64,000 nt of DNA, from assembly GCA_014377445.1 (NCBI GenBank), contig JACMPP010000020.1, positions 1-64,000 of the forward strand, given 5' to 3'. The first letter of the stretch is position 1. The number at the start of each line of letters is the position of its first letter. The notes under the pieces were generated by a model. That model was given only the letters and a program-made list of their open reading frames with translations. It was not told where the DNA came from and did no database searches. This document shows, in pieces, positions 1 through 64,000 of this stretch. Made by a program: the position numbers and the translations under genes. The stretch is from Oligoflexus sp. Lineage in GTDB: Bacteria; Bdellovibrionota_B; Oligoflexia; Oligoflexales; Oligoflexaceae.

Positions 1-2
1 AA

Positions 3-416
3 CCAACTAAGAAGGCTCCCCCGACCATAGCCGCACCGCTGCCGGTACCGACACCTTCTCCAGCCAAATCTGCGCCTCAGCGTGTCGTACAGAAGGCTGC
101 TCCGGTCCAGGCGCCGATGCCAAGCCCAGCTCCCACGAAGGTGGAGAAGGATGGACCCATCGCTCGCGCTTTGAGTTCAAACCGTCCTGGCATCCAGACA
201 ATCGGTCCCTTAAGCTTCAACATGGGCGCATTGGATTCCTGCCCTAGCAAATGTACACTCACTTTCAAAGACGCCTCCGGCGCCACCTTGAAAGCCGTCT
301 TCTTCAAAGGCGCCTACTATGACCAACTCAAGAAATCGAGTGGCAGCGTCTCTTTGACTGGAAGTACTCGCAAGGAATCAGGCGAACTCACCATCTTTAT
401 CCAAGACATAAGATAA
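3..416 (+). CDS. Hypothetical Pro/Ala-rich protein, C-terminal part (5' partial)
   Basis: The frame is open from the window edge, so only the last ~137 codons are seen and the true start lies upstream. The visible part begins with a Pro/Ala/Lys-rich stretch that looks like a flexible linker, followed by a compact C-terminal segment of about 85 residues with two cysteines (PSKC and DSCP) and alternating hydrophobic/charged residues. I do not recognise the family. The linker suggests an envelope or multi-domain protein, but that is inference. It ends 120 nt before rpmF. Confidence 0.6.
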   Translation, partial: PTKKAPPTIAAPLPVPTPSPAKSAPQRVVQKAAPVQAPMPSPAPTKVEKDGPIARALSSNRPGIQTIGPLSFNMGALDSCPSKCTLTFKDASGATLKAVFFKGAYYDQLKKSSGSVSLTGSTRKESGELTIFIQDIR

Positions 417-536
417 GCCCCCATTCGCTCAAAGAATGACCGACTCCCCACTTGACCCGTTCTTCATGAAACGGTAATAGGGTAGGTTCTTAAATTGGAA
501 CGTAACATCGCCCCGCGATGATAAGGAGTTATTCAT

Positions 537-755
537 ATGCCAGTACCAAAGAGACGCACGTCTGCCTCCAAACGTGATAAACGCCGTTCACACCACGCTA
601 TCAAATTGGGCGGACTTTCAGTTTGTTCGAACTGTAGCACCGTAAAACATCCTCACAGCATCTGTGAAGCTTGCGGCCACTACCGCGGCAAGCAATGGCT
701 TGAGCCAAAACAAATGAATAAATCGGAAGCAGGATTCGCTACAGGCGGAGAATAA
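537..755 (+). CDS. rpmF: 50S ribosomal protein L32
   Basis: Structural protein of the large ribosomal subunit. The 72-residue product starts with the typical MPVPKRRTSASKRDKRR basic N-terminus and carries the four-cysteine zinc site of L32 (CSNC and CEAC). The C-terminus is about 12 residues longer than many L32 proteins and non-conserved. A clear Shine-Dalgarno AAGGAG at 523-528 fixes the ATG. fabD follows 5 nt after the stop, and its SD lies inside the end of rpmF, so the two are probably coupled. In many bacteria plsX and fabH stand between rpmF and fabD; they are absent here. Confidence 0.96.
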   Translation: MPVPKRRTSASKRDKRRSHHAIKLGGLSVCSNCSTVKHPHSICEACGHYRGKQWLEPKQMNKSEAGFATGGE

Positions 756-760
756 TTCCG

Positions 761-1693
761 ATGCAAACGCTAGCCATGTTCCCTGGGCAAGGAAGCCAGT
801 ATGTGGGCATGGGGCAAAAGCTTCTCGAAGCTTTCCCCGCGACGAAGGCAACATTTGAAGAGGCAGAGGATGCTTCTAAAGTTGCCATTCGTCGTTTATG
901 CCTTGAAGGCCCTGAAGACGAGCTCAAGCTTACCGCCAATACTCAACCTTGTCTTCTCACTGTCAGCGTCGCCTATTGGCAGGTTCTCCGTGATGAACTC
1001 GGTCTGGATATAAAGTACTTTGCCGGACACAGTCTTGGCGAATACTCAGCTCTCGTGGCTGCGGGCAAACTCGATCTCGGTCGCGCCGCATTTCTCGTGA
1101 GACAACGTGGTGAAGCCATGCAAAGAGCCGTTCCCGCAGGGATCGGATCGATGGCTGCTATCATGAAAATGCCGACTGATCAGCTCGAGGCGCTTTGCTT
1201 AAAGCACTCCGAAGGTCCCTTCAGTATCGAACTTGCCAACTACAATAGCGACGCTCAGCTCGTTGTTGCGGGCCACAAGGAAGCAGTGAAAGCCCTTTGC
1301 GCCGAAGCTTCAACTCTTGGCGCCCGTTGTATTGATCTCCAGGTCAGCGCCCCTTTCCATTCAAGCCTCATGCAGCCGGCACGAAGCTATATGGAACCTC
1401 TGCTGCTTGAATCCACCTTTCATCAAAACGACACTCACATCATCCCCAATATCTCTGCTTTTGATGTGAAGGATTATTCGCCTCGCTTTCTGATTGAACA
1501 GATCGATGGTCCGGTCCGCTGGATGCAATCGATTGAAACGGCAAAAGCCCTTGGTTGCACCCGTTTCCTTGAGGTTGGCCCCGGCAAAGTCCTCACCGGT
1601 CTGGTCAAACGGATGGTTCCTAAGGATGGATTTGAAGTGCTTGGCACTGATGATATAGTTGAGGCGATTGCGGCTCTTGGGCAGCAGTCTTAA
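761..1693 (+). CDS. fabD: Malonyl-CoA:ACP transacylase
   Basis: Transfers malonyl from CoA to acyl carrier protein for fatty acid elongation in the cytoplasm. At 310 residues it has the normal family length. The GQGSQ oxyanion-hole motif is at 9-13, the nucleophile Ser91 lies in GHSLGE, Arg116 binds the malonyl carboxylate and His200 (SAPFH) completes the dyad; these match the E. coli enzyme almost residue for residue. The gene is read with rpmF and ends at the strong terminator at 1740-1775. Confidence 0.97.
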   Translation: MQTLAMFPGQGSQYVGMGQKLLEAFPATKATFEEAEDASKVAIRRLCLEGPEDELKLTANTQPCLLTVSVAYWQVLRDELGLDIKYFAGHSLGEYSALVAAGKLDLGRAAFLVRQRGEAMQRAVPAGIGSMAAIMKMPTDQLEALCLKHSEGPFSIELANYNSDAQLVVAGHKEAVKALCAEASTLGARCIDLQVSAPFHSSLMQPARSYMEPLLLESTFHQNDTHIIPNISAFDVKDYSPRFLIEQIDGPVRWMQSIETAKALGCTRFLEVGPGKVLTGLVKRMVPKDGFEVLGTDDIVEAIAALGQQS

Positions 1694-1698
1694 TCCAG

Positions 1699-1818
1699 TT
1701 TCTACTCACAAATTTCTAATTACTAATTTCAAAATCTAGAAAAAGCCCCTTCACCGCGAAGTGAAGGGGCTTTTTCCAAAAAATCAGTAAGTAGAAAGTA
1801 GTAATTTGTGAGTAGAAA
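1699..1818. repeat. 120-bp element with 16-bp perfect terminal inverted repeats
   Basis: Bases 1699-1714 are the exact reverse complement of 1803-1818. The interior holds the terminator hairpin and further short copies of the arm motif (for example GTAGAAAG at 1791-1798). The element fills the gap between two convergent genes and stops one base before the stop codon of the minus-strand gene. It could be an extended bidirectional terminator or a small palindromic repeat family. Confidence 0.7.
1740..1775. terminator. Bidirectional rho-independent terminator
   Basis: A 15-bp perfect stem (1740-1754 with 1761-1775) around a six-base loop, GC-rich in the middle, with A-tract on one side and T-tract on the other. 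It serves fabD on the plus strand and the iron-sulfur oxidoreductase on the minus strand. Confidence 0.95.
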
Positions 1819-3807
1819 TTAGATAAGACTGTCCGCCACGATCTCCGCGATGTCTTTGACCTGAACAGTCGCCTCCTTACCCTGCGACTTGATACCGTCA
1901 TTCATCATCGTCATACAGAAAGGACAAGCCGTCGCAACTGTGGTGGCACCGGTTGCAATCGCTTCCTTCGCACGGTTCTCGTTCACGCGCTCGCCGATTG
2001 TCTCCTCAAGCCACATACGACCGCCGCCCGCACCGCAGCAGAAGCCTTTTTCTTTGGCTCTGGGCATCTCGGTCAGCTTCACGCCTGGAACTTTAAGGAT
2101 CGCCTGACGAGGCTCGTCATACACTTGGTTATGACGACCGAGGTAACAGGAGTCATGGTAAGTGACTTCTTGAGTCTCAGCCGGAACTTCGCTCGACTTA
2201 ATTTTACCCGTCTTAACCAGGTCGGTAATCAGTTCACTATGGTGAATAACCTCCGCCTGGAAACCAAAGTCCGGATATTCGTTCTTGATCGTGTTGAAAC
2301 AGTGAGGACAACCCGTGACGATCTTCTTCACGCCGTATTTCTTCATCGTCCCGATGTTCTCTTGGATCTGTTGATCGGCGAGATATTCGTTACCGAGGCG
2401 ACGCGCGGTATCCCCGTTACAACGCTCTTCGGTTCCAAGGATCGAGAAACTGACCTGAGCCTTATCGAGGATCTTGGCGATCGATTTGGAAACTTTTGTA
2501 TAACGATCGTCATAACTGCCTGCACAACCAACCCAGAAGAGATATTCAACATCGCTCTTCTGCGCCATCGTTGTGACCGGCAAATCCTTAGCCCAGTCCG
2601 CGCGGTTCGAGGGACTGAAAGCCCAGGGACTGCCGTTGTTCTCAAGGTTCCTAAAGGTCGCTTGTGCTTCTTCCGGGAAGGCGCCTTCCGTCATGGTCAA
2701 ATAGCGGCGCATATCGACGATAGCCGGTATATGCTCGATATAGAGAGGACAGGCTTCCATACATGCACCACAGGTCGTACATGACCAGAGTTCGTCAGGC
2801 GTTACAAAGCTGCCGCCGATGAGGGGACGATGCTCGGCTTCCGGTGTCGTTGTATGATTGATAAGAGAGTACTTGATATCGTGCATGATTTTGCGAGGAT
2901 CGAGAGGCTTGCCAGTCACGTTAGCCGGACAAACTTCGGTACAACGACCGCACTCCACACAGGTGTAGGAATCGAGAAGTTGTTTCCACGTGAATTCTTC
3001 GGGCTTGTGAACACCGAATGACTCAGCATTTTCATCGAAGATCATAGGACGCAAACGGCCGCGTTTGTGATGGTTGCGGAAGAAGATATTAGGCCAGACC
3101 CAAATCAAATGCTGGTGCTTTGAATAGGGTAGGAAAGTCATGAATCCAAAAAGCACGAAGCTGTGAACCCAGAACATGCCCTTATCAAATAGTTGCCAGT
3201 CGCTGACGACGCCAGAGAAAACACCGGCTAAAGCATGTCCGACCGGAACCGCGCCCGCTGGAATCAAACCTGCCTGGGCCCGTGATCCGACAAGAATGAG
3301 CGAAGTGAAAACCAGAGCGGCGATAAAGGCTAGAACGTACATGGCGTCGACACGCGAGGACTTCTCAAGGCCTTGAAAGCGCTTGGGGGGGAAAGCGAGA
3401 CGGCGCACGACTGCAAAGATCATAGCCAGAAGCACGATAGTGTTACCAAAGTCCTGTGACCAAAGGAAGACACGGTAAGCCGCGGTATCTTCACCAAGTA
3501 GAAGTCCGAAGTGAAAACTTGGGAATATGCCTGAGATCAAAACCTCGAGGGTCCCGAGCGATACGATGACAAAGCCCCAGAAAATGAAGGCATGCATAAT
3601 TCCGGCGACGGGATCACTAAACATTTTTTGCTGAATAAAGCCGAAGTTTAGAGTCTCAGCGATACGCCTCGGAATATTGGTAAGACGGTTTTCCTCTTTG
3701 CCTTTTCCTGTCTCAAATCGTTGCCATATCTTGAGAAGGTTCTTCCCAAAAAAACCAAACGTGGCAATGACTAAGATAGCGTATAAAATGTTTCCTAAGT
3801 AGCTCAC
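1819..3807 (-). CDS. Membrane-anchored Fe-S oxidoreductase with CCG domains (HdrD/GlpC-like)
   Basis: Likely a membrane electron-transfer protein passing electrons between an unknown soluble donor and quinone. I chose the GTG at 3807 (662 residues) because the protein's first membrane segment starts right after it and GGGAG lies upstream; the open frame continues to 4050 but that extension is not protein-like. Residues ~1-230 form several membrane helices like the gamma subunit of nitrate reductase. Two ferredoxin-type 4Fe-4S motifs follow ([12 protein letters not shown] near 283-293 and [12 protein letters not shown] near 343-353), then two cysteine-rich CCG domains (GCPHC, CCGAGGG, CPFC). 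This architecture is common beside fatty-acid oxidation and ETF genes; no partner is adjacent here. Confidence 0.88.
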
Positions 3808-3856
3808 CTGCGTGCTCCCTTGACGTATGCTGTTTCCAAGGACGGGACTTTGATTG

Positions 3857-3870
3857 CCATTGATCAATGG
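3857..3870. promoter_or_regulatory. 14-bp perfect palindrome upstream of the Fe-S oxidoreductase
   Basis: CCATTGATCAATGG reads the same on both strands and lies 50 nt upstream of the GTG at 3807, where a promoter would be expected. It could be a repressor or activator site. No regulator can be assigned. Confidence 0.4.
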
Positions 3871-3961
3871 TTCAAAATATAGAGAGCTTAGGCTCTTGTC
3901 GAGGATGAAGCGTAAAAAACAGAAGTCTGTTTGCTTCAATTTTGCGTGGCTGGGCGGTATG

Positions 3962-4348
3962 TTAGCTGCGTTTCGCCGATTGGGATGCGACAAAGCGTCT
4001 TTTGTCGTGAACTTTAAGCCTATCGAAAGCTTTATGAAAGGCATTCTCACTTTGCCAGGCCTGAAGCATCATGCGATGCGTCTCGTATTGAACGCGCGCT
4101 TCCAGACCTTCGCCAAGGACGGCGATGTATTGATCAAGTTTGGCGAGGTAGTCGGGATGCGTCAGGGCTTCACGATCGGCCTGAGAGCCTTTGCTCGAAC
4201 AAGATTTCTTAATGCTTCTTAGAACTTGAGGGAAAAGTTCGGCCAAACGCGCGGCAACCTGCAGAGACTGACGACTCTGTTGCGCATGACGTCTTGCCCT
4301 CTCGGCAAGTTCGTCTGGATTAATTTTACGTTTTCCCTGTTGCTGCAT
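3962..4348 (-). CDS. Hypothetical small basic helical protein
   Basis: A 128-residue protein of unknown function. The start is set by an excellent AGGAGG four bases before the ATG at 4348; a longer open frame upstream lacks such a site. The sequence is rich in Arg, Lys, Gln and Ala and predicted helical from its pattern ([19 protein letters not shown] at the N-terminus), without signal peptide or membrane segment. It lies divergent to the sufR-like gene, so the dyad at 4450-4482 could affect both. Confidence 0.72.
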
Positions 4349-4449
4349 CGGGCCTCCTGTACTAACAGAGTGTAGTGCATATTTCACCGTCCCGCTAGGT
4401 CTCTTGAGCCTTGCCAAACTGCCTTCAATCCCCTGTAAAACATAACGAA

Positions 4450-4482
4450 ATAAAATGTTGATAGATTTAGTAAACATTTTAT
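4450..4482. promoter_or_regulatory. 10-bp perfect inverted repeat, candidate operator of the suf operon
   Basis: ATAAAATGTT at 4450-4459 is exactly complementary to AACATTTTAT at 4473-4482, separated by 13 bases. It covers the -35 and most of the -10 of the predicted suf promoter, a typical repressor position. The adjacent Rrf2-type regulator is the obvious candidate ligand, by inference. Confidence 0.55.
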
Positions 4483-4485
4483 CTT
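4458..4485 (+). promoter_or_regulatory. Candidate sigma70-type promoter for the suf operon
   Basis: TTGATA at 4458-4463 and TATCTT at 4480-4485 with a 16-base spacer, about 70 nt upstream of the sufR-like GTG. Match is moderate; overlap with the dyad raises its credibility. Confidence 0.4.
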
Positions 4486-4553
4486 AGAATCGCGAAATGT
4501 ATAGCTGTCCGCTAAACATTGGCTCGATTGTTCGCATAAAAAGGAGACGGTTT

Positions 4554-5102
4554 GTGAATCTGACATCGCGCAGCCGTTATGCTTTGAAAATTATGCTCGA
4601 CCTTGGTCATAGACGAAACGATCCCTTGGTTCGTCGACAGGAAATAGCCGCTAGACAAGGTATTCCTTCCAAATATCTAGACCAAATTCTGATTCGATTA
4701 CGCCGGGCCGAACTGGTTGAAAGCGTCCGGGGCCGCACCGGTGGCTATCGTATAGGGCGAGAGATTGACCGCATCAGTATCTGGGAAGTCTTTCGAGCCG
4801 TTGAGGATGGGATTTATCCCGTTGAATGTGTCGATGAACACCAGGGTTGTGAACATATGCAAAGCTGTGCTGCCGTAGAACCCTGGCAAATCATATTTGA
4901 AGCCATGCGGAACTGCCTCGAAGGCATGACCCTCATGGATTTTGAAAAACGTTTTGGAAACAGTCAGAATAACTCCAGCGATGGAGTCCAAGAATGCCGA
5001 CAAGGACGAGAGCCGTTTCGCTCCCAGTTGGAAGCCGTGAAGCACGGACTGCTCTGCAAGAACCTTGCCCTTATTGAGGAATCCAGTGATGACGACCGAT
5101 AA
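4554..5102 (+). CDS. Rrf2/IscR-family Fe-S cluster-sensing regulator of the suf operon
   Basis: Probable autoregulated transcription factor for iron-sulfur cluster assembly. The GTG at 4554 is preceded by AAGGAG and gives 182 residues starting [17 protein letters not shown], the classic Rrf2 winged-helix start; the [18 protein letters not shown] segment is the family's DNA-binding wing. Three cysteines spaced C-x6-C-x5-C ([15 protein letters not shown]) occupy the place of the IscR [2Fe-2S] ligands. The C-terminus is longer than usual. Its stop overlaps the sufB start by 14 nt, so regulator and SufB are translationally coupled. Confidence 0.88.
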
Positions 5103-6537
5103 CGAAACGACAAGCCCACTCGCCCAACGCGAATATAAATATGGCTTCGTCAGCGATGTCGAGACCGAAGAATTCCCGCGCGGTTTGAGTGAAGATATCG
5201 TCCGCCGTATTTCAGCCGTCAAGAACGAGCCGGAATTCGTGCTGGATTTCCGCTTGAAAGCCTATCGTCACTGGCTCACTCTCACCGAGCCTACCTGGGC
5301 GCAGGTGGAATATCCCCTCGTCGACTTCCAGGCAATTCAATATTATTCCGCCCCCAAAAACAAAGGCGACGGCCCAAAGAGTCTGAGCGAGATCGATCCT
5401 GAGCTTCTCGCCACCTTCAACCGCCTCGGCATTCCTCTAGGTGAGCAACAACGCATCTCAGGTGTCGCCGTCGACGTGGTCTTCGACTCTGTATCCCTCG
5501 GCACGACTCACCAAGCCGAGCTCGAAGAACTTGGCGTCATCTTCTGCAGTCTCTCAGAAGCGATCCAAAACCATCCTGAACTCGTGAAGAAGTATTTGGG
5601 TAAAGTCGTTCCCTACAAAGACAACTATTACGCAACACTCAACTCGGCGGTCTTCACAGACGGCTCGTTCTGCTATATCCCCAAAGGCGTTCGCTGCCCT
5701 CTCGATCTCAGCACCTACTTCCGCATCAATGCGGCTGGTACCGGTCAGTTCGAAAGAACTTTGCTGATCGCTGACTCGGATTCCTATGTGAGTTATCTCG
5801 AAGGCTGCACAGCACCGCAACGCGATGAGAATCAGTTGCACGCCGCTGTCGTCGAACTCATCGCGATGGACAACGCTCAAATCAAATACTCGACCGTTCA
5901 AAACTGGTACGCGGGCAACGCCGAAGGCAAGGGCGGTATCTATAATTTCGTGACCAAACGCGGTCTCTGCCAAGGCAAGAACTCGCGCATCTCCTGGACC
6001 CAGGTGGAGGCCGGATCGGCGATCACCTGGAAATATCCAAGCTGTATTCTGCAAGGTGACGGTTCGCGCGGCGAGTTCTACTCCGTGGCACTGACCAACA
6101 ATAAGATGCAGGCCGACACCGGCACCAAGATGATTCACATCGGCAAGAACACCAAGAGCCGCATCATCTCCAAAGGCATCTCAGCAGAAGAGTCGTCCAA
6201 CACCTACCGTGGGCTGGTCAAGATCATGCCGTCGGCTGAAGGCGCACGGAACCACTCGCAATGTGACTCGCTGCTCGTCGGCGACAAATGCAGCGCCAAT
6301 ACTTATCCCTATATCGAAGTCAAAAATAATACGGCTGTCATCGAACATGAAGCCACGACCTCCAAGATCAGCGGCGAGCAAATCTTCTATCTCAAATCCC
6401 GGGGCCTGGAAGAAGAACAGGCGATCGGCCTTCTGCTTAACGGCTTCTGTAAGGAAGTTTTCAAGGAGCTCCCACTTGAGTTCTCGGTGGAAGCGGTCAA
6501 GTTGCTGGAAATGAAACTCGAAGGTAGCGTCGGTTAA
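5089..6537 (+). CDS. sufB: Fe-S cluster assembly protein SufB
   Basis: Core scaffold subunit of the SufBCD complex, which builds Fe-S clusters in the cytoplasm. The ATG at 5089 with GAGGA eight bases upstream yields 482 residues; an earlier ATG at 5065 lacks a site and adds only eight residues. The body has the hallmark SufB stretches ([32 protein letters not shown], and [12 protein letters not shown] near the C-terminus). Length is normal for SufB. Followed 25 nt later by sufC. Confidence 0.96.
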
Positions 6538-6562
6538 GTTAATTCTGGAGTAAGAGTCATTT

Positions 6563-7315
6563 ATGTTGAACATCGAAAACCTACACGTCCGCGTCGAAGA
6601 AAAAGAAGTCCTCAAAGGACTGAATCTCCATATTAAAGCGGGTGAAATTCACGCGATCATGGGGCCCAACGGCAGCGGCAAAAGTACTCTGTCAAAGGTC
6701 ATCGCCGGTCATCCCGAGTATACCGTGACCTCGGGCTCCATTACTTATGACGTGAACTTCCGTCCCAAAAATGTTCTGGAAATGCAACCCGACGAGAGAG
6801 CGCGCAACGGCCTTTTCCTCGCTTTTCAATATCCGGTCGAAATCCCCGGTATCCCCAACGTCGAGTTCCTGCGCGCGGCCTTCAACGCCGTCTGTAAGCA
6901 CCAGGGCGTGGATCCGATGGAGACAAAGGCCTTCGACGCTTTTGTTCGTGAGAAAGCCAAGATGCTCGAGATCGATTCCAGCTTTTTGGACCGCGAACTG
7001 AACGTGGACCTTTCGGGTGGGGAAAAGAAGCGCAACGAAATTCTCCAGATGGCGGTTTTGAATCCGCGTCTGGCTCTTCTCGACGAGACCGACTCCGGCC
7101 TCGATGTTGATTCTCTTCGAATCGTCTCGGAAGGTGTAAACAAGCTCAAAACCGAAGATAACGCGATCGTCATGATCACACACTATCACCGGATTCTAAA
7201 CTATATCAAACCTGACTTTGTACACGTCCTGGCCGATGGCCGCATCGTGCGATCGGGCGACGTTTCACTCGCGCTTGAAATCGAAGATCGCGGTTACGAC
7301 TGGCTACTGAATTAA
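6563..7315 (+). CDS. sufC: Fe-S cluster assembly ATPase SufC
   Basis: ABC-type ATPase that energises SufBCD. It has 250 residues with Walker A GPNGSGKST at 34-42, the SufC-specific Q-loop neighbourhood LAFQYPVEIPG, the signature LSGGEKKRNEI and Walker B LALLDETDSGLDVD, where the DETDSGLD form is diagnostic of SufC rather than transporter ATPases. No membrane segment. sufD starts 9 nt after its stop with an AAGGAGG site overlapping the spacer. Confidence 0.97.
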   Translation: MLNIENLHVRVEEKEVLKGLNLHIKAGEIHAIMGPNGSGKSTLSKVIAGHPEYTVTSGSITYDVNFRPKNVLEMQPDERARNGLFLAFQYPVEIPGIPNVEFLRAAFNAVCKHQGVDPMETKAFDAFVREKAKMLEIDSSFLDRELNVDLSGGEKKRNEILQMAVLNPRLALLDETDSGLDVDSLRIVSEGVNKLKTEDNAIVMITHYHRILNYIKPDFVHVLADGRIVRSGDVSLALEIEDRGYDWLLN

Positions 7316-7324
7316 GGAGGTCTC

Positions 7325-8596
7325 GTGTCGACAGCATTTGAAACAGCATTTCAAGACCTCGCTTCGGAACCGCAGTGGAACCCGGCCTGGCTGCGCGATC
7401 TTCGTCAACGATCCTACGATCGATTTATTGAAACCGGACTGCCCTCGCGTCGCGACGAAAGTTGGAAATATACGAGTACACGCAGTTTGGGCGAAGCCAG
7501 CTTTGGCTTGTCCAAAAACGCTTCCATCAGCCGCATCGTCGTCGAGCGTCTGAGCGTGAAAGATGCTCATCGTCTGGTCTTTATCAACGGCGTGTATAAC
7601 GAAGAATTTTCGATCCTGCCGAGCGATGTTTCCGTTGTTGCGCTCAGCGAAGCGATGAAAACCGAGCGGGATCTTATTCTCCCCCTCTTGGGTGAAAACG
7701 AAGATATCCTGGCCGTATTGAATCAGGCCTTTTTCTCAAGCGGCGTCATGCTTCGCGTGAAGAAGAACACTAAGGTTCAAAAACCTTTGCAGTTCCTCTT
7801 CCTCCAATCCCAGGAAGCAGCGGCAACAGGAGCGATTATCAGCCCCCGCAATATCGTCTTTGTTGAAAGCGGAGCGGAAGTTCATATTGTCGAAAGCCAC
7901 TTTGGTCAGACCCAGCATTTTACCAATGCTGTGACCGATGTCTTCGTCAAAGATCAGGCCTACTGCCAATATCTTTTAGAGCGATCTATCGGCCCCGAAA
8001 CGCGCTATGTAAGCAAACACAGCTTTCATATCGGCCGTGACGCGCGGGTTGAGACTTTCAACCTCGCTCTTGGCGGCAAGCTCAATCGCAGTCATCTCGA
8101 ATTCCGTCTGACCGCCCCAGGTGGTTCCGCGAAACTCGACGGTCTCTACATCGCGCGTGGCGACAACCATATCGACAATGTGACTGAAGTCCTTCACCTG
8201 GCTCCGAACACGAGCAGCACACAGCTCTACAAAGGCGTGCTTGAAGACAAAAGCCGCGCGGTCTTCAATGGCAAGATCACGATCGTTAAGGACGCTCAAC
8301 ATGTTGATGCTCAGCAGTTGAACAAAAACCTCCTGATGAGTCCGGACGCGGAAGTCGACAGTCGACCTCAACTGGCCATCGATGCCAATGATGTGAAGTG
8401 CTCTCACGGCGCCAGCATCGGTCAGATCGATGAACAGGAACTTTTTTATCTCCAAAGCCGGGCCATTTCTCGCGAAGATGCTAAAGCTATGCTGGCCAGT
8501 GCTTTTGTCGGCGACGTCGTCGGCCGTATCAGCGGCAAACATTTCACAAAACATGTGCAGGATGTTCTGCAGAGTTTTGGGAGCGCAAGAACGTGA
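7325..8596 (+). CDS. sufD: Fe-S cluster assembly protein SufD
   Basis: Second scaffold subunit of SufBCD, paralogous to SufB. It starts with GTG at 7325 behind AAGGAGG and has 423 residues. The N-terminal region shows the SufD helical part with SRRDESWKYTS; the C-terminal beta-helix ends in the conserved KCSHGASIGQIDEQELFYLQ block that carries the functional histidine of SufD. Its TGA overlaps a GTG at 8593, but the better start of the next gene is at 8626. Confidence 0.95.
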   Translation: MSTAFETAFQDLASEPQWNPAWLRDLRQRSYDRFIETGLPSRRDESWKYTSTRSLGEASFGLSKNASISRIVVERLSVKDAHRLVFINGVYNEEFSILPSDVSVVALSEAMKTERDLILPLLGENEDILAVLNQAFFSSGVMLRVKKNTKVQKPLQFLFLQSQEAAATGAIISPRNIVFVESGAEVHIVESHFGQTQHFTNAVTDVFVKDQAYCQYLLERSIGPETRYVSKHSFHIGRDARVETFNLALGGKLNRSHLEFRLTAPGGSAKLDGLYIARGDNHIDNVTEVLHLAPNTSSTQLYKGVLEDKSRAVFNGKITIVKDAQHVDAQQLNKNLLMSPDAEVDSRPQLAIDANDVKCSHGASIGQIDEQELFYLQSRAISREDAKAMLASAFVGDVVGRISGKHFTKHVQDVLQSFGSART

Positions 8597-8625
8597 GTGA
8601 ATTAAACTCTGCAAAGGAGTCCGTA

Positions 8626-9192
8626 ATGGACGTTAAGATGATGGTGCAACCCACACCCAATCCTTATGCGAAGAAGATCATTGTCAACTACGACGTGAAG
8701 TCGGCAGGAAAAATCACATTCTCTACTGGGGAGGATTGTGCTCACATTCCATTGGCCAAGGCTCTCTTCGAAATCAAGAGTGTGACACAAGTCCACTTCT
8801 TCGAAAACGCAATCACCGTGACGGTCGATGGCTCGATCTCCTGGGATGAAGTCCTTGAGGAAGGTCGCCGACTGATCAAGGCCCTTCTCCCCGAGCATGA
8901 AGCCGACTTCCTTTCGCCCGACGAGAAACGCCGGACCGAGATGAGCCCTGAGCTTCGGCAGATCGAAGCGATCCTCGATCGCACCATCCGTCCTGCCTTG
9001 CAAGGTGATGGCGGGGATCTGCAGGTTCTTGGCCTCGAAGGCAACTTCCTGACCATTCGTTATGAGGGCGCCTGCGGAACTTGTCCAAGCAGCGTGACAG
9101 GGACTTTGTCAGCTATGCAAAATATTCTCAGAGAAGAATTTCATCCTGAGATCGAAATTATTCCTCTCCAAGAGGACGAAGCCGCTCATTGA
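8626..9192 (+). CDS. Nfu-type Fe-S cluster carrier (Nfu_N plus NifU C-terminal domain)
   Basis: Likely carries assembled clusters from SufBCD to target proteins. ATG 8626 is chosen because AAAGGAG stands six bases upstream; the alternative GTG at 8593 would overlap sufD. Of 188 residues, ~5-95 form the Nfu N-terminal domain (QPTPNPYAKKI) and ~108-180 the NifU-like domain with LQGDGGDLQVL and the cluster-binding Cys150-x2-Cys153 (GACGTCPSS). It closes the suf operon. No cysteine desulfurase (SufS) or sulfur acceptor (SufE/SufU) is encoded in the operon. Confidence 0.92.
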   Translation: MDVKMMVQPTPNPYAKKIIVNYDVKSAGKITFSTGEDCAHIPLAKALFEIKSVTQVHFFENAITVTVDGSISWDEVLEEGRRLIKALLPEHEADFLSPDEKRRTEMSPELRQIEAILDRTIRPALQGDGGDLQVLGLEGNFLTIRYEGACGTCPSSVTGTLSAMQNILREEFHPEIEIIPLQEDEAAH

Positions 9193-9219
9193 TTCTCGAG
9201 AGCTTCTGTATGCAAATCA

Positions 9220-9254
9220 CCAAGAGCCCAGCGTGTCATGCGCTGGGCTCTTGG
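9220..9254. terminator. Terminator hairpin between suf operon and convergent genes
   Basis: A 14-bp perfect, GC-rich stem (9220-9233 with 9241-9254) with a seven-base loop. A T-run (TTTTT) occurs about 12 bases downstream on the plus side, so it is a somewhat atypical terminator but well placed after the Nfu gene. Confidence 0.75.
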
Positions 9255-9279
9255 AGGTCTGTGCTGATTTTTCCGGCTT

Positions 9280-9648
9280 TTACTCCGCAAGCTTCCTATA
9301 AAAAAAATAGATCCCCGCATGAGTAAGCGACAAGACGATCGAGCCTACGATCGCAGACAACCATCCATCGACCTTGAAGCCATTGACGAGTTTTGCAGTC
9401 AGTTTCAGCATCGCTCCGTTCAGGACCAATAGAAATAATCCCAACGTGATGATCGTAAAAGGTAGGGTGAGAACCCAGAGCAATCGCAACACTGTAGCGT
9501 TCAGAGCGCCAAGGACAAAAGTAGCAAGAAAGGCGGAACCGATCCCCTTGAGGCGAATGCCCGGCATGACCGCCGACATCCCTACCAGAGCCAGAGCGCT
9601 AAGGGCCCAGGTCACCAGAAGTTGAATCACATACTGTTTCAGCGTCAT
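9280..9648 (-). CDS. YvlD/phage-holin-4-family small membrane protein
   Basis: A 122-residue inner-membrane protein of unknown function. Four hydrophobic segments fill most of the sequence (roughly 8-28, 38-56, 60-84 and 95-115), with the family's conserved PGIRLKG after helix 1 and LGALNATVLRLL in helix 2. This pattern matches the YvlD/mycobacterial four-helix holin superfamily; despite the name most members are not phage genes. SD TAGGAG precedes the ATG. It is read after the thioesterase gene with a 9-nt gap. Confidence 0.8.
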   Translation of the reverse strand: MTLKQYVIQLLVTWALSALALVGMSAVMPGIRLKGIGSAFLATFVLGALNATVLRLLWVLTLPFTIITLGLFLLVLNGAMLKLTAKLVNGFKVDGWLSAIVGSIVLSLTHAGIYFFYRKLAE

Positions 9649-9657
9649 GCACGGCTC

Positions 9658-10161
9658 CTACTTCTTATTCTTATCGGCAATATTGGGAATGAGTTTGGAA
9701 ACCTGATCTTCGCTCAATCGCAGGAACAGGATCTGACCGCGCGCCATCACCTTGCCATTCACGTCTTCGATCGTGCCTTCGGTATAAACCTTGCGACCTT
9801 CCTGTTTGATAACCGTTCCCTTGAGAACGAGTTCCTGTTGGAGGGGGACGAAGGAAACAAAATCGGTTTGCAGGTTGAGAGCGATGACCTGGTGTCCGTG
9901 AATCCAGGCGCATCCACCCAGGAGTTCGTCCAGCACAGCGGCTTGAGCACCGCCATGCGTAAAGCCGGGAGGCCCCTCAGCTGCAGGACCAAACCAAACA
10001 CGTCCCCACAAAACTCCGTCTTCTCTACCTTTAAAAAATTTGACTCGAATCCGTTCGCCGTAGGGATCGCCTGAAACAAAAGAGCGAACCCAACCGATAT
10101 AAGGCAGATCGATCGGCGTCCAATCCGGATGCAAAGGAGCAAGCGTCGTTTGATATTGCAT
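9658..10161 (-). CDS. PaaI-family hotdog thioesterase
   Basis: Probably hydrolyses an acyl-CoA thioester; substrate unknown. The ATG at 10161 gives 167 residues. The diagnostic stretch is GPPGFTHGGAQAAVLDELLGG, whose G-F-x-H-G-G and following Asp/Glu are the hotdog active-site pattern, followed by alternate strands (LNLQTDFVSFVPLQQELVL) typical of the fold. An upstream extension to 10284 is open but lacks a ribosome site and protein-like composition. Soluble, no signal peptide. Confidence 0.85.
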   Translation of the reverse strand: MQYQTTLAPLHPDWTPIDLPYIGWVRSFVSGDPYGERIRVKFFKGREDGVLWGRVWFGPAAEGPPGFTHGGAQAAVLDELLGGCAWIHGHQVIALNLQTDFVSFVPLQQELVLKGTVIKQEGRKVYTEGTIEDVNGKVMARGQILFLRLSEDQVSKLIPNIADKNKK

Positions 10162-10359
10162 GGTTAACCCTCGAAGTTGCCAGTGGGAGTTAGAACCTTG
10201 TGAAAACTCTCCCTCGAGAGAGCCTCTCAAGGCAAGGGAATTACAATCGAAGCCATATAAGTTCTCACTAGCTCGCCCAGCCATTTCGTGTTAGACAATG
10301 GCAACGAAAATCAGGGACTGATAGTCGTTTCATCGCTTCCCAATTGGAGCTAGAGCATT

Positions 10360-11421
10360 ATGAAAACTATTCTGCACAACAGCATGAGCCTCTTCCTGTG
10401 CTTGAGTCTTTTTGCATGCGGTGAACACACCAAAAGCAAAGCTCCACTCCCAAAGACCACACCGACGACCGCCCCCATCGGCCCTACAGTCATTGGTCCG
10501 ACGGTTAAACCAACCCCCGCTCAACCAACGACAACTGTCCCGCCGACCCTGACGAACGGTGGTACGGGTGCAACCTGTACGCAATCGACAGCCGCTGCGG
10601 TCACAGTTGAGCCTCTCGTCGACATTCCCCGAACAGAAGTACCAGTTCTAGGTACAGCCGAGACCTTCGAAATCGGCACATGGAATATCGAAAACTACCC
10701 GAAAGCATCGGGCAGCCTCGCCATGGTCTCCAATATCCTCAATACTCTCGATGTTGATGTGATGGCCGTTGAAGAGATTTCGACTCCGGCCGCATTTAAC
10801 TCTCTTATCGCTGAAATGCCCAAGTTCACGGGCCTCCTTGCTCCCGATGCCGGCACCCAATTTGATGCGCGCAGTGCAGGCTTCATCTACCGCACGGCAG
10901 ACTTTACGCTCGTAACATCGCAAGCCCTTTTTCCTAAAGATAACTTCGCCTTTCCAAGACCGCCCCTCTTGATTCGTCTTCACCCGGTTGCAGCGGGCCG
11001 CCCCGATGTTGTCGCGATCGCAGTCCATCTCAAAGCCTTTGGTGATGACAAGAGCCAACAGCGTCGCGAAGCTGCCAACGTCCAACTTGAATCCTATGTT
11101 GCCGAACTTAAAGCCAAGGAACCAAGCCTGCATATCATCGTCCTGGGCGACTTCAACCAACCTCTGGTGGGAGCCACTGAGCGCGCTGTCTTCAATCCCT
11201 GGTTCGAAAAAGGCTGCAACTATACCGTGCGGACTGATTCGCTCGTTAAGAAAGGCGATTATAGTTATTTCTCAAACCGCCTCTCTCTCATCGATCATAT
11301 GGTTACGACCAGCAACTTTCTTTTGGAAGAGCCCGTGATCGTCAAGCTTCAAAAAATCGTACCAAATTATGAATCTCAAGCTTCTGACCATCTACCGGTC
11401 GTAGCTCGCCTCGCTCCATAA
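10360..11421 (+). CDS. Endonuclease/exonuclease/phosphatase-fold lipoprotein
   Basis: Probable surface or periplasmic metal-dependent phosphodiesterase or nuclease. The 353-residue product has a lipoprotein signal (LSLFAC, lipid Cys at about 20), then a Thr/Pro-rich linker to ~95 and an intact EEP domain: TWNIENYP (Asn), VDVMAVEEI (catalytic Glu), AVHLKAFG, VLGDFNQ (Asp/Asn) and SDHLPV (Asp-His). All catalytic motifs are present. Substrate may be extracellular DNA, phospholipid or another phosphodiester. GGAG precedes the ATG. Compare with the degenerate relative at 46222-47199. Confidence 0.85.
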   Translation: MKTILHNSMSLFLCLSLFACGEHTKSKAPLPKTTPTTAPIGPTVIGPTVKPTPAQPTTTVPPTLTNGGTGATCTQSTAAAVTVEPLVDIPRTEVPVLGTAETFEIGTWNIENYPKASGSLAMVSNILNTLDVDVMAVEEISTPAAFNSLIAEMPKFTGLLAPDAGTQFDARSAGFIYRTADFTLVTSQALFPKDNFAFPRPPLLIRLHPVAAGRPDVVAIAVHLKAFGDDKSQQRREAANVQLESYVAELKAKEPSLHIIVLGDFNQPLVGATERAVFNPWFEKGCNYTVRTDSLVKKGDYSYFSNRLSLIDHMVTTSNFLLEEPVIVKLQKIVPNYESQASDHLPVVARLAP

Positions 11422-11461
11422 TTTTCTGTGACTTTCAGAATTGTTACGGCAAGGCATGATC

Positions 11462-11486
11462 GAAGGGGTGACCCCTTCTTTTTTTT
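11462..11486 (+). terminator. Rho-independent terminator after the EEP lipoprotein gene
   Basis: GAAGGGG-TGA-CCCCTTC (seven-base-pair stem, three-base loop, 11462-11478) followed directly by eight Ts. Confidence 0.92.
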
Positions 11487-11785
11487 CGCGAATTTCAGAT
11501 TTTCTCTTAAATACACCCAAATATTCGAATTTATTATAGAACTTCGAAAATAATTATTGGCCGATAGGTATTTGATATCACAAATGTTTTCGAGGAATAG
11601 TTGCAATTGAATCGCCGCCGATTCGAAAATCACAACCGTTATTTCTTAATATTTCAGTCTCCGACCGATAAGCTCCTCGTTATGTCATGATGCTTCATCC
11701 TAACCAACAAGTGCTCCCGAGGCCCGCTCCATAACCACTTCTGATCTGCATTCTATAGCTCTCATTATTTTAAAAGGGTCAAAAC
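11487..11785. other. AT-rich spacer upstream of the ice-binding protein gene
   Basis: About 300 bases without a credible gene. It is markedly AT-rich compared with its neighbours and contains a small dyad GAATCG-CCGC-CGATTC at 11609-11624. It presumably carries the promoter of the next gene; I cannot place it with confidence. Confidence 0.4.
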
Positions 11786-13261
11786 ATGAATAGTTATTCG
11801 AACAAGCCTACCAGGCTTCTGTCTTCTGTTGTTTTTACGATGATACTTGCCGCTTCTTTTACGGCCTCATTTTCAGCTTGTAGCAGCGATAAAAAGGATG
11901 ATGAAACGAGTGCGGCCCAACCAGAAACATTCCTTTCCCAGGTCGTCACCACACCTGCGGACGCAGCTTCCAACGTTGCCGTCAATAGTAAGATTTCAGT
12001 AATTTTCAGCGAAACCATGCTCGCCTCAACGCTTACAAAAGATTCTTTTACAGTCACCGCTGCTGACGGTACGGCAATCGCTGGGACGGTGAGTTTTGCT
12101 GCGGAAAGTGCGGCGCGTTCCTTTACCTTCAGTCCTGCGGCCGCTCTTGCCATCAGCACAGTCTATACAGTGAAACTAAACACATCGGTAAAGGCCGTTA
12201 GTGGCGCAGGCTTTGCCAATGACTCCACCTGGAGTTTCACAACAGGAACAAGCACAGATACAGTCGCTCCGACTGCAGCTAGCAAAACGCCTCTGGCATC
12301 AGCCAGCAATATTCCAGTCAATCGTCAGCTCACCGTGGTCTTCGATGAAGCGATGGATCCCACGACCCTTACGACTCAAAGCTTCACCGTTAAAGACCCC
12401 AACGGAGTTCTCGTAAGCGGTTCTGTTAACTATTCCGGGCGGACAGCAACCTTTGCCCCCACACAGCTATTGGAGGCGAATACCACCTACACCATCACGA
12501 TGACAACGGAAGTGAAAGACCTTGCCGGCAACCCCCTTGTGACCGCGATTGTCTGGACCTTTACCACCGGAGCCATTTCGGCCAAAGGTCCATCGCCGGT
12601 AGACCTTGGGACCGCTGGAAGCTACGTGATCCTCGCCAAATCAGCGATTTCAACCACCGGGACCACGGCAATTGTCGGAAATCTCGGACTGAGTCCGGCT
12701 GCCCAAAGTTTCATGACAGGCTTTTCTGAATCCCTCGATTCAACCAATGTCTTTGCAAGGTCGATTCTCGTCACAGGGAAAATGTTTGCGGCGGATATGG
12801 CCGTGCCCACACCAGCAAACCTGACAACAGCTATCAGTGATATGGAACTGGCCTATACGAATGCCGCAGGACGCAAAATACCGGACTTCGTCGAACTCGG
12901 TGCTGGTGACGTCAGTGGTAAAACGATGGTTCCTGGCCTTTACAAATGGGGCACAGGATTACTCATGACTTCCGATGTAACGTTGAGCGGCAGTGAAAAC
13001 GATGTTTGGATTTTCCAAATCGCTCAGGACGTGACTGTCGCAAATGGTGTGCACATTACTCTGAGTGGCGGTGCTCGCCCTTCCAATATCTTCTGGCAGG
13101 TGGCTGGACAGGTTACCCTCGGTACAACTTCAAGCTTTAAAGGTATCATTCTGAGTCAAACCCAAATTGTGCTTCGGACAGGCGCAAGCTTGAACGGTCA
13201 GGCCCTGGCTCAAACCGCTGTGACGATGGACGCTAATGCGGTGACCCAACCCGCTCCGTGA
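11786..13261 (+). CDS. Lipoprotein with two Ig-like domains and a DUF3494 ice-binding domain
   Basis: Predicted cell-surface ice-binding (antifreeze/ice-adhesion) protein. The 491 residues comprise a lipoprotein signal with FSAC lipobox (Cys about 31), two bacterial Ig-like modules (~52-155 and ~158-263, each ending in a WSFTTG or WTFTTG strand) and a C-terminal domain (~272-488) with the DUF3494 pattern: LGTAGSYVILAKSAIST, TAIVGNLGLSP, VPGLYKWG, DVWIFQI, SNIFWQVAGQVTLGT and FKGIILSQTQIVLRTGASLNG. That last block is highly characteristic of the family's beta-solenoid. An adhesive role other than ice binding is possible, since the domain also occurs in non-polar bacteria. Confidence 0.9.
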   Translation: MNSYSNKPTRLLSSVVFTMILAASFTASFSACSSDKKDDETSAAQPETFLSQVVTTPADAASNVAVNSKISVIFSETMLASTLTKDSFTVTAADGTAIAGTVSFAAESAARSFTFSPAAALAISTVYTVKLNTSVKAVSGAGFANDSTWSFTTGTSTDTVAPTAASKTPLASASNIPVNRQLTVVFDEAMDPTTLTTQSFTVKDPNGVLVSGSVNYSGRTATFAPTQLLEANTTYTITMTTEVKDLAGNPLVTAIVWTFTTGAISAKGPSPVDLGTAGSYVILAKSAISTTGTTAIVGNLGLSPAAQSFMTGFSESLDSTNVFARSILVTGKMFAADMAVPTPANLTTAISDMELAYTNAAGRKIPDFVELGAGDVSGKTMVPGLYKWGTGLLMTSDVTLSGSENDVWIFQIAQDVTVANGVHITLSGGARPSNIFWQVAGQVTLGTTSSFKGIILSQTQIVLRTGASLNGQALAQTAVTMDANAVTQPAP

Positions 13262-13286
13262 TTTGAGTCAATTACAATCAATATTC

Positions 13287-13317
13287 GGGCGGAACCTTTA
13301 AGGCTTCCGCCCTTTTT
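13287..13317. terminator. Terminator between the ice-binding gene and the methyltransferase gene
   Basis: GGGCGGAA (13287-13294) pairs with TTCCGCCC (13305-13312), followed by TTTTT on the plus strand. Confidence 0.85.
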
Positions 13318-13347
13318 ATCTTTCGCATGATAAAGGTTAGCCGGCTA

Positions 13348-14193
13348 TCAACGCACACCCTGCGCCTGCATGAAGCTGAAATAGAAGACTGCATTGGGAT
13401 CCTTGGCAACCTGCCTGAGTTCCTCGTGGGCGAGCCTCAGTGTCTCCTCGTCGATGTATTTTGCCTTGATTAGCTGATCTTTCGCACTGAGGAGAATCTG
13501 CGTCCAGAACTCGATGTAGCGTTTCCGCTGTTCAGGATGTCGATTGTCGAAGTGCCAGGTCTTTATCTCGGTTCGGATATCCTGATAACCTTGAGCCAGA
13601 AGGAGGTTACCGAGCTTTGCACCGACGAAGGGATCGCCCGTTTGCTCATGCTGGTAATCATTCATCGCCATCCAATATTTCCAAATGTTGGGCGAGTAAG
13701 GATCGAGAAAGAAGCTGTGGTTCATCACCTCAGTGATATAGACACGAGCACCCTTTTTTAAGACACGACGAACTTCACTCAAAATTCGTTCGGGCGAGGG
13801 CACATGTTCGAGGACCCAACAGATGAAGGCACCGTCGAAACTCAAGGACTCGAAGTCCATATTGGTGGCATCCATCTGCTTTAGATCAAAACGTTTTTCG
13901 GCATAGGATTTTGATCGAAGAAACTCGCGCGCCGCGGCAAGCTGCGTCTCGCTCTGATCGATACCGGTAATTTTAATCTTGGGATAACGGCGGAGAAGAA
14001 TTTCGGATTGAGCGCCGACACCAACACCGACTTCCAGGAGATTGTCGATATCGGAAAGATCGAGATTTCCGTAGATGGTTTGCTCGGTAAACTGAGCTTG
14101 ATACTTGAGGCGATCCTGCTCGACGGAAGAATATCCGTGGAGATATCCTTCCTCGCTCATCTTATTGCTGCTTGCGCTAGGTTTTTTGGCCAT
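13348..14193 (-). CDS. Class I SAM-dependent methyltransferase
   Basis: A 281-residue soluble methyltransferase of unknown substrate. Motif I is LLEVGVGVGAQSEILL (~54-69), motif II follows as KITGIDQSETQL, and motif IV/V resembles FDGAFICWVLEHVPSPERIL, the UbiE/COQ5-like Methyltransf_11/25 arrangement. The C-terminal third is helical and not recognised. GGGGAAG precedes the ATG. It stands alone between two terminators or dyads, so its context gives no clue. Confidence 0.88.
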   Translation of the reverse strand: MAKKPSASSNKMSEEGYLHGYSSVEQDRLKYQAQFTEQTIYGNLDLSDIDNLLEVGVGVGAQSEILLRRYPKIKITGIDQSETQLAAAREFLRSKSYAEKRFDLKQMDATNMDFESLSFDGAFICWVLEHVPSPERILSEVRRVLKKGARVYITEVMNHSFFLDPYSPNIWKYWMAMNDYQHEQTGDPFVGAKLGNLLLAQGYQDIRTEIKTWHFDNRHPEQRKRYIEFWTQILLSAKDQLIKAKYIDEETLRLAHEELRQVAKDPNAVFYFSFMQAQGVR

Positions 14194-14260
14194 AAGCTTC
14201 CCCTTGTTCTAAAGCATCCTGCTACTTTACCGCAGGGCTTCGAACGAAGGAAACAAAAGC

Positions 14261-14473
14261 TTAGGTAGGAATAACGAGTTTCAGGAAATCCTGGGTGGCA
14301 ACCGGCAGTGCGATTGTCATGAAGGCGAGGAAGCTAAAAGCTGCTGCCCACAAGAAAAAGATCACTGTTTGGATCTGAACATTTCTCTTATGCATCTCAG
14401 AGAATTGTTCGATAAGGGTGGCTTCATAAACCGCCAAACTTCTTTGCGATAGATAACGAATATCGGCCGACAT
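14261..14473 (-). CDS. Small single-pass membrane protein
   Basis: A 70-residue hypothetical protein starting at the ATG at 14473, which has GGAG seven bases upstream; a longer frame to 14521 lacks a site. Residues 1-35 are amphipathic and charged, 36-60 form one hydrophobic helix (VIFFLWAAAFSFLAFMTIAL). No family recognised. It is divergent from the zinc-finger-like gene and shares the dyad-rich spacer with it. Confidence 0.6.
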   Translation of the reverse strand: MSADIRYLSQRSLAVYEATLIEQFSEMHKRNVQIQTVIFFLWAAAFSFLAFMTIALPVATQDFLKLVIPT

Positions 14474-14528
14474 GGGATTGCTCCGTTGGTCATACGTGTT
14501 GTAGTGACCCAGCAGTAACAAGACTTTT

Positions 14529-14562
14529 ATGCTTTGTCAATTATGCTTTGGTCAAAAGCATA
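14529..14562. promoter_or_regulatory. Direct repeats and 8-5-8 perfect dyad, candidate operator
   Basis: TATGCTTTG occurs at 14529-14537 and again at 14542-14550, and the second copy forms a perfect dyad, TATGCTTT-GGTCA-AAAGCATA (14542-14562). The site lies in the 200-nt spacer between the divergent small membrane protein and the zinc-finger-like gene. Confidence 0.5.
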
Positions 14563-14675
14563 AATTTCGCATGCAACGTCAATCATTTAGAAATCCTAGA
14601 TAAATCTTATGGATGATTGTATTAATATTTTTCTGGAATTGCCGATAGCTCCTCTGAATAAGAGGGTATTTTGCA

Positions 14676-15761
14676 ATGGCGTCCGAGCAGGCTAAACCTC
14701 GCGCAAAGGTGCGCAAGATCTTTAAAAAAGGCGAGACCTACCAGTGTGGGCTTTGCGGCGGGAACTTTGCGTCGCTCGCTGACGTCCAGGCGAACCTGCG
14801 TCAATGTACAGTCGGCTTTTTAGCCGAAGGAGGAGCTGTCGAAGCTTCGCCCAAGCGCTACCGCTGTAGCTTTTGCAAACGCATTCACAACTCAATGGAC
14901 GCCGCACGCGAATGCTCGGGTAACTGTAAAAAAGATATCGAACGTCGAAGCAGGCATGAAGCAAGCCTCAATGCATCTACCAGCGTCGATCAAAAACTCA
15001 AGGCACTCGCTCAATTTGCGAAAGATCCTTCCGCATTGTCTGCACTTAAGGCCGCTGAAACCCAACATTCCATTGCGCCTTTAAAATCTCTCGGGGTTTA
15101 CAAACCCAAAAAAGCCGAGATTCTGGCCGGTGAAAACGTCAAATTTGTGCGTGAGAAAAATCAATTTCGTTGTCTGAAATGCCGGCAGCGCTATTCGTCA
15201 GCAAGCGACGCCCGAGGATGTTGGGATGGTCATGGTGAGACATACGTTTCGCATCTCAAGGCCAAATCAAGCGATGTCCGCTATACACTCGATGGCAAGA
15301 AATTCCGTTGTTCGAAATGCGAACGCATCTACGGCTCCGTTGAGGACGCCATAAAGTGCCATGAATCGCATGATGCCCCCGCAGAAAAACGAGCGAAGAA
15401 GGATGAGGGCTTTGCTTTTGCGCCGGATCCTTCGCCGGTCACCAAGAGCAAAAAAGACGAGTCCAGCGCCGCCTTTTACCGCGACGGAGCCAAGTATGTC
15501 TGTCGCAAATGCAGCAAGAAATATTTCAGCCGCGATGAAGTCATAGCCTGTTATGAATCCCTTCATAAAAACTCCGAGTCAGTTAACGACCTTCCGGATC
15601 TCGAAGCGGACCTTAAGGAAATTAAGGCCCCCCCGGCCAAGCTCAGGAATGACGCTGAGAGATTCTTTCGCGATGGTGCCAAGTATGTTTGTCGAGGCTG
15701 TAGCAAGAAATACTTCAGCCGTGACGAAACCCTAGCCTGTTTTGCAAGCCATGCCGGTTAA
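14676..15761 (+). CDS. Protein with six zinc-finger-like CCCH repeats
   Basis: A 361-residue soluble protein built from six copies of a ~21-residue motif [YF]-x-C-x2-C-x12-C-x3/4-[HC], at about residues 24-44, 64-84, 166-186, 212-232, 276-297 and 339-359. Within each copy a conserved S-x2-[DE]-A/V helix start follows the CxxC knuckle, as in a treble-clef or classical finger. Copies 1 and 2 end in Cys instead of His and copy 1 has Asn for the third Cys. Copies 5 and 6 share an FxRDGAKYVC lead-in and are near-duplicates. Linkers are Lys/Asp-rich. No catalytic domain is present. Likely binds zinc, and perhaps DNA, RNA or protein; I do not recognise the family. Confidence 0.8.
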   Translation: MASEQAKPRAKVRKIFKKGETYQCGLCGGNFASLADVQANLRQCTVGFLAEGGAVEASPKRYRCSFCKRIHNSMDAARECSGNCKKDIERRSRHEASLNASTSVDQKLKALAQFAKDPSALSALKAAETQHSIAPLKSLGVYKPKKAEILAGENVKFVREKNQFRCLKCRQRYSSASDARGCWDGHGETYVSHLKAKSSDVRYTLDGKKFRCSKCERIYGSVEDAIKCHESHDAPAEKRAKKDEGFAFAPDPSPVTKSKKDESSAAFYRDGAKYVCRKCSKKYFSRDEVIACYESLHKNSESVNDLPDLEADLKEIKAPPAKLRNDAERFFRDGAKYVCRGCSKKYFSRDETLACFASHAG

Positions 15762-15868
15762 CCTCCAGGCGACTGAGCCACGAAATATCTTTGCAAAGGA
15801 ACCCTTAGGGCAGTAATTTATATACTGCTCAAAGGTAATTCCACGCTTTGACAGCTGCGAGAAGACCC

Positions 15869-17902
15869 ATGAAAGCTCCCCTTGCGCCGAAGCGCCCTAA
15901 GCCGATCCCGACGCCACTCCATCTTGAAGACGACTGGAAATGGCTCGACGAAATAGAAAATCCCGACACCAAAAAATATTTGAAGGCGGAAAATTCTTTC
16001 TACAAAGACTCGATGAAAGCTCATTCGGCTTTGCAGAAAGAGATTTTTGAGGAACTCAAAGAGCGCCTGGCCGAGAATGACAGCAGCGTTCCGGAGCGTG
16101 ACGGCGAATATTGGTACTACGTCCGTTTTAAGGAAGGTCAGCAGTATCCCCTTTACTGCCGCAAAAAGGACAATCTCGATGCGGCAGAAGAAATTTACTT
16201 CGATCATAATGTTATCGCGAAGAAGCATAGCTACTGCGATATCGGATTTCTTGATGTGAGCCCGAATCACAAGATTCTGGCCTATGCGGTCGATCTTGAA
16301 GGCAGCGAGCGCTATAAAGTCATCTTCCGGGACTTGGCGACCGGCAAAGAAACGGATCTTAAGATCGACGGGATTTCAAGCTGTTTTGAGTGGAAGACGA
16401 ACAGCAGTTTCTTCTACATCAAGCTCGACGACCATGACCGTCCTCTCGAACTCTATTTCCGCGACTTCAGCAAAAAAAAGAGCGTACTCGTCTACTCTGA
16501 GAAGGACCCGAGCTATTTTCTTGCCCTGGATTCATCAGAAAGTGAAGAATATATATTTCTTGGCTGTAATGGTTATGATGCTAACGAAGTTTGGTATCAC
16601 AAAATTGCGGAGGAAAGCCCCGAATTTCATTGCTTCCTATCGCGTGAGGCCGAACATGAATACGAGCTTTCCCACCACGACCACAACTTTTTGATCATCA
16701 GCAATCACGAAGCTGTCAATTACCAGATCTTCAAAACTCCGGTCGATAAGATCGACATCAAGAACTGGCAGCCCATTCAGGACTACGACCCTGAAGTTTT
16801 AATCGAAGGCCTATCCGTCTTCAAGAATTTCTGGATCATCAGCGAGAGATACAAGGCGCTTCCCCGCCTCAAAATCATTCCCCTGGCCGTTGATCAGGAT
16901 CCCTATTGGATCGATGTTCCGGAAGAAGCCTACGAACTGAATGTGGCCGAGGGACGTGAATATGCTTCCGAAGGATTTCGCTTTTGGTATTCGTCACCTC
17001 GCATGCCGCAGTCTCTCTATGAGTTTGACGTCAAGTCCAAGCAAAGATCTTTTTTGAAGAGACGATCGATTGGCTCCAGACCCTATAGCGAGGATGATTA
17101 TGTCGTCAAGCGCGTCTGGGCACCGGCTCGGGACGGACAGTCGATCCCCGTGACCCTGCTCTATCACAAGACGACCAAGCCCGGCGCTCCCATGATTCTT
17201 CATTCTTACGGCTCCTATGGAGAAACGCTAGATTGTGACTACAGCAACTACCGTCTCGCTCTGGTCGATCGGGGAATGATCTATGCCATGGCACATATTC
17301 GGGGTGGAATGGAGATGGGCCGCTCCTGGTATCTCGAGGGAAAGCTCGACCGGAAGTGGAACACTTTCAACGATTACATCGATTCCGCGGACTATCTGAT
17401 TCGTGAAGGATGGACTAAGAGCGGCCAGATTATAGGCGAAGGATCGAGTGCTGGAGGCATGCTCATGGGCGTTGTTGCCAATGAGAGACCGGACCTTTTC
17501 CTCGGCATCGTCGCATCGGTGCCTTTTGTCGATGTTCTGAACACAATGCTGGATCCCGAGCTGCCTTTGACAACGCTGGAATACAAAGAATGGGGCAACC
17601 CCAATATTCCAGAAGACTACGAGCGAATCAAAAGCTACTCGCCCTATGAAAACGTAAAAGCCCAGGACTACCCCCATATGCTGGTGGTAGCGGGGCTTCA
17701 TGATCAGCGGGTGCTCTATTGGGAGGCTGCAAAATGGGTGGCGAAGCTTAGGGACCGAAAGACCAACGATAAGATTCTGCTTCTAAAGATCGAAGATGAA
17801 TCGGGCCACAGCGGGGCATCTGGGCGTTATGATTCGCTCCGTGAGACCGCTGAGGAGCTGACCTTTATGATTATGCTGAAAGACAAACATCTGAAGGCTT
17901 AA
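15869..17902 (+). CDS. Prolyl oligopeptidase-family serine peptidase (S9A, oligopeptidase B-like)
   Basis: Cleaves short peptides; cytoplasmic by sequence, since no signal peptide is present. The ATG at 15869 gives 677 residues; a TTG 21 nt earlier is an alternative. The N-terminal ~400 residues form the seven-bladed propeller typical of S9A (start LEDDWKWLDEIENPDTKKYL). The catalytic alpha/beta-hydrolase domain has Ser527 in GEGSSAGGML, Asp612 in GLHDQRVLYWE and His647 in DESGHSG. The length and motif set match oligopeptidase B/protease II. Monocistronic. Confidence 0.93.
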   Translation: MKAPLAPKRPKPIPTPLHLEDDWKWLDEIENPDTKKYLKAENSFYKDSMKAHSALQKEIFEELKERLAENDSSVPERDGEYWYYVRFKEGQQYPLYCRKKDNLDAAEEIYFDHNVIAKKHSYCDIGFLDVSPNHKILAYAVDLEGSERYKVIFRDLATGKETDLKIDGISSCFEWKTNSSFFYIKLDDHDRPLELYFRDFSKKKSVLVYSEKDPSYFLALDSSESEEYIFLGCNGYDANEVWYHKIAEESPEFHCFLSREAEHEYELSHHDHNFLIISNHEAVNYQIFKTPVDKIDIKNWQPIQDYDPEVLIEGLSVFKNFWIISERYKALPRLKIIPLAVDQDPYWIDVPEEAYELNVAEGREYASEGFRFWYSSPRMPQSLYEFDVKSKQRSFLKRRSIGSRPYSEDDYVVKRVWAPARDGQSIPVTLLYHKTTKPGAPMILHSYGSYGETLDCDYSNYRLALVDRGMIYAMAHIRGGMEMGRSWYLEGKLDRKWNTFNDYIDSADYLIREGWTKSGQIIGEGSSAGGMLMGVVANERPDLFLGIVASVPFVDVLNTMLDPELPLTTLEYKEWGNPNIPEDYERIKSYSPYENVKAQDYPHMLVVAGLHDQRVLYWEAAKWVAKLRDRKTNDKILLLKIEDESGHSGASGRYDSLRETAEELTFMIMLKDKHLKA

Positions 17903-17917
17903 TACTTCCTTCTCTGC

Positions 17918-18829
17918 TTATGGAATGCACTGGGCATGAACGATGCCCCATTCCTTTTCTGAAAACATTTTCTTTTCAGAGCTGTAGAAGAAAGATCTCT
18001 GATCCTTGTCGTAGGTCACAGCTTCCTGCTGCGCGAGACCATGAATCTTCGTTCTTCTGCGGTAGGGAAACCACGCATCACCGGCCTTGCTGCTACCTTT
18101 ATCCTCACTCTTCGAGAGCTCGATGACGCCTTGCCAGTTGATGAGCAGAATACGCTCCCCATCATCGCTCGACGTCGCCCCTGTGATCATGGTGTAGGGC
18201 AGGTCGGTGATCAACTTCGCCTCGCTGTTTCCCTCGCCCTTCCATACTGCGGTCTCCAGTGCAAACACCCGGCTATGCTTCGGTTCTTTGGCAAAGAAAT
18301 AGATGGTTTTACCGATCAGCGTCGCCGCTTCAACATCAAGATGTTCGTCCTTCGGAAATTTGAAATCAAACTTTTGGCTACGGATCGTCGTGCTGCGAAC
18401 CGTGGCTTCCTCGACTGCCCAGATTGTTCTGCTTCCGCGCCAGTGAAAGTTATCGCCCGTATCGAAGACAAAGATGCAGGAGCCGCCCCAGGGACATTCC
18501 CCTCGACTGAGTTCTTCTGTGTCAGCGATTTTTTCAGTGAAAAGATAGCGGGCGAGGATCGTCCCATCCGTCTTACTGTAAATGAGGTAAGGATCATTGC
18601 CAGAGTCTTGAACGTGAACGAGCGTGGCCGGATCCAGACCGCCCAACACCAGGCCACTCATCTCCTCCAGGTCAGGGTTCATGATTCGGGGGCTCATTTT
18701 ATCAAAGCGATAGCTGCTGCAGCCTGCCTTGGCCGGAATTTGTACGCTGGCAGCCCCGAATCCTTCCGATACTGAGACGAAGGAAAGCGCGACGGCTATC
18801 GGAAGAAGCAGGCGAGGAAGAACCTTCAT
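17918..18829 (-). CDS. Secreted hypothetical protein, possible beta-propeller
   Basis: A 303-residue exported protein. A signal peptide spans ~1-27 (LLLPIAVALSFVSVSEGFGA). The mature part has repeated short strands with FVFDTGDN, IYFFAKEP and ILLINWQGVIEL, resembling SdiA-regulated or esterase-like propellers, where a D-T-G-D-N box is common. No catalytic residues can be assigned. It ends 15 nt from the convergent peptidase gene. The function is unknown. Confidence 0.72.
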   Translation of the reverse strand: MKVLPRLLLPIAVALSFVSVSEGFGAASVQIPAKAGCSSYRFDKMSPRIMNPDLEEMSGLVLGGLDPATLVHVQDSGNDPYLIYSKTDGTILARYLFTEKIADTEELSRGECPWGGSCIFVFDTGDNFHWRGSRTIWAVEEATVRSTTIRSQKFDFKFPKDEHLDVEAATLIGKTIYFFAKEPKHSRVFALETAVWKGEGNSEAKLITDLPYTMITGATSSDDGERILLINWQGVIELSKSEDKGSSKAGDAWFPYRRRTKIHGLAQQEAVTYDKDQRSFFYSSEKKMFSEKEWGIVHAQCIP

Positions 18830-18843
18830 TCAGCATCCATGAC

Positions 18844-18873
18844 AAAAAAAGGCTGCTCTCGTATGGAGCAGCC
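18844..18873 (-). terminator. Terminator of the OB-fold protein gene
   Basis: GGCTGCTC (18851-18858) pairs with GAGCAGCC (18866-18873); seven As on the plus strand at 18844-18850 give the U-tract on the minus transcript. Confidence 0.88.
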
Positions 18874-18899
18874 CTGATTGGAAAGACGGAAGACCAAGC

Positions 18900-19268
18900 T
18901 TAGCGCTTCACTGCGATTTCATTTACGAAGTAAATTTCATCGAAGGTGCGATTCAAAGTCTTGCTGTGAAACTTATGCATGGATTGACCATCAGCGAAGG
19001 AGACAACATCACCCTTCTTTACCGGAGTCTTGGCTGTGGCGAGCCACATTTTGTCGTTGCCATGCGCGAACTGAACGTAAGTGTAATTTTGCACGTCGAT
19101 CACTTCGACGACTTTACCGGTGAAACCCTCTGCGGATTTCTCGCCCATCGCTTCGCTCGTGAGTTGGCGAGCCGCTTGGAAACCCTGGGTGTTATCGCCT
19201 GCTGCTGATGCAGAACCTGCAAAAGCCAAAACGACGACGGAGAGAAAGGAGATCGATTTAAGAGTCAT
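18900..19268 (-). CDS. Periplasmic NrfJ-like OB-fold protein
   Basis: A 122-residue protein with a clear signal peptide (cleavage near SASA-AG, ~22). The mature part contains GKVVEVIDVQNYTYVQF followed by KMWLATAKTPVKKGDVV and a SFADGQSMHKFHSKTLNRTF stretch; this matches small periplasmic OB-fold proteins seen near NrfJ and c-type cytochrome genes. Role unknown, perhaps ligand or metal binding through Met/His residues. Good SD (AAGGAAG). No cytochrome genes are nearby. Confidence 0.75.
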   Translation of the reverse strand: MTLKSISFLSVVVLAFAGSASAAGDNTQGFQAARQLTSEAMGEKSAEGFTGKVVEVIDVQNYTYVQFAHGNDKMWLATAKTPVKKGDVVSFADGQSMHKFHSKTLNRTFDEIYFVNEIAVKR

Positions 19269-19603
19269 AACTCTTCCTTTTATGAAAAGTACTTAGGAAG
19301 TATAGCGTAAATTTTCTTAAAGACCTAGCTCAGCCTCTTCTATTAACTCATTTTGCGATATCGAAATGCTCAATACGCATCGTGTAAATCGCTGAGGCGC
19401 TTGTAGATCATACTGTCCGGTAGTTCAATCGAGTACATCTGTATATTTTTCGAATTTGCAAATCCATCCGAGGTAAGCCAAAATAAAGGTAATCTAAATC
19501 GTGCGCGAAAATACGGAAATTTGTAGGTACTCGCCCAACTTTACCTATTGAGATTACGTTTCGTGCACGATCCCAAATTGCTGTGTCATAGAAAGGGATC
19601 TAT
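19269..19603. promoter_or_regulatory. Divergent regulatory region with two TCGTGCRCGA palindromes
   Basis: 335 bases without a gene. TCGTGCGCGA (19499-19508) and the perfect palindrome TCGTGCACGA (19561-19570) are centred 62 bp apart, near six helical turns. Between them lie nested inverted pairs GTAATCT/AGATTAC (19489-19495, 19551-19557) and TAGGTA/TACCTA (19524-19529, 19542-19547). This looks like a controlled promoter for the 19604 gene. Confidence 0.5.
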
Positions 19604-21220
19604 ATGACAAGGCCACGAATCTGCACGCTTTTTTTCGGAATAGCCGTTCTCTGTTCAAGCGCACACGCACACGCACTCGCCAGCGACTCTCAAGACTCTG
19701 ACAGCAGTAATGTACTTCAGCAAAGCCCCGATGATCAACGCGGTATTTTTAACGATTACAATATCAGTAATGTAAAAATCCGCACCCACGACGCACTCCT
19801 TCTCGATGCTCGCGCTTACGAGCCCAAAGTCTCAGCTTTCCCAGGCAGGCGCCCGGCGATCATCTTCACCAACTCATGGACTCTCGGAGAATACGAATAC
19901 GAGACTCAGGCGCGACGCTTCGCATCGAGGGGTTACATCGTCCTGTCTTACTCCTCTCGGGGATTCGGCGGCTCGGAAGGCGCCGTAACGGTCGGTGGCC
20001 CCAATGATGTTCAGGACTTTTCGACGATTGTGGACTGGTTGGAAGACAACACCAGAGTCGATGTCGCAAACATCGGTATGGCCGGTGTTTCGCTTGGGGG
20101 CGGTATGGCTCTCCTCGCGCTTGGCAGCGAACCTCGCATCAAGACCGCGGCTTCGTTGAGCGGCTGGGGAAACCTGGAACAATCCATCTATCGAAACAAC
20201 ACCATTCAGAGAACCTGGCTCGATATTTTGATCGGCAGCGGAAAACTCACGGGTCATCTCGATCCCGATATCTTCGAACAACTCGATCACATGGAGAAGA
20301 GAACCGATGTCGTGGCGACCCGTGCCTGGGCCGCCGCACGCTCTCCGGAAAGCTATCTCGATCAAATAAACGCCCGCAAGGCGCCCGTCTTTATGGAAAA
20401 CAGTTACCTCGACGCGCTTTTCCCGCCGCTGCAGATTCGTAATTTCTACGAACGCCTCGAAGGCGAGAAACGCATGTTGACCGATGAGGGCCTGCACGCC
20501 AGTGCAGCCATCCCTGGTATCCTCGGCCTGCCTTCCAACCTATGGAATGAGGTGCATGATTGGATGGATCATTATTTGATCGACGAAAGCATCCCGATCA
20601 AAACAGGACTGAGTTTCAAGATAGATAACGAGACGAACTACTTTCAAAATTATCCCGCACTCAATTACAGCGCTCTGAAATTCACCGCTCTCAACAGTCT
20701 TGAAAGTGATTATGAAACGGGTCGTTCCGTGATCTTTTTTCAAGGGAATAAAGACTCAGGAGCCACCACCGGTATTCCTTTCATCAGCGATGGCTTGAAT
20801 GTCTATGTCAACGTCCCGGTTAAGAAGAAGATATCGGACATCGACACGCGTTTCGCAGCTGTATTGAAGTCACAGGTCTTGCACGAGGATCTTAAGGTGA
20901 GAGGATCCGCCCGCGTTTCATTCACTCTTCTCCCGCATGAAAGTCCGGTCACGCTCGTCGCTTATCTCTATGATTTGGATGCCTGGGGAACGGGAGTTCT
21001 CGAATCATTTAGCGTGACGAGCTATCAGGACCCAAGCGCGGTGGCGACTGAAGTGAAGATCGATTTGAATGTTTCGGGTTATGAGATTCCAAAGGGGCAC
21101 CGTGTAGCGGTCGCAATTGACACAGTCGATGCGCTCTATACACCGGCGACAGGACGTGATTACTTTGTGAGCATCGCTGCAGAACCGGCATTGTCAGTAG
21201 AACTTCCGGTCATCCAATAA
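19604..21220 (+). CDS. Secreted CocE/Xaa-Pro dipeptidyl-peptidase (S15)-like hydrolase
   Basis: A 538-residue exported alpha/beta hydrolase. The signal peptide ends around SSAHAHALA (~27). The catalytic domain shows the S15 start (YEYETQARRFASRGYIVLSYSSRGFGGSEG), the nucleophile elbow GVSLGGGMAL (Ser in SLGG) and a C-terminal beta-sandwich from ~400 on like the domain of CocE and PepX. Asp and His partners are probably in FMENSYLDALFPP and DEGLHASA. Likely substrates are peptides or esters outside the cytoplasm. SD AAAGGGA precedes the ATG. Confidence 0.87.
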   Translation: MTRPRICTLFFGIAVLCSSAHAHALASDSQDSDSSNVLQQSPDDQRGIFNDYNISNVKIRTHDALLLDARAYEPKVSAFPGRRPAIIFTNSWTLGEYEYETQARRFASRGYIVLSYSSRGFGGSEGAVTVGGPNDVQDFSTIVDWLEDNTRVDVANIGMAGVSLGGGMALLALGSEPRIKTAASLSGWGNLEQSIYRNNTIQRTWLDILIGSGKLTGHLDPDIFEQLDHMEKRTDVVATRAWAAARSPESYLDQINARKAPVFMENSYLDALFPPLQIRNFYERLEGEKRMLTDEGLHASAAIPGILGLPSNLWNEVHDWMDHYLIDESIPIKTGLSFKIDNETNYFQNYPALNYSALKFTALNSLESDYETGRSVIFFQGNKDSGATTGIPFISDGLNVYVNVPVKKKISDIDTRFAAVLKSQVLHEDLKVRGSARVSFTLLPHESPVTLVAYLYDLDAWGTGVLESFSVTSYQDPSAVATEVKIDLNVSGYEIPKGHRVAVAIDTVDALYTPATGRDYFVSIAAEPALSVELPVIQ

Positions 21221-21837
21221 TAATTTTCGTTGCCCAAAAACTTTGGCCTTCAATTTGCAATAGCTTACTCAGCAGGCGAGCTCAACTGAGCCGCCTGGAC
21301 TATGCAAGTCTGCTGCGCCACATAAGTTCTTCATTGTTTGCCTTCCCCCCAGCTTCCATTTTTTCCATCCAATTGCATACAGAAAAATCTTCTCATGCAT
21401 CCAAGCTCGCAGCAGACAAGCCCAAGTCCAGGGCTTTGCCGGCAAATAGCATTATTATTGTATACTCTTATACTCCTTAGTAAATTCGCACTTATTCTAA
21501 AATGGCAGAATACTGGAGGATACAGTGCACTACCTTCGTTACATGTCACTTTAGACTGGATACTTTCCAAAGCAGTCATGATTTTTGGGAATGTGAAGAC
21601 GGAGAGTGACACCGACAGTAGGAAGAAAGAAACAAATGGCCCTGACGAGAAAAGCGAACAGCTAGCTGACCAAACCGACGGGCTAAAATAGATCAAAATG
21701 ACCACTTACGTTGGTCCCAGATATCCGCCATTTTCCAAGCTCTTGCCAGCAGTGACCCATGTCAAATGCTTGCGCTGAAAATTCTCGAAAAGTCTGCTAC
21801 GGTCTGCTGATCAATGCCTACACCGTGGAGAGAAAAC
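21221..21837. other. Long spacer with hairpin and no secure gene
   Basis: Holds a strong hairpin, CAGGCG-A-GCTC-AACT-GAGC-CGCCTG-like at 21273-21297, without a T-tract, which may end the upstream transcript. Beyond it only one weak plus-strand reading frame is seen (see 21338-21691). Composition looks less coding than the neighbours. Confidence 0.4.
21338..21691 (+). CDS. Doubtful hypothetical membrane protein
   Basis: A 117-codon frame with one convincing hydrophobic segment (IALLLYTLILLSKFALIL) followed by a hydrophilic Lys/Glu/Asp-rich tail, a composition that real small membrane proteins show. Against it: no good ribosome site, a Ser/Pro/Cys-rich start that looks random, and an overlapping frame of similar length on the opposite strand. 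Kept only as a candidate. Confidence 0.22.
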   Translation: MPSPQLPFFPSNCIQKNLLMHPSSQQTSPSPGLCRQIALLLYTLILLSKFALILKWQNTGGYSALPSLHVTLDWILSKAVMIFGNVKTESDTDSRKKETNGPDEKSEQLADQTDGLK

Positions 21838-22668
21838 TTGGACATCAAAAATCTACAAGCTACGATTGAACATATTGAACAAGCTTTAAGCCAAGGCAAG
21901 ACCGAGGTCCTCAAGGACGAGGCCGAATCCATTCATAGCCTTCTCAAGCATCTCGACGAAGGCACTCTCAGGGTCTGCACGCGCGAAGGCGACAATTGGT
22001 TGACTCATGCTTGGATCAAGCAAGGGATTCTGCAGTACTTCCGTATGATGGAAATGAAAGCATTCGAAGTTGGGCCATTCCACTATTACGATAAAATCCC
22101 ACTCAAGACCAACTACGAACGCCTCAAAGTCCGCGTGGTTCCTCCCGCTACGGCCCGCTACGGATCCTTTATGGAGCCCGGCGTGGTTTTGATGCCCTCC
22201 TACGTGAACATCGGCGCCTTTGTCGGCAAGAATACAATGGTTGATACCTGGGCCACAGTCGGCAGTTGTGCTCAGATCGGAGCCAACGTTCACCTCTCCG
22301 GCGGCGTCGGCATCGGCGGTGTTTTAGAGCCGGCTCACGCGAAGCCTGTCATCGTTGGCGACGGTGCATTTATCGGTTCTCGTGCTATTGTAGTAGAAGG
22401 TGTTCAAATAGGTTCGGAAGCGGTTCTGGCTGCCAACGTCACACTCACCGCATCCACGCCCATCATCGACATTCGTGATGGCAAGTTTGTGGAGACGAGG
22501 GGCTTTATTCCTGATCGCGCTGTGGTTTTGCCTGGAACCAAGGAAAAACAAGTGCCCGGCGGCGTGATTCATACGGCTTGTGCTTACATCATCGGGAATC
22601 GCAAAGCATCGACCGATCTTAAAACCTCTTTGAACGACACCCTGAGAGAATTTGCCATTTCCGTCTAA
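21838..22668 (+). CDS. dapD: 2,3,4,5-tetrahydropyridine-2,6-dicarboxylate N-succinyltransferase
   Basis: Catalyses the succinyl-CoA-dependent step of lysine and meso-diaminopimelate synthesis. I prefer the TTG at 21838 (276 residues): GGAG lies seven bases upstream and the product aligns in length with E. coli DapD (274); an ATG at 21814 adds eight residues without a site. The left-handed beta-helix of hexapeptide repeats runs from ~115 to 230 (FMEPGVVLMPSYVNIGAFVG, TMVDTWATVGSCAQIG, HLSGGVGIGGVLEP), and YFRMMEMKAFEVGPFHYYDK is the family's N-terminal insert. Ferredoxin follows 19 nt later. Confidence 0.96.
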   Translation: MDIKNLQATIEHIEQALSQGKTEVLKDEAESIHSLLKHLDEGTLRVCTREGDNWLTHAWIKQGILQYFRMMEMKAFEVGPFHYYDKIPLKTNYERLKVRVVPPATARYGSFMEPGVVLMPSYVNIGAFVGKNTMVDTWATVGSCAQIGANVHLSGGVGIGGVLEPAHAKPVIVGDGAFIGSRAIVVEGVQIGSEAVLAANVTLTASTPIIDIRDGKFVETRGFIPDRAVVLPGTKEKQVPGGVIHTACAYIIGNRKASTDLKTSLNDTLREFAISV

Positions 22669-22687
22669 GTCTTAACAAAGAGAGCAT

Positions 22688-23029
22688 ATGCCACGAATCG
22701 AGTTTCGCCCCGACAACCGCTCGGCTGAAGTGGATGAAAAAACCAAGATTCTCCTTTGCGCTCGTAAGGCAGGCGTGGCGATTCGCTTCGCCTGCGCTTC
22801 CTGTCGCTGCGGGACCTGTGCCGTTCGCATTCTGGATGGAAAGGACAACTTGTCACCGATGAAGGAAGACGAAACAAAGCTTCTGACGAGGCTTTCTCTG
22901 CCTGCGGACGGCACCGTAAGACTCTCTTGTCAGACTCGGATTATGGGAGACTGTGTGGTCGATCTCAGCTTTCAGAACGAATATGATTCTGATATTGGCA
23001 TGGCTCAGGACGACGATGATGACGAATGA
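22688..23029 (+). CDS. [2Fe-2S] plant-type ferredoxin
   Basis: Small soluble electron carrier of 113 residues. Cluster ligands are Cys36, Cys41 and Cys44 (C-x4-C-x2-C in CASCRCGTC) and Cys81 (LSCQTR), the plant/mammal-type arrangement. The first 20 residues form the beta-grasp start (PRIEFRPDNRSAEV). The tail is an acidic run (DDDDDE) of unknown purpose. Cotranscribed with dapD by spacing, but a functional link is not evident. Confidence 0.92.
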   Translation: MPRIEFRPDNRSAEVDEKTKILLCARKAGVAIRFACASCRCGTCAVRILDGKDNLSPMKEDETKLLTRLSLPADGTVRLSCQTRIMGDCVVDLSFQNEYDSDIGMAQDDDDDE

Positions 23030-23367
23030 TAGGGCAGGGTGGGTCTCGTCCTGAGTTTGATCTCATCAAATAAGGATTTGATTCGCAGAGTATTGATGTC
23101 TTCAATCGTCTTCAGGTAGCGGCAAACGCTGATTCCATCAATATCAGGGACCATGACATCAAGCAAAAGGACGTCGGGGGAATTACTGAGAGCTCATTGT
23201 ATCGCTTGTTCTCCACTATTCGCCAATAGTAGCGAATATTTATCGCGACCCAGGACGGAGCCCAAAACCTTCACATTTTCGACGACATCATCGAGCATGA
23301 GGGCGACAGGCTTGCGTCGCTCCAAAGGCTGCCCTCGCAATGGCAAAGCGTGTTCATGAAGTGCCAA
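23005..23367 (-). pseudogene. Response-regulator receiver domain, interrupted and truncated
   Basis: Reading the minus strand from a TTG at 23367 (GGAGG nine bases upstream) gives an evident receiver domain: acidic pocket in VALMLDDVVENVKVLGS, then YSLLLANSGEQAIQ, an in-frame TGA at 23194-23196, and in the same frame LSNSPDVLLLDVMVPDIDG with the phospho-acceptor Asp, then ISVCRYLKTIED. After that the receiver homology stops: the beta4 Ser/Thr and beta5 Lys parts are missing and the frame runs out at 23005, overlapping the ferredoxin's end. One nonsense codon plus a lost C-terminal half make a pseudogene. It follows the Hpt gene at 23426-23806 by 58 nt. Confidence 0.75.
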
Positions 23368-23425
23368 AGAGTAAAACCTCCGGAAGGAGGTCCCTCCGCT
23401 TCTTAGGTTTAGACGAAAAGCTGAT

Positions 23426-23806
23426 TCAGATAAATTGTTCGCCTTGATGCTTCACGGCAGCTTTAGGCTGAAAGTTCCTGAGTTTAAACTCGACCTCGTC
23501 TTTCAGTTGGTCGACCATTTTACTGATTTCCAAAGGCAAAGCCGTGTAAGATAAAGTGTTGGCACGAGCTTGTTCTTCGATCGCTTTCAGGATCACGAGA
23601 AGATCCTGTCCACCGTAGGGAGAAACCAATCCGCGTAAGACGTGCGCTGCATGTTCAATCGGCTTGAGTTCCGCTTGTTCGAAGGCAAAAGCCAGAGTTT
23701 CGAGACGACCATCGATACAAAGGAGGAGATCCTGCGCGAGTTCGAGAGCCAGGGCTTCATTTCGCTCGACACGCTCCATAAACTGATCCCAGTCGAGTAA
23801 ATTCAT
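23426..23806 (-). CDS. Histidine-phosphotransfer (Hpt) domain protein
   Basis: A 126-residue all-helical protein likely to relay phosphoryl groups between a hybrid kinase and a response regulator. The H-x-[LV]-[KR]-G box is AAHVLRGLVSPYGG with His55 as acceptor, followed by the usual LL..L helix (DLLVILKAIEEQA). AAGGAG precedes the ATG. A decayed receiver gene lies directly downstream and an intact single receiver (24019-24411) is divergent upstream, so the three probably came from one phosphorelay. Confidence 0.78.
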   Translation of the reverse strand: MNLLDWDQFMERVERNEALALELAQDLLLCIDGRLETLAFAFEQAELKPIEHAAHVLRGLVSPYGGQDLLVILKAIEEQARANTLSYTALPLEISKMVDQLKDEVEFKLRNFQPKAAVKHQGEQFI

Positions 23807-24018
23807 ACCAGTGGCTCCTTATAAATAAAGCAGAAAAGCTTTCCGCTATAAAACTCTTTTAGGCCCCAAATGCCAACAGCTCATAGCGTCATAAATATAT
23901 TTTAATGGCAGAAATCCAGAGGACATTCGGCGTTAGATCGCTGTTTCGCCGGTAGTAGCTATCGCAAATATGCATGTCAGTATACACTTTTTAGAAGATT
24001 TGAAAAAAGGAGCAAGCC

Positions 24019-24411
24019 ATGACAACGCATAAACCGATGGTCTTGGTCGTTGATGACGAAGCTATGGCCCGGACCATGGCAAGCAAACTGCTGGAAAAAG
24101 CAGGATTTCTAACGCACTCGGTGGAAAGCGGAGAAGAATGCCTCCGCTTCGTCGGCCTGCAAAGACCTGACGCTATTTTGCTCGATATGCTTATGCCGAA
24201 GATGAGTGGATTGGAAGTACTGGAGAAATTGCGGTCGAATGCGGCGACGAAGGGGATACCGGTTCTGCTGGTTACCGCCAAGGGTCAGGCCGACTTCGTG
24301 AAGCAGGCCGTGGCTCTGGGTGTGGATGATTTCATCGTGAAACCATTTCATTCCTTGGATCTGATTGCGCGGGTCAAAAAGAAGGTTGCGACACCGCTTT
24401 CTCAAGGCTGA
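24019..24411 (+). CDS. CheY-like single-domain response regulator
   Basis: A 130-residue stand-alone receiver. Asp12-Asp13 form the acidic pocket, Asp56 (ILLDMLMPKMSG) is the phosphorylation site, Thr86 (LLVTAKGQ) and Lys108 (IVKPF) complete the switch. There is no output domain. Very good SD AAAAGGAG. Its end overlaps the convergent secreted-protein gene by 10 nt. A likely partner is the adjacent Hpt protein or the nearby SpoIIE phosphatase operon (inference). Confidence 0.92.
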   Translation: MTTHKPMVLVVDDEAMARTMASKLLEKAGFLTHSVESGEECLRFVGLQRPDAILLDMLMPKMSGLEVLEKLRSNAATKGIPVLLVTAKGQADFVKQAVALGVDDFIVKPFHSLDLIARVKKKVATPLSQG

Positions 24412-25235
24412 TCAAAGAGGACCTTGCTGCCCATTGGCACCTTGGGCCGACCTGATTTCGCGAGAGAGACTTTAGCCAGAACATACTCGTCGTTCTCATG
24501 CACAACGCGGAGCAAAGCCCCGATGTCTTTCTCTGCGTCCGCGACGATCGCCGCCGAAGATTGCTTGAGAATCAAGCCTTGCGCACCACGTTTCAGAGGC
24601 TTCAGTTTCGCGAGGACCAGATAGTCTTCCATCATCCCAACTACCACCGCGTCGTAACCAAATTGCTGCACGAGCCAACGCGCAGGCAAATCCTGTCTGA
24701 GTGAGTCCGGGCCTTTTTCAAAGGATACCTGAGGCGCACTGAGACCCTTTGATGTCTGATAAATCGCCCAGACCGATGGTGTCCCATTGGTTTTGATCAC
24801 AACGCCTTCAGCCTGACTCAATTCAGCATATCGCTTGAGCCGTGACACGAGTTCGTCGGCTTTCACTTCGGCTTTCTTTTGAGTTGGATTCAACTGTATC
24901 CAGAGTCGGATAGATTCAGGATCGGCGAGCTCAAACCAACCATAGCCTTCAAACTGGGCTCGATCGATGCCCAGAGGTGAAGGCGCACCATAAGCGCCGC
25001 CTTGCTCCTGCAAAAAGAGCCAGCGGCGTGGAATCGCGTGAGCGATCTTACCTGAATCTTTTTCCCAGGCGCTCAATATACCCGCGTAGTCGGCGCCTTT
25101 GGCTTCGACTTTCTCCTCAACTTTTTCTTCAGGCTTCGCTTCTGATTTTTCCTCTTCCGATTCCTGCGCAAAGCCAAGAGAACTCGTCGTGAGAGCGATC
25201 ATTAGCAAGGCTCGTTTGATGCCTGGGCTTTTCAT
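24402..25235 (-). CDS. Exported hypothetical protein of the SpoIIE operon
   Basis: 277 residues; signal peptide ~1-23 (ALLMIALTTSSLGFAQ), then a Glu/Lys-rich low-complexity stretch to ~47 and a globular part with WEKDSGKIAHAIPRRWLFLQ, YGWFELADPESIRLWIQL and ARWLVQQFGYDAVVVGMMED. I do not recognise it. Its ATG overlaps the phosphatase stop codon (ATGA) and has a strong GAGGAGG site within the phosphatase gene, so the two are translationally coupled. Confidence 0.75.
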   Translation of the reverse strand: MKSPGIKRALLMIALTTSSLGFAQESEEEKSEAKPEEKVEEKVEAKGADYAGILSAWEKDSGKIAHAIPRRWLFLQEQGGAYGAPSPLGIDRAQFEGYGWFELADPESIRLWIQLNPTQKKAEVKADELVSRLKRYAELSQAEGVVIKTNGTPSVWAIYQTSKGLSAPQVSFEKGPDSLRQDLPARWLVQQFGYDAVVVGMMEDYLVLAKLKPLKRGAQGLILKQSSAAIVADAEKDIGALLRVVHENDEYVLAKVSLAKSGRPKVPMGSKVLFDQP

Positions 25236-27130
25236 GCAACCTCCTCAAAATCAGATGAAATCACGACTAGCGTTGCATCGTCAGGCAATGGCGTGTTGTT
25301 ACGGAACTCTTCCATATCCAACATGATGCGGTCGCGGAAGAGAACCGGGCTTAAATTCATGTTCTTTTGAACCGATTTCTCAAGGTTACGCATGCCCCAT
25401 TGCTTCAGATCAGGGTTGAAGCATTCGACGATACCATCGGTGTACATGACCATGCGATCGCCTGGCATGAATTCGTCTTCGGAGTTCTGATAAACAGTAT
25501 CCGGATCAAAGCCGAGGGGTGCTCCGTTCTTTTTGATATCGCTTAGAATGATGTAAGGCTTAGCCTTGCGTTTCCCAGTCTTGAGACGCACGTCTTCGAG
25601 ACTCTGGGGAATGATAAGGGGGAAGGGATGCCCACCGTTACTGTAGACTATGGTGTTCGCTTTGGTATCGATGATACAAGCAAAGAAGGTCATGCAGAGT
25701 TTGCCTTTCAAACTGTCATAGAGTGCGTTATTGAGGAGACTTAAAACCATCGCGGGCGTAATGAAGTCGGACGCGGTTGTGGCTGGCAGCTTGCTACACA
25801 AGTGACCTGTCGCGTACGCAATTGCGGTTACAAGGGCAGCCGGCAGACCGTGGCCCGTGGCATCGCCGACGAGAAGCATGTGCGTGTTGGGAGCGATCAC
25901 ATAGTGACCCCAGAAGTCCCCTCCACACTCCGAAGCCGAGCGATAGCTGGAAGCCAGGACCATCGCACCTTCCTGAGAGAATTCCTGTGGAATGAAACTA
26001 CCCTGTACTTCGTTCGCAACATTAAGTTCGTTTTCGAGACGAACCATGTCTTTTTCATGATTTAAGAGGGTCGAAAGCTGGCCAGCCATCGCATTAACGG
26101 AATCACCAAGTTGCTTGATTTCGTCATTCCCACTGACTACGATCTTGGTATCGAATTGACCTTGAGCAATGGCTTCGGTCGCGAGGGTCACTTTTTCCAG
26201 ACGGTTGATGAGAGCTTCGGCACTGAAGAAGCTAACCAAAACCGCGATCAGAAGGATAAGAGCCGCCCATTTTGCAGTCTGTAGGATCTGATAGCGAAGC
26301 GGGGCAAAGAGAATATCCTCACGCTGCTGAAGAATGAGGGTCAAACCGGAGACCGGAAGCCGGTAGTAAGATCCTTGCCAGGCCACCTTTTTGCTGTCCA
26401 AAAAGCTGCCGAAGAAACCTGAGTTGAGTTCAAGTTTCATCATCTGATCGAAGCGTCTCAGATTTAAGACCTTGGTTAGATCCGCGGGAGGCGCTTTTCC
26501 AGCCAGGAAATCCTGCATGGATTCTGTGAGGATGACCGTTTTCATGCCGTCCTGAAGGTTCAACTGAGCGGAAAGCGGAGCCTTGTACGCCTCGACGACG
26601 ATCCAAAAGAGTTTGCCTTCAGAGACATTGATGGGAATACCTCGAGCCATGCGAAGCACGTCTTTGCGGGGGGCGATGTCGACGAAGAAGAGTCGATCCG
26701 GATTCTTCTCACGAGCCTTTTCCAACCAGGATTGTGCGAGTTCGGTGCGCTTGGGGTTTTCCTTGCTTTCATCTTTTGCATAGCTGTTTTTGAGGATCAA
26801 AACCTTCTTGTCTTCCAGGAAGACGTCGCCAGCCGTGAAATCCTTTTCAACATCGATCAGACGCTGAAGTTCTTCCATAGCCTGGGATTCGGGCATCGGG
26901 TAGATACCTTGGAGAAGGTAGACGGTTGAGAGCGCCCAGCGTTGAATGATGCCATCCAATTCGCCGCCGATCTTCTCACTCGTTTCGATCGATGAGCTAC
27001 GGAAGCTCGACTCGAGAAGCTGCGTGAGGACTCGCGATTGCAATATACTCATTGTCACGATCGTCGCAAACGCGAGAACGAAGGTCATGATGAAAAATTT
27101 AACTCGTAAGGAGGCTGTTAACCACTTCAT
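25232..27130 (-). CDS. Membrane sensor PP2C/SpoIIE-type serine phosphatase with HAMP domain
   Basis: Signal-transducing phosphatase, probably acting on an anti-sigma-factor antagonist or similar phosphoprotein. 632 residues: helix ~10-30, extracytoplasmic sensor ~31-285 (Cache-like by position), second helix ~286-305, HAMP ~306-360, SpoIIE phosphatase ~380-630. Metal-site motifs are ECGGDFWG (~401-408), VGDATGHGLPAAL (~421-433), and MYTDGIVE plus LPDDATLVVI near the end. All acidic metal ligands appear intact. Its start is 15 nt after the barrel gene's stop. Confidence 0.93.
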   Translation of the reverse strand: MKWLTASLRVKFFIMTFVLAFATIVTMSILQSRVLTQLLESSFRSSSIETSEKIGGELDGIIQRWALSTVYLLQGIYPMPESQAMEELQRLIDVEKDFTAGDVFLEDKKVLILKNSYAKDESKENPKRTELAQSWLEKAREKNPDRLFFVDIAPRKDVLRMARGIPINVSEGKLFWIVVEAYKAPLSAQLNLQDGMKTVILTESMQDFLAGKAPPADLTKVLNLRRFDQMMKLELNSGFFGSFLDSKKVAWQGSYYRLPVSGLTLILQQREDILFAPLRYQILQTAKWAALILLIAVLVSFFSAEALINRLEKVTLATEAIAQGQFDTKIVVSGNDEIKQLGDSVNAMAGQLSTLLNHEKDMVRLENELNVANEVQGSFIPQEFSQEGAMVLASSYRSASECGGDFWGHYVIAPNTHMLLVGDATGHGLPAALVTAIAYATGHLCSKLPATTASDFITPAMVLSLLNNALYDSLKGKLCMTFFACIIDTKANTIVYSNGGHPFPLIIPQSLEDVRLKTGKRKAKPYIILSDIKKNGAPLGFDPDTVYQNSEDEFMPGDRMVMYTDGIVECFNPDLKQWGMRNLEKSVQKNMNLSPVLFRDRIMLDMEEFRNNTPLPDDATLVVISSDFEEVA

Positions 27131-27144
27131 AAAACCGTCCTAAA

Positions 27145-28752
27145 TTACCAGGTAACGGAAAAGCCAGCACCGAGATACGTCACGTTATAAGAAGCACCAC
27201 TGGTCGTCGTGCTTGTTGCCAGGTTCAGAGAAAGTTGTGGGGCAGCCTCCTTTTGCAAGGTCACCCAATCGATGTACCCAAAGGCCACTGCACCGACGCG
27301 CAGTCCACCAAGAGTTTTGAACATGTCGTAGGACAGATCCGCTCCCGCTCTCTGGTTTGAAATCTTGGTTGGGTTCGATTTTGCCAGGACATAACCGGAA
27401 AGATGGTTGCTTGCCCATACCTTCAAACGGTAGCTCAGCGATTCCAGTTCCCAGGAGAATTCTCCGCCGAGATCGATCTGACGGGAAAGCTTGAATTCGG
27501 CGACCGTCGCAAATTCCAGGTTTTCGGAGGCATTGAGAGGGAAGTAGGCGTCCAGACTCAGTACCCCGATTTTCGGTGTCGCCTTGAAGCGCGTGGCAAA
27601 ACGATCAATCGTCTGCGGTGTGCCGAGAGTGAAAGACCAGCCTGTTTCCACACGCGTCCAGGTATAAGAATAAGTTTCAACACCCTCTTTAACTCCAAGG
27701 CGGGGTGAGAATTCGACTCCGAAGGTAAAGCCGTCCAGCATGCCCTTACCAACGTCGGCAATGACTTCAATCTTTGCGGCGTGGCTGACAACGGTCGTTC
27801 CCTTAGGGAAAGGAATACCGTAGCGGAAGGAAAAGGTGTTGGACTTCAAACCTTCCAGCACATATTTTTCAAGGATACTGTTATTGGACTGTCCCTCACG
27901 CAAGGTGAGGAAGGCAGGATCAGGCTCTTTCTCCAAGGGGTTATAAATTTCCTGGGCCCAGAGTCTCATCTTGCTTTGACGTGGGGTATTGACCCAATGC
28001 AATTCAAGGGGACCACCACCTTCACGATCAAAGTTCTTATTCGAGTCATCACCGACGACGGGCTGGGCGACGGCGAACAGGGTCGGGACCCAGGTCTTCT
28101 GCTCAAGGTTATAAGCTAAAGAGAAGAGACCGATTTTGTGCGGGGGATTTATGACATTCATCATAGCGGGCTGAAGGGGGTTTAGCTGCCATTGGATATC
28201 GGTTTTATTGAACATTGCGCTCCAGCCCATGGGCATGGCGCGATAGATCTTATTGATGACATAGAACTTGGGCTCAGGATAGGCAAAGAGGAAGTCAGGG
28301 GTGAGCTGCTTCGGAAATTGAACGGATCTTAGCAGAACCGGCTCTGTCTTCTTCCCTTTGGGTTGGAAATAGATATCAAGGGCAAAACCCTCGCTTTTCC
28401 AAGTGAAGATGAAATGCCAGGGATCGTTGGCGGGAGAGACTTCATCCAGGGATTTAACATAATCCAATGATTCACATTCGATTTTGCTAAAGACGCCTCG
28501 GCCCTGAGGTCCTTTGCCAACCAGGAAGTTTGATGAGAAATCTTCGCAGAAGTTTTCCCAGTCCTGGCCCAAACGTTCTCGGAAGGCTTTGGGGATGAAC
28601 TTTTCATCTGCTCTGAAGGATAGAGTCATGCGACCCACCTTCATAGGTATCTCCTTAGCAGTCAGCGACCCGCAGAAGAACAGGGCGAAAAATATCACCA
28701 ACGCCCTTCCGATTTGTCTGCTGCACCTAGTTGGGATGCTGTACTTCAGCAT
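27145..28752 (-). CDS. Outer-membrane beta-barrel-like exported protein
   Basis: I chose the ATG at 28752 (535 residues) because a signal sequence follows it directly (ALVIFFALFFCGSLTA) and a G-rich site precedes it. The mature protein alternates polar and hydrophobic residues in long strands, particularly from ~300 on, and ends in YLGAGFSVTW, a terminal aromatic residue as in BAM-dependent barrels. N-terminal ~200 residues may be a periplasmic domain. Family unknown. It heads the operon with the SpoIIE phosphatase and an exported protein. Confidence 0.7.
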   Translation of the reverse strand: MLKYSIPTRCSRQIGRALVIFFALFFCGSLTAKEIPMKVGRMTLSFRADEKFIPKAFRERLGQDWENFCEDFSSNFLVGKGPQGRGVFSKIECESLDYVKSLDEVSPANDPWHFIFTWKSEGFALDIYFQPKGKKTEPVLLRSVQFPKQLTPDFLFAYPEPKFYVINKIYRAMPMGWSAMFNKTDIQWQLNPLQPAMMNVINPPHKIGLFSLAYNLEQKTWVPTLFAVAQPVVGDDSNKNFDREGGGPLELHWVNTPRQSKMRLWAQEIYNPLEKEPDPAFLTLREGQSNNSILEKYVLEGLKSNTFSFRYGIPFPKGTTVVSHAAKIEVIADVGKGMLDGFTFGVEFSPRLGVKEGVETYSYTWTRVETGWSFTLGTPQTIDRFATRFKATPKIGVLSLDAYFPLNASENLEFATVAEFKLSRQIDLGGEFSWELESLSYRLKVWASNHLSGYVLAKSNPTKISNQRAGADLSYDMFKTLGGLRVGAVAFGYIDWVTLQKEAAPQLSLNLATSTTTSGASYNVTYLGAGFSVTW

Positions 28753-28800
28753 TAGTCCCCCGACTTTGTCAAGGTTTGCATCGTCTGCCTGATTCCGAAG

Positions 28801-28913
28801 CCTTTGAATTGCAAAGGTTTCTAATTCAAATATCATGAAAAATCAAATGAAGGTGTTCCCATTGAACACTTTCATATTTAGTTATCGGTGACTTATAAGT
28901 TTTTATGAGTCAC
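28801..28913. promoter_or_regulatory. Three perfect or near-perfect dyads in a divergent promoter region
   Basis: CCTTTG-AATTG-CAAAGG (28801-28817), GTGTTC-CCATT-GAACAC (28853-28869), and GTGACTTATAA with TTATGAGTCAC (28888-28913, one mismatch). The first two share a 6-5-6 geometry. They lie between the SpoIIE operon and the FecR gene and are candidate operators. Confidence 0.45.
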
Positions 28914-28985
28914 GACTTAATTTTTCTCATTCCGTGCCGAAGCGAACAATGAATACCTCTGGCGTTTTAGACAAGGTGTAGACCA

Positions 28986-30587
28986 ATGTCGAAAAGATGG
29001 AAAATTTTCTGGATCGTATGGCTGGCATGTTTAGCGCCAGTTCTATACAGCTTACTGCATGAAGGCGAATCCCACCTTGCGGGCGGTAAAGCTATCGCCC
29101 GTGTGGAAAAGATTGAAGGCAACGTCACCGTCCGATCTGAAAGCCAAATGATCTGGCAAAAGGCTGTGCCTAACCAAGAACTCTATAATAACGATTTAAT
29201 ATCGACCGAGAATAAAAGTACCGTAAACATCGTCTTTGACGGTGGTCGCAAGCTTCAACTCAGCCCAGGTTCGGTCGTTAAACTCGGTTTGCCATCCCCT
29301 TTATCGAAAGATCATGAGGTTTCCGTCTTGAAAGGCCGCTTGGTCGTCAAAGCCGAAGAACCCAAAGCTGATGAAAAACCAGGCAGCAAAGGCGCAAAAG
29401 ACGCCGAGGAGGATCCACGACTCATCCTCAAGACTACCACTGAGAAGATCATAACCACACCCTCGAAACCTCAAACGGTTGATGTTTCCCCAAAAGTTGC
29501 TGATAAAACTGTGGCTGAAGCGGTAACGTCTCTCGAAGCCCTTAAGAAATTGAATCTCGGCGACAGCATGAAGCTCTCAGCACTGACGCCCCTAAAAGAG
29601 ATCTGCCCCCCCCCCCCAGCACCCGTGCCGCTTGAACCTGAGCCCCTTGCTGATAAAGAGGCAGAAAAAGCCACTGTTCCCAGTTTTGATGCGGGTCTAC
29701 TCCCCCAGATTCAACCCCTGAGTGGTGAGTTCTGGACTGCAGAGCCGATGAAAAAAGTCACTGACCAGGCGCTTCGTCTGGATATCGATCTTCCGGTGAA
29801 GATGCCCAAAGACCTGAAGGATAAGTGGAAGGGTATAGTCAATATCTCAGGACCCAACGGTCATATCCGCATCGACGGTAAAGTCGCAGGGGGGCGCAAG
29901 AAGCTTAGCATTACGCTCAAAGACCTTTTAGCGGCTCAAGTCATCAAAGATATCAATCAGGCGTCCTTCGCCGTAAATGCCGGCTATTCCGTGGAATCGC
30001 CGGCATTCAACGATGCGATCGAACACAGCTCACCGACGACCGGTGTCTACAGCCTCAGAAGCCTCGCTGAAGGTGAAGGTATTATGATCGGCTTTAACAA
30101 GCTCCAATCTCAAACCACGTCCGCTCCCTGGTACTTCGTCACTCCCAATGCGAACAAACGCATTTGGATCGGTGTGACCGAAGCCGAAGACCGCAGAAAA
30201 CTTTTCGGCGTCGTCCAAGGCAACAATGGTGAAGTCGCAAGAACCGATTGGCCTGGAATTCCAGCTCAAGGTGCATTTATTGTAAGAAAAGACAAAATCG
30301 TCGGCATCGTGGTCGCCAAAGATCTGAACGAAGGGGAGTGGGATAAAATCCGCAAACTCTTCAACGCCGATCTGATCTTCCGAGGCTCATCACAGTCTTA
30401 TATCAGCCGCGCGGGCTTCGACGTGAACGAAACCAACGAGAGAACCGTCTTCGCTCTAAACCGCGGTGAGTTTGTGGAAATCGATGTTTCCCTCCTTCGC
30501 ACCCGCCCATCCACAATGCGCTTCGTCCAAGGCCTTTCGACCTTCCTCTTCCGTGAGCAACCCCAGATCCTAAGCGTCGCTCGCTAG
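28986..30587 (+). CDS. FecR-domain membrane-anchored protein containing a poly(C) tract
   Basis: 533 residues. A membrane anchor or uncleaved signal at ~7-24 (WIVWLACLAPVLYSLL) is followed by a FecR domain (~35-105: ARVEKIEGNVTVR, NDLISTENKSTVNIVF, LQLSPGSVVKLG), an acidic/Lys linker, a Pro-rich stretch (~207-225) and an unrecognised C-terminal domain. FecR domains sense periplasmic signals or stabilise secretin-like assemblies. Twelve consecutive Cs at 29606-29617 encode CPPPP in frame; gain or loss of one C meets a stop soon after. Transcribed alone and ended by the terminator at 30609-30652. Confidence 0.82.
   Translation: MSKRWKIFWIVWLACLAPVLYSLLHEGESHLAGGKAIARVEKIEGNVTVRSESQMIWQKAVPNQELYNNDLISTENKSTVNIVFDGGRKLQLSPGSVVKLGLPSPLSKDHEVSVLKGRLVVKAEEPKADEKPGSKGAKDAEEDPRLILKTTTEKIITTPSKPQTVDVSPKVADKTVAEAVTSLEALKKLNLGDSMKLSALTPLKEICPPPPAPVPLEPEPLADKEAEKATVPSFDAGLLPQIQPLSGEFWTAEPMKKVTDQALRLDIDLPVKMPKDLKDKWKGIVNISGPNGHIRIDGKVAGGRKKLSITLKDLLAAQVIKDINQASFAVNAGYSVESPAFNDAIEHSSPTTGVYSLRSLAEGEGIMIGFNKLQSQTTSAPWYFVTPNANKRIWIGVTEAEDRRKLFGVVQGNNGEVARTDWPGIPAQGAFIVRKDKIVGIVVAKDLNEGEWDKIRKLFNADLIFRGSSQSYISRAGFDVNETNERTVFALNRGEFVEIDVSLLRTRPSTMRFVQGLSTFLFREQPQILSVAR
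29606..29617 (+). repeat. Homopolymeric C12 tract inside a coding sequence
   Basis: Twelve uninterrupted Cs. In the present length the 533-residue frame is open. With 13 Cs translation stops at TGA 29633-29635; with 11 Cs it stops at TGA 29719-29721. This is the classic form of a slipped-strand contingency locus. Confidence 0.85.
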
Positions 30588-30608
30588 GAACGCCTGGAAC
30601 CGATACTG

Positions 30609-30652
30609 AAAAAGCAAAAGATCATAGCCTCGGCCATGATCTTTTGCTTTTT
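30609..30652. terminator. Bidirectional terminator between FecR gene and kinase gene
   Basis: A 17-bp perfect stem (30609-30625 with 30636-30652) with A-tract and T-tract ends, loop of ten bases. Confidence 0.95.
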
Positions 30653-30670
30653 GCTCCCAGTCTCTCAGGA

Positions 30671-33403
30671 TCAAGCCGCCGTCACTCCAAAGAGAGACGC
30701 CGGAAACTCGACTATGAAGCGGAAAGGGACATATCGGGGAAGACTCCCCTCATCATAGCTATTTCTAGCTTCCATGCGGATCGTCCCACCCAAACGCTCT
30801 ATCTCGTGCTTTACAGCGTCCATGCCTATGCCCCGGCCTGAGAGCTGACTTAACTCCTTGGCCGTGGACACGCCTGACGAGAAGATCAATGAGAGCTTCT
30901 CGCTGAGAGCGAGTTCGGAGGGAGCTGCCGTCTTTTGCACAAGCGCCTCAATATCGATGCCCCGACCATCGTCTTCAATCACAATCTGGAGCCTGTTCGT
31001 GGCCCAGCTCGCATGAACACTGATCCGACCCGATCTATCTTTACCGACCTCAATCCGGGCGCGCGGCGCCTCGATTCCGTGATCGATTGAATTCCTCAGG
31101 ATGTGTCCGAGCGCATTGAGGAGCCCGGTTTGAAAAGAAGGCGTCAGCCAAAGGCCTTCGGGATATTGCAGGTCCAGCAGAGGCTGCGCTTTGCCTAGCT
31201 CGTCGGCGATCCGCAGAAGATCAGACTCAAGCTCCTGCCAGTGTTCGGCGAAGGAGCTGCTCAGGCGATTTTTAAGCAGCTTTTTGACATAATTGGTATG
31301 GATCGGATGGCCATCAATCCAGTTCTGAAGGAGGACAATATCCTCAGAAGCAAAGAGCAGTCGATCCTTCTGATGGTCACTCACGCCCCAGTAACGATCA
31401 TGAAAGGAAATAATAAGTTCGATATCGGCGGCCAAAGTTGTCAGCCCGATATCAAGGACGACGGAGAAATCAGCTTCCGCCTCACCATGCGTCTCCCGAA
31501 GATCGACGATGTTCTGTTCAAAGCCATGAACGTCCTTCGCGAGCTGAACAAAACCGATCTGACGACTATTGCCTTTGAGGGTGTGAAGAAGGGTGAGGAT
31601 CAGGCGAATATAGGATTGGTCGTCACTCGACATATTCATGGCCCAGACGCTCTGAATCGTACTGAGAGTTTCCTGAGCCTGGTCTATAAAGCTACAATAG
31701 CGGTAGTTCTTGGCCTTGGCCAGAGCGCTGATGAGCACCATCTCCTGTTCCTGATGGAGAGTTTGCTGGAGCAAATCCCTCAGCTCCGTCGTATCGCGGA
31801 CGATGATCAACATTTCTTCCACGATGCCGTCTTTTAGAATGGGGTGCCATTGAAAGGTCAGGACCCTGTGATCGTGCGTTTCCAGCTCGGTGAAGAGATG
31901 CTCGCTGTTGATTTCCCAGCTAATGGCATCTTCACCGATAATCGTCAGCAACACGGAAACGGCCATATCCAGGCTGCTACGTTCAATCGTTGTGTTGGAG
32001 ACCAAAAGGTCAGAGAGTTTATACCGCATCGCATCGGGAAATATTTCGTTCACGTATTTGGAACAATGCCCCTGAATGCGCAGGCTTTTGCCGATGGTAA
32101 AGAGACCTTCCGGAACATTATCCATAATGTTCCGGATCTGAAGCGTCTGCAATTCGACTTCATGCTGAAGATGTTCCGTCAGATGCTCCGCCCGTTCAAA
32201 GGCCTTGGCAAAACGTTTCGCCAGGATCTGACTTTGCAGAAAGATGAAGATCGCCCCACCAAAGTGCGAAATATAGGATGCGCTTCCGGATCGAGACTGC
32301 ACAACATCGATAACACCCGCGATAAGCGGAATAAAGGCACTCGCGAGCATGTAGCCCGCTCCGTCCTCTTTGAGGCGAACGGCCGCAAAGGTGATGTAGA
32401 CCATACAAAGAATATGAATCAGAACGTTGGCCTGAAAGTAGCCCACCCCCTTCGTGAAGAATACGGGCTCACAGAAGACCACGGTCATGAGCAGGATAGC
32501 GCTAAAGGTATGAAGCAAGACGTAGAGGGGTTTGGGTAAACGAGCAAGGGTAAAAGTGTGATGGAGAAAAGCCAGAAATGCCAGGCTTACCAGCGTCATC
32601 GAACCATACTCGACGCGCGTCACCCATCGGAAAAAGACTTCGCTGTCCACATTGTCGACAAAATAGGAAAGGAGATTCTCAATGCCTATCAATCGCAAAA
32701 GAATGGCGAGACAGGTCAACGCGAGAAAGAAAGCCGGCAAATCACTGCGGCGGCGCGCAAAGAGCATAAAGATGTAGAGCATGATGATGAGCATGGAACC
32801 GGCGATTGCAAAGTTCAAACCCGCCATGATATTGGCTTGAGTCCGCAACACGCCGATCTTCGAGATCTTCGGTGCCGTCCAAAAGCCGCCGTAGGTGCGA
32901 TGAAAGTTCGAGACGTTCATGACGAGGACCCATTGATCGCCTTCCTGCACCTGAAAATCGAGGACGTAACGCTTGAGAAATGGAATTTCAGATGCCGCAT
33001 CGATTCCGAGGCGACCGATGGCGAGACGCAGCATTCTGTGCGGATTGCCTTTGGGGACGAGGTAAGCTTCAAAAGCGCTTGTCACAAAATCAAAGGCGAT
33101 TTCATGCGAGCCCGGAGTGAGTGAGGGCAATTCCCGCCAATAGCTGGCATAACCGATGCCTGAGGCTAGCTCAGGGGCATTATCCTGCCGCCAGGTGACA
33201 ACGCTGCTCGAATGTCCGCCCGACGGCATGACAGCTCTTTTTGCAGTCTCTTCGCTGATGAATTGATGGGGCCACATATGGGCTTCGGAGAGTTCGATGA
33301 TCCTCTGCTTATCCTCCCGATCGGCGTTAGACGCATCCACTCCGGCCCAAGCAGGTTTGGCCGAAAGCAGGAGTGTGAACGTCAAGAGAAGGATTCGAAG
33401 CAT
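30671..33403 (-). CDS. 7TMR-DISM membrane receptor fused to Hpt and CheA-like ATPase domains
   Basis: 910 residues. Signal peptide (~1-20), extracytoplasmic sensor (~21-190, 7TMR-DISMED2-like), seven membrane helices (~190-390), a coiled coil, a PAS-like segment (~425-545, NIMDNVPEGLFTIGKSLRIQG), an Hpt domain (LLHTLKGNSRQIGF, acceptor His) and a C-terminal CheA-type ATPase with N box LGHILRNSIDHGIEAP, G1 IEDDGRGID and G2 LSGRGIGMDAVKHEIERLGG. There is no CheW-like P5 domain and no classical dimerisation His box, so phosphate goes onto the Hpt His as in CheA, but in a membrane-bound receptor. Gene lies 27 nt after rsmA. Confidence 0.87.
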   Translation of the reverse strand: MLRILLLTFTLLLSAKPAWAGVDASNADREDKQRIIELSEAHMWPHQFISEETAKRAVMPSGGHSSSVVTWRQDNAPELASGIGYASYWRELPSLTPGSHEIAFDFVTSAFEAYLVPKGNPHRMLRLAIGRLGIDAASEIPFLKRYVLDFQVQEGDQWVLVMNVSNFHRTYGGFWTAPKISKIGVLRTQANIMAGLNFAIAGSMLIIMLYIFMLFARRRSDLPAFFLALTCLAILLRLIGIENLLSYFVDNVDSEVFFRWVTRVEYGSMTLVSLAFLAFLHHTFTLARLPKPLYVLLHTFSAILLMTVVFCEPVFFTKGVGYFQANVLIHILCMVYITFAAVRLKEDGAGYMLASAFIPLIAGVIDVVQSRSGSASYISHFGGAIFIFLQSQILAKRFAKAFERAEHLTEHLQHEVELQTLQIRNIMDNVPEGLFTIGKSLRIQGHCSKYVNEIFPDAMRYKLSDLLVSNTTIERSSLDMAVSVLLTIIGEDAISWEINSEHLFTELETHDHRVLTFQWHPILKDGIVEEMLIIVRDTTELRDLLQQTLHQEQEMVLISALAKAKNYRYCSFIDQAQETLSTIQSVWAMNMSSDDQSYIRLILTLLHTLKGNSRQIGFVQLAKDVHGFEQNIVDLRETHGEAEADFSVVLDIGLTTLAADIELIISFHDRYWGVSDHQKDRLLFASEDIVLLQNWIDGHPIHTNYVKKLLKNRLSSSFAEHWQELESDLLRIADELGKAQPLLDLQYPEGLWLTPSFQTGLLNALGHILRNSIDHGIEAPRARIEVGKDRSGRISVHASWATNRLQIVIEDDGRGIDIEALVQKTAAPSELALSEKLSLIFSSGVSTAKELSQLSGRGIGMDAVKHEIERLGGTIRMEARNSYDEGSLPRYVPFRFIVEFPASLFGVTAA

Positions 33404-33430
33404 GAAGGGGACATTCTCCGTTTTGGAGGA

Positions 33431-34249
33431 TTATTTTTCGTTATAAATCCAGCGAGTGAGCTCCAGATACTCGTCGGGACGAATGGCATCCGGTCGTCGA
33501 TTGAGATCGATGGGACAGTTATCCAAACGATCGTCCATCACAAACTGTTTCAGCGGGTTTCTCAGCTTTTTGCGTCTCTGCGCGAAACAGGCTCGACATA
33601 CTTTTTCCACTTTGCGGAGCATTTCGTCCGAGAGGATGTCAGCGCGAGGCTTCAAAGTGATGATCGCACTGTCTACTTTGGGAACAGGCGTAAAGCAGGC
33701 CCGTTCAACCTTACAATCTATAGTAACCTGAGAGCGGAGCTGGGTATAGACCGAGAGACTGCCGTAATCCTTAGTCCCAGCAACACCTGCCAGTCTTTGC
33801 GCAAATTCAAGCTGCACCAAAAGCTTCACGCCTTTCACATGCTGCAGGTAGGGGAGAAGCCACAAGACGATCGGCGAAGAGATCGCATAGGGAATATTAC
33901 CTACAATCGCAGTGGGTTCTTTGGAACTGCGGAGCCAGCTGCCCAGATCGAAACGAAGAACGTCTTCGTTTATGATCTGAAATTGTCCTGGATATTCAGC
34001 GGCTCCCACCTTGAAGTAATCGGTGAGCTTTTCGACAAACCTATCGTCTTTCTCAACTGCTGTCAGCTTCCAGGGTTTAGCCATCAGTGCGCGCGTGAGA
34101 ATCCCTCCGCCCGGGCCAATTTCGAGAACGCGGCTGATGCCCCATTCCTCGATTCCTTCGGCAACCTTAATCACCGGCCAGTCCGTGCGAAGAAAGACCT
34201 GGCTCAACGATTTCTTTTGGCGAGGATTACTATCCCGATCGTAACTCAT
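33431..34249 (-). CDS. rsmA: 16S rRNA (adenine1518/1519-N6,N6)-dimethyltransferase
   Basis: Dimethylates two adjacent adenines in helix 45 during small-subunit assembly. 272 residues; QVFLRTDWP near the start corresponds to the family's QNFL box, SAM motif I is VLEIGPGGGILT, motif IV is GNIPYAISSPIV, and the C-terminal region has VPKVDSAIITLKPR and FAQRRKKLRNPL, diagnostic of KsgA/RsmA. GGAG-containing site upstream of the ATG. Between tsaD and the kinase gene in a minus-strand run. Confidence 0.95.
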   Translation of the reverse strand: MSYDRDSNPRQKKSLSQVFLRTDWPVIKVAEGIEEWGISRVLEIGPGGGILTRALMAKPWKLTAVEKDDRFVEKLTDYFKVGAAEYPGQFQIINEDVLRFDLGSWLRSSKEPTAIVGNIPYAISSPIVLWLLPYLQHVKGVKLLVQLEFAQRLAGVAGTKDYGSLSVYTQLRSQVTIDCKVERACFTPVPKVDSAIITLKPRADILSDEMLRKVEKVCRACFAQRRKKLRNPLKQFVMDDRLDNCPIDLNRRPDAIRPDEYLELTRWIYNEK

Positions 34250-34322
34250 ATCGAAACGCTCCAGATGGACAGGGAGAATTGGAAAAAAAGACTCAACGAA
34301 AGCTTAAAGGCTGGCAATTCAT

Positions 34323-35336
34323 TCAAACAAACTGGTAGCGGGAAAAAGCGTCCCAGTCGAGTCGATGGAAAGCTTCATGGTTTTCAGCTTTGTCAAAATG
34401 ATGATAAGCGAGGGCGGCAATCATTGCCGCGTTGTCCCCACAATAACTCAATTGGGGAAAGTGAGTTGACAGCTTCAAACGCGACGCGACCAATTCACGA
34501 AACCTCTGATTGGCGGCGACGCCACCCGCGACCAACAGGCATCGGGCTTTACGGAGCTGACTGGCGGTTTCCAGCTTCCTCACAAGTTGACCCAGAGCCT
34601 CTTCCTGAAAAGCAGCAGCGGCGTTTTTAACGTCCTGCTCACTCATCACCTGCTTATTCCGCAAATTGACCATATAGGTTTTTAAACCTGAGTAGCTGAA
34701 CTGCAGCTTATCCTTCTGCTCCATCATGCGGGGCATGGGAAACGCTTTGGCATCGCCTTCGCGCGCAAGCTTTTCGATCACGGGGCCACCTGGATAGCCG
34801 AGGCCAAAGAGTTTGGCGACTTTGTCGAAAGACTCACCACAGGCATCATCGATGCTGTAGGCCATCAGTTCGAATTCCGTCGGACTTTTCATGTAGTAAA
34901 TATTCGAATGCCCCCCTGATACGACGAGCGCCAGACAGGGGAAAAGCTCTTCCGTGGGCTGCGTAAGCCCAAGCAGGGCGCCGTGAACGTGGGCTTCGAC
35001 ATGATTCACGGGAACGAGTGGGATACCCGATGCGAAGGCCAGGCCTTTCGCATAGGCGATCCCAACCAGCAGGGCTCCGATGAGACCCGGGCCCTGGGTG
35101 ATTGCAATCGCATCGATATCTTTGAGGGTGAAACCAGCTTTTTGCAGCGCTTCATCGACGATGGCGTCGATCACCTGCAAATGCGCCCGCGCTGCGACTT
35201 CAGGGACGACACCACCAAACTTTTGGTGAATGTCGATCTGGGAAAGAACGATCGAGCTGCGAACGGTGCGACCGTTTTCGACAATGGCTGCAGCGGTCTC
35301 GTCGCAGCTTGTCTCAATGCCTAGAATGCGTGTCAT
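34323..35336 (-). CDS. tsaD: tRNA N6-adenosine threonylcarbamoyltransferase TsaD
   Basis: Transfers the threonylcarbamoyl group to A37 of ANN-decoding tRNAs. The ATG at 35336 begins exactly at the conserved TRILGIETSCDETAAAI (337 residues, normal length); a longer frame upstream is not conserved. The metal-binding His pair is in VNHVEAHVHG, and GGHSNIY, DDACGESFDKVAKLFGLGYPGG and AGGVAANQRFR are the family's other hallmark blocks. Essential in most bacteria. It follows the YbgF-like gene by 10 nt. Confidence 0.97.
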   Translation of the reverse strand: MTRILGIETSCDETAAAIVENGRTVRSSIVLSQIDIHQKFGGVVPEVAARAHLQVIDAIVDEALQKAGFTLKDIDAIAITQGPGLIGALLVGIAYAKGLAFASGIPLVPVNHVEAHVHGALLGLTQPTEELFPCLALVVSGGHSNIYYMKSPTEFELMAYSIDDACGESFDKVAKLFGLGYPGGPVIEKLAREGDAKAFPMPRMMEQKDKLQFSYSGLKTYMVNLRNKQVMSEQDVKNAAAAFQEEALGQLVRKLETASQLRKARCLLVAGGVAANQRFRELVASRLKLSTHFPQLSYCGDNAAMIAALAYHHFDKAENHEAFHRLDWDAFSRYQFV

Positions 35337-35346
35337 GAAATACCCT

Positions 35347-36195
35347 TTAGAGCTTGGCGAGCTTTTCTTTAGCCTGCTTTGCTTCTTCCGATTTGCCATA
35401 TTTTTGAATCAGCTCTTGATAATAGATCTTGGCTGTTTCGGAATCACCGAGTTGCTTGAAGCAATCGCCCATACGAAGGAGGGAGAACGACAAGTTTTCA
35501 CTCGGTTTGCTTTCGAGATAGTCGTTGTAGCGAAGAGCGGCGTCACGAACCTGTCCGCTTTTGTAAAAACTTTCGGCCAACATAAACATAGCTTCCTGCT
35601 TAGTCTTTTTGGTCTTGAAAGTGTTGACCAGCTTGTCGCCATGATCCGCGATCAGCTTGTAGTTCTTGTTATCAAAGGCCGTTTTAAGATCCTTGAAAGT
35701 TTTTAGTTTTGCTTCGCTGTCTTTTTTCTCTTTGGCCTCCGGGTCTTTGTCCTGAGACTTTTTTTCGGGTTTTTTAGTTTCTATCGCCTTGTCGATGGCC
35801 GCGATGATTTTGTTTTGGTTTTCTTCAATCGCGTCAATACGAGCTAGGACATCGGCCATACCTTTGGCGCCAGCGGTCTCCTGGGTGCCTTCGACTCCTG
35901 GCAATTGCCCCGTCACGACGCCGACGCGGAGAGCATCGATATCGCCTTTAATGCGTTGTATTTCGATGGATATCTTATCCAAACGTGTCGAGACCGAGGC
36001 TTCCTGACGACTCGATTGAGTCGTGATTTCCTTGCTCTGATTATTGACCTGCCCTTCCATTGCAACCAGTCGAGTTTGAAGCGAAAATATATCATCCTTG
36101 AGTTGTCGCTCTTCGGCCGGAGTAATGCATCCCGTTAATGTCAAAACCAGAGATACGAACAAGCTTATTCCACTGACTGCAGCCGATTTGTTCAT
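35347..36195 (-). CDS. CpoB/YbgF-like coiled-coil TPR lipoprotein
   Basis: 282 residues: lipoprotein signal with LTGC lipobox (Cys ~23), coiled coil ~30-85, Lys/Glu-rich linker ~145-175, and C-terminal TPRs (~176-280; AMFMLAESFYKSGQVRDAALRYNDYLESKP and a second copy). This matches the YbgF/CpoB architecture that works with Tol-Pal and PBP1B in envelope constriction, although no tol-pal genes are in the window and the lipid anchor differs from E. coli CpoB. Two nt separate it from the upstream gene. Confidence 0.83.
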   Translation of the reverse strand: MNKSAAVSGISLFVSLVLTLTGCITPAEERQLKDDIFSLQTRLVAMEGQVNNQSKEITTQSSRQEASVSTRLDKISIEIQRIKGDIDALRVGVVTGQLPGVEGTQETAGAKGMADVLARIDAIEENQNKIIAAIDKAIETKKPEKKSQDKDPEAKEKKDSEAKLKTFKDLKTAFDNKNYKLIADHGDKLVNTFKTKKTKQEAMFMLAESFYKSGQVRDAALRYNDYLESKPSENLSFSLLRMGDCFKQLGDSETAKIYYQELIQKYGKSEEAKQAKEKLAKL

Positions 36196-36196
36196 T

Positions 36197-36658
36197 TTAA
36201 GCCCTTTTCTGCTTCTTGATACTTTCCATGCGCTTCCTTAATATAACAAGACGCCGGAAAAACAAATTAGCCTCTTGCGTCCACAGATCAAAATATGGCC
36301 CGCCGATTTGTAGATCCATTGAAGTGAGCATCAAATCCTCTTTCCAGGTCAAATATTCATTCATCTCGATCGTGAATCCCTGCAACGCGGGTATGACGGC
36401 CTCTTTCGTGCCGCAGGCAGCCTTCGGAGTCGCTTTTTTAGCTGACTTTTCAGGGCTTTGTGCGCCATTATTTTGGGCAACCGTGGCTTCTTGTTCTTGG
36501 AGTGGAGAGCTTTCTCCTGTATCCTTCAAGCTTGTATGCAGGAGTTCGTTACCTGAGTCGTTTTCAGCAACTCCGGCCGTAGACAAGGCATCGGACACTT
36601 CCTGATTATCAGTCGTTTCCTGCGTCAAAAGAGGGTCGTCTTGATGATTTTCTGCCAT
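36197..36658 (-). CDS. Hypothetical protein with acidic N-terminus
   Basis: 153 residues. The first ~85 are low-complexity, rich in Glu, Gln, Ser and Thr; the last ~65 look conserved and helical (ALQGFTIEMNEYLTWKED, DLWTQEANLFFRRLVILRKR). AAAGG lies upstream of the ATG. No family recognised. It opens the run leading to the YbgF-like lipoprotein, tsaD, rsmA and the kinase. Confidence 0.65.
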   Translation of the reverse strand: MAENHQDDPLLTQETTDNQEVSDALSTAGVAENDSGNELLHTSLKDTGESSPLQEQEATVAQNNGAQSPEKSAKKATPKAACGTKEAVIPALQGFTIEMNEYLTWKEDLMLTSMDLQIGGPYFDLWTQEANLFFRRLVILRKRMESIKKQKRA

Positions 36659-36738
36659 TCGTACACCTTTTATTTGGCCGTGAGCTACGGTATCGATTAA
36701 AATTAAAAATATTAGCTGCTTAAGCGGCGAGAGAAACG

Positions 36739-38706
36739 ATGACTGACACGAAAGAAACCATGAAAATTGATGGATCAGACGACGATACTCTTCCCTCGAG
36801 TAATCCTTCGGAAGCTAACGCGTCTGAGTTAACGGGCAATGATTTCCCAGTGGATCCTGCCGCCCCCTTGGCCGCAGCGGTCGAACTCGACGTCGTGATC
36901 GAAGATGAGGAAGAAGAGAAACCTCTCGTCGAAGAAGCGCTGGTCGCAGCCGAGGCCTTCGAAGAACTTGGACTAGCCGCTCCTTTGATGGCTGCCATTC
37001 AACAGTTGAACTGGACGAAGCCGACCTTGATCCAAGGTCTCTGCCTTCCCCTGACAACCAAAGGTCAGGACCTCGCCGGTTTCTCACAAACTGGTACGGG
37101 TAAAACCGGGGTCTTCCTTATCACTATCGCGCACCAGATTCTGAAGATGCGCGAAGCCGGTGTCGACGACAGCAAAGAACCGAAAGCCATCATCCTGGCT
37201 CCGACCCGAGAACTGGCCGTTCAGATCAGCAGCGATGCCGAACTTCTCTTCAACCAACTGAATATATCGTCTATGGCGGTGTACGGCGGCGTTGATTATG
37301 AAAAGCAGGCGCAAACGATTCGTGCCGGTATCGATGTCATCGTCGCCACACCCGGTCGCTTGAAAGATTATTTCCAAAAGAAAATCTTCACGACTAAAGA
37401 CTGCTGCCTCTTCATCTGCGATGAAGCGGACCGTATGCTCGATATGGGCTTTATCGATGATGTAGAGTACTTCCTATCGAAACTAAGTCCTGATACTCAA
37501 AAAATGCTTTTCTCCGCGACCACCAATGAGAAGGTCAAAGAGCTCGCATTTGAGTATCTTGAAAGTCCAAAATACATTTCCGCCAACCCGGAAATCATGA
37601 CTCCTGAGCGTATCAAGCAATTCGCGGTTATCTGCGAATCGACTGAGAAGCTACGCGTCATGCTCGGTCTTCTCCGTGAGCATCAGCCGGTCTGTGCTGT
37701 TATTTTCACGAATACGAAGATTGTGGCAGAATGGCTTCAGTACAAACTGAACAACAACGGAATCGAAGTCGATTTGATCACCGGCGACCTTCCTCAAACG
37801 AAGCGTATCGCACTCGTTCAGCGCATTAAGAACAACGAAGTGAAGGCACTGATCGCAACCGATGTCGCAAGCCGTGGTTTGCACATCTCTAGCATCACCC
37901 ATGTCTATAACTTCGATCTACCCGACGATGCCGCGAACTATGTTCACCGCATCGGTCGTACCGCACGTGCCGGCGCGGAAGGTTCTGCTTATTCTTTGGT
38001 TTGCGAAGACTACGGTCACAACCTCCTCGCGATCCAGAAGTACCTAGGCGAGAACATTCCCATCAATACATATTGGTTCTCTGACGAGTTTCTTCAAATT
38101 GAAGACAAGGCAGGCAACCCTTACAAGGATTCGAATTTCAAGGGCAATCGCATGAAGGACGAGGAATCCCGGCGGTCAGGTGGCCGTCCAGAAGGTGGAA
38201 GATCTCAGCAAGGCAGCTCTCGCGGTCCCCGCAGTGAAGGCGAAGGAAGAGGAGCTAGCGGAAGCGGAAGTTCGAGCGGACGCCCTCAAGGCGGACGCGG
38301 ACCTAGAAGCGACCGTCCCGAAGAGAACAAGCAAGGTGCTCGCGGACCAAGGGGCGATCGTTCGGCAAGACCGGAACGTTCGGAAGGTGATCGTGAAAGG
38401 TCGCAGCCGGGCGCACAGGCTAAGCAGGGCGGACCACAGGCGAGCGGGCAACCCCGTGGTGAACGCCGTCCGCACAAAAAAGCGCACATGGCAGATGCCC
38501 CGCAAGGAGCACTATCCACAGATCGAAGTGTCAAACGGGAAGTTGTCGGTGCCAATCAACCTGGCGGAGAGAGAAAACTCAAAGTTCTCGCCCCTGCAGG
38601 TCCGATTATCAAACCGGTTCAGCCCATCAAAAGGCAGCAGGAATCGAACTCGCTTCTTGGGCTCTTTAAAAAAATCTTCTCCGTATTTTTCAAAAGCAAG
38701 AAATAA
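36739..38706 (+). CDS. DEAD-box RNA helicase with long acidic and RG-rich tails
   Basis: ATP-dependent RNA helicase, 655 residues. An acidic extension (1-72) precedes the Q motif (FEELGLAAPLMAAI ~74-87, with the Gln in PTLIQG). Core motifs: SQTGTGKTG (116-124), APTRELAVQ (154-162), TPGRL, ICDEADRML (226-234), FSATTNEKV (258-266), then helicase C with HRIGRTARAG (~405). From ~470 to 620 it is a Gly/Arg/Ser/Gln-rich tail likely to bind RNA, as in RhlE and cold-adapted helicases. The stop overlaps the convergent ATPase gene by 17 nt. Confidence 0.94.
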   Translation: MTDTKETMKIDGSDDDTLPSSNPSEANASELTGNDFPVDPAAPLAAAVELDVVIEDEEEEKPLVEEALVAAEAFEELGLAAPLMAAIQQLNWTKPTLIQGLCLPLTTKGQDLAGFSQTGTGKTGVFLITIAHQILKMREAGVDDSKEPKAIILAPTRELAVQISSDAELLFNQLNISSMAVYGGVDYEKQAQTIRAGIDVIVATPGRLKDYFQKKIFTTKDCCLFICDEADRMLDMGFIDDVEYFLSKLSPDTQKMLFSATTNEKVKELAFEYLESPKYISANPEIMTPERIKQFAVICESTEKLRVMLGLLREHQPVCAVIFTNTKIVAEWLQYKLNNNGIEVDLITGDLPQTKRIALVQRIKNNEVKALIATDVASRGLHISSITHVYNFDLPDDAANYVHRIGRTARAGAEGSAYSLVCEDYGHNLLAIQKYLGENIPINTYWFSDEFLQIEDKAGNPYKDSNFKGNRMKDEESRRSGGRPEGGRSQQGSSRGPRSEGEGRGASGSGSSSGRPQGGRGPRSDRPEENKQGARGPRGDRSARPERSEGDRERSQPGAQAKQGGPQASGQPRGERRPHKKAHMADAPQGALSTDRSVKREVVGANQPGGERKLKVLAPAGPIIKPVQPIKRQQESNSLLGLFKKIFSVFFKSKK

Positions 38707-39601
38707 TTCCTGCATCTGTGAACTGCCAAAGCCCTCGGAAACGAGGACTTTGGCGGCTTAGCACTACGACCAGAGCCGAATGGGAGACCAAAATCTCCTC
38801 CCATTCCTCGCGGCTCGCCGCACCCAGTTCAGCCAATCGCCAGGGCAACTCTTCCGCGTTTGCGGCATGAATCGTTGTCCACACCGAGGCATGACCAGCC
38901 AATAGCGCTCGTTTGTAGGCGAATATTTCTTCACGCCTTAATTCCCCGATGATCATTCGATCCGGCCTAAGCCTTAAAAGCTCGTCGATGAGATATTCGA
39001 GACTGACAGAGCCTTCACCGGAGAGGTTGGCCGACTGTGCGCAGAGTCTTATCCATCGCGGGGAAAGTTTCGGGACTTCCGGGATTTGTTCGAGGATCGC
39101 GAGACGCTCTTCCGCCGCACAGTGCAAAAGCGCACTAACCATGAAACTTGTTTTGCCGGATCCGGTCGGGCCCATAACAAAGACGGGATGGTGGGAATCA
39201 AGATACTTCAAAGCGGATTCCTGCTCGGCATCGGGCAGGAAATCACTGAGGCAAAACTCACCAAGGCGATGCCGGCGCACGCTTAGCAGCAGACCATCGC
39301 GAGCGACAGGTGCAAGAAGTCCGTGCCAGCGATAATGCCTGACACCGCTCTCGGCATTCACGCTGAAACATCCTCCTGCAGCGGGCTGCATCGGGTCCCA
39401 GCGAACGCCTTGGCTGTAGGCAAAGTCCTGAAGCTTGGCGATCGAATATCCGCTTAGAGGCGAAGTCTGATAACACTTCACATCGCCGGCAATTGTGCAC
39501 AGCGATTCGAAGCCATCAAAAAGCAGTTCGTCTATTCGGGAATCGTTTAGAAAGAGTTCGTCGATGAAGCTTTCGAAAGACAGGGAAGATGAAGCAGGCA
39601 T
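38690..39601 (-). CDS. CpaF/VirB11-like secretion ATPase (solitary)
   Basis: 303 residues from the ATG at 39601 (a TTG at 39613 is an alternative). The N-terminal domain (~1-135) is short and the ATPase domain has Walker A VMGPTGSGKTS, the Asp-box-like ILEQIPEVPKL, Walker B RLRPDRMIIGELRREE and a His-box WTTIHAANAEE. The LRPDR-x-I-x-GELR pattern is typical of CpaF/TadA and VirB11/TrbB families. No other pilus or secretion genes are adjacent; instead smg-like and dprA genes precede it. Confidence 0.86.
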   Translation of the reverse strand: MPASSSLSFESFIDELFLNDSRIDELLFDGFESLCTIAGDVKCYQTSPLSGYSIAKLQDFAYSQGVRWDPMQPAAGGCFSVNAESGVRHYRWHGLLAPVARDGLLLSVRRHRLGEFCLSDFLPDAEQESALKYLDSHHPVFVMGPTGSGKTSFMVSALLHCAAEERLAILEQIPEVPKLSPRWIRLCAQSANLSGEGSVSLEYLIDELLRLRPDRMIIGELRREEIFAYKRALLAGHASVWTTIHAANAEELPWRLAELGAASREEWEEILVSHSALVVVLSRQSPRFRGLWQFTDAGIISCF

Positions 39602-39677
39602 GGAAACACTCAAGGCGAAGTAAGGTCAATGAAACGACCTAGAACGACACGATTGAGCCTACTCGGCATGCAGGATT

Positions 39678-40175
39678 CTAACAGTAGTATTCGGGGACAC
39701 AGACTTTGAACATTTCCAGAAAGTCGGTTTCGGCCGTTCCTGGAAGGACAGAAGTGAAAATCTCGGCGAGGAGATTGGATACTTCTTCATCATCCCAATC
39801 ACGGGTATCGATAACGCGCGCGCCTTCGAGCATTCTTTCAATAATATCGTTGGAAAGAATTCCCTTGTGACGGCAGAGTTCGAGCTTCGACCAAATGCGT
39901 TTGGAGAAACACACGCGTTCCATAGGATGAGGAATGCGGACGCCATCGCCCTGTGTCTGGAGCATAGCGAGGGATTCGACAACAGTTCCGGAATTGACTG
40001 CTTTTTCTACCCAGTCGCAGGCCTTTTCGATATCATGACTCGAAAATCCAGCATCTAAGAGTTCGTCCCGAACGTAGCGCTCTGTCAGCTCTAGCTCGTC
40101 GTATCCGTAGATAACGAGCTCGGCCATGGCTTGAACCACGACCCACCAAGCTGTTCCCGAAGTGACACTATCCAT
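39678..40175 (-). CDS. Smg/DUF494-family protein
   Basis: 165 residues, soluble and acidic. The N-terminal part (VIYGYDELELTERYVRDELLDAGFSSHDIEKACDWVEK, quoted in pieces: LTERYVRDELLDAGF and DIEKACDWVEK) fits the Smg family, whose genes usually sit next to dprA, exactly as here. Function of Smg is not established. The ATG at 40175 has GAGGA six bases upstream. It ends 76 nt before the CpaF-like ATPase start. Confidence 0.78.
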   Translation of the reverse strand: MDSVTSGTAWWVVVQAMAELVIYGYDELELTERYVRDELLDAGFSSHDIEKACDWVEKAVNSGTVVESLAMLQTQGDGVRIPHPMERVCFSKRIWSKLELCRHKGILSNDIIERMLEGARVIDTRDWDDEEVSNLLAEIFTSVLPGTAETDFLEMFKVCVPEYYC

Positions 40176-40315
40176 GCGCACTCCTCAATCGTAGAAGCTA
40201 GGTCCGCTGTTCGGACTGGTTTAGCTTTTTAAGATGTGTTCTGTGTGATCTTCATATTAGCCTAAATCTTCTCCGTACAGAAAGCAAAATAAACATGGAT
40301 CCCCGAGTGGAACGA

Positions 40316-41263
40316 CTAGTCCATGAGAACGAGACTCAGAAAGTCTTCTGTCGAATGAAAAGGCACTGCGCCCTCTTCCAAAATTCGCCTGGAACCCTCC
40401 GCCCGAACATCATCGCTTTCATGCCTAAGCACATAGACTTCACGGCCTTGCTCCAAGGCATAAGACGCTGTGTTGAGCGCCCCGGACCTCTCCGCGGCCT
40501 GCATCAGCACGAGAGAGCTGGAAAGCCCGGCGATAATACGATTTCGAACCGGGAAATCCATGGGTCTTGCGGGATATTCCCAAAGCCTTTCGCTCACCAG
40601 AAGAGCGCCCTGGCCTTCCAGTCGTTCAAAGAGACTATGGAGACACTGGGGATAGAGTTTGGCTAGACCGCCGGCAAAGACGACGATCGTCGGAACGGGG
40701 AGAAGTTCGCTGTCAAGCGCACCAAGGTGAGCCGCTGCATCACAACCAATCGCCCCACCACTGACGACGACTCGTCCCGTTTGCGCCAGGGCAAGGGCGA
40801 GTGAACGTGCTTCTTGAAAAGCAAAGTCGGATGCTTTTCTCGAGCCGACGAGACAGAGTTTGGATCTTTGGAAGAGACTTAAGCTCCCTTTGCAGGTCAA
40901 ACATGCCGGGGGATCGGGAATGTGCTTGAGCAAATAGGGGTATTGGGGGTGATAGTAGTCGATCAAAACGGCGTCATGCATCTTGATTTGAAGCAGATTA
41001 TCAAAGATGACAGTCGCCAGCCCCACTTCGCTCATATTGAGTTTGAGCAGGATTCGTACCCAGGCCGAAGGGGAGGCGCCGAGGCGTTGTTCCTCGATAT
41101 AGTTTCGCCAATCGGCAAGTGTTAACTCAAAAGGATCGATGCGATCGCTTTCGGACGGCCTGGCGTTCACCATGGGAAGAGGTAGGGGAACTGGCAACCA
41201 TTTGTAGGCGAGTTGCGATACGGCATGGGTGATAATAGCTTCGACTTGCAGAGTAAAATGCAT
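40316..41263 (-). CDS. dprA: DNA processing protein DprA
   Basis: Binds incoming single-stranded DNA in natural transformation and loads RecA. The ATG at 41263 (315 residues) follows GGGAGGA. The Rossmann-like DNA_processg_A domain contains LCLVGSRKASDFAFQEAR, VVVSGGAIGCDAAAHLGAL, TIVVFAGGLAKLYPQ and FPVRNRIIAGLS, all diagnostic. An N-terminal ~110-residue part is poorly conserved, and the C-terminal winged helix of some DprA proteins is absent. A strong hairpin abuts its SD. Confidence 0.93.
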   Translation of the reverse strand: MHFTLQVEAIITHAVSQLAYKWLPVPLPLPMVNARPSESDRIDPFELTLADWRNYIEEQRLGASPSAWVRILLKLNMSEVGLATVIFDNLLQIKMHDAVLIDYYHPQYPYLLKHIPDPPACLTCKGSLSLFQRSKLCLVGSRKASDFAFQEARSLALALAQTGRVVVSGGAIGCDAAAHLGALDSELLPVPTIVVFAGGLAKLYPQCLHSLFERLEGQGALLVSERLWEYPARPMDFPVRNRIIAGLSSSLVLMQAAERSGALNTASYALEQGREVYVLRHESDDVRAEGSRRILEEGAVPFHSTEDFLSLVLMD

Positions 41264-41274
41264 AGACTGTCCTC

Positions 41275-41301
41275 CCTTGCCTCGCAATTTAGCGAGCAAG
41301 G
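41275..41301. other. Hairpin touching the dprA ribosome-binding site
   Basis: CCTTG-C-CTCGC (41275-41285) pairs with GCGAGCAAGG (41292-41301) with one bulged base. On the minus transcript it lies directly upstream of and overlaps by two bases the SD at 41270-41276. It may be a weak terminator or affect dprA translation; no U-tract follows. Confidence 0.5.
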
Positions 41302-41337
41302 ACAAAGGAAGACAGGGACATAATCTGGGAGATAAAA

Positions 41338-42699
41338 TTAGGGAGCGATACGATCGCCAAGACGGACTTCGAAGGAGTCGTGGGTCAGATAACCAAGGGC
41401 CGCGGCACCGGAACTATCAAGGATGTAAACGTGAGCCACCTTGCTGTCTGTATCAGGCAATGTCGACCGCATGGCAGTCGAGGCCACGACCTTCACATTC
41501 TGGATGATGTTATAGGTCTCTTTTTCTTTGAGTTTGCCTTCCGTCTGGTTGATGAACACAAAATCACCGCGACCGCCGATATTGCTTGACGATTCTGTGA
41601 ATCCCACGACTTCCTGTTGAAGCCCTTTGCCTTCGGGACTCGGTTTTGAGGGAACGCGTCTCTTAACGGAGCGATAGGAAATCAGGATGTCGCCAGGTTC
41701 AATTCCAGCTCGATTGAAAAGGACAGACCCTTTGAAGACATCTTCGTCATTGTTGTCCTGCGTATCAATCTTAAGCTGAGCGATGAAGTTATAACGCAGG
41801 CCGATCTTATCGCCGGAAGGATTTTTTACAACCTCTCCTTTACGAACGACCGAGTAGGTCGTGCCCACTTTCAGGCCATCCAATTGCTTAATGATCGCCT
41901 GCTGCCCTTTGTCCATCAGGATCGAACCGGCCGAACCGCCGACAATCCTCCCTAGCTCCTCAAACTCTTCATCCACCACAAAGGCCGGAATCAGCACTGA
42001 TTTGCTGTCAAGGTTAAACCGTCCGCCGGCTTCGATGAACATCGCATCGATTTCTGCGAAAGATTTGAGTTCATCAGGATTGAGCAGTTTCATGTTCTCA
42101 GGAATTTCCGAGCGCATAAGCATGCCGCCGATATCCTCGCGCACCAGTTCTGCCTCAACGACTTTGCCTTTTGCGACAGGCAAAATATCATCTTCGGTGA
42201 TTACTTGAAGGAAGGGCGGGCTCTCATTGTCGCCCGCATAGAAGCGCAGGCGCATACCGGGATAAACAAAGTGCGGGTTGGTGATAGTGGGGTTGAAAGC
42301 CCAGAGTTTTGGCCAATAGTTGGCTTCGTCGATCAACTGATCACAGATGTCAAAGAGCGTATCGCCTTCTTGTACCGAATACTCTTCGGGCGCTTCGCCC
42401 GATGCAAGATTTCTCAGGGTTCCCGGATTGGGGGAGGCCCCTGCGAAAAGATTGGGTTCGTTAATTTTTTTGATATGGCTGCGTATATCGATCGCTTCGG
42501 TGACCGCGCTGTCGCTGACCGGGCGCGAGACATCTGGATGCGCCGTCGCGGGCTTAACAGGGACTGCCGGTTTATCTTTCGCCATGGCATTCGCTTCGAT
42601 ATTTTCGCCCAGGGATTCAAGATCCTCAAGCGTGGGCTCCTGCGCAAAACTTGAGCCATTGATCCAAAGACTACCAAGCAAGAGAGCGGTAAATCTCAT
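41338..42699 (-). CDS. LysM-domain exported protein
   Basis: 453 residues; signal peptide ~1-19 (cut near SSFAQ). One LysM module at ~105-155 (YSVQEGDTLFDICDQL ... PGMRLRFY) should bind peptidoglycan. The rest, ~160-453, is a beta-rich region without recognised domain. The start has AAGGAG located inside the end of the preceding TPR gene, with ATGA stop/start overlap. The neighbours (TPR lipoprotein, dprA) suggest an envelope role. Confidence 0.85.
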   Translation of the reverse strand: MRFTALLLGSLWINGSSFAQEPTLEDLESLGENIEANAMAKDKPAVPVKPATAHPDVSRPVSDSAVTEAIDIRSHIKKINEPNLFAGASPNPGTLRNLASGEAPEEYSVQEGDTLFDICDQLIDEANYWPKLWAFNPTITNPHFVYPGMRLRFYAGDNESPPFLQVITEDDILPVAKGKVVEAELVREDIGGMLMRSEIPENMKLLNPDELKSFAEIDAMFIEAGGRFNLDSKSVLIPAFVVDEEFEELGRIVGGSAGSILMDKGQQAIIKQLDGLKVGTTYSVVRKGEVVKNPSGDKIGLRYNFIAQLKIDTQDNNDEDVFKGSVLFNRAGIEPGDILISYRSVKRRVPSKPSPEGKGLQQEVVGFTESSSNIGGRGDFVFINQTEGKLKEKETYNIIQNVKVVASTAMRSTLPDTDSKVAHVYILDSSGAAALGYLTHDSFEVRLGDRIAP

Positions 42700-43499
42700 A
42701 GCTTCTCCTTCATTCGCTGGATTTCGGCTTTCGCCATTTCACCAAGGTCACGATCCGGGTTGTCATCGAGGATTTTTTGGAATTGTTCGAGAGCCCTTTG
42801 ATTGAGCCCCCGGCTCTCTTCGATTTTAGCCAGATAGAAAGCGGCATGATTATTCCAAGGATTGCTTGGATAGCGCTCGCGGAAAGCCGTGAAGCTTTCT
42901 TCAGAGAGCTTATATTCTTTCAGGTAGAACCAGCTAAGACCGACCCAATAGTGGTGACTGCCTTCGGTGATCGAATCATCGAATTTTGCACCGATGTCGT
43001 TAAAAGCGACAATAGCCTGACCATAGTTCGCCCGATTGAATTTATCCTGAGCCGCCTGAAGAAGCTTACGATATTGCTCGCGGTCATGGCTGACCTCAGC
43101 TTTTGGGACCGGCGGGGTTGCAACCTGAAGTTTGAGTTCGCTTTCTTCGACAGCATTCACATTCGCGTTCGCATTTAATTTCGTTTTTGTATGCGTGGGT
43201 AACCTGGACTTGGGACGCTCATCCTCGGCCTTCAGTTCGTCAGGGATTATGCCGAGCGTCAACGCCTTTTCGAGGAGCTTGCTTCTTTCCTTTTGCTGAA
43301 TCAATTGCGTCTCAAGGTCATCGACCTTCGACCACAGTTGAGCCACACGCAGTTCCAGCGCATCGATAGGCGTGACCTTCGGCTGATCCTTGCCCCTCGG
43401 ATTCGATGTAATTTCAGTGCTTCCAGGTTCTGAATCGCCTCCGAAGAGGCTGCTGCAGGAACTTAAGAGCATGGCGAAAATAAGGACGAATAAAGGCAT
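42696..43499 (-). CDS. TPR lipoprotein (YbgF/BamD-like)
   Basis: 267 residues. Lipoprotein signal with LLSSC (Cys ~15), predicted coiled coil ~48-80 (LRVAQLWSKVDDLETQLIQQ), linker, then TPR-like helices ~140-265 (YGQAIVAFNDIGAKF, HYWVGLSWFYLKEYKLSEES, NPWNNHAAFYLAKIEESRGL). Organisation parallels the lipoprotein at 35347-36195, so the two may be paralogs. Coupled to the LysM gene by a 4-nt overlap. Confidence 0.82.
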   Translation of the reverse strand: MPLFVLIFAMLLSSCSSLFGGDSEPGSTEITSNPRGKDQPKVTPIDALELRVAQLWSKVDDLETQLIQQKERSKLLEKALTLGIIPDELKAEDERPKSRLPTHTKTKLNANANVNAVEESELKLQVATPPVPKAEVSHDREQYRKLLQAAQDKFNRANYGQAIVAFNDIGAKFDDSITEGSHHYWVGLSWFYLKEYKLSEESFTAFRERYPSNPWNNHAAFYLAKIEESRGLNQRALEQFQKILDDNPDRDLGEMAKAEIQRMKEKL

Positions 43500-43508
43500 A
43501 GGTATCCT

Positions 43509-44294
43509 CTAAATAGCTTCCGCAACCGTCAATTGACGGATGAAGTGCCGAAGTTTTTGCTGTTGTGCATCGCCGACGTCAGCGAATTCAAAGCCGAGCC
43601 GATATTCGAGCTGAAAGCGTTCGCCCACAAACTCGTCTTCGATTCGATTCTTAATTTTGCGACGCCAGCGGATAATGCCATCCATGCGAATCGGAGCTGT
43701 CATCGGCAGATGGAGGGAACATTCCATCGGTTCCGTATGGGTTTCGGAAGCATTGATTAGTGAAGGAAAGCGGGTTACGAGACAAACGCCGCCAAGGCTT
43801 ATGTCAGCGATCGATACCCAGTTCGAGATGCCACCGTAAGAACTAAAGTAAGGCGGACTCGAAGGATCGGTCTGTTGGGCTTTCCAAAAGCTAAAGCTCA
43901 TAAAAGCCATAAGGTTCTGTGTGACACGAAAGCGCGAATTGGTCCGACGTTCGGTACTGAGCAATGACCGGGGCATTGCGCAGATGATACCGCCGGCAGC
44001 TTTCTCAAGGACCGTGGTCTGGAAGGTGATCTGCGAAGGCATGCCCAGGACTTCAACTTTGATCGGCATGCCCAGGTCAAGTTTGCTGAGACCGACTTCG
44101 GACATTTTGCCGATGAGAATCGCGGAATTCTGCTTGAATTTGCCTAATTTAATAAAGGCACCGCGGATAGTGACTTTGCCACTATCCCGATGCCGCAAGA
44201 GAATTTGCATATTTCCGTCGCACATCCGTGCAACCAGACGAGATATACTGTCAGGGTTGGAGATCTTGGAGCTGGCTCCCAGGTCTTGACTCAT
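43509..44294 (-). CDS. PilZ-domain protein
   Basis: Probable cyclic-di-GMP receptor. From the ATG at 44294 (AGGGGA six bases upstream) it has 261 residues: an N-terminal YcgR-like or unknown domain (~1-135) and a C-terminal PilZ domain with the RxxxR motif ERRTNSRFRV and the [DN]xSxxG motif ADISLGGVCL. A HLPMTAPIRMDGIIRWRR strand pair completes the barrel. Start lies inside the end of the O-antigen-ligase-like gene (44-nt overlap). Confidence 0.88.
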   Translation of the reverse strand: MSQDLGASSKISNPDSISRLVARMCDGNMQILLRHRDSGKVTIRGAFIKLGKFKQNSAILIGKMSEVGLSKLDLGMPIKVEVLGMPSQITFQTTVLEKAAGGIICAMPRSLLSTERRTNSRFRVTQNLMAFMSFSFWKAQQTDPSSPPYFSSYGGISNWVSIADISLGGVCLVTRFPSLINASETHTEPMECSLHLPMTAPIRMDGIIRWRRKIKNRIEDEFVGERFQLEYRLGFEFADVGDAQQQKLRHFIRQLTVAEAI

Positions 44295-45618
44295 TTTCAT
44301 TCCCCTGAACTATCAACCAACTCAAACTCAGGCCGATACAGATCCAAAGCGCGTATAGATACTCGGTGTCCCGCAAGTGGTTTTGCACGAGGCCACCGCC
44401 GAGCGTCGCCAGAAAGATGAGAGGAATTGCGCGATGATGATGTTTTTTATTCACCACAAATGCCAAGCGTCCCACAGCAGCTAATAACAAGGCCAAACCC
44501 ATCTCTAGAAGCAGCCCGCCGTCAGCGAGTGTCTGGAGGTAAATATTGTGGGCATTATACTTTCTCTCTAAACTAGTGTATCCGGCCTGCAAATAGGTGT
44601 CCAGTAGACGGCCGTCGTAGCTCAGGAGGCCGGTTCCAAGCCAAGGGCTCTGCAAAAAGAGCTGCCAATTGATCTTCCAAAAAATAACCCGATCAAAGCG
44701 CTGTTCTAAAGCCACGTTGGAGTCAAAGAACTCGCCCCAGCGGCCGAGCGACTCATGGGGAACGAAAAACACGATTCCGATGATAGCCACGAGACCAAAC
44801 CCAAGGCCGCCATACAAAAATTTACGAAGTTTGGGCAAATCCCAAGCCGAGGCCGCCACCATAAGAAAAATAGTGAGCGCGATGGGGAAGCGAGAGTCCG
44901 TCAGGAGCAGGAGGAAGAGGAGAAGGAGGGTCTGGGCGAACCAGATACGGGACGACTTAAGCTCACCCCTCTTTTGCAGCCAGAGGGCATGGGCAAAAGT
45001 CGTGAGGGACACGAGCATCAGATTGAAGGAAAAAGTCAGAGGGTGATCCATCCAGCCGGACACGCGATAGACGCCATAGGCCAGTCGATTCTCGCCGAGT
45101 TTCGCGTGGATTCCATGCACCCAGTCTATTCCCAAATAGCGCTGCAAGACGCTGTAGAGGATCAAAATTAAGGTGTAGAGGAGGAAGATGCGTGGGTTGA
45201 GAAAGGATTCTCTTCGCTTCATTTGCGCAAAAAGCATCGAGGCGATGACGATCGTCCCCCAGACGCCCTGCTTGCCAATCAATTTCAAATAGGGCTTCAT
45301 TTGCCCTAGATCCATGGCGAGAGCACTTTGCAAAACAGACGCAAGGAGCAGAAGACCCCAAACTATAAATAGAGTTTTGAGAAGTTTAATGAAAGACTCA
45401 GGGACGCCCTCGGACCAGCGAATATACCGCCAACTCCTTGGAATGAGGAAGCTAAGTCCCAGGAGTCCGCCGACTAGGGATTGAGCGGCGGTCGGCAAAA
45501 GAAGGGCAAAGATCACGAGGTAGAGGAGAACGGACTCCCATTTACTCGCTTTCTTGTCTATGATTTGGTTTTCTACCCTTACGGAAGGTGACACGCCTAT
45601 ATGAACCGACTTGGTCAT
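44251..45618 (-). CDS. O-antigen ligase/polymerase-like membrane protein
   Basis: 455 residues with ten or more hydrophobic helices. The Wzy_C/WaaL-type periplasmic loop is seen around FLQSPWLGTGLLSYDGRL and YNAHNIYLQTLADGG, where NAHN-x-Y-L matches the family's H-[NS]-x-[FYL] box. It may ligate or polymerise surface glycan; specific substrate unknown. The ATG at 45618 overlaps the start of the divergent gene at 45601 by 18 nt; a GTG at 45594 would avoid this. Confidence 0.84.
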   Translation of the reverse strand: MTKSVHIGVSPSVRVENQIIDKKASKWESVLLYLVIFALLLPTAAQSLVGGLLGLSFLIPRSWRYIRWSEGVPESFIKLLKTLFIVWGLLLLASVLQSALAMDLGQMKPYLKLIGKQGVWGTIVIASMLFAQMKRRESFLNPRIFLLYTLILILYSVLQRYLGIDWVHGIHAKLGENRLAYGVYRVSGWMDHPLTFSFNLMLVSLTTFAHALWLQKRGELKSSRIWFAQTLLLLFLLLLTDSRFPIALTIFLMVAASAWDLPKLRKFLYGGLGFGLVAIIGIVFFVPHESLGRWGEFFDSNVALEQRFDRVIFWKINWQLFLQSPWLGTGLLSYDGRLLDTYLQAGYTSLERKYNAHNIYLQTLADGGLLLEMGLALLLAAVGRLAFVVNKKHHHRAIPLIFLATLGGGLVQNHLRDTEYLYALWICIGLSLSWLIVQGNENESRPGSQLQDLQP

Positions 45619-46188
45619 CCCATCATCTCCACAATCATATTCGTCTTTCTGGCTTTAAACTCGGGCCGTCTCGCAGCACAAGAGCTAGATGCGCAAGAAA
45701 CGATACCCAAAGCCTATGCAAAAGACTATGTGTTCTTAACGATGCCCTATGAACAACCCTACGGCAAAAGTCGTTCGTTTTATCGTGCTGAAACCGTGGG
45801 GCTTGGACTCCGTTATGCCCACCGTTTGGATTCAGAATGGATTGTGGGTCTGAAATTTGAGCGAAAACCGTTGATTCGCAAGAATGATCGCCCGCTCAAT
45901 CTTCTTGTCCTTTCAAATCAAACACAGGCGGTTTTTCGCCTCTATCATCCCTTTTACGTCCTGGCCGGAACCGAGATTTCCTACATTTTACCCGCACAGA
46001 AATCCTCACCGCCTTTCGTCAAGGACCCGGATTTGAATGCTGAAATTGGAGTGGGATTGAATGCATCGCTCTGGTGGCTTCTGGCCCGCAAAGGGATTGT
46101 GGAGCTTCATTTCAGCCGCTGGAAAGGCACGAAGACCAACGATCTCCAGGGCCTGGAAACTTCATTCGGTTATGGTATTGGATTTTGA
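45601..46188 (+). CDS. Small outer-membrane barrel candidate
   Basis: 195 residues. Signal peptide ~1-27 (TIIFVFLALNSGRLAAQ). The mature part alternates in short strands (TVGLGLRYAHRL, WIVGLKFERKP, YVLAGTEISYILP, AEIGVGLNASLWWLLARK) and ends in GYGIGF with a terminal Phe, as expected of an eight-stranded barrel. No family recognised. GGAAGG stands 13 bases upstream of the ATG. Confidence 0.65.
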   Translation: MNRLGHPIISTIIFVFLALNSGRLAAQELDAQETIPKAYAKDYVFLTMPYEQPYGKSRSFYRAETVGLGLRYAHRLDSEWIVGLKFERKPLIRKNDRPLNLLVLSNQTQAVFRLYHPFYVLAGTEISYILPAQKSSPPFVKDPDLNAEIGVGLNASLWWLLARKGIVELHFSRWKGTKTNDLQGLETSFGYGIGF

Positions 46189-46221
46189 TTTCGTCCCTGG
46201 ATTCGGTCGTGACTGATACGA

Positions 46222-47199
46222 TCACCAGCTACAGCGAGCCAGTCTGAGTTCGGCTTCCCAACCAAAGTTGGGACTGGCCCAGAGGCGATGAACGCCGTAC
46301 TGCGGACCATTCACTGAGGTTGGTCGCATCTTCATCATCGACGTTCCACTCGAGAAAATAATGGAATCATTGTGCACGAGAATGCGTTCGGAGTGTGAGG
46401 CTCCCTGCCCATTATTGATCGAAGAAAACAGATCATTTTGTGTGCTCGTGGTAAGACAGTCGGAAGCCGCCTCACAAAACCCGGTCGTCGTATCCTTCAA
46501 ATTGAATTCCGTCACAAACTCGGAATAGCCTCGCCAGATAGAACTTCCCGGAATATGCCCGGAGACGATCAGACGTTGCGGACAGATTCCCGTCATCTTG
46601 AGTAGACCACGAAGCTCGCTGCGCACGAAGCCATACCAGGCGTCGGCGCGTTGGGTCGCTTCCGGCATCTGCAGATTGACGAGGAGTATCGGCCGTTGAT
46701 CGAGCTCGAGCAATGAGTAGCTCATCGCCCCATCTACGCCTATAGGCCAGACTGCTTTGACGTTGATATCACGCGACATCAGCTTGATCGGGAGACCAAC
46801 GGCGGCTGTGTTGTATTGCATCTCCTGGGTATCACGATAGGCCTGGACCAGAGAGGCGTCCCACTCATAGCCCTCAAGAGCGCCGGCGCTGAGGATATTC
46901 ATGTCCGATTCGCTCGGACTGTCTCTCCGCGTCAAGGCCTCTTGAAATACGACGATATCAGGACGGGAGACGCGCAGCTGTTCATCTATGAGTTCAAGGC
47001 GCTCACGACGAAAAAGCCAATCCCCCTTCCAGTTCTTGGCGGAAAGTGAGGATTGGTTTCTTTGATTGAAGAGATTGAGATTGAGGATGGAGAAACTCCG
47101 CTCGTCAAACTCCTTCTGGCTCTGGCCACCAAACAGAGCGCAGGACGTCTGGATTAGACCAAAAAACAACAGAGGAGCAAGGACGCGCGGAAGGTGCAT
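46222..47199 (-). CDS. Degenerate EEP-fold lipoprotein
   Basis: 325 residues; lipoprotein signal with QTSC (Cys ~20). The fold order of an endonuclease/exonuclease/phosphatase domain is visible: FSILNLNLFNQ, PDIVVFQEALTRR (Glu kept), ILLVNLQMPEA, LIVSGHIPGSS and a C-terminal RLWASPNFGWEAEL. But GDFN is replaced by GHIP, the HL strand by NLQ, and SDHxPV by SPNFG, so metal and catalytic ligands are mostly gone. Likely a pseudoenzyme or binding protein. It starts one base after the acyl-CoA dehydrogenase stop. Confidence 0.7.
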   Translation of the reverse strand: MHLPRVLAPLLFFGLIQTSCALFGGQSQKEFDERSFSILNLNLFNQRNQSSLSAKNWKGDWLFRRERLELIDEQLRVSRPDIVVFQEALTRRDSPSESDMNILSAGALEGYEWDASLVQAYRDTQEMQYNTAAVGLPIKLMSRDINVKAVWPIGVDGAMSYSLLELDQRPILLVNLQMPEATQRADAWYGFVRSELRGLLKMTGICPQRLIVSGHIPGSSIWRGYSEFVTEFNLKDTTTGFCEAASDCLTTSTQNDLFSSINNGQGASHSERILVHNDSIIFSSGTSMMKMRPTSVNGPQYGVHRLWASPNFGWEAELRLARCSW

Positions 47200-47200
47200 A

Positions 47201-48361
47201 TTAACAGCCTAAATAGCGTGAGATGACCAGTCGCTGGATTTCACTTGTGCCTTCGCCGATTCGCAACAAGGCTGCATCACGGTAGAAGCGTTCGATCGGA
47301 TATTCTTTCATCAAACCGTAGCCGCCGAAAGTCTGTTGACCCTCACGCGCGCAGTATTCAGCAACTTCCGAGCAGTAGAGCTTGGCCATCGCCGCCTGCT
47401 TTTGGAAAGCGAGACCCTTCTGTTTCAACCAGGCTGCCTTGTAAAGCAGGGTTTCCGCAGCTTCGATGCGAGTCGCCATCTCGGCAAGCTTGAACGCCAC
47501 AGCCTGGTGCTTGGAGATCGTGACGCCGAAGGTTTTGCGTTCCTTCGCGTATTTCAGAGTCATCTCCAGCGCGCCTTTGGCGAGGCCGAGACCCATCGCT
47601 CCGATACTGAGACGGCCGTTGTCGAGCGTCTCCATCATGATCTTAAAGCCCTGGCCTTTTGCACCGAGCAACGCCGAGTTCGGCACCTTGACCTTGTCAA
47701 AGTAAAGCTCGCCTGTATTCGAAGCACGCCACATCATTTTACCATGCATCACCTTGCGTGTCAGGCCTTCCGCATCGACTGGCACGATAAAGCAGGAAAG
47801 CTCATTCTTACCATTCGGGAGCTTGCCTGTGATCGCCTGCACGGTGATGCCTTTGGTGAGGCTGGACGCACTGTTGGTGATCCAAATCTTCGACCCGCTG
47901 ATCGACCACTCGTCACGAGCCTCGTCATAGGTGGCCCGCGTAAGGCTCGCCTGCGCATCGCTGCCGGCTTCCGCTTCGGTCAGACCGAAGGCCCAGAGAG
48001 CTTCTCCGGTACAGAGTTGCGGCAAATATTTCTTCTTCTGTTCTTCGGTGCCGTAGTAGTAGAGCGGTCCAACCCCAAGGCTGTTGTGAGCGGCGATTGT
48101 CGCAGCTTGCGAACCGTCGACGCGCGCGATTTCCTCAACTGCGATGACATAGGAAATATAATCCATCGCCTGACCTTGATATTTCTCGGGAACAAAAGTT
48201 CCGAAGAGGCCGAGCTCACCCATTTGTTTGGTGAGACGTTCGGAGAATTCTTCTTTTTCATCCAATTCATGCGCAAGCGGGGCGATTTCTTTGTCAGCAA
48301 AACTACGCAGACTCTGGCGAAGCATCGTGATTTCTTCGCTCTCTTGAAAACTATAGGACAT
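47201..48361 (-). CDS. Acyl-CoA dehydrogenase
   Basis: FAD enzyme of fatty-acid or branched-chain amino-acid oxidation, 386 residues. FAD/substrate motifs: FGLTEAEAGSDAQ (~128-140), ISGSKIWITNS (~154-164), and the C-terminal QTFGGYGLMKEYPIERFYRDA; the catalytic base is expected in LLRIGEGTSEIQRLVISR, where the Glu lies in EGTSE. SD AGAGGA. It is paralogous to the gene at 62339-63499. Lies between rsgA (50-nt gap) and the degenerate lipoprotein. Confidence 0.95.
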   Translation of the reverse strand: MSYSFQESEEITMLRQSLRSFADKEIAPLAHELDEKEEFSERLTKQMGELGLFGTFVPEKYQGQAMDYISYVIAVEEIARVDGSQAATIAAHNSLGVGPLYYYGTEEQKKKYLPQLCTGEALWAFGLTEAEAGSDAQASLTRATYDEARDEWSISGSKIWITNSASSLTKGITVQAITGKLPNGKNELSCFIVPVDAEGLTRKVMHGKMMWRASNTGELYFDKVKVPNSALLGAKGQGFKIMMETLDNGRLSIGAMGLGLAKGALEMTLKYAKERKTFGVTISKHQAVAFKLAEMATRIEAAETLLYKAAWLKQKGLAFQKQAAMAKLYCSEVAEYCAREGQQTFGGYGLMKEYPIERFYRDAALLRIGEGTSEIQRLVISRYLGC

Positions 48362-48411
48362 GTTGATTCCTCTCTTCGAATAACTTTAAACTGAAAATAT
48401 AGGAGCGATTC

Positions 48412-49647
48412 TTAGTCGTCTGACTCAACTTCAATGTCGATTTCAAGATCACCCCGGCCGCCTTCGCGTCCGCTGGTTTCCCTTGAGTCGTCGCGGGTTC
48501 GGCCTTCGCGGCCACTCACACCCGACAGAATACCTTTGTAGGAATTGTAGCGACGCTCGGAAATCGTTCCATCCGCGACCGCTTGAATAACCGCACATCC
48601 AGGCTCATCCACATGGCGACATTCCCGAAACTTACACTTATTCACAAGCACACGCATTTCAAGAAAGCCGTAGCTTAATTCGACCGGGCCACGTTCTCTC
48701 AAAACAAAACTTCGAATACCCGGCGTATCGATTACGTAGCCCCCACGTCCGAGCTTGATCATGCTCGCATAACTCGTGGTATGGCGGCCTTTGTAGTTGA
48801 TATTCGAATTCTCTTCGACTTCCTGTTCGATCTCGGGCCGGAAGAGGTTGATCAGCGAGGACTTCCCGACTCCGGAGTGACCGCTGAGAATGGTGGTCTT
48901 ATGGTCCATCATGCTGTGGATTTCGCGGATGACAGGATCTTCAAAGGTTTGATTCTCAACCTGCAGACTAAAGACGGTATAGCCGAGATTCCGGAAGTAG
49001 GCGATTTCAGTCTCGCACTTTTGCCGAAACTCTTGGGACTCATTCGCCAACAAATCCTCTTTATTGATAACGATGATGGCTTCGATCTCCTGCTCTGCGG
49101 CAAGAACCAGATATCGATCGATTAAACCCCATTTTACACCGGGGTTCGCGTAGCTGCCGACCACTAGGAGCTGGTCCATGTTTGAAGCCAAGACATGCTC
49201 TCGCTCCATGACCATGGGGTCACGGCGCGCGATGCGACTGCGTCTCGGCGCAAGATGTTCGATCACGCAGCAGGGCAGATCAGTGGTGATCTTCACATCC
49301 CGATCATCGGTTGGGCGACAGAGAACAATGTCGCCGACGACGATATTATTCCTTTCGCCCCGACGGCTCTGAAGGTGGCGCCTCGCGACCGTTGCCAACC
49401 ACACATCGCGCGTATCGATGTCGCCTTCGATGGGCTCGGGCGAAATAAACGCATAGCGCTTATGCACCTCGACAATGCGCGCGGCGAACCATCCCTCACC
49501 GGCCTTCGCCCATAAGTCCTTACCGAGTTCAAACTGCGTTTCATCCCGGTTATGTTTCTTCAGCTTGTCTTTGGACCGCCGAATTTTATCGACCTTGGCA
49601 AGGTGCTCGGCATCCTCATCCCCGCGTCGGTATTTCCACTTCGTCAT
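48412..49647 (-). CDS. rsgA: Ribosome small-subunit-dependent GTPase RsgA
   Basis: Circularly permuted GTPase that checks late 30S maturation. The ATG at 49647 (411 residues) begins MTKWKYRRGDED; a longer frame upstream is antisense-like sequence inside plsB. OB-fold ~50-140, then G4 NKEDL, G1 SGHSGVGKSSL, G2 region with GRHTTSYASM, G3 DTPGIR, and the zinc site CKFRECRHVDEPGC. The C-terminal ~45 residues are Arg/Glu/Gly-rich and unusual. Start overlaps plsB by 32 nt. Confidence 0.93.
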   Translation of the reverse strand: MTKWKYRRGDEDAEHLAKVDKIRRSKDKLKKHNRDETQFELGKDLWAKAGEGWFAARIVEVHKRYAFISPEPIEGDIDTRDVWLATVARRHLQSRRGERNNIVVGDIVLCRPTDDRDVKITTDLPCCVIEHLAPRRSRIARRDPMVMEREHVLASNMDQLLVVGSYANPGVKWGLIDRYLVLAAEQEIEAIIVINKEDLLANESQEFRQKCETEIAYFRNLGYTVFSLQVENQTFEDPVIREIHSMMDHKTTILSGHSGVGKSSLINLFRPEIEQEVEENSNINYKGRHTTSYASMIKLGRGGYVIDTPGIRSFVLRERGPVELSYGFLEMRVLVNKCKFRECRHVDEPGCAVIQAVADGTISERRYNSYKGILSGVSGREGRTRDDSRETSGREGGRGDLEIDIEVESDD

Positions 49648-52114
49648 GAGCTGGTTTATCCTGTGTGGTCGTCTTGAAAATACGCTCAACACTTCGCAAG
49701 GCATCCGACGACAGCAAACTCTTCGAGTACTGGGCCAGCGACGATACGCGGGGGTCCACACTCAAAGATTTTTCGTCGACCGTGATCAACAAGCCTTTTT
49801 TCTTCAGAAGCTGAATATGTTTTTGAATGAACGTTTTTTCAGAAATTTCGGGATTGTTTAGACCGTTGAGTATCGCAAAACGCTGAGCCATGCGCTCGCA
49901 TTGCAAGAGAAATTCTTCACCGTTGACCAGGCCGCGTTCCGCATGCTTCGCCAGGAGCACAGCCGTAATGATGAAGCGGTCAAAGGTCACGCCCATTACC
50001 TGGGAGAGAATATCGAGCACCGCAGATTCATCCGACTGGGGAGATGGACGACGGTAAGCGTAGTCGCCGACTTTTCGAAGAAGCCCCATTTCCGCCAGGA
50101 CTTCTGCGTACTGTAGAACCACCGTCTCAACTTCGCTTTCTTTCCAGCGTGAAATGCTGTCCTCCGAGAGGACGGCATAGATCTCCGCACAACCCTTGGC
50201 CAGACTCGCGGCATACATCTCTTCCTGTTGATGGAAGAAGCGTGCGATGAGAGCCGGGAGGATATAGATATGTGCGATGTTGTTGCGATAGTAAGAGATC
50301 AGGGCGCCGTCGATGTCATTGACGAAGGCCACGTCACCGGCCGCATGCTTATAGATCGAGATCGATCCCAATTTTTGAGCCGATTCTAGAATCTCGGCAA
50401 AGTTTTCTTTTACGAGTTTGACATAAGGGTGGTAGGGCATCTTCTTGTGCAGCTCGACCATTTTTTCGATAAAGACCTGAAGCTCTTCCAAAGGCAAAGC
50501 CTTATGATTGGCAGCGAGGAGACCGAGGCCCACGAGGGACACCGGTGTGAGGACTGCAGCCTCATTCATATGCTTGGAGACCTGCTGGGAAAGATCATTG
50601 ACGACCGGGCTCAACCACTCGGGCTTGCCTTCCCCCAAAGATCGCCAATCGGGCTGTAGCTGATCGAGGTACTTGTCGAGGATAATCGGCTCGCCATAGG
50701 AGAGATAAGCCTTGCCGTAGTATGCCTGAAGGAGTTTCCGCGCGCCCAGAAGTTGGAAGATCGATTCCTTCTTCTTCGCGCCGCCGCTCAACTCCTCGAT
50801 GTAGCTCTTCACTTCCATGACTTTGTCATAACCGATGTAAACAGGAACGATCGCGACGGGCCGCTCCGAGTTTCGCAAAAAGCTTTTGACGACCATGGCT
50901 AGCATACCCGTTTTGAGAGGCAGAGGACGGCCGGTACGGCTTCGTCCACCTTCCGGGAAGAATGTCAGAGGGTAACCATGGGTGAGGAGATAGGCGATGT
51001 ATTCCTCAACGACAGCGGTGTAGATTCGGTTTCCACGGAAGGAGCGGCGAATAAAAAATCCACCAGCACGGCGAATGAACCAACCGGCCGGGAAAAAGTT
51101 GAGGTTGATACCAGCCGCAGTATGGGGGCATGGCAAACCACTGGAGTAAACCGTGTAGTTGACCAGGAGATAGTCCAGGTGACTTCTATGTGTGGGCATA
51201 TAAACGATTTCGTAATCGCCGGCTGCCAGTTGCATAGGAATTTCGGGGTTGGAGATTTCAACACCGGAAAAAAGCTTGTTCCAGAGTTTGCCCAGGACGA
51301 TCTGAAAAGTCCGGATCATGGAGTACGTCTGGTCAGAAGACAGTTCGCGAGCGAAGCGAATCGCGGCTGCATCGAGGTCACGAAGCTTTTGTTCGTTCCC
51401 CTTGGCCTCTTTTTCAATCTCCATCCTCACCTGCTTGCTGCTGGAGATTCGGGAGATCACCTGTTCGCGCACGTAGAGCTTTTGCCCTAGAACCGTGTTG
51501 CGCACGCGACGGAAGTGGATGCGCAGGATGCGACGAATCTTGCGTGCGGATAGCTCATGATTTACGGCCGAGGCCGCCTCGATTGTGAAGGGTTTGCCGA
51601 AATGAACGTTGTTGTTGCGACCCTGGGCCACGACGATGAAAAACTTTTGGAGCCAGCCGGCGTCTTCATCATCATTAAAAATCAGTTTGAAGATAGATGG
51701 CTCGGTGTTTCCAGGATCTTTTCCCCAGAAAGGGGACACGGGTATGATTTGGGCTTTCATGCCAGTCTTCTCGTTCGCCTGTTGAACGACGTGAAGAAGC
51801 ACATGACTCGGCTTTAACTTACGAATTCTCTTAATCGGGCCCGTCTTCTCGAGGAAAAGACAAATCGCCCGACGTTTCCGCGTGAAGTCCAGACCAAGAT
51901 CCGGCTCGGGCAGACCATAGCGACGACACACCATAAGAAGAACGAGGTAATCGATAATCGAGCGCTTCGGCAGCACGTAAATGACTGGACTTTGATTCAA
52001 CTCCAGAAATTCCGGGAGATTCTCGGGATGAACCGTGGTCTGCACCCAAAGGAGCACAGGCCTTAAAATATAGGATAATAACGCGTGACCCACACGAATC
52101 AGAAACTTCATCAT
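49616..52114 (-). CDS. plsB: Glycerol-3-phosphate 1-O-acyltransferase PlsB
   Basis: First step of phospholipid synthesis at the inner membrane. 832 residues, as in gamma-proteobacterial PlsB. Acyltransferase motifs: block I THRSHLDYLLVNY (HxxxxD, around residue 310), block II FFIRRSFRGNRIYTAV, block III LTFFPEGGRSRTGR and block IV VAIVPVYIGYD. An N-terminal hydrophobic segment and long C-terminal domain complete it. Coupled to panC through an ATGA overlap. Confidence 0.95.
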   Translation of the reverse strand: MMKFLIRVGHALLSYILRPVLLWVQTTVHPENLPEFLELNQSPVIYVLPKRSIIDYLVLLMVCRRYGLPEPDLGLDFTRKRRAICLFLEKTGPIKRIRKLKPSHVLLHVVQQANEKTGMKAQIIPVSPFWGKDPGNTEPSIFKLIFNDDEDAGWLQKFFIVVAQGRNNNVHFGKPFTIEAASAVNHELSARKIRRILRIHFRRVRNTVLGQKLYVREQVISRISSSKQVRMEIEKEAKGNEQKLRDLDAAAIRFARELSSDQTYSMIRTFQIVLGKLWNKLFSGVEISNPEIPMQLAAGDYEIVYMPTHRSHLDYLLVNYTVYSSGLPCPHTAAGINLNFFPAGWFIRRAGGFFIRRSFRGNRIYTAVVEEYIAYLLTHGYPLTFFPEGGRSRTGRPLPLKTGMLAMVVKSFLRNSERPVAIVPVYIGYDKVMEVKSYIEELSGGAKKKESIFQLLGARKLLQAYYGKAYLSYGEPIILDKYLDQLQPDWRSLGEGKPEWLSPVVNDLSQQVSKHMNEAAVLTPVSLVGLGLLAANHKALPLEELQVFIEKMVELHKKMPYHPYVKLVKENFAEILESAQKLGSISIYKHAAGDVAFVNDIDGALISYYRNNIAHIYILPALIARFFHQQEEMYAASLAKGCAEIYAVLSEDSISRWKESEVETVVLQYAEVLAEMGLLRKVGDYAYRRPSPQSDESAVLDILSQVMGVTFDRFIITAVLLAKHAERGLVNGEEFLLQCERMAQRFAILNGLNNPEISEKTFIQKHIQLLKKKGLLITVDEKSLSVDPRVSSLAQYSKSLLSSDALRSVERIFKTTTQDKPAHDEVEIPTRG

Positions 52115-52974
52115 TGTGCACCGAACTCCAGATTGTCGATAAGACGAACGCTTCCAAGATGGGCGGCCACGAGTGCCACGGCGGGTTTATCCACGCCTCC
52201 ATCACCCTCAAACGCGGCGAGACGGTCTTGGGTCCTGATGTCGATAGAGTCGAGTCGAAATTCCTGGACCTGGGCGAGCTCTTCTTTAAAGAGATCCGTG
52301 AGCTTGATGAAATCCCTTTCACCCGCTTTATAAGCTTCCGCGATCAGGCTGAGACCCTGATAAATCTTTGGTGCCAATTGTCTCTCGGCTGGAGTGAGGC
52401 GGAGGTTGCGACTGCTCATCGCGAGGCCATCCTCTTCCCGCATCGTGTCGCAGCCGACGATCTCGATAGGAAAGCTGAGGTCTCTCACCATATTCGAAAT
52501 AACTTTGAGCTGTTGATAATCCTTTTTGCCGAAGAAAGCGCAATCGGGCTGAACCAGATTGAAGAGCTTGGATACAACCGTGAGCACACCATCGAAGTGT
52601 CCCGGCCGCGAACGCCCGTCGAGTATGTTGTTGATGGCGTTATTGCTCACAAAGGTTTGGAAGCCCTCGGGATAAATGTCGGCGGCGATCGGTGCAAAAA
52701 GCGCATCGACGCCAGCGGCCTCAAGCTTGGCGATATCCTGCGCAAGCATGCGTGGATAATTCCCAAAATCCTCTTTCGGACCAAACTGCATGGGATTGAC
52801 GAAGATACTCACAACCACGCGATCAGCTTGCTTTCGAGCAGCTTCGACCAGCGAGATGTGACCCATATGTAGAGCGCCCATAGTTGGGACAAAAGCTATT
52901 TTTTTGCGTTCAAGTCGCCATTCTAAGATCTGCGCACGCAAATCCATAGGAGCGATAATCGTGCTAAGCGGCAC
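52111..52974 (-). CDS. panC: Pantothenate synthetase
   Basis: Condenses pantoate and beta-alanine with ATP. 287 residues from a GTG at 52974 with GAGG upstream; the alignment with known PanC supports this start over an ATG at 52947. Motifs: FVPTMGALHMGHISLV (HIGH-like), SIFVNPMQFGPKEDF, YPEGFQTFV, RPGHFDGVLTVVSKLF and FFGKKDYQQL. In the last one Lys replaces the usual Glu of FGEKD. Head of the run panC-plsB-rsgA-acyl-CoA dehydrogenase-lipoprotein. Confidence 0.95.
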   Translation of the reverse strand: MPLSTIIAPMDLRAQILEWRLERKKIAFVPTMGALHMGHISLVEAARKQADRVVVSIFVNPMQFGPKEDFGNYPRMLAQDIAKLEAAGVDALFAPIAADIYPEGFQTFVSNNAINNILDGRSRPGHFDGVLTVVSKLFNLVQPDCAFFGKKDYQQLKVISNMVRDLSFPIEIVGCDTMREEDGLAMSSRNLRLTPAERQLAPKIYQGLSLIAEAYKAGERDFIKLTDLFKEELAQVQEFRLDSIDIRTQDRLAAFEGDGGVDKPAVALVAAHLGSVRLIDNLEFGAQ

Positions 52975-53028
52975 AGCGACCTCATTACGTCAAAGTAGAT
53001 AGATCTTTTCTGACCCAAGGACTCGCTA

Positions 53029-53057
53029 GTATTACACGTTCTGAGATAAGAGAGCAA
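53029..53057 (-). promoter_or_regulatory. Candidate promoter of the panC operon
   Basis: On the minus strand TTGCTC (53057-53052) and TAATAC (53034-53029) with a 17-base spacer, ~55 nt upstream of the panC GTG. Moderate match only. Confidence 0.35.
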
Positions 53058-53130
53058 ACGATGGTAGATAGGGGATATGAAGAGGGAACTGCCTGGGAAA
53101 AACAAGGAATGGGAGGTAAGGAGTCATCTA

Positions 53131-53278
53131 AATTGCCCTCATGGCAATTCGGCTCTTCCTGAGCCTTGCGCTTGATTCTCTATGAGAATCTAATCTGCCC
53201 CGTAGGAACCAAACCGGTTCCGCCCTACTAGTCCTATGAAGAATCAATCTCCATACCAATCTCTTCGGTAAGAATTGG
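53131..53278. ncRNA. Candidate structured RNA: run of consecutive hairpins
   Basis: Five stems in 148 bases: AATTGCC-CTCAT-GGCAATT (53131-53149), GGCTC-TTCCT-GAGCC (53151-53165), GATTCTC-TAT-GAGAATC (53174-53190), GGAACC-AAACC-GGTTCC (53205-53221, extendable by GTA/TAC with a bulge) and CCAAT-c-TCTT-CGGT-AAGA-ATTGG (53256-53278). The strand is undecided and no known RNA family is recognised. Confidence 0.35.
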
Positions 53279-53342
53279 CTCAACTTTAGGGGGGCTGAAA
53301 ACTTTTTGGGGAGAGTGAAAGGTCGGGCCAAGGAAAGGGGGA

Positions 53343-53379
53343 AGACCTCGATAGCATCAATCGCCTAAGATCGAGGTCT
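53343..53379. terminator. Stem downstream of the rodZ-like gene
   Basis: AGACCTCGAT (53343-53352) pairs perfectly with ATCGAGGTCT (53370-53379), 17-base loop. It sits ten bases after the rodZ-like stop codon; the minus-strand tail is pyrimidine-rich rather than a pure U-tract. Confidence 0.5.
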
Positions 53380-53388
53380 AGCCATAGC

Positions 53389-54300
53389 TTATAGCTTGGG
53401 TTTTTCAGCTTTTTTGGCGAGTGTACTTTCGGAAACCGCGAAGGTCATGTAACGCTTCTCGCCTTTGGTGCCCTTGTTCGGGATGACCTGGCCTTTGAAT
53501 TTGATTTCAACAGAGGACATATCATCGACGAGGAGTCTGAGTTGCTCATCAAATTGGAAACGATAGGTGTCTGGCTGAAGAGTTTCAATGACTTGCTTGT
53601 CTTTATCGCGTCCAATACGTACCGAAACAGGCTGTTTCACCACGATGTCCAGAGACTCAATGCCGGTGCCGCGAAGAACGGGCTGCTTCTCAACCACGAC
53701 TGCGGCAACTGGCGCTGGAACAACGGCGGCAACTTGAGCGAGGGGCGCCGGGGCAACGGGTTGTTCCGCGACGGCCGCTTCGTTAACCGAATCGGCTTTG
53801 TCAGACGATCGCCAGCTTTGATAAGCGGTTTGAGCGATCCAAAGTATACCAAGCAAAACTGGAACAGCAATCATCACCGGGCGAGCAAAAGCCCAGGCTT
53901 TACCGGCATTCCGTCTGAAGTCGTTCGAATCGAAGGAGTAGGAGTTACGGCTGCTATTGTCGCTGTAACGGATTGGTTTCGGCTTGGCTTCTTTTTGGTT
54001 TTCTTGAGCCGTTTCAGCAAGTTGAACTGCAACAGCTTGATCGTAGGCGGCGACCAAAGCCTTGGCATCACAGCCATAAGCTCGGCAAAGATTGCGTACA
54101 AAACCACGTCCGAAGATCTCGCCTGGAAGAACCTTGAAAGATTGATGCTCCAAAGCATCGATGAAGGCCGCCGATATACGTGTCGACATCGCAGCTCTTT
54201 CGATCGAGAAACCCGCCTGCTCCCTTGCTTCACGAAAGGACGCTCCAAAACTTTTGGGCGCTACAAAGGGTTCGCTCGAGTTGTCGATCTCGGTTGTCAT
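53389..54300 (-). CDS. RodZ-like cytoskeletal/HTH membrane protein
   Basis: 303 residues: N-terminal HTH_25 domain (~17-90; FGASFREAREQAGFSIERAA and GEIFGRGFVRNLCRAYG), Gln/Lys linker, one membrane helix (~139-160, PVMIAVPVLLGILWIAQTAY), Pro/Ala-rich periplasmic linker and a C-terminal DUF4115 domain (VRIGRDKDKQVIETLQPD onward). This is RodZ architecture, which links MreB to the cell wall machinery. No mre genes lie in the window. Some proteins of this shape have regulatory roles instead. Confidence 0.87.
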   Translation of the reverse strand: MTTEIDNSSEPFVAPKSFGASFREAREQAGFSIERAAMSTRISAAFIDALEHQSFKVLPGEIFGRGFVRNLCRAYGCDAKALVAAYDQAVAVQLAETAQENQKEAKPKPIRYSDNSSRNSYSFDSNDFRRNAGKAWAFARPVMIAVPVLLGILWIAQTAYQSWRSSDKADSVNEAAVAEQPVAPAPLAQVAAVVPAPVAAVVVEKQPVLRGTGIESLDIVVKQPVSVRIGRDKDKQVIETLQPDTYRFQFDEQLRLLVDDMSSVEIKFKGQVIPNKGTKGEKRYMTFAVSESTLAKKAEKPKL

Positions 54301-54315
54301 ATAAATTCTCCAGTG

Positions 54316-54480
54316 CTTATCGGATTGGATAAGACATTCTAATTATTACTGAAAGGCCTGAATCGAGTGACTGACTCAATCGTCGGTGCCGAACCTGAGC
54401 CTAACGCTTATGGCTCTGCCACAACTCCCTTAGGAGTTAGCCAAATGTACCTCTAGTAGAGAGCGCCACTTCCTATGTGG
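54316..54480. other. Dyad-rich divergent spacer
   Basis: Perfect small dyads CTTATC-GGATTG-GATAAG (54316-54333), GAGCC/GGCTC (54397-54401, 54412-54416), AACTCC-CTTA-GGAGTT (54423-54438), plus weaker CTCT-AGT-AGAG (54451-54461) and CCAC/GTGG (54466-54480). It separates the rodZ-like gene from the TPR lipoprotein gene. Confidence 0.35.
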
Positions 54481-54549
54481 AGTTAAGCATATTAAACTAG
54501 AACTAAGAACCACAATCTTCACTCCACAACGCATCCAAGGGGGTCCCCT

Positions 54550-55401
54550 GTGTTGCGAATTTATCGTCAAAAATTCAGTGTGTATCTTAAAATCATTCTT
54601 ATCCTATGTACGTCAGCTTGTCAAACTCTCAAAAATCCAGGATCTGACGAGAAGAAAGCCGACGAAGTTCTCGCGACTCAAAAAAGTCTTGTCATAAACT
54701 ACCTGAACGAAAGCCAGCCAGGCATGGCTTTAAAAGAACTGCGCCCCCTCGAAAGAGAACACCCCCAGGATGCTGATCTCAAAAATCTGATGGGCCTCGT
54801 TTACCTCTCGCTCCAAAACAGCAAAGAGGCACTCGGCTATTTTGAAACTGCTTATAAACTGGACATCCGCGCACCGATCGCTTTGAACCTGAGTTCTGCC
54901 TTGATCGAAACGGGACAACCTATGCGCGCCATTAAGATTCTAAAGAAACTGCAAGCGAGCGAAGCCGGAAAGTCCTACCAGTATCCCGAGCGAATTCAGC
55001 ACAACATCGGTCTCGCGGCCGAGCGCATGAAAAAGTATAATCTGGCTGAAAAGTATTACAAACTCGCGCTGATCGATAATCCCACGTTTTACATTTCTCT
55101 CATGCGCCTTGGGGCAACCTATGAACTGATGCAAAAACGAGGCTTTGCGTACCAGCAGTACATGAAAGCGCACGAAGCTTGTCTAAAATGTTTCGATCCC
55201 GTTCAAGCGTCGGTACAAATTCAATTGAAAGCCGGTAAAACGGATCTCGCGCTGAAAACGCTCCAGGAATATCTGACGAATCGGGAATTGGAACCTAAGG
55301 ACCGTGCGAAGGCTCAACAGCTTCTTGGTTCGGCTCACAAGGTTAACAATCAAATTCAGGCCCAAAGGGGTGGCGCTCCACGGACCACAAGTCCCCAGTA
55401 G
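54550..55401 (+). CDS. TPR lipoprotein (PilW/PilF-like)
   Basis: 283 residues from a GTG at 54550 with AAGGGGG upstream (TTG 54553 is an alternative). Lipobox TSAC (Cys ~20). At least four TPR units (~45-215): LVINYLNESQPGMALKEL, ADLKNLMGLVYLSLQNSKEA, ALNLSSALIETGQPMRA and YNLAEKYYKLALIDNP. The arrangement resembles PilW/PilF, the type IV pilus secretin pilotin, but no pilus genes flank it. Basic Gln/Arg/Ser-rich tail. Confidence 0.8.
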   Translation: MLRIYRQKFSVYLKIILILCTSACQTLKNPGSDEKKADEVLATQKSLVINYLNESQPGMALKELRPLEREHPQDADLKNLMGLVYLSLQNSKEALGYFETAYKLDIRAPIALNLSSALIETGQPMRAIKILKKLQASEAGKSYQYPERIQHNIGLAAERMKKYNLAEKYYKLALIDNPTFYISLMRLGATYELMQKRGFAYQQYMKAHEACLKCFDPVQASVQIQLKAGKTDLALKTLQEYLTNRELEPKDRAKAQQLLGSAHKVNNQIQAQRGGAPRTTSPQ

Positions 55402-55553
55402 TCTGTTCTCCATGTGGCTTGGAACGGTTGATGAATGAAAAATCTCTCCAAGCCCCCGTTATCTCGTGCTACAAATGTCACTTACGTGGCTTCCGCGTCG
55501 CCGGTCTCGCCCCCGGGATTCAAGTCCAGCGACAGTCTTCGAAAGGAATCGGC

Positions 55554-56867
55554 ATGCATTTTCGTCTCAGAATACTCGCCCTGCTCGGCCTGATCGGATC
55601 TCCCCTGCTTGCCGCCGATAAAACGATCGAAGAAAAAGACGTCGAGCAACGCTACCGTTCTCTCGAGACCCTAGCGCGCGGCCTCTATTACCTCGAAAAT
55701 CTTTATGTCGATCCGCAAAAAGTAAAACCCGAAGAGTTGACCTTCCAGGCATTGCGCGGCATCGTCTCGAGCCTCGATCCCCACACTATGATCATGCCCC
55801 GCAAATCCTTCGAGCAGTTCACTTCAGACACTCAGGGGAAATTCGGTGGCGTCGGTGTGATCGTCTCGACTGAAAAAGGCAAGCTCATCGTCGTCTCGCC
55901 GATCGATGATTCACCCGCTGCGAAAGCCGGGATTCTCGCTGGAGATGAGATCGTCGCCATCGATGATGTCGCTCTCGACAAGATGAAAATGAACGACACC
56001 TCCGACCTGATGCGCGGCAAACCAAACACCAAAGTTAAGCTGCAAATCCGCAGAAAAGAGGCGCCTGCGCTTCTGAACTTCACGCTTGTGCGCGAAATCA
56101 TCAAAGTAAAAAGCGTTCGCAGCGAAGACCTGACTCATGACGTTGTCTACGCACGCATCGCCAGCTTCCAGGACAACACCGCGGAAGAGCTCAAAGCGAT
56201 CGTCGACAAAAATGCGAAGACCGCCAAAGGCTTGATTCTCGACCTACGGGACAACCCGGGCGGACTCCTGGACCAGGCGGTTAAAGTCGTCGATCTCTTT
56301 ATCGAATCGGGCGTGATCGTTTCAACGGTCGGTCGGACAGACAAGGACGTGGAGCGCGAATACGCACATAAAAAAGGGACTTACGCGGATCTTCCACTCG
56401 TCGTTTTGATTAACGGCGGAAGTGCCTCGGCTTCTGAAATCGTTGCGGGCGCCCTTCAGGATCACGAGCGCGCGCTCCTCATGGGAACGACGTCCTTCGG
56501 CAAAGGCTCGGTGCAAACCCTCGTCTCGCTCCCGGATCAATCCGGCCTCAAGATCACAGTCGCCCGTTATTTCACGCCAAAAGACCGTTCGATTCAGGCC
56601 AAAGGCATTACACCGGACGTCGTCGTCACCTTTCAACAGGGTGACGTTAAGAATGAAGGTATGCGCAAGGAATCTGACCTGAAAGGTCATATTGAAAGCC
56701 ACGATCTGTCGGACCTCGCCAAAACCTCGGGTATCAGCACCGAGATCCAAGCCTGGCCACAGGGAGCGAAGCAGGACAACCAATTGGTCGCTGCCTATTC
56801 GTTCCTGAGAAGTATGCGCTTTTTTGATGGAAAGAAAATGAAGATGCCGGTTCATGAATCGAACTAA
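55554..56867 (+). CDS. Carboxy-terminal processing protease (S41, CtpA-type)
   Basis: Exported protease that trims proteins at their C-terminus. The ATG at 55554 has GAAAGGA upstream and begins a signal peptide (ILALLGLIGSPLLAAD); the frame is open further back to 55419 but unconserved. 437 residues: PDZ domain (~90-175; GGVGVIVSTEKG, AKAGILAGDEIVAID), S41 core with LDLRDNPGGLL, the serine box INGGSASASEIVAGAL and the general-base Lys in TSFGKGSVQTL. Complete. Ends with the terminator at 56911. Confidence 0.95.
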   Translation: MHFRLRILALLGLIGSPLLAADKTIEEKDVEQRYRSLETLARGLYYLENLYVDPQKVKPEELTFQALRGIVSSLDPHTMIMPRKSFEQFTSDTQGKFGGVGVIVSTEKGKLIVVSPIDDSPAAKAGILAGDEIVAIDDVALDKMKMNDTSDLMRGKPNTKVKLQIRRKEAPALLNFTLVREIIKVKSVRSEDLTHDVVYARIASFQDNTAEELKAIVDKNAKTAKGLILDLRDNPGGLLDQAVKVVDLFIESGVIVSTVGRTDKDVEREYAHKKGTYADLPLVVLINGGSASASEIVAGALQDHERALLMGTTSFGKGSVQTLVSLPDQSGLKITVARYFTPKDRSIQAKGITPDVVVTFQQGDVKNEGMRKESDLKGHIESHDLSDLAKTSGISTEIQAWPQGAKQDNQLVAAYSFLRSMRFFDGKKMKMPVHESN

Positions 56868-56910
56868 TCAGAGATTACAACCGGCAAATCGAACGTCAAA
56901 TAGGTAAGCA

Positions 56911-56942
56911 GAGCGGGTTCGAAAGAGCCTCGCTTCTTTTTT
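56911..56942 (+). terminator. Terminator after the CtpA-type gene
   Basis: AGCGGG (56912-56917) pairs with CC-T-CGCT (56928-56934) with one bulge, followed by a T-run at 56936-56942 that overlaps the stop codon of the convergent gene. Confidence 0.7.
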
Positions 56943-57243
56943 AGGCGGAATAAGAATCATAGTTTTTGAACGTGATCACATGCTGACCCGCGTATTGAGT
57001 CGCGAGAAAGCGACGATGACGTGACAAACAAAAACGCTGATAGTTTTTATAAGACTTATCGTCATTGAAGACTTTGATGATTTTTTTGCAGTCGCTACAA
57101 ACCATCATTGGATTGTTCTTCGCGTGCATTTGAATCGTCCGGCGGCAGCATTCGAGCAATTCAGGACATTCATCTTGGGCTTCGATTGCGACCGGTCCAG
57201 GACTTGACTCCGAGTTAAGTTCACTATTTTCAAAGTTCATCAT
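56941..57243 (-). CDS. Small Cys-rich hypothetical protein
   Basis: About 100 residues starting at the ATG pair at 57243, with AAGGGAG upstream. Cysteines occur as ECPELLECCRR, VCSDCKK and FCLSRHRRF, which could form a zinc ribbon of the C-x2-C type. The C-terminal half is basic and aromatic (DDKSYKNYQRF). No family recognised. Expressed alone after lipB with a 125-nt gap. Confidence 0.65.
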   Translation of the reverse strand: MMNFENSELNSESSPGPVAIEAQDECPELLECCRRTIQMHAKNNPMMVCSDCKKIIKVFNDDKSYKNYQRFCLSRHRRFLATQYAGQHVITFKNYDSYSA

Positions 57244-57368
57244 CGGATCGACTCCCTTAGTACCAAATTTCCTCGGGCCACGGATATTACGGTGTAACAG
57301 ACCCCTTGGCAAACATCACAACGCCCGCTTCCGAACGGAGGATCATACCACGCTCGGCCGCATAAAAC

Positions 57369-58094
57369 TTAGAAAACTTTTACTGAAAGCTGGCTGTCTT
57401 GCAGCGTCGAATCTATCGCGGCAGAAGGGTCCTGTAAATCAAGCTGGATACCGAGTCCAAGTCCCAATCGTCGCAAAAGCTCATAGCTAAGCTTCTTCAT
57501 GTCTATCACACGACCGAGCTCCATAGTCATCGACGTCACACCACGATCGCGAATTCCACAGGGGATAATCTGCTCAAAAAGCTGCAGAGAGTTGTTCACG
57601 TTGAGAGCGATGCCATGCATGCTCACCCGCTCTCGAATGCGTACGCCTACTGCGCAGATCTTATTGCTGCCTACCCACACTCCAGGATGCTCTGAGTCAC
57701 AGCGACTTTCAATACCCCAAAGAGAGAGTGTATCGATGACGGCTCTCATAAGCTTGTTCACATAGGCGCGGGGCTGAATCCGCAGCTCCACAAGTGGCAG
57801 GATAGGGTAGATCACGAGTTGTCCGGGCATATGAGCCGTCACTTCTCCACCCCTATCGGTTTTGACACAGTCAATACCCTCTTCCAACATTTTCTTGGCG
57901 CTGATCAAAATCAGTCCGGGATCGGCGTGTTTCCCCAGAGTAAAAACGGAACTGTGCTCCAAGGCCAGAATGCAGCCGGGAAGAGCCCGTTTGAGGACTT
58001 CGCCATGATAATATTCTTGAGTCGCGTAGCCTTCGGTATAGGACTGGATCCCGAGGAATTTTACGGGCGTGGACTCAGACTTCGCAGTTGACAT
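57369..58094 (-). CDS. lipB: Octanoyl-[acyl-carrier-protein]:protein N-octanoyltransferase
   Basis: Transfers octanoate from ACP to lipoyl domains, the first step of lipoate synthesis. 241 residues. Family marks: EHSSVFTLGKHAD, the GGEVTAHMPGQLVIYPI box, KICAVGVRI with the catalytic Lys, and IIPCGIRDRGVTSM with the catalytic Cys. No lipA is in the window. The start overlaps the end of the mtnB-like gene by 34 nt. Confidence 0.95.
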   Translation of the reverse strand: MSTAKSESTPVKFLGIQSYTEGYATQEYYHGEVLKRALPGCILALEHSSVFTLGKHADPGLILISAKKMLEEGIDCVKTDRGGEVTAHMPGQLVIYPILPLVELRIQPRAYVNKLMRAVIDTLSLWGIESRCDSEHPGVWVGSNKICAVGVRIRERVSMHGIALNVNNSLQLFEQIIPCGIRDRGVTSMTMELGRVIDMKKLSYELLRRLGLGLGIQLDLQDPSAAIDSTLQDSQLSVKVF

Positions 58095-58702
58095 AAAAAC
58101 TCCAAAGCTTCGATTCGAAACATCGCTTCATCGGGATTCGGGCCCCAGGCGTAAACACCATGGTCTTCCAACACGAGAATCTTGAGTTCAAGATTCAGCT
58201 TCACTTCGAGACCAAGCTTTTCCATATCCTGAGTATTCGGCAGCGAAGGAATTGTGACATTCAATTCATGCGTCTTGTACCCGAAGGCCTTCAGCATTTC
58301 ATTATTCGAAAGGGTAAACCCTGCGCCGACCAGAGCCGTCGTATGCGGAGGATGCACATGCATCACCGCGCGCGCCGATGGATCCGCCCGATAAACCGCA
58401 CAATGAAGAGCGGTCTCATCCGAGGGTTTTACATAACAGGGTTGGACCAACTCCGCTTTGGCAAAATCCACGGGTAGAAAATCTGTCCACTCGAGCATCC
58501 CCTTGTGCTTACCGCTCGGACTCACCCAACAGAGATCCCCCGCATCACGTACCGAAAAATTGCCGCCAGTCGCTGGGTGCCACTGACGATTTGCCGATTG
58601 TGTGGCAAGATCTGTCGTGCGTTTGAGGTCCTGCTTCGCCAGGGCCGAGGGCACAGGCAGAGGGTAAAGCGCTGGTTTATTTTTTTGCCAAAGGATAACC
58701 AC
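58061..58702 (-). CDS. mtnB: Methylthioribulose-1-phosphate dehydratase-like class II aldolase
   Basis: Predicted methionine-salvage dehydratase, 213 residues, from a GTG directly after the upstream stop with GGAGG seven bases before. Diagnostic: RQWHPATGGNFSVR, CWVSPSGKHKGML, the zinc pair in VMHVHPPHTTAL, and LEDHGVYAWG. Other methionine-salvage genes are not in the window, so the assignment rests on the sequence alone; a different class II aldolase/dehydratase is possible. Confidence 0.85.
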   Translation of the reverse strand: MVILWQKNKPALYPLPVPSALAKQDLKRTTDLATQSANRQWHPATGGNFSVRDAGDLCWVSPSGKHKGMLEWTDFLPVDFAKAELVQPCYVKPSDETALHCAVYRADPSARAVMHVHPPHTTALVGAGFTLSNNEMLKAFGYKTHELNVTIPSLPNTQDMEKLGLEVKLNLELKILVLEDHGVYAWGPNPDEAMFRIEALEFLCQLRSLSPRP

Positions 58703-59332
58703 TCAAGCGCCTCCGAATATTTTAGGATCGCCCACACCAACACGAATCACTTCCGCCTCGCCTTCGGTAAAATCGACGATCGTCGAATCCAAAGCAGGCA
58801 GCTCATCGCCGAGATCAAGCAGAAGATCGATACCGTGACCGAACTCCTCCATCACTTCATAACCCATTTTTACGGCATTTCCCTCTGAAGTCAGAGGAAT
58901 TGAAGTCGTCGCAATGGGTTTGCCAAAACGTGTGACGAGCTCTCGGACGAGGAGACTCTCAGGCACCTTGATACCGACCACAGGACGTTTGTCCTTAATC
59001 TGCCGCGGCAAGGATTTATGTCGCGTGAGAATGATGGTATAGGGACCTGGCCAGGCTTTTTTCAACAATCGGTACTGATTGTTATCGATATTGCCCACCG
59101 TTGAGGCCATGGAAATATCCGCGCAGATCAAACTAAAAGGTTGATCCCGCGGATGCGATGGCTTCAGTCGTTTGATGCGATCCAGGGCTTTACTGCTGCT
59201 TGCGTCGCAGCCAAACGCCCAGTTGGAATCGAGGGGATAAGCAAGTATCCCGTCATTTTCCAAAACCGCGAGGGCCTTCTTCATATCCCGTTCGGAAACG
59301 GGATTAATATAGGTATAAAGATGCTCCGCCAT
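58703..59332 (-). CDS. Sua5/YciO/YrdC-family protein (YciO-like)
   Basis: 209 residues with the YrdC fold: NDGILAYPLDSNWAFGCDA, RIKRLKPSHPRDQPFSLI, AWPGPYTIILTRHK, RPVVGIKVPES, GKPIATTSIPLTSEG and LDSTIVDFTEGEAEVIRVG. The reduced KR/S set and DSNWAFGC start look more like YciO than TsaC. It could still make threonylcarbamoyl-AMP for TsaD. Nine nt after hemE and directly joined to the mtnB-like gene. Confidence 0.87.
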   Translation of the reverse strand: MAEHLYTYINPVSERDMKKALAVLENDGILAYPLDSNWAFGCDASSSKALDRIKRLKPSHPRDQPFSLICADISMASTVGNIDNNQYRLLKKAWPGPYTIILTRHKSLPRQIKDKRPVVGIKVPESLLVRELVTRFGKPIATTSIPLTSEGNAVKMGYEVMEEFGHGIDLLLDLGDELPALDSTIVDFTEGEAEVIRVGVGDPKIFGGA

Positions 59333-59340
59333 GACTCACT

Positions 59341-60399
59341 TCAGTGTGAAGAGCCTTTGGTTTTATCGAATTTCCGCACTTCGTCTATAGCTATCAGGAG
59401 AGCTTCAGGCGGAGTGTGAGGCAATAGACCATGACCCACGTTAAAGATATGCCCGCGCGCCTTCTGTCCTGCTTCCAGGACTTTACGGACGTTCGCACGA
59501 AGCAAGGATTCAGGAGCGAGCAGCGACTGCGGATCAAGGTTGCCCTGAACGCTGACATTGAGCCCAAGATTTTCGATCAAAGCGATGGCTCTTGGCAAAC
59601 GGGTTCGCCAGTCGATCGCAAGAACATCGCCGTGAAAGCCGTTGAGCTCGAAGAGCCATTCCATCGACTGACCGGGATAATAAATAAGAGGACCGTCCCA
59701 TTTGGCTTTGACGGTCTCAATGACCTTATTCATGTGCGGAAAGACGAGATCGCGATAGTCTTCAGCCGTCATCTGGTTGGCCCAGGTGTCGAAGAGCATC
59801 AAACAATCGGCGCCGGCTTTCACCTGCATCAGGAGATATTCGGACGTCACCGCAGCGATGAGCTCCATCAGTTCCTCAAAGACCTGAGGCTGGGTATAGC
59901 GTAATCTTTTCACCTCGGTGAAAGTCTTGCTGCCTGATCCTTCGATCATATAGCTGGCGACGGTGAAGGGCGCGCCGGCAAATCCAATCATAGTTTGATC
60001 GGGACGCAGGCTTTTCTTGGTCAAAGTGATCGCATCACCGACATAACCCAATTCTTTTTCAACATGGGGATGGCGGAGCTTGAAGAGATCCTGCGCCGAG
60101 CGAATGGGATGATCGAGGATAGGTCCATGGCCGGTGTCGAAGGTCAAATGCTGACCCATCGCTGTACAGGGAATGAGAATATCCGAGAAAATAATTGCGG
60201 CATCGACATCGAAACGTCTCAGGGGCTGCAAAGTGACTTCGGCGGCCAGAGCAGGGTTTTTGCAGAGACCAACGAAGTCGATATCTTTACGAATCGCGCG
60301 GTATTCCGGCAAATAGCGGCCCGCCTGGCGCAGAAACCAGATAGGCGTCCGATCCGTGGCGCGACCAAATGCTGCTTCGACTAAAGTCTTCTTGCTCAC
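59341..60399 (-). CDS. hemE: Uroporphyrinogen decarboxylase
   Basis: Removes four carboxylates from uroporphyrinogen III in haem synthesis. The GTG at 60399 has AAGGAG seven bases upstream and starts exactly at the conserved SKKTLVEAAFGR (352 residues). Motifs: PIWFLRQAGRYLPEYR with the substrate Arg pair, AIIFSDIL with the catalytic Asp, and GFAGAPFTVASYMIEG. An open frame extends to 60522 but is not conserved. First gene of the hemE-yciO-mtnB-lipB run. Confidence 0.96.
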   Translation of the reverse strand: MSKKTLVEAAFGRATDRTPIWFLRQAGRYLPEYRAIRKDIDFVGLCKNPALAAEVTLQPLRRFDVDAAIIFSDILIPCTAMGQHLTFDTGHGPILDHPIRSAQDLFKLRHPHVEKELGYVGDAITLTKKSLRPDQTMIGFAGAPFTVASYMIEGSGSKTFTEVKRLRYTQPQVFEELMELIAAVTSEYLLMQVKAGADCLMLFDTWANQMTAEDYRDLVFPHMNKVIETVKAKWDGPLIYYPGQSMEWLFELNGFHGDVLAIDWRTRLPRAIALIENLGLNVSVQGNLDPQSLLAPESLLRANVRKVLEAGQKARGHIFNVGHGLLPHTPPEALLIAIDEVRKFDKTKGSSH

Positions 60400-60627
60400 T
60401 CCCGTGCTCCTTCGTGAAAGCCCGATTCTGAAGGTCGATACCCTTAGTTTTCGAGACCCATTCTTCGTCCATAACCCAGCAATTTTGATGACGTCATTGC
60501 GCCATGCTCGTTCGCTAGACAAGGCTCAGCTTACCATGAGACAATCATGGAGCAGAACTCTATACCGCACGATCGCGTTTCCTCGCCGCAAAGAAACCTA
60601 AGCCTTTTAAAATAGTCAGAGGTCTTT

Positions 60628-61425
60628 ATGACTCAGACCACGTCCGCATCTTCTGATCTCCCATTACAGTTCGATCGCTTCGAAAATCTCCTGGATGACT
60701 GGCGCGATTACTTCGCCCAACTTAGCCCTCATCTCTCAGCAGTCGACCTGGCAAAACTAGCCAGACGCTGGGATGCCATGCGTCAAAACCTTGACACAGT
60801 GTTCCTCCACTACGGGCGACCGCCCTCCAGCCTCTCCAGCATTATGGACGGACTCCCTCCCCTCAGGGATCTGTACCAGTCCGAGCTGGACATCACTCTC
60901 GAAGCCATGCTCAACGCGAAGAAAGCCCTGGCCCTATTCGCGGCCGAGTCGCAGCAGCGCCTGCCCCTCCTCGAACAGGCTTTGAACGCCAGCGAAAAGC
61001 CGGATCGCATGCGCCGCTGCATCGACAAGATGCGGGCGATAGACGAAACCTTTCAGCCCAAGCTTGAACAACTGAAGTCTTCCGTCGATCTCTTTGCCCT
61101 GGCGACGAATGGCGAAGAAAGTTTCCTTGAAACGACCAAGGCCATCGTCGACCAGACGCAGCGAATTGAGGGTATGAAAAGAGCCAATGATTTTCTCGAG
61201 GACCAAAAGCTTCAGATGGAACGATGGCTCGGGGAATCCAAGTTCAATGCCAGGCAAAGACCGTCGAATCCCCCTCCCAGTCCGGGTGCTCTGGGGCAGG
61301 CGATGTCCAGCGCCGCCAGCGATACCGACAAAGCCCTGGAATCGCTCTTTACCAGCCGAGAGAAGCTCCGCGAAGCCCGATGTTATCTTGAAACTCTTCT
61401 CCAAAGCAAAGAGGATGTTCCATGA
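60628..61425 (+). CDS. Unknown helical protein, first of a coupled pair
   Basis: 265 residues, soluble and almost wholly helical. The pattern is Leu/Ala/Glu/Lys-rich (WRDYFAQLSPHLSAVDL, LEAMLNAKKALALFAAESQQ, FLEDQKLQMERWLGE), with a Pro/Ser-rich break at ~208-220 and a final coiled helix (DKALESLFTSREKLREARCY). No signal peptide, no known motif. AGAGG precedes the ATG. Stop overlaps the start of the next gene (ATGA). Function unknown. Confidence 0.7.
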   Translation: MTQTTSASSDLPLQFDRFENLLDDWRDYFAQLSPHLSAVDLAKLARRWDAMRQNLDTVFLHYGRPPSSLSSIMDGLPPLRDLYQSELDITLEAMLNAKKALALFAAESQQRLPLLEQALNASEKPDRMRRCIDKMRAIDETFQPKLEQLKSSVDLFALATNGEESFLETTKAIVDQTQRIEGMKRANDFLEDQKLQMERWLGESKFNARQRPSNPPPSPGALGQAMSSAASDTDKALESLFTSREKLREARCYLETLLQSKEDVP

Positions 61426-62342
61426 CTCAAAAGCAAGATCTCGAGGTCCAATGGAATCAGTGGGAACTCGAGCTGACAGACTACCAACCAAGCTCTCCTG
61501 AACGTCGCAAAGCCAGCAACAAAATCGCTGAAATTTGGGCGGAACTGGTTGAAACGAGCCAAAGACTGCAGCAGGATCCTATCGCCAAAGATCCCGGCCA
61601 GAGGTTCTTCGGCCTCGATCCCTTAAAAATTTCTGCGTTGAACATGGCCCTCGCCATAGAAACCGATGAGCACAGTTTCCTGAACCTCTATCTCAAGCTC
61701 ACGCACAACCTGATCTTGAGCAACATCATGCGGCTCCGCATCCTTCCCAGCGGCAGCCGGAAAATGCAGGCCCAGTTTCAGGCCGCGGAACTCTCGAGCT
61801 TTCCCATGGCCCATCTTTATTTTGAGGAGCAGGAGCGCGATCTCTGGAAAGCACGAATCAAAATGCAAAACGACATCGCGGAGCTGCGCGAGGAATATGA
61901 ACTCTTTGTCTTCGCCGAAAGTTCCTATGAGGCCGCCCGCTCCTTCGGGGCTCAAAAACCTGACATACAAAACCACCGTGTATCGTGGCAGGCCTTCTCC
62001 CAACTCCTCACGGGTGTCTCTCTGCAGATCCATGACGAGCAAAAAAACTTTCTCATCAAACGCAGCAAACGTATCCAGTCTCAGCGCGAGGCCCTTTTTG
62101 AGGACTGCGCCCAGTTGCTCGCTCGCAAGGGTGAAGGGATGGATGTCAAAAAAGTACGTCGCCAACTTCGGCACAATCTTTCCGAGATAAAACGACTGGA
62201 GCAGGAGATTGAAATCACCATGAGGGAACTTTCCGTCCCGGGTTTGGGGAATCAGGCGTCATTGCTAGTGAAAAAAAAGCCAGGAGAGGCTACAACTACC
62301 CAACTGAATAAATTGAGTCAAAGTACCGGAGATAAGACATGA
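61422..62342 (+). CDS. Unknown helical protein, second of a coupled pair
   Basis: 306 residues, also helical and basic towards the end (IHDEQKNFLIKRSKRIQSQ, VRRQLRHNLSEIKRLEQEIE). The middle holds a Phe/Met-rich region (SFPMAHLYFEEQERDLWK). No recognised domain or signal. Both ends are coupled: start overlaps gene 60628-61425 by four bases and its stop overlaps the acyl-CoA dehydrogenase start by four bases, so the three products may be made in fixed ratio. Confidence 0.7.
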   Translation: MTQKQDLEVQWNQWELELTDYQPSSPERRKASNKIAEIWAELVETSQRLQQDPIAKDPGQRFFGLDPLKISALNMALAIETDEHSFLNLYLKLTHNLILSNIMRLRILPSGSRKMQAQFQAAELSSFPMAHLYFEEQERDLWKARIKMQNDIAELREEYELFVFAESSYEAARSFGAQKPDIQNHRVSWQAFSQLLTGVSLQIHDEQKNFLIKRSKRIQSQREALFEDCAQLLARKGEGMDVKKVRRQLRHNLSEIKRLEQEIEITMRELSVPGLGNQASLLVKKKPGEATTTQLNKLSQSTGDKT

Positions 62343-63499
62343 GCGCGCAACCAAGCCACCCGCTTACCCGTCTGAGTGATGACGAGAAGATGTTTCAAGC
62401 GGAAGTTGAAAAATTTGCGAATCAAGTTGTGAAACCCAAAGTCCTCCACATGGACGAAACTGAGACCATGGATCCTGAGATCGTGAAGCAACTCTTTGCT
62501 TTCGGTTTGATGGGCATCGAATTGCCTGAAGAGTTCGGTGGATCGGGCGGAAGCTTCATGATGGCCGTCCTCGCCATTGAAGCGATCAGTAAGGTCGATC
62601 CCTCGGTCAGTGTTCTCTGTGACGTCCAAAACACGCTCGTCAACAACATCTTCCTGCGTTGGGCTAACCCAGAGCAGAAGAAAAAATATCTGCCCCAGCT
62701 CGCCGCTTCTAAAGTCGGCAGCTACTGCTTGACTGAGCCGAACTCAGGTTCAGATGCGTTCGCATTGAAATGTCGCGCTTTCGATGAAGGGACCCACTAC
62801 CGTCTTGAAGGCAAAAAGATCTTCATCACCAATGCGAAAGAAGCCGACATCTTTATCGTGTTTGCCAATGTGAATCCAGAATTGGGTTACAAAGGCATCA
62901 CCGGCTTCATCGTTGAGCGGGGAACTCCTGGTTTCGCGGTCGGCAAAAAAGAAGTGAAGCTCGGAATTCGCGCTTCGTCCACCTGCGAAGTCTTGATGGA
63001 CAACTGCAAAATCCCCAAAGAAAACCTCATCGGTGAATATGGCAAAGGCTATAAGATCGCGATCGAGACTTTGAACGAAGGCCGTATCGGCATCGCCGCT
63101 CAAATGCTTGGCCTCGCACAAGGCGCTTTTGACGGCGCTTTGAAATACGCCGCTGAACGTGAGCAGTTCGGCAAATCGCTCAATTCCTATCAGGGTATCC
63201 AATTCCAAATGGCTGAAATGGCTACTGAAATTGAAGCAGCTCGCTTGATGGTCTACAACGCTGCTCGTCTGAAAGACGCTGGCGAAGACTTTGTCAAAGA
63301 AGCCGCGATGGCCAAATTCTTTGTCTCAGAGGTCGCCGAACGTGTCGCTTCCAAATCCTTGGAAGTATACGGCGGCTACGGCTTCATCAAAGAATTCCCC
63401 GCTGAGAAGTTCTACCGCGATGCGAAGATCGGTAAGCTCTACGAAGGAACTTCGAACATGCAGCTGCAGACCATCTTCAAGCTTCTACAAACAAAATAA
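62339..63499 (+). CDS. Acyl-CoA dehydrogenase (short/branched-chain type)
   Basis: 386 residues. FAD and substrate motifs: SYCLTEPNSGSDAFALK, YRLEGKKIFITNAKEAD, EVKLGIRASSTCEVLMDN, the QFGKSLNSYQGIQFQ helix and VYGGYGFIKEFPAEKFYRDA; the catalytic Glu lies in LYEGTSNMQLQTI. Most like short/branched-chain acyl-CoA dehydrogenases. GGAG precedes the ATG inside the upstream gene. Ends at the terminator at 63504. Confidence 0.95.
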   Translation: MSAQPSHPLTRLSDDEKMFQAEVEKFANQVVKPKVLHMDETETMDPEIVKQLFAFGLMGIELPEEFGGSGGSFMMAVLAIEAISKVDPSVSVLCDVQNTLVNNIFLRWANPEQKKKYLPQLAASKVGSYCLTEPNSGSDAFALKCRAFDEGTHYRLEGKKIFITNAKEADIFIVFANVNPELGYKGITGFIVERGTPGFAVGKKEVKLGIRASSTCEVLMDNCKIPKENLIGEYGKGYKIAIETLNEGRIGIAAQMLGLAQGAFDGALKYAAEREQFGKSLNSYQGIQFQMAEMATEIEAARLMVYNAARLKDAGEDFVKEAAMAKFFVSEVAERVASKSLEVYGGYGFIKEFPAEKFYRDAKIGKLYEGTSNMQLQTIFKLLQTK

Positions 63500-63503
63500 A
63501 TGG

Positions 63504-63532
63504 AAAGGCCTTCGCAAGAGGGTCTTTTTTTT
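63504..63532 (+). terminator. Terminator after the acyl-CoA dehydrogenase gene
   Basis: AAAGGCC (63504-63510) pairs with GGTCTTT (63521-63527) including one G-U pair, followed by more Ts. Confidence 0.85.
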
Positions 63533-63549
63533 GACCTTTGGGGGTTTTC

Positions 63550-64000
63550 ATGCGGACTTCGTTTAAACTGCTTCTCGTCGTGGGTTCATTTTATTCAGGC
63601 TTCGCTTCGGCCGCTCCCATGCTTCGTGATGATTTGCAAAAAGCTGCCGTTATCTTTTGCGACGAATCAAAAGACGACCTGTCAAGCCTCGCCATCTATG
63701 ACGCGCAGATCGAACTCGCTTTCGTGAAAACATCAGGCCTCAAAAGATTCGCCCAAAAATTTGCTGAGACCAATGGTCACCGAGGCTATAGCTTCGGGAC
63801 CTGTAAGGACCATCGCCAGTGGATCGTCAGTACCCCTGCGCCTCAGCCTGTCGTGAAGATGAATCGGATGAGAAGGGTCTTGGACATTCACTACGAAGTT
63901 CTCGAAGCAAGTTGCGCGAGCATTGATGTCGATGCCATTGAGGTCGACAAGGATCAGCCCCTTTCCCTCGTGCATGAGGAAGCCCCGGGCAAACTCTTCG
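63550..64000 (+). CDS. Exported hypothetical protein (3' partial)
   Basis: The frame opens at ATG 63550 and runs off the window without a stop (150 codons seen). A signal peptide is clear: RTSFKLLLVVGSFYSGFASA, cut near residue 22. The mature part has isolated cysteines (VIFCDESK, FGTCKDH, EASCAS), which suggests disulfides in the periplasm. No family recognised. No strong ribosome site precedes the ATG. Confidence 0.65.
   Translation, partial: MRTSFKLLLVVGSFYSGFASAAPMLRDDLQKAAVIFCDESKDDLSSLAIYDAQIELAFVKTSGLKRFAQKFAETNGHRGYSFGTCKDHRQWIVSTPAPQPVVKMNRMRRVLDIHYEVLEASCASIDVDAIEVDKDQPLSLVHEEAPGKLF

Follow-up and report, generated by a model that had tools for sequence, protein, structure and literature searches.

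A twelve-base cytosine tract in the proline-rich linker of a FecR-like gene of Oligoflexus, and the conserved gene neighbourhood around it

The FecR-like gene and its C12 tract

We have analyzed a 64 kb stretch of DNA (the window) from a metagenome-type draft genome of Oligoflexus (4.76 Mb in 166 contigs, 82% complete). A gene coding for a FecR-like protein contains here a run of twelve Cs (C12), situated in the middle of its contig, 29.6 kb into 81 kb. The immediate surroundings of this gene are formed by genes for a SpoIIE phosphatase, a beta-barrel protein and a kinase, and by a KsgA-like gene. The features of the locus are collected in Table 1.

Table 1. Features of the locus, with positions in the window
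Feature	Position	Strand	Basis
C12 homopolymer, from the last base of Cys207 (TGC) through Pro208-210 (three CCC codons) to the first two bases of Pro211 (CCA)	29606-29617	+	Sequence read
FecR-like gene, ORF of 533 aa	28986-30587	+	ORF list, PF04773 profile score, family alignment, structure model
N-terminal helix, residues 3-25, read as membrane anchor (topology inferred)	28992-29060	+	Family alignment, model
FecR-like beta domain, residues ~36-167	29091-29486	+	PF04773 matches, 5ix9 profile and fold match
Proline-rich linker with the tract, residues 168-247	29487-29726	+	pLDDT, identity profile, alignment
Conserved C-terminal domain, residues 248-533, removed by any single-base slip	29727-30584	+	Simulated slips, alignment, model, identity
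TGA, end of translation at tract length 13	29633-29635	+	Sequence, simulated slip
TGA, end of translation at tract length 11	29719-29721	+	Sequence, simulated slip
Outer-membrane beta-barrel protein, 563 aa, with N-terminal periplasmic-type domain; divergent, conserved partner	27145-28836	-	ORF list, neighbourhoods, model, structure search
HAMP and SpoIIE (PP2C-type) phosphatase, conserved partner	25232-27130	-	Profile scores, neighbourhoods
Putative exported protein, 277 aa; partner in 9 of 14 neighbourhoods	24405-25238	-	Neighbourhoods

An earlier note on this DNA had singled out the tract as an uninterrupted run inside an open frame of 533 codons, and both the sequence and the ORF list bear this out. 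The two stops that it predicted for tracts of 13 and 11 Cs were reproduced exactly by simulated slips, the protein ending after 216 codons in the first case and after 244 in the second, with the stops 5 and 33 codons along the shifted frames. Single-base slips interrupt the frame in both directions, and the 289-317 residues lost agree with the approximately 310 C-terminal residues announced in the note. The truncated forms would be expected to have lost their function. This anatomy fits that of a translational contingency locus, with a tract that is in frame, early stops in both alternative frames and a length over the published cut-offs. Twelve is the in-frame length of the tract and no assembly error is evident, since the frame equals that of the ortholog described below on both sides of the run.

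The AlphaFold2 model divides the protein into the four parts listed in Table 1, among which the linker is predicted to be disordered, with most pLDDT values below 50. The match to FecR (PF04773) reached 17.3 bits, under the cut-off of 24, and the same profile was found at E<=0.1 in 9 of 15 members of the family (best E 4.2e-8). A weak match to the LapA retention module (NF033682, NCBIfam) was also under its curated cut-off. The nearest solved structure is 5ix9, a cell-surface anchoring domain, detected by profile with E=1.8e-6 and by fold in the beta domain, with a Foldseek probability of 1.00 and a TM-score of 0.77 of the target. For the C-terminal domain the structure search of the model returned no convincing fold match. 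The predicted anchor helix begins at residue 3, and because only two residues precede it there is no room for a cytoplasmic anti-sigma region. On the basis of this model the protein is FecR-like and not a FecR anti-sigma regulator. The earlier statement that truncation would leave the anchor and the FecR domain holds for their order, both of them preceding the tract, while the domain itself, being under the FecR cut-off, can only be called FecR-like. An anti-sigma switch was discarded, there being no cytoplasmic domain.

A conserved gene neighbourhood

Within the order, we have compared the surroundings of the FecR-like gene at 14 loci of relatives that belong to families f1, f7, f8, f10 and f11. 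The gene of the HAMP/SpoIIE-type phosphatase was a neighbour in all 14, the outer-membrane gene in 12, and the 277-aa exported protein was encoded nearby in nine. At two of these loci (L071 and L073) the four genes are co-directional, in the order SpoIIE, FecR-like, barrel and 277 aa. At other loci it is the SpoIIE gene that points away from the remaining ones, and in the window the FecR-like gene does so. A search with the barrel family across 38 relatives also found barrel and FecR-like genes adjoining in many genomes. The module (24405-30587 in the window, L061-L074 in the relatives) is kept in five or more families of the order, with gene order and orientation changing. The divergent outer-membrane/SpoIIE operon noticed earlier is real, and its neighbourhood is conserved in relatives.

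The domains of the partners were clear for the phosphatase, with 114.2 bits for SpoIIE and 41.6 for HAMP, both against a cut-off of 25; PepSY_2 in the 277-aa exported protein was weak and below the cut-off. The model of the barrel protein shows long antiparallel strands at residues 334-562, and the protein ends in an aromatic residue. The best folds retrieved with it were outer-membrane barrels, among them EspP (E 1.6e-4), the TM-scores being low, and a C-terminal transmembrane beta-barrel is predicted for this partner from the model. Taken as a group, the FecR-like protein, the phosphatase and the barrel probably form an inner-to-outer-membrane signalling or anchoring module. No description of such a SpoIIE, FecR-like and barrel module was found in the papers searched. 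This conserved neighbourhood is a sturdier lead than the tract and points to an uncharacterised envelope module.

The family of the outer-membrane partner is expanded in the draft genome, with 11 matches (some of them fragments of one frame) against a single full-length FecR-like gene. Some 280 bases past the nearest matched segment of one paralog (contig C26, 7693-9210, minus strand), and possibly upstream of it, there is a C8 run (C26, 9493-9500). Between the FecR-like and the KsgA-like genes lies a sensor kinase with 7TMR-DISM, Hpt and HATPase domains (30671-33403). It was either gained here or lost in the same-genus relative (L061), since it is missing from the equivalent site there, and for the same reason this histidine kinase was discarded as a member of the module.

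Conservation and rarity of the tract

A search of the contig collection for a second genome of the same species returned only a MAG of the same genus, Oligoflexus sp. LF-bin-20, whose gene (74% identity) is the sole close ortholog found. At the place of the tract this ortholog has ICPPPPPPPPQTP, with no homopolymer; the motif ICPPPP is kept at the protein level, and the codons are mixed, TGT CCG CCG CCG CCC CCT CCA CCG CCT for the cysteine and the eight prolines. Synonymous sites between the two genes are saturated (pS 0.78), so that a repeat under selection should stand out, and the homopolymer was not preserved; the same saturation makes dN/dS not computable for the pair. The C-terminal domain and the N-terminal part are equally constrained, with pN values of 0.125 vs. 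0.143, and the lowest identity corresponds to the linker region (53% over residues 126-247 vs. 80% on either side).

Proline-rich stretches at the equivalent site are common among the homologues examined and reach up to 17 consecutive residues, always with mixed codons. The longest proline run per homologue ranges from 1 to 17, and the length of the linker varies widely too. The longest C run in the other homologues examined was 9, and neither an off-frame homologue nor an internal stop was detected, every homologous frame examined being open. The comparison with related genomes proposed in the earlier note went against its expectation: proteins in a truncating frame were not found, and the tract is broken by mixed proline codons in the same-genus ortholog. 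The repeat was not retained at the locus in the related genomes. This non-conservation is not decisive, because the collections contain only one close ortholog and because species can differ in their contingency tracts.

As for rarity, no C/G run of 8 or more besides C12 occurs within the window, where the C8 pattern gave five overlapping matches vs. 1.0 expected from dinucleotide shuffles. Pattern searches of the whole draft found 19 runs of length 8, two of length 9, six of length 10 and one of length 12, the last being C12, the longest C/G run of the 4.76 Mb and the sole one above 10. Markov models of order 2-5, fitted on a 464 kb sample of the genome, predicted genome-wide 16-23 runs of 8 or more (28 observed), 0.46-0.88 of 10 or more (seven observed) and 0.01-0.03 of 12 or more (one observed). 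A second null model kept the proteins and the codon usage of the genome, considered coding runs only and omitted the FecR-like gene. It gave per genome 4.3 coding runs of 10 or more and 0.7 of 12 or more. When the FecR-like protein itself was recoded at random, a run of 12 or more arose in 1.7% of the trials. The length of C12 exceeds the Markov expectation and the published cut-offs but not the null that preserves proteins and codons, and a single run of 12 in coding sequence is unremarkable with the protein taken as given. The 10-base runs still outnumber the 9-base ones (six vs. two).

Among the 10-base C/G tracts, one is located in a small lipoprotein gene and another in a Kelch-repeat lipoprotein, at codon 347 of 392. 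A further one, a poly-G, precedes an ATG by about 7 nt, and another is close to the beginning of a PAS-like ORF, assigned by eye and without a Pfam match (loci L031, L034, L033 and L039, on contigs C49, C62, C58 and C110 of the draft). The best relative of the Kelch protein in the genus is only 31% identical and uninformative on the conservation of its tract. The poly-C/G content was very uneven among four relatives (G017, G018, G011 and G010), with 652 overlapping 10-mers in G017. Several of the runs of relatives begin at the first base of a contig (contig C1 of G018, contig C79 of G011), which suggests sequencing artefacts in those assemblies.

Interpretation and comparison with known systems

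We consider it rather probable that C12 is an accidental homopolymer at the level of the species, incidental rather than a selected switch. CCC codons would have given rise to the tract within the linker, a proline-rich segment which, in this FecR-like inner-membrane protein, connects the periplasmic FecR-like domain with the conserved C-terminal domain. A proline linker is an ordinary amino-acid reason for a C run. The anchored protein would span the periplasm through this flexible linker and touch the outer-membrane partner, and the HAMP-SpoIIE phosphatase would be the cytoplasmic output of the module. By analogy with the tract lengths used for phase variation elsewhere, slippage at C12 is likely to be raised, even with MutS and MutL genes in the genome, and truncated variants would appear at a higher rate, most likely as loss-of-function mutants and not as the product of a selected phase switch. 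We infer both the lack of selection for slippage and the function of the module. Against the incidental reading stands the excess of the tail of C/G runs over the Markov expectation, together with the presence of some of the other long runs in lipoprotein genes, which is the appearance expected of a set of contingency loci.

The earlier note had considered the gene a candidate for phase variation. On this reading, slipped-strand changes would toggle between the full-length protein and a truncated one that keeps the anchor and the FecR-like domain, and the envelope module would be on in some cells and off in others. The proposal is supported in part, by the in-frame tract with its two early stops and by a length that satisfies the published screening cut-offs: 7 or more for G/C tracts in PhasomeIt (PMC6321876) and >8 in Bordetella (PMC1891110). 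No C/G run of the genome is longer, Markov models make one of this length improbable, and bvgS of Bordetella pertussis provides a precedent in a membrane signalling gene (PMC1891110). However, the tract is absent from the same-genus ortholog and from all other homologues examined, none of them is in an off frame, and the proline content of the linker and the codon usage suffice for the run. MutS and MutL genes were found, so there is no sign of a general loss of mismatch repair, which was ruled out, and as a switch of the FecR type the protein lacks the cytoplasmic anti-sigma domain. We therefore regard true phase variation as unlikely. The more specific version, a poly-C contingency switch in the periplasm-spanning part of an undescribed SpoIIE, FecR-like and barrel module, which would randomly uncouple outer-membrane sensing or anchoring from the phosphatase output, appears more doubtful still.

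The wide differences among homologues in linker length and proline number, in what is the least conserved part of the protein, are consistent with slips of three bases (9, 12 or 15 Cs) that would alter the number of prolines and the periplasmic reach with no off state. Such in-frame tuning is also a quite improbable explanation: single-base slips that disrupt the frame should outnumber the triplet ones, and the relatives vary their linkers by mixed codons, not by homopolymers. An error of sequencing or assembly, with a true length that is shorter or mixed, seems very improbable. The draft is incomplete, and the runs at contig ends of relatives suggest that artefacts occur in such assemblies, but the tract is located mid-contig, the frame runs unbroken through it and is collinear with the ortholog upstream and downstream, and the reported length is the in-frame one. 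Variation of the tract, if it occurred, would add a phase-variable signalling gene to a lineage for which none is described in the papers searched. More likely, the incidental reading of C12 illustrates that a proline-rich linker can create by chance a mutation-prone homopolymer, and calls for caution when tract length is the only ground for predicting phase variation.

No report of phase variation or of FecR in Oligoflexus, Oligoflexia or Bdellovibrio was found in the papers searched. The nearest parallel is bvgS of B. pertussis, which switches at C6/C7, a change of length that was seen in strains and tied to phenotype (PMC1891110). Like bvgS, the gene described here has a C homopolymer within the coding sequence of a membrane protein, and a one-base slip truncates it; unlike the C6/C7 of bvgS, with its observed variants, C12 was seen at one length, in a single genome, and is not kept in the relative. 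The poly-G/C loci of Campylobacter are comparable in that C12 lies inside an ORF and is over the cut-off of 7, whereas their tracts are found repeatedly within homology groups, with variation among the members, and C12 is single and species-specific (PMC6321876). The beta domain resembles FecR (PF04773), the LapA retention module (NF033682) and 5ix9, by sequence and by predicted fold. The difference is that the 533-aa protein is under the curated cut-offs and has no cytoplasmic anti-sigma region, so it is not a sigma regulator of the FecR type. The phosphatase is similar to the SiaA-type HAMP/PP2C phosphatases (NF038263) in its architecture of an N-terminal membrane sensor part, HAMP and SpoIIE phosphatase. 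It is distinguished from them by its score (39 bits, with the cut-off at 700) and by its company, which here consists of the FecR-like protein and the outer-membrane barrel.
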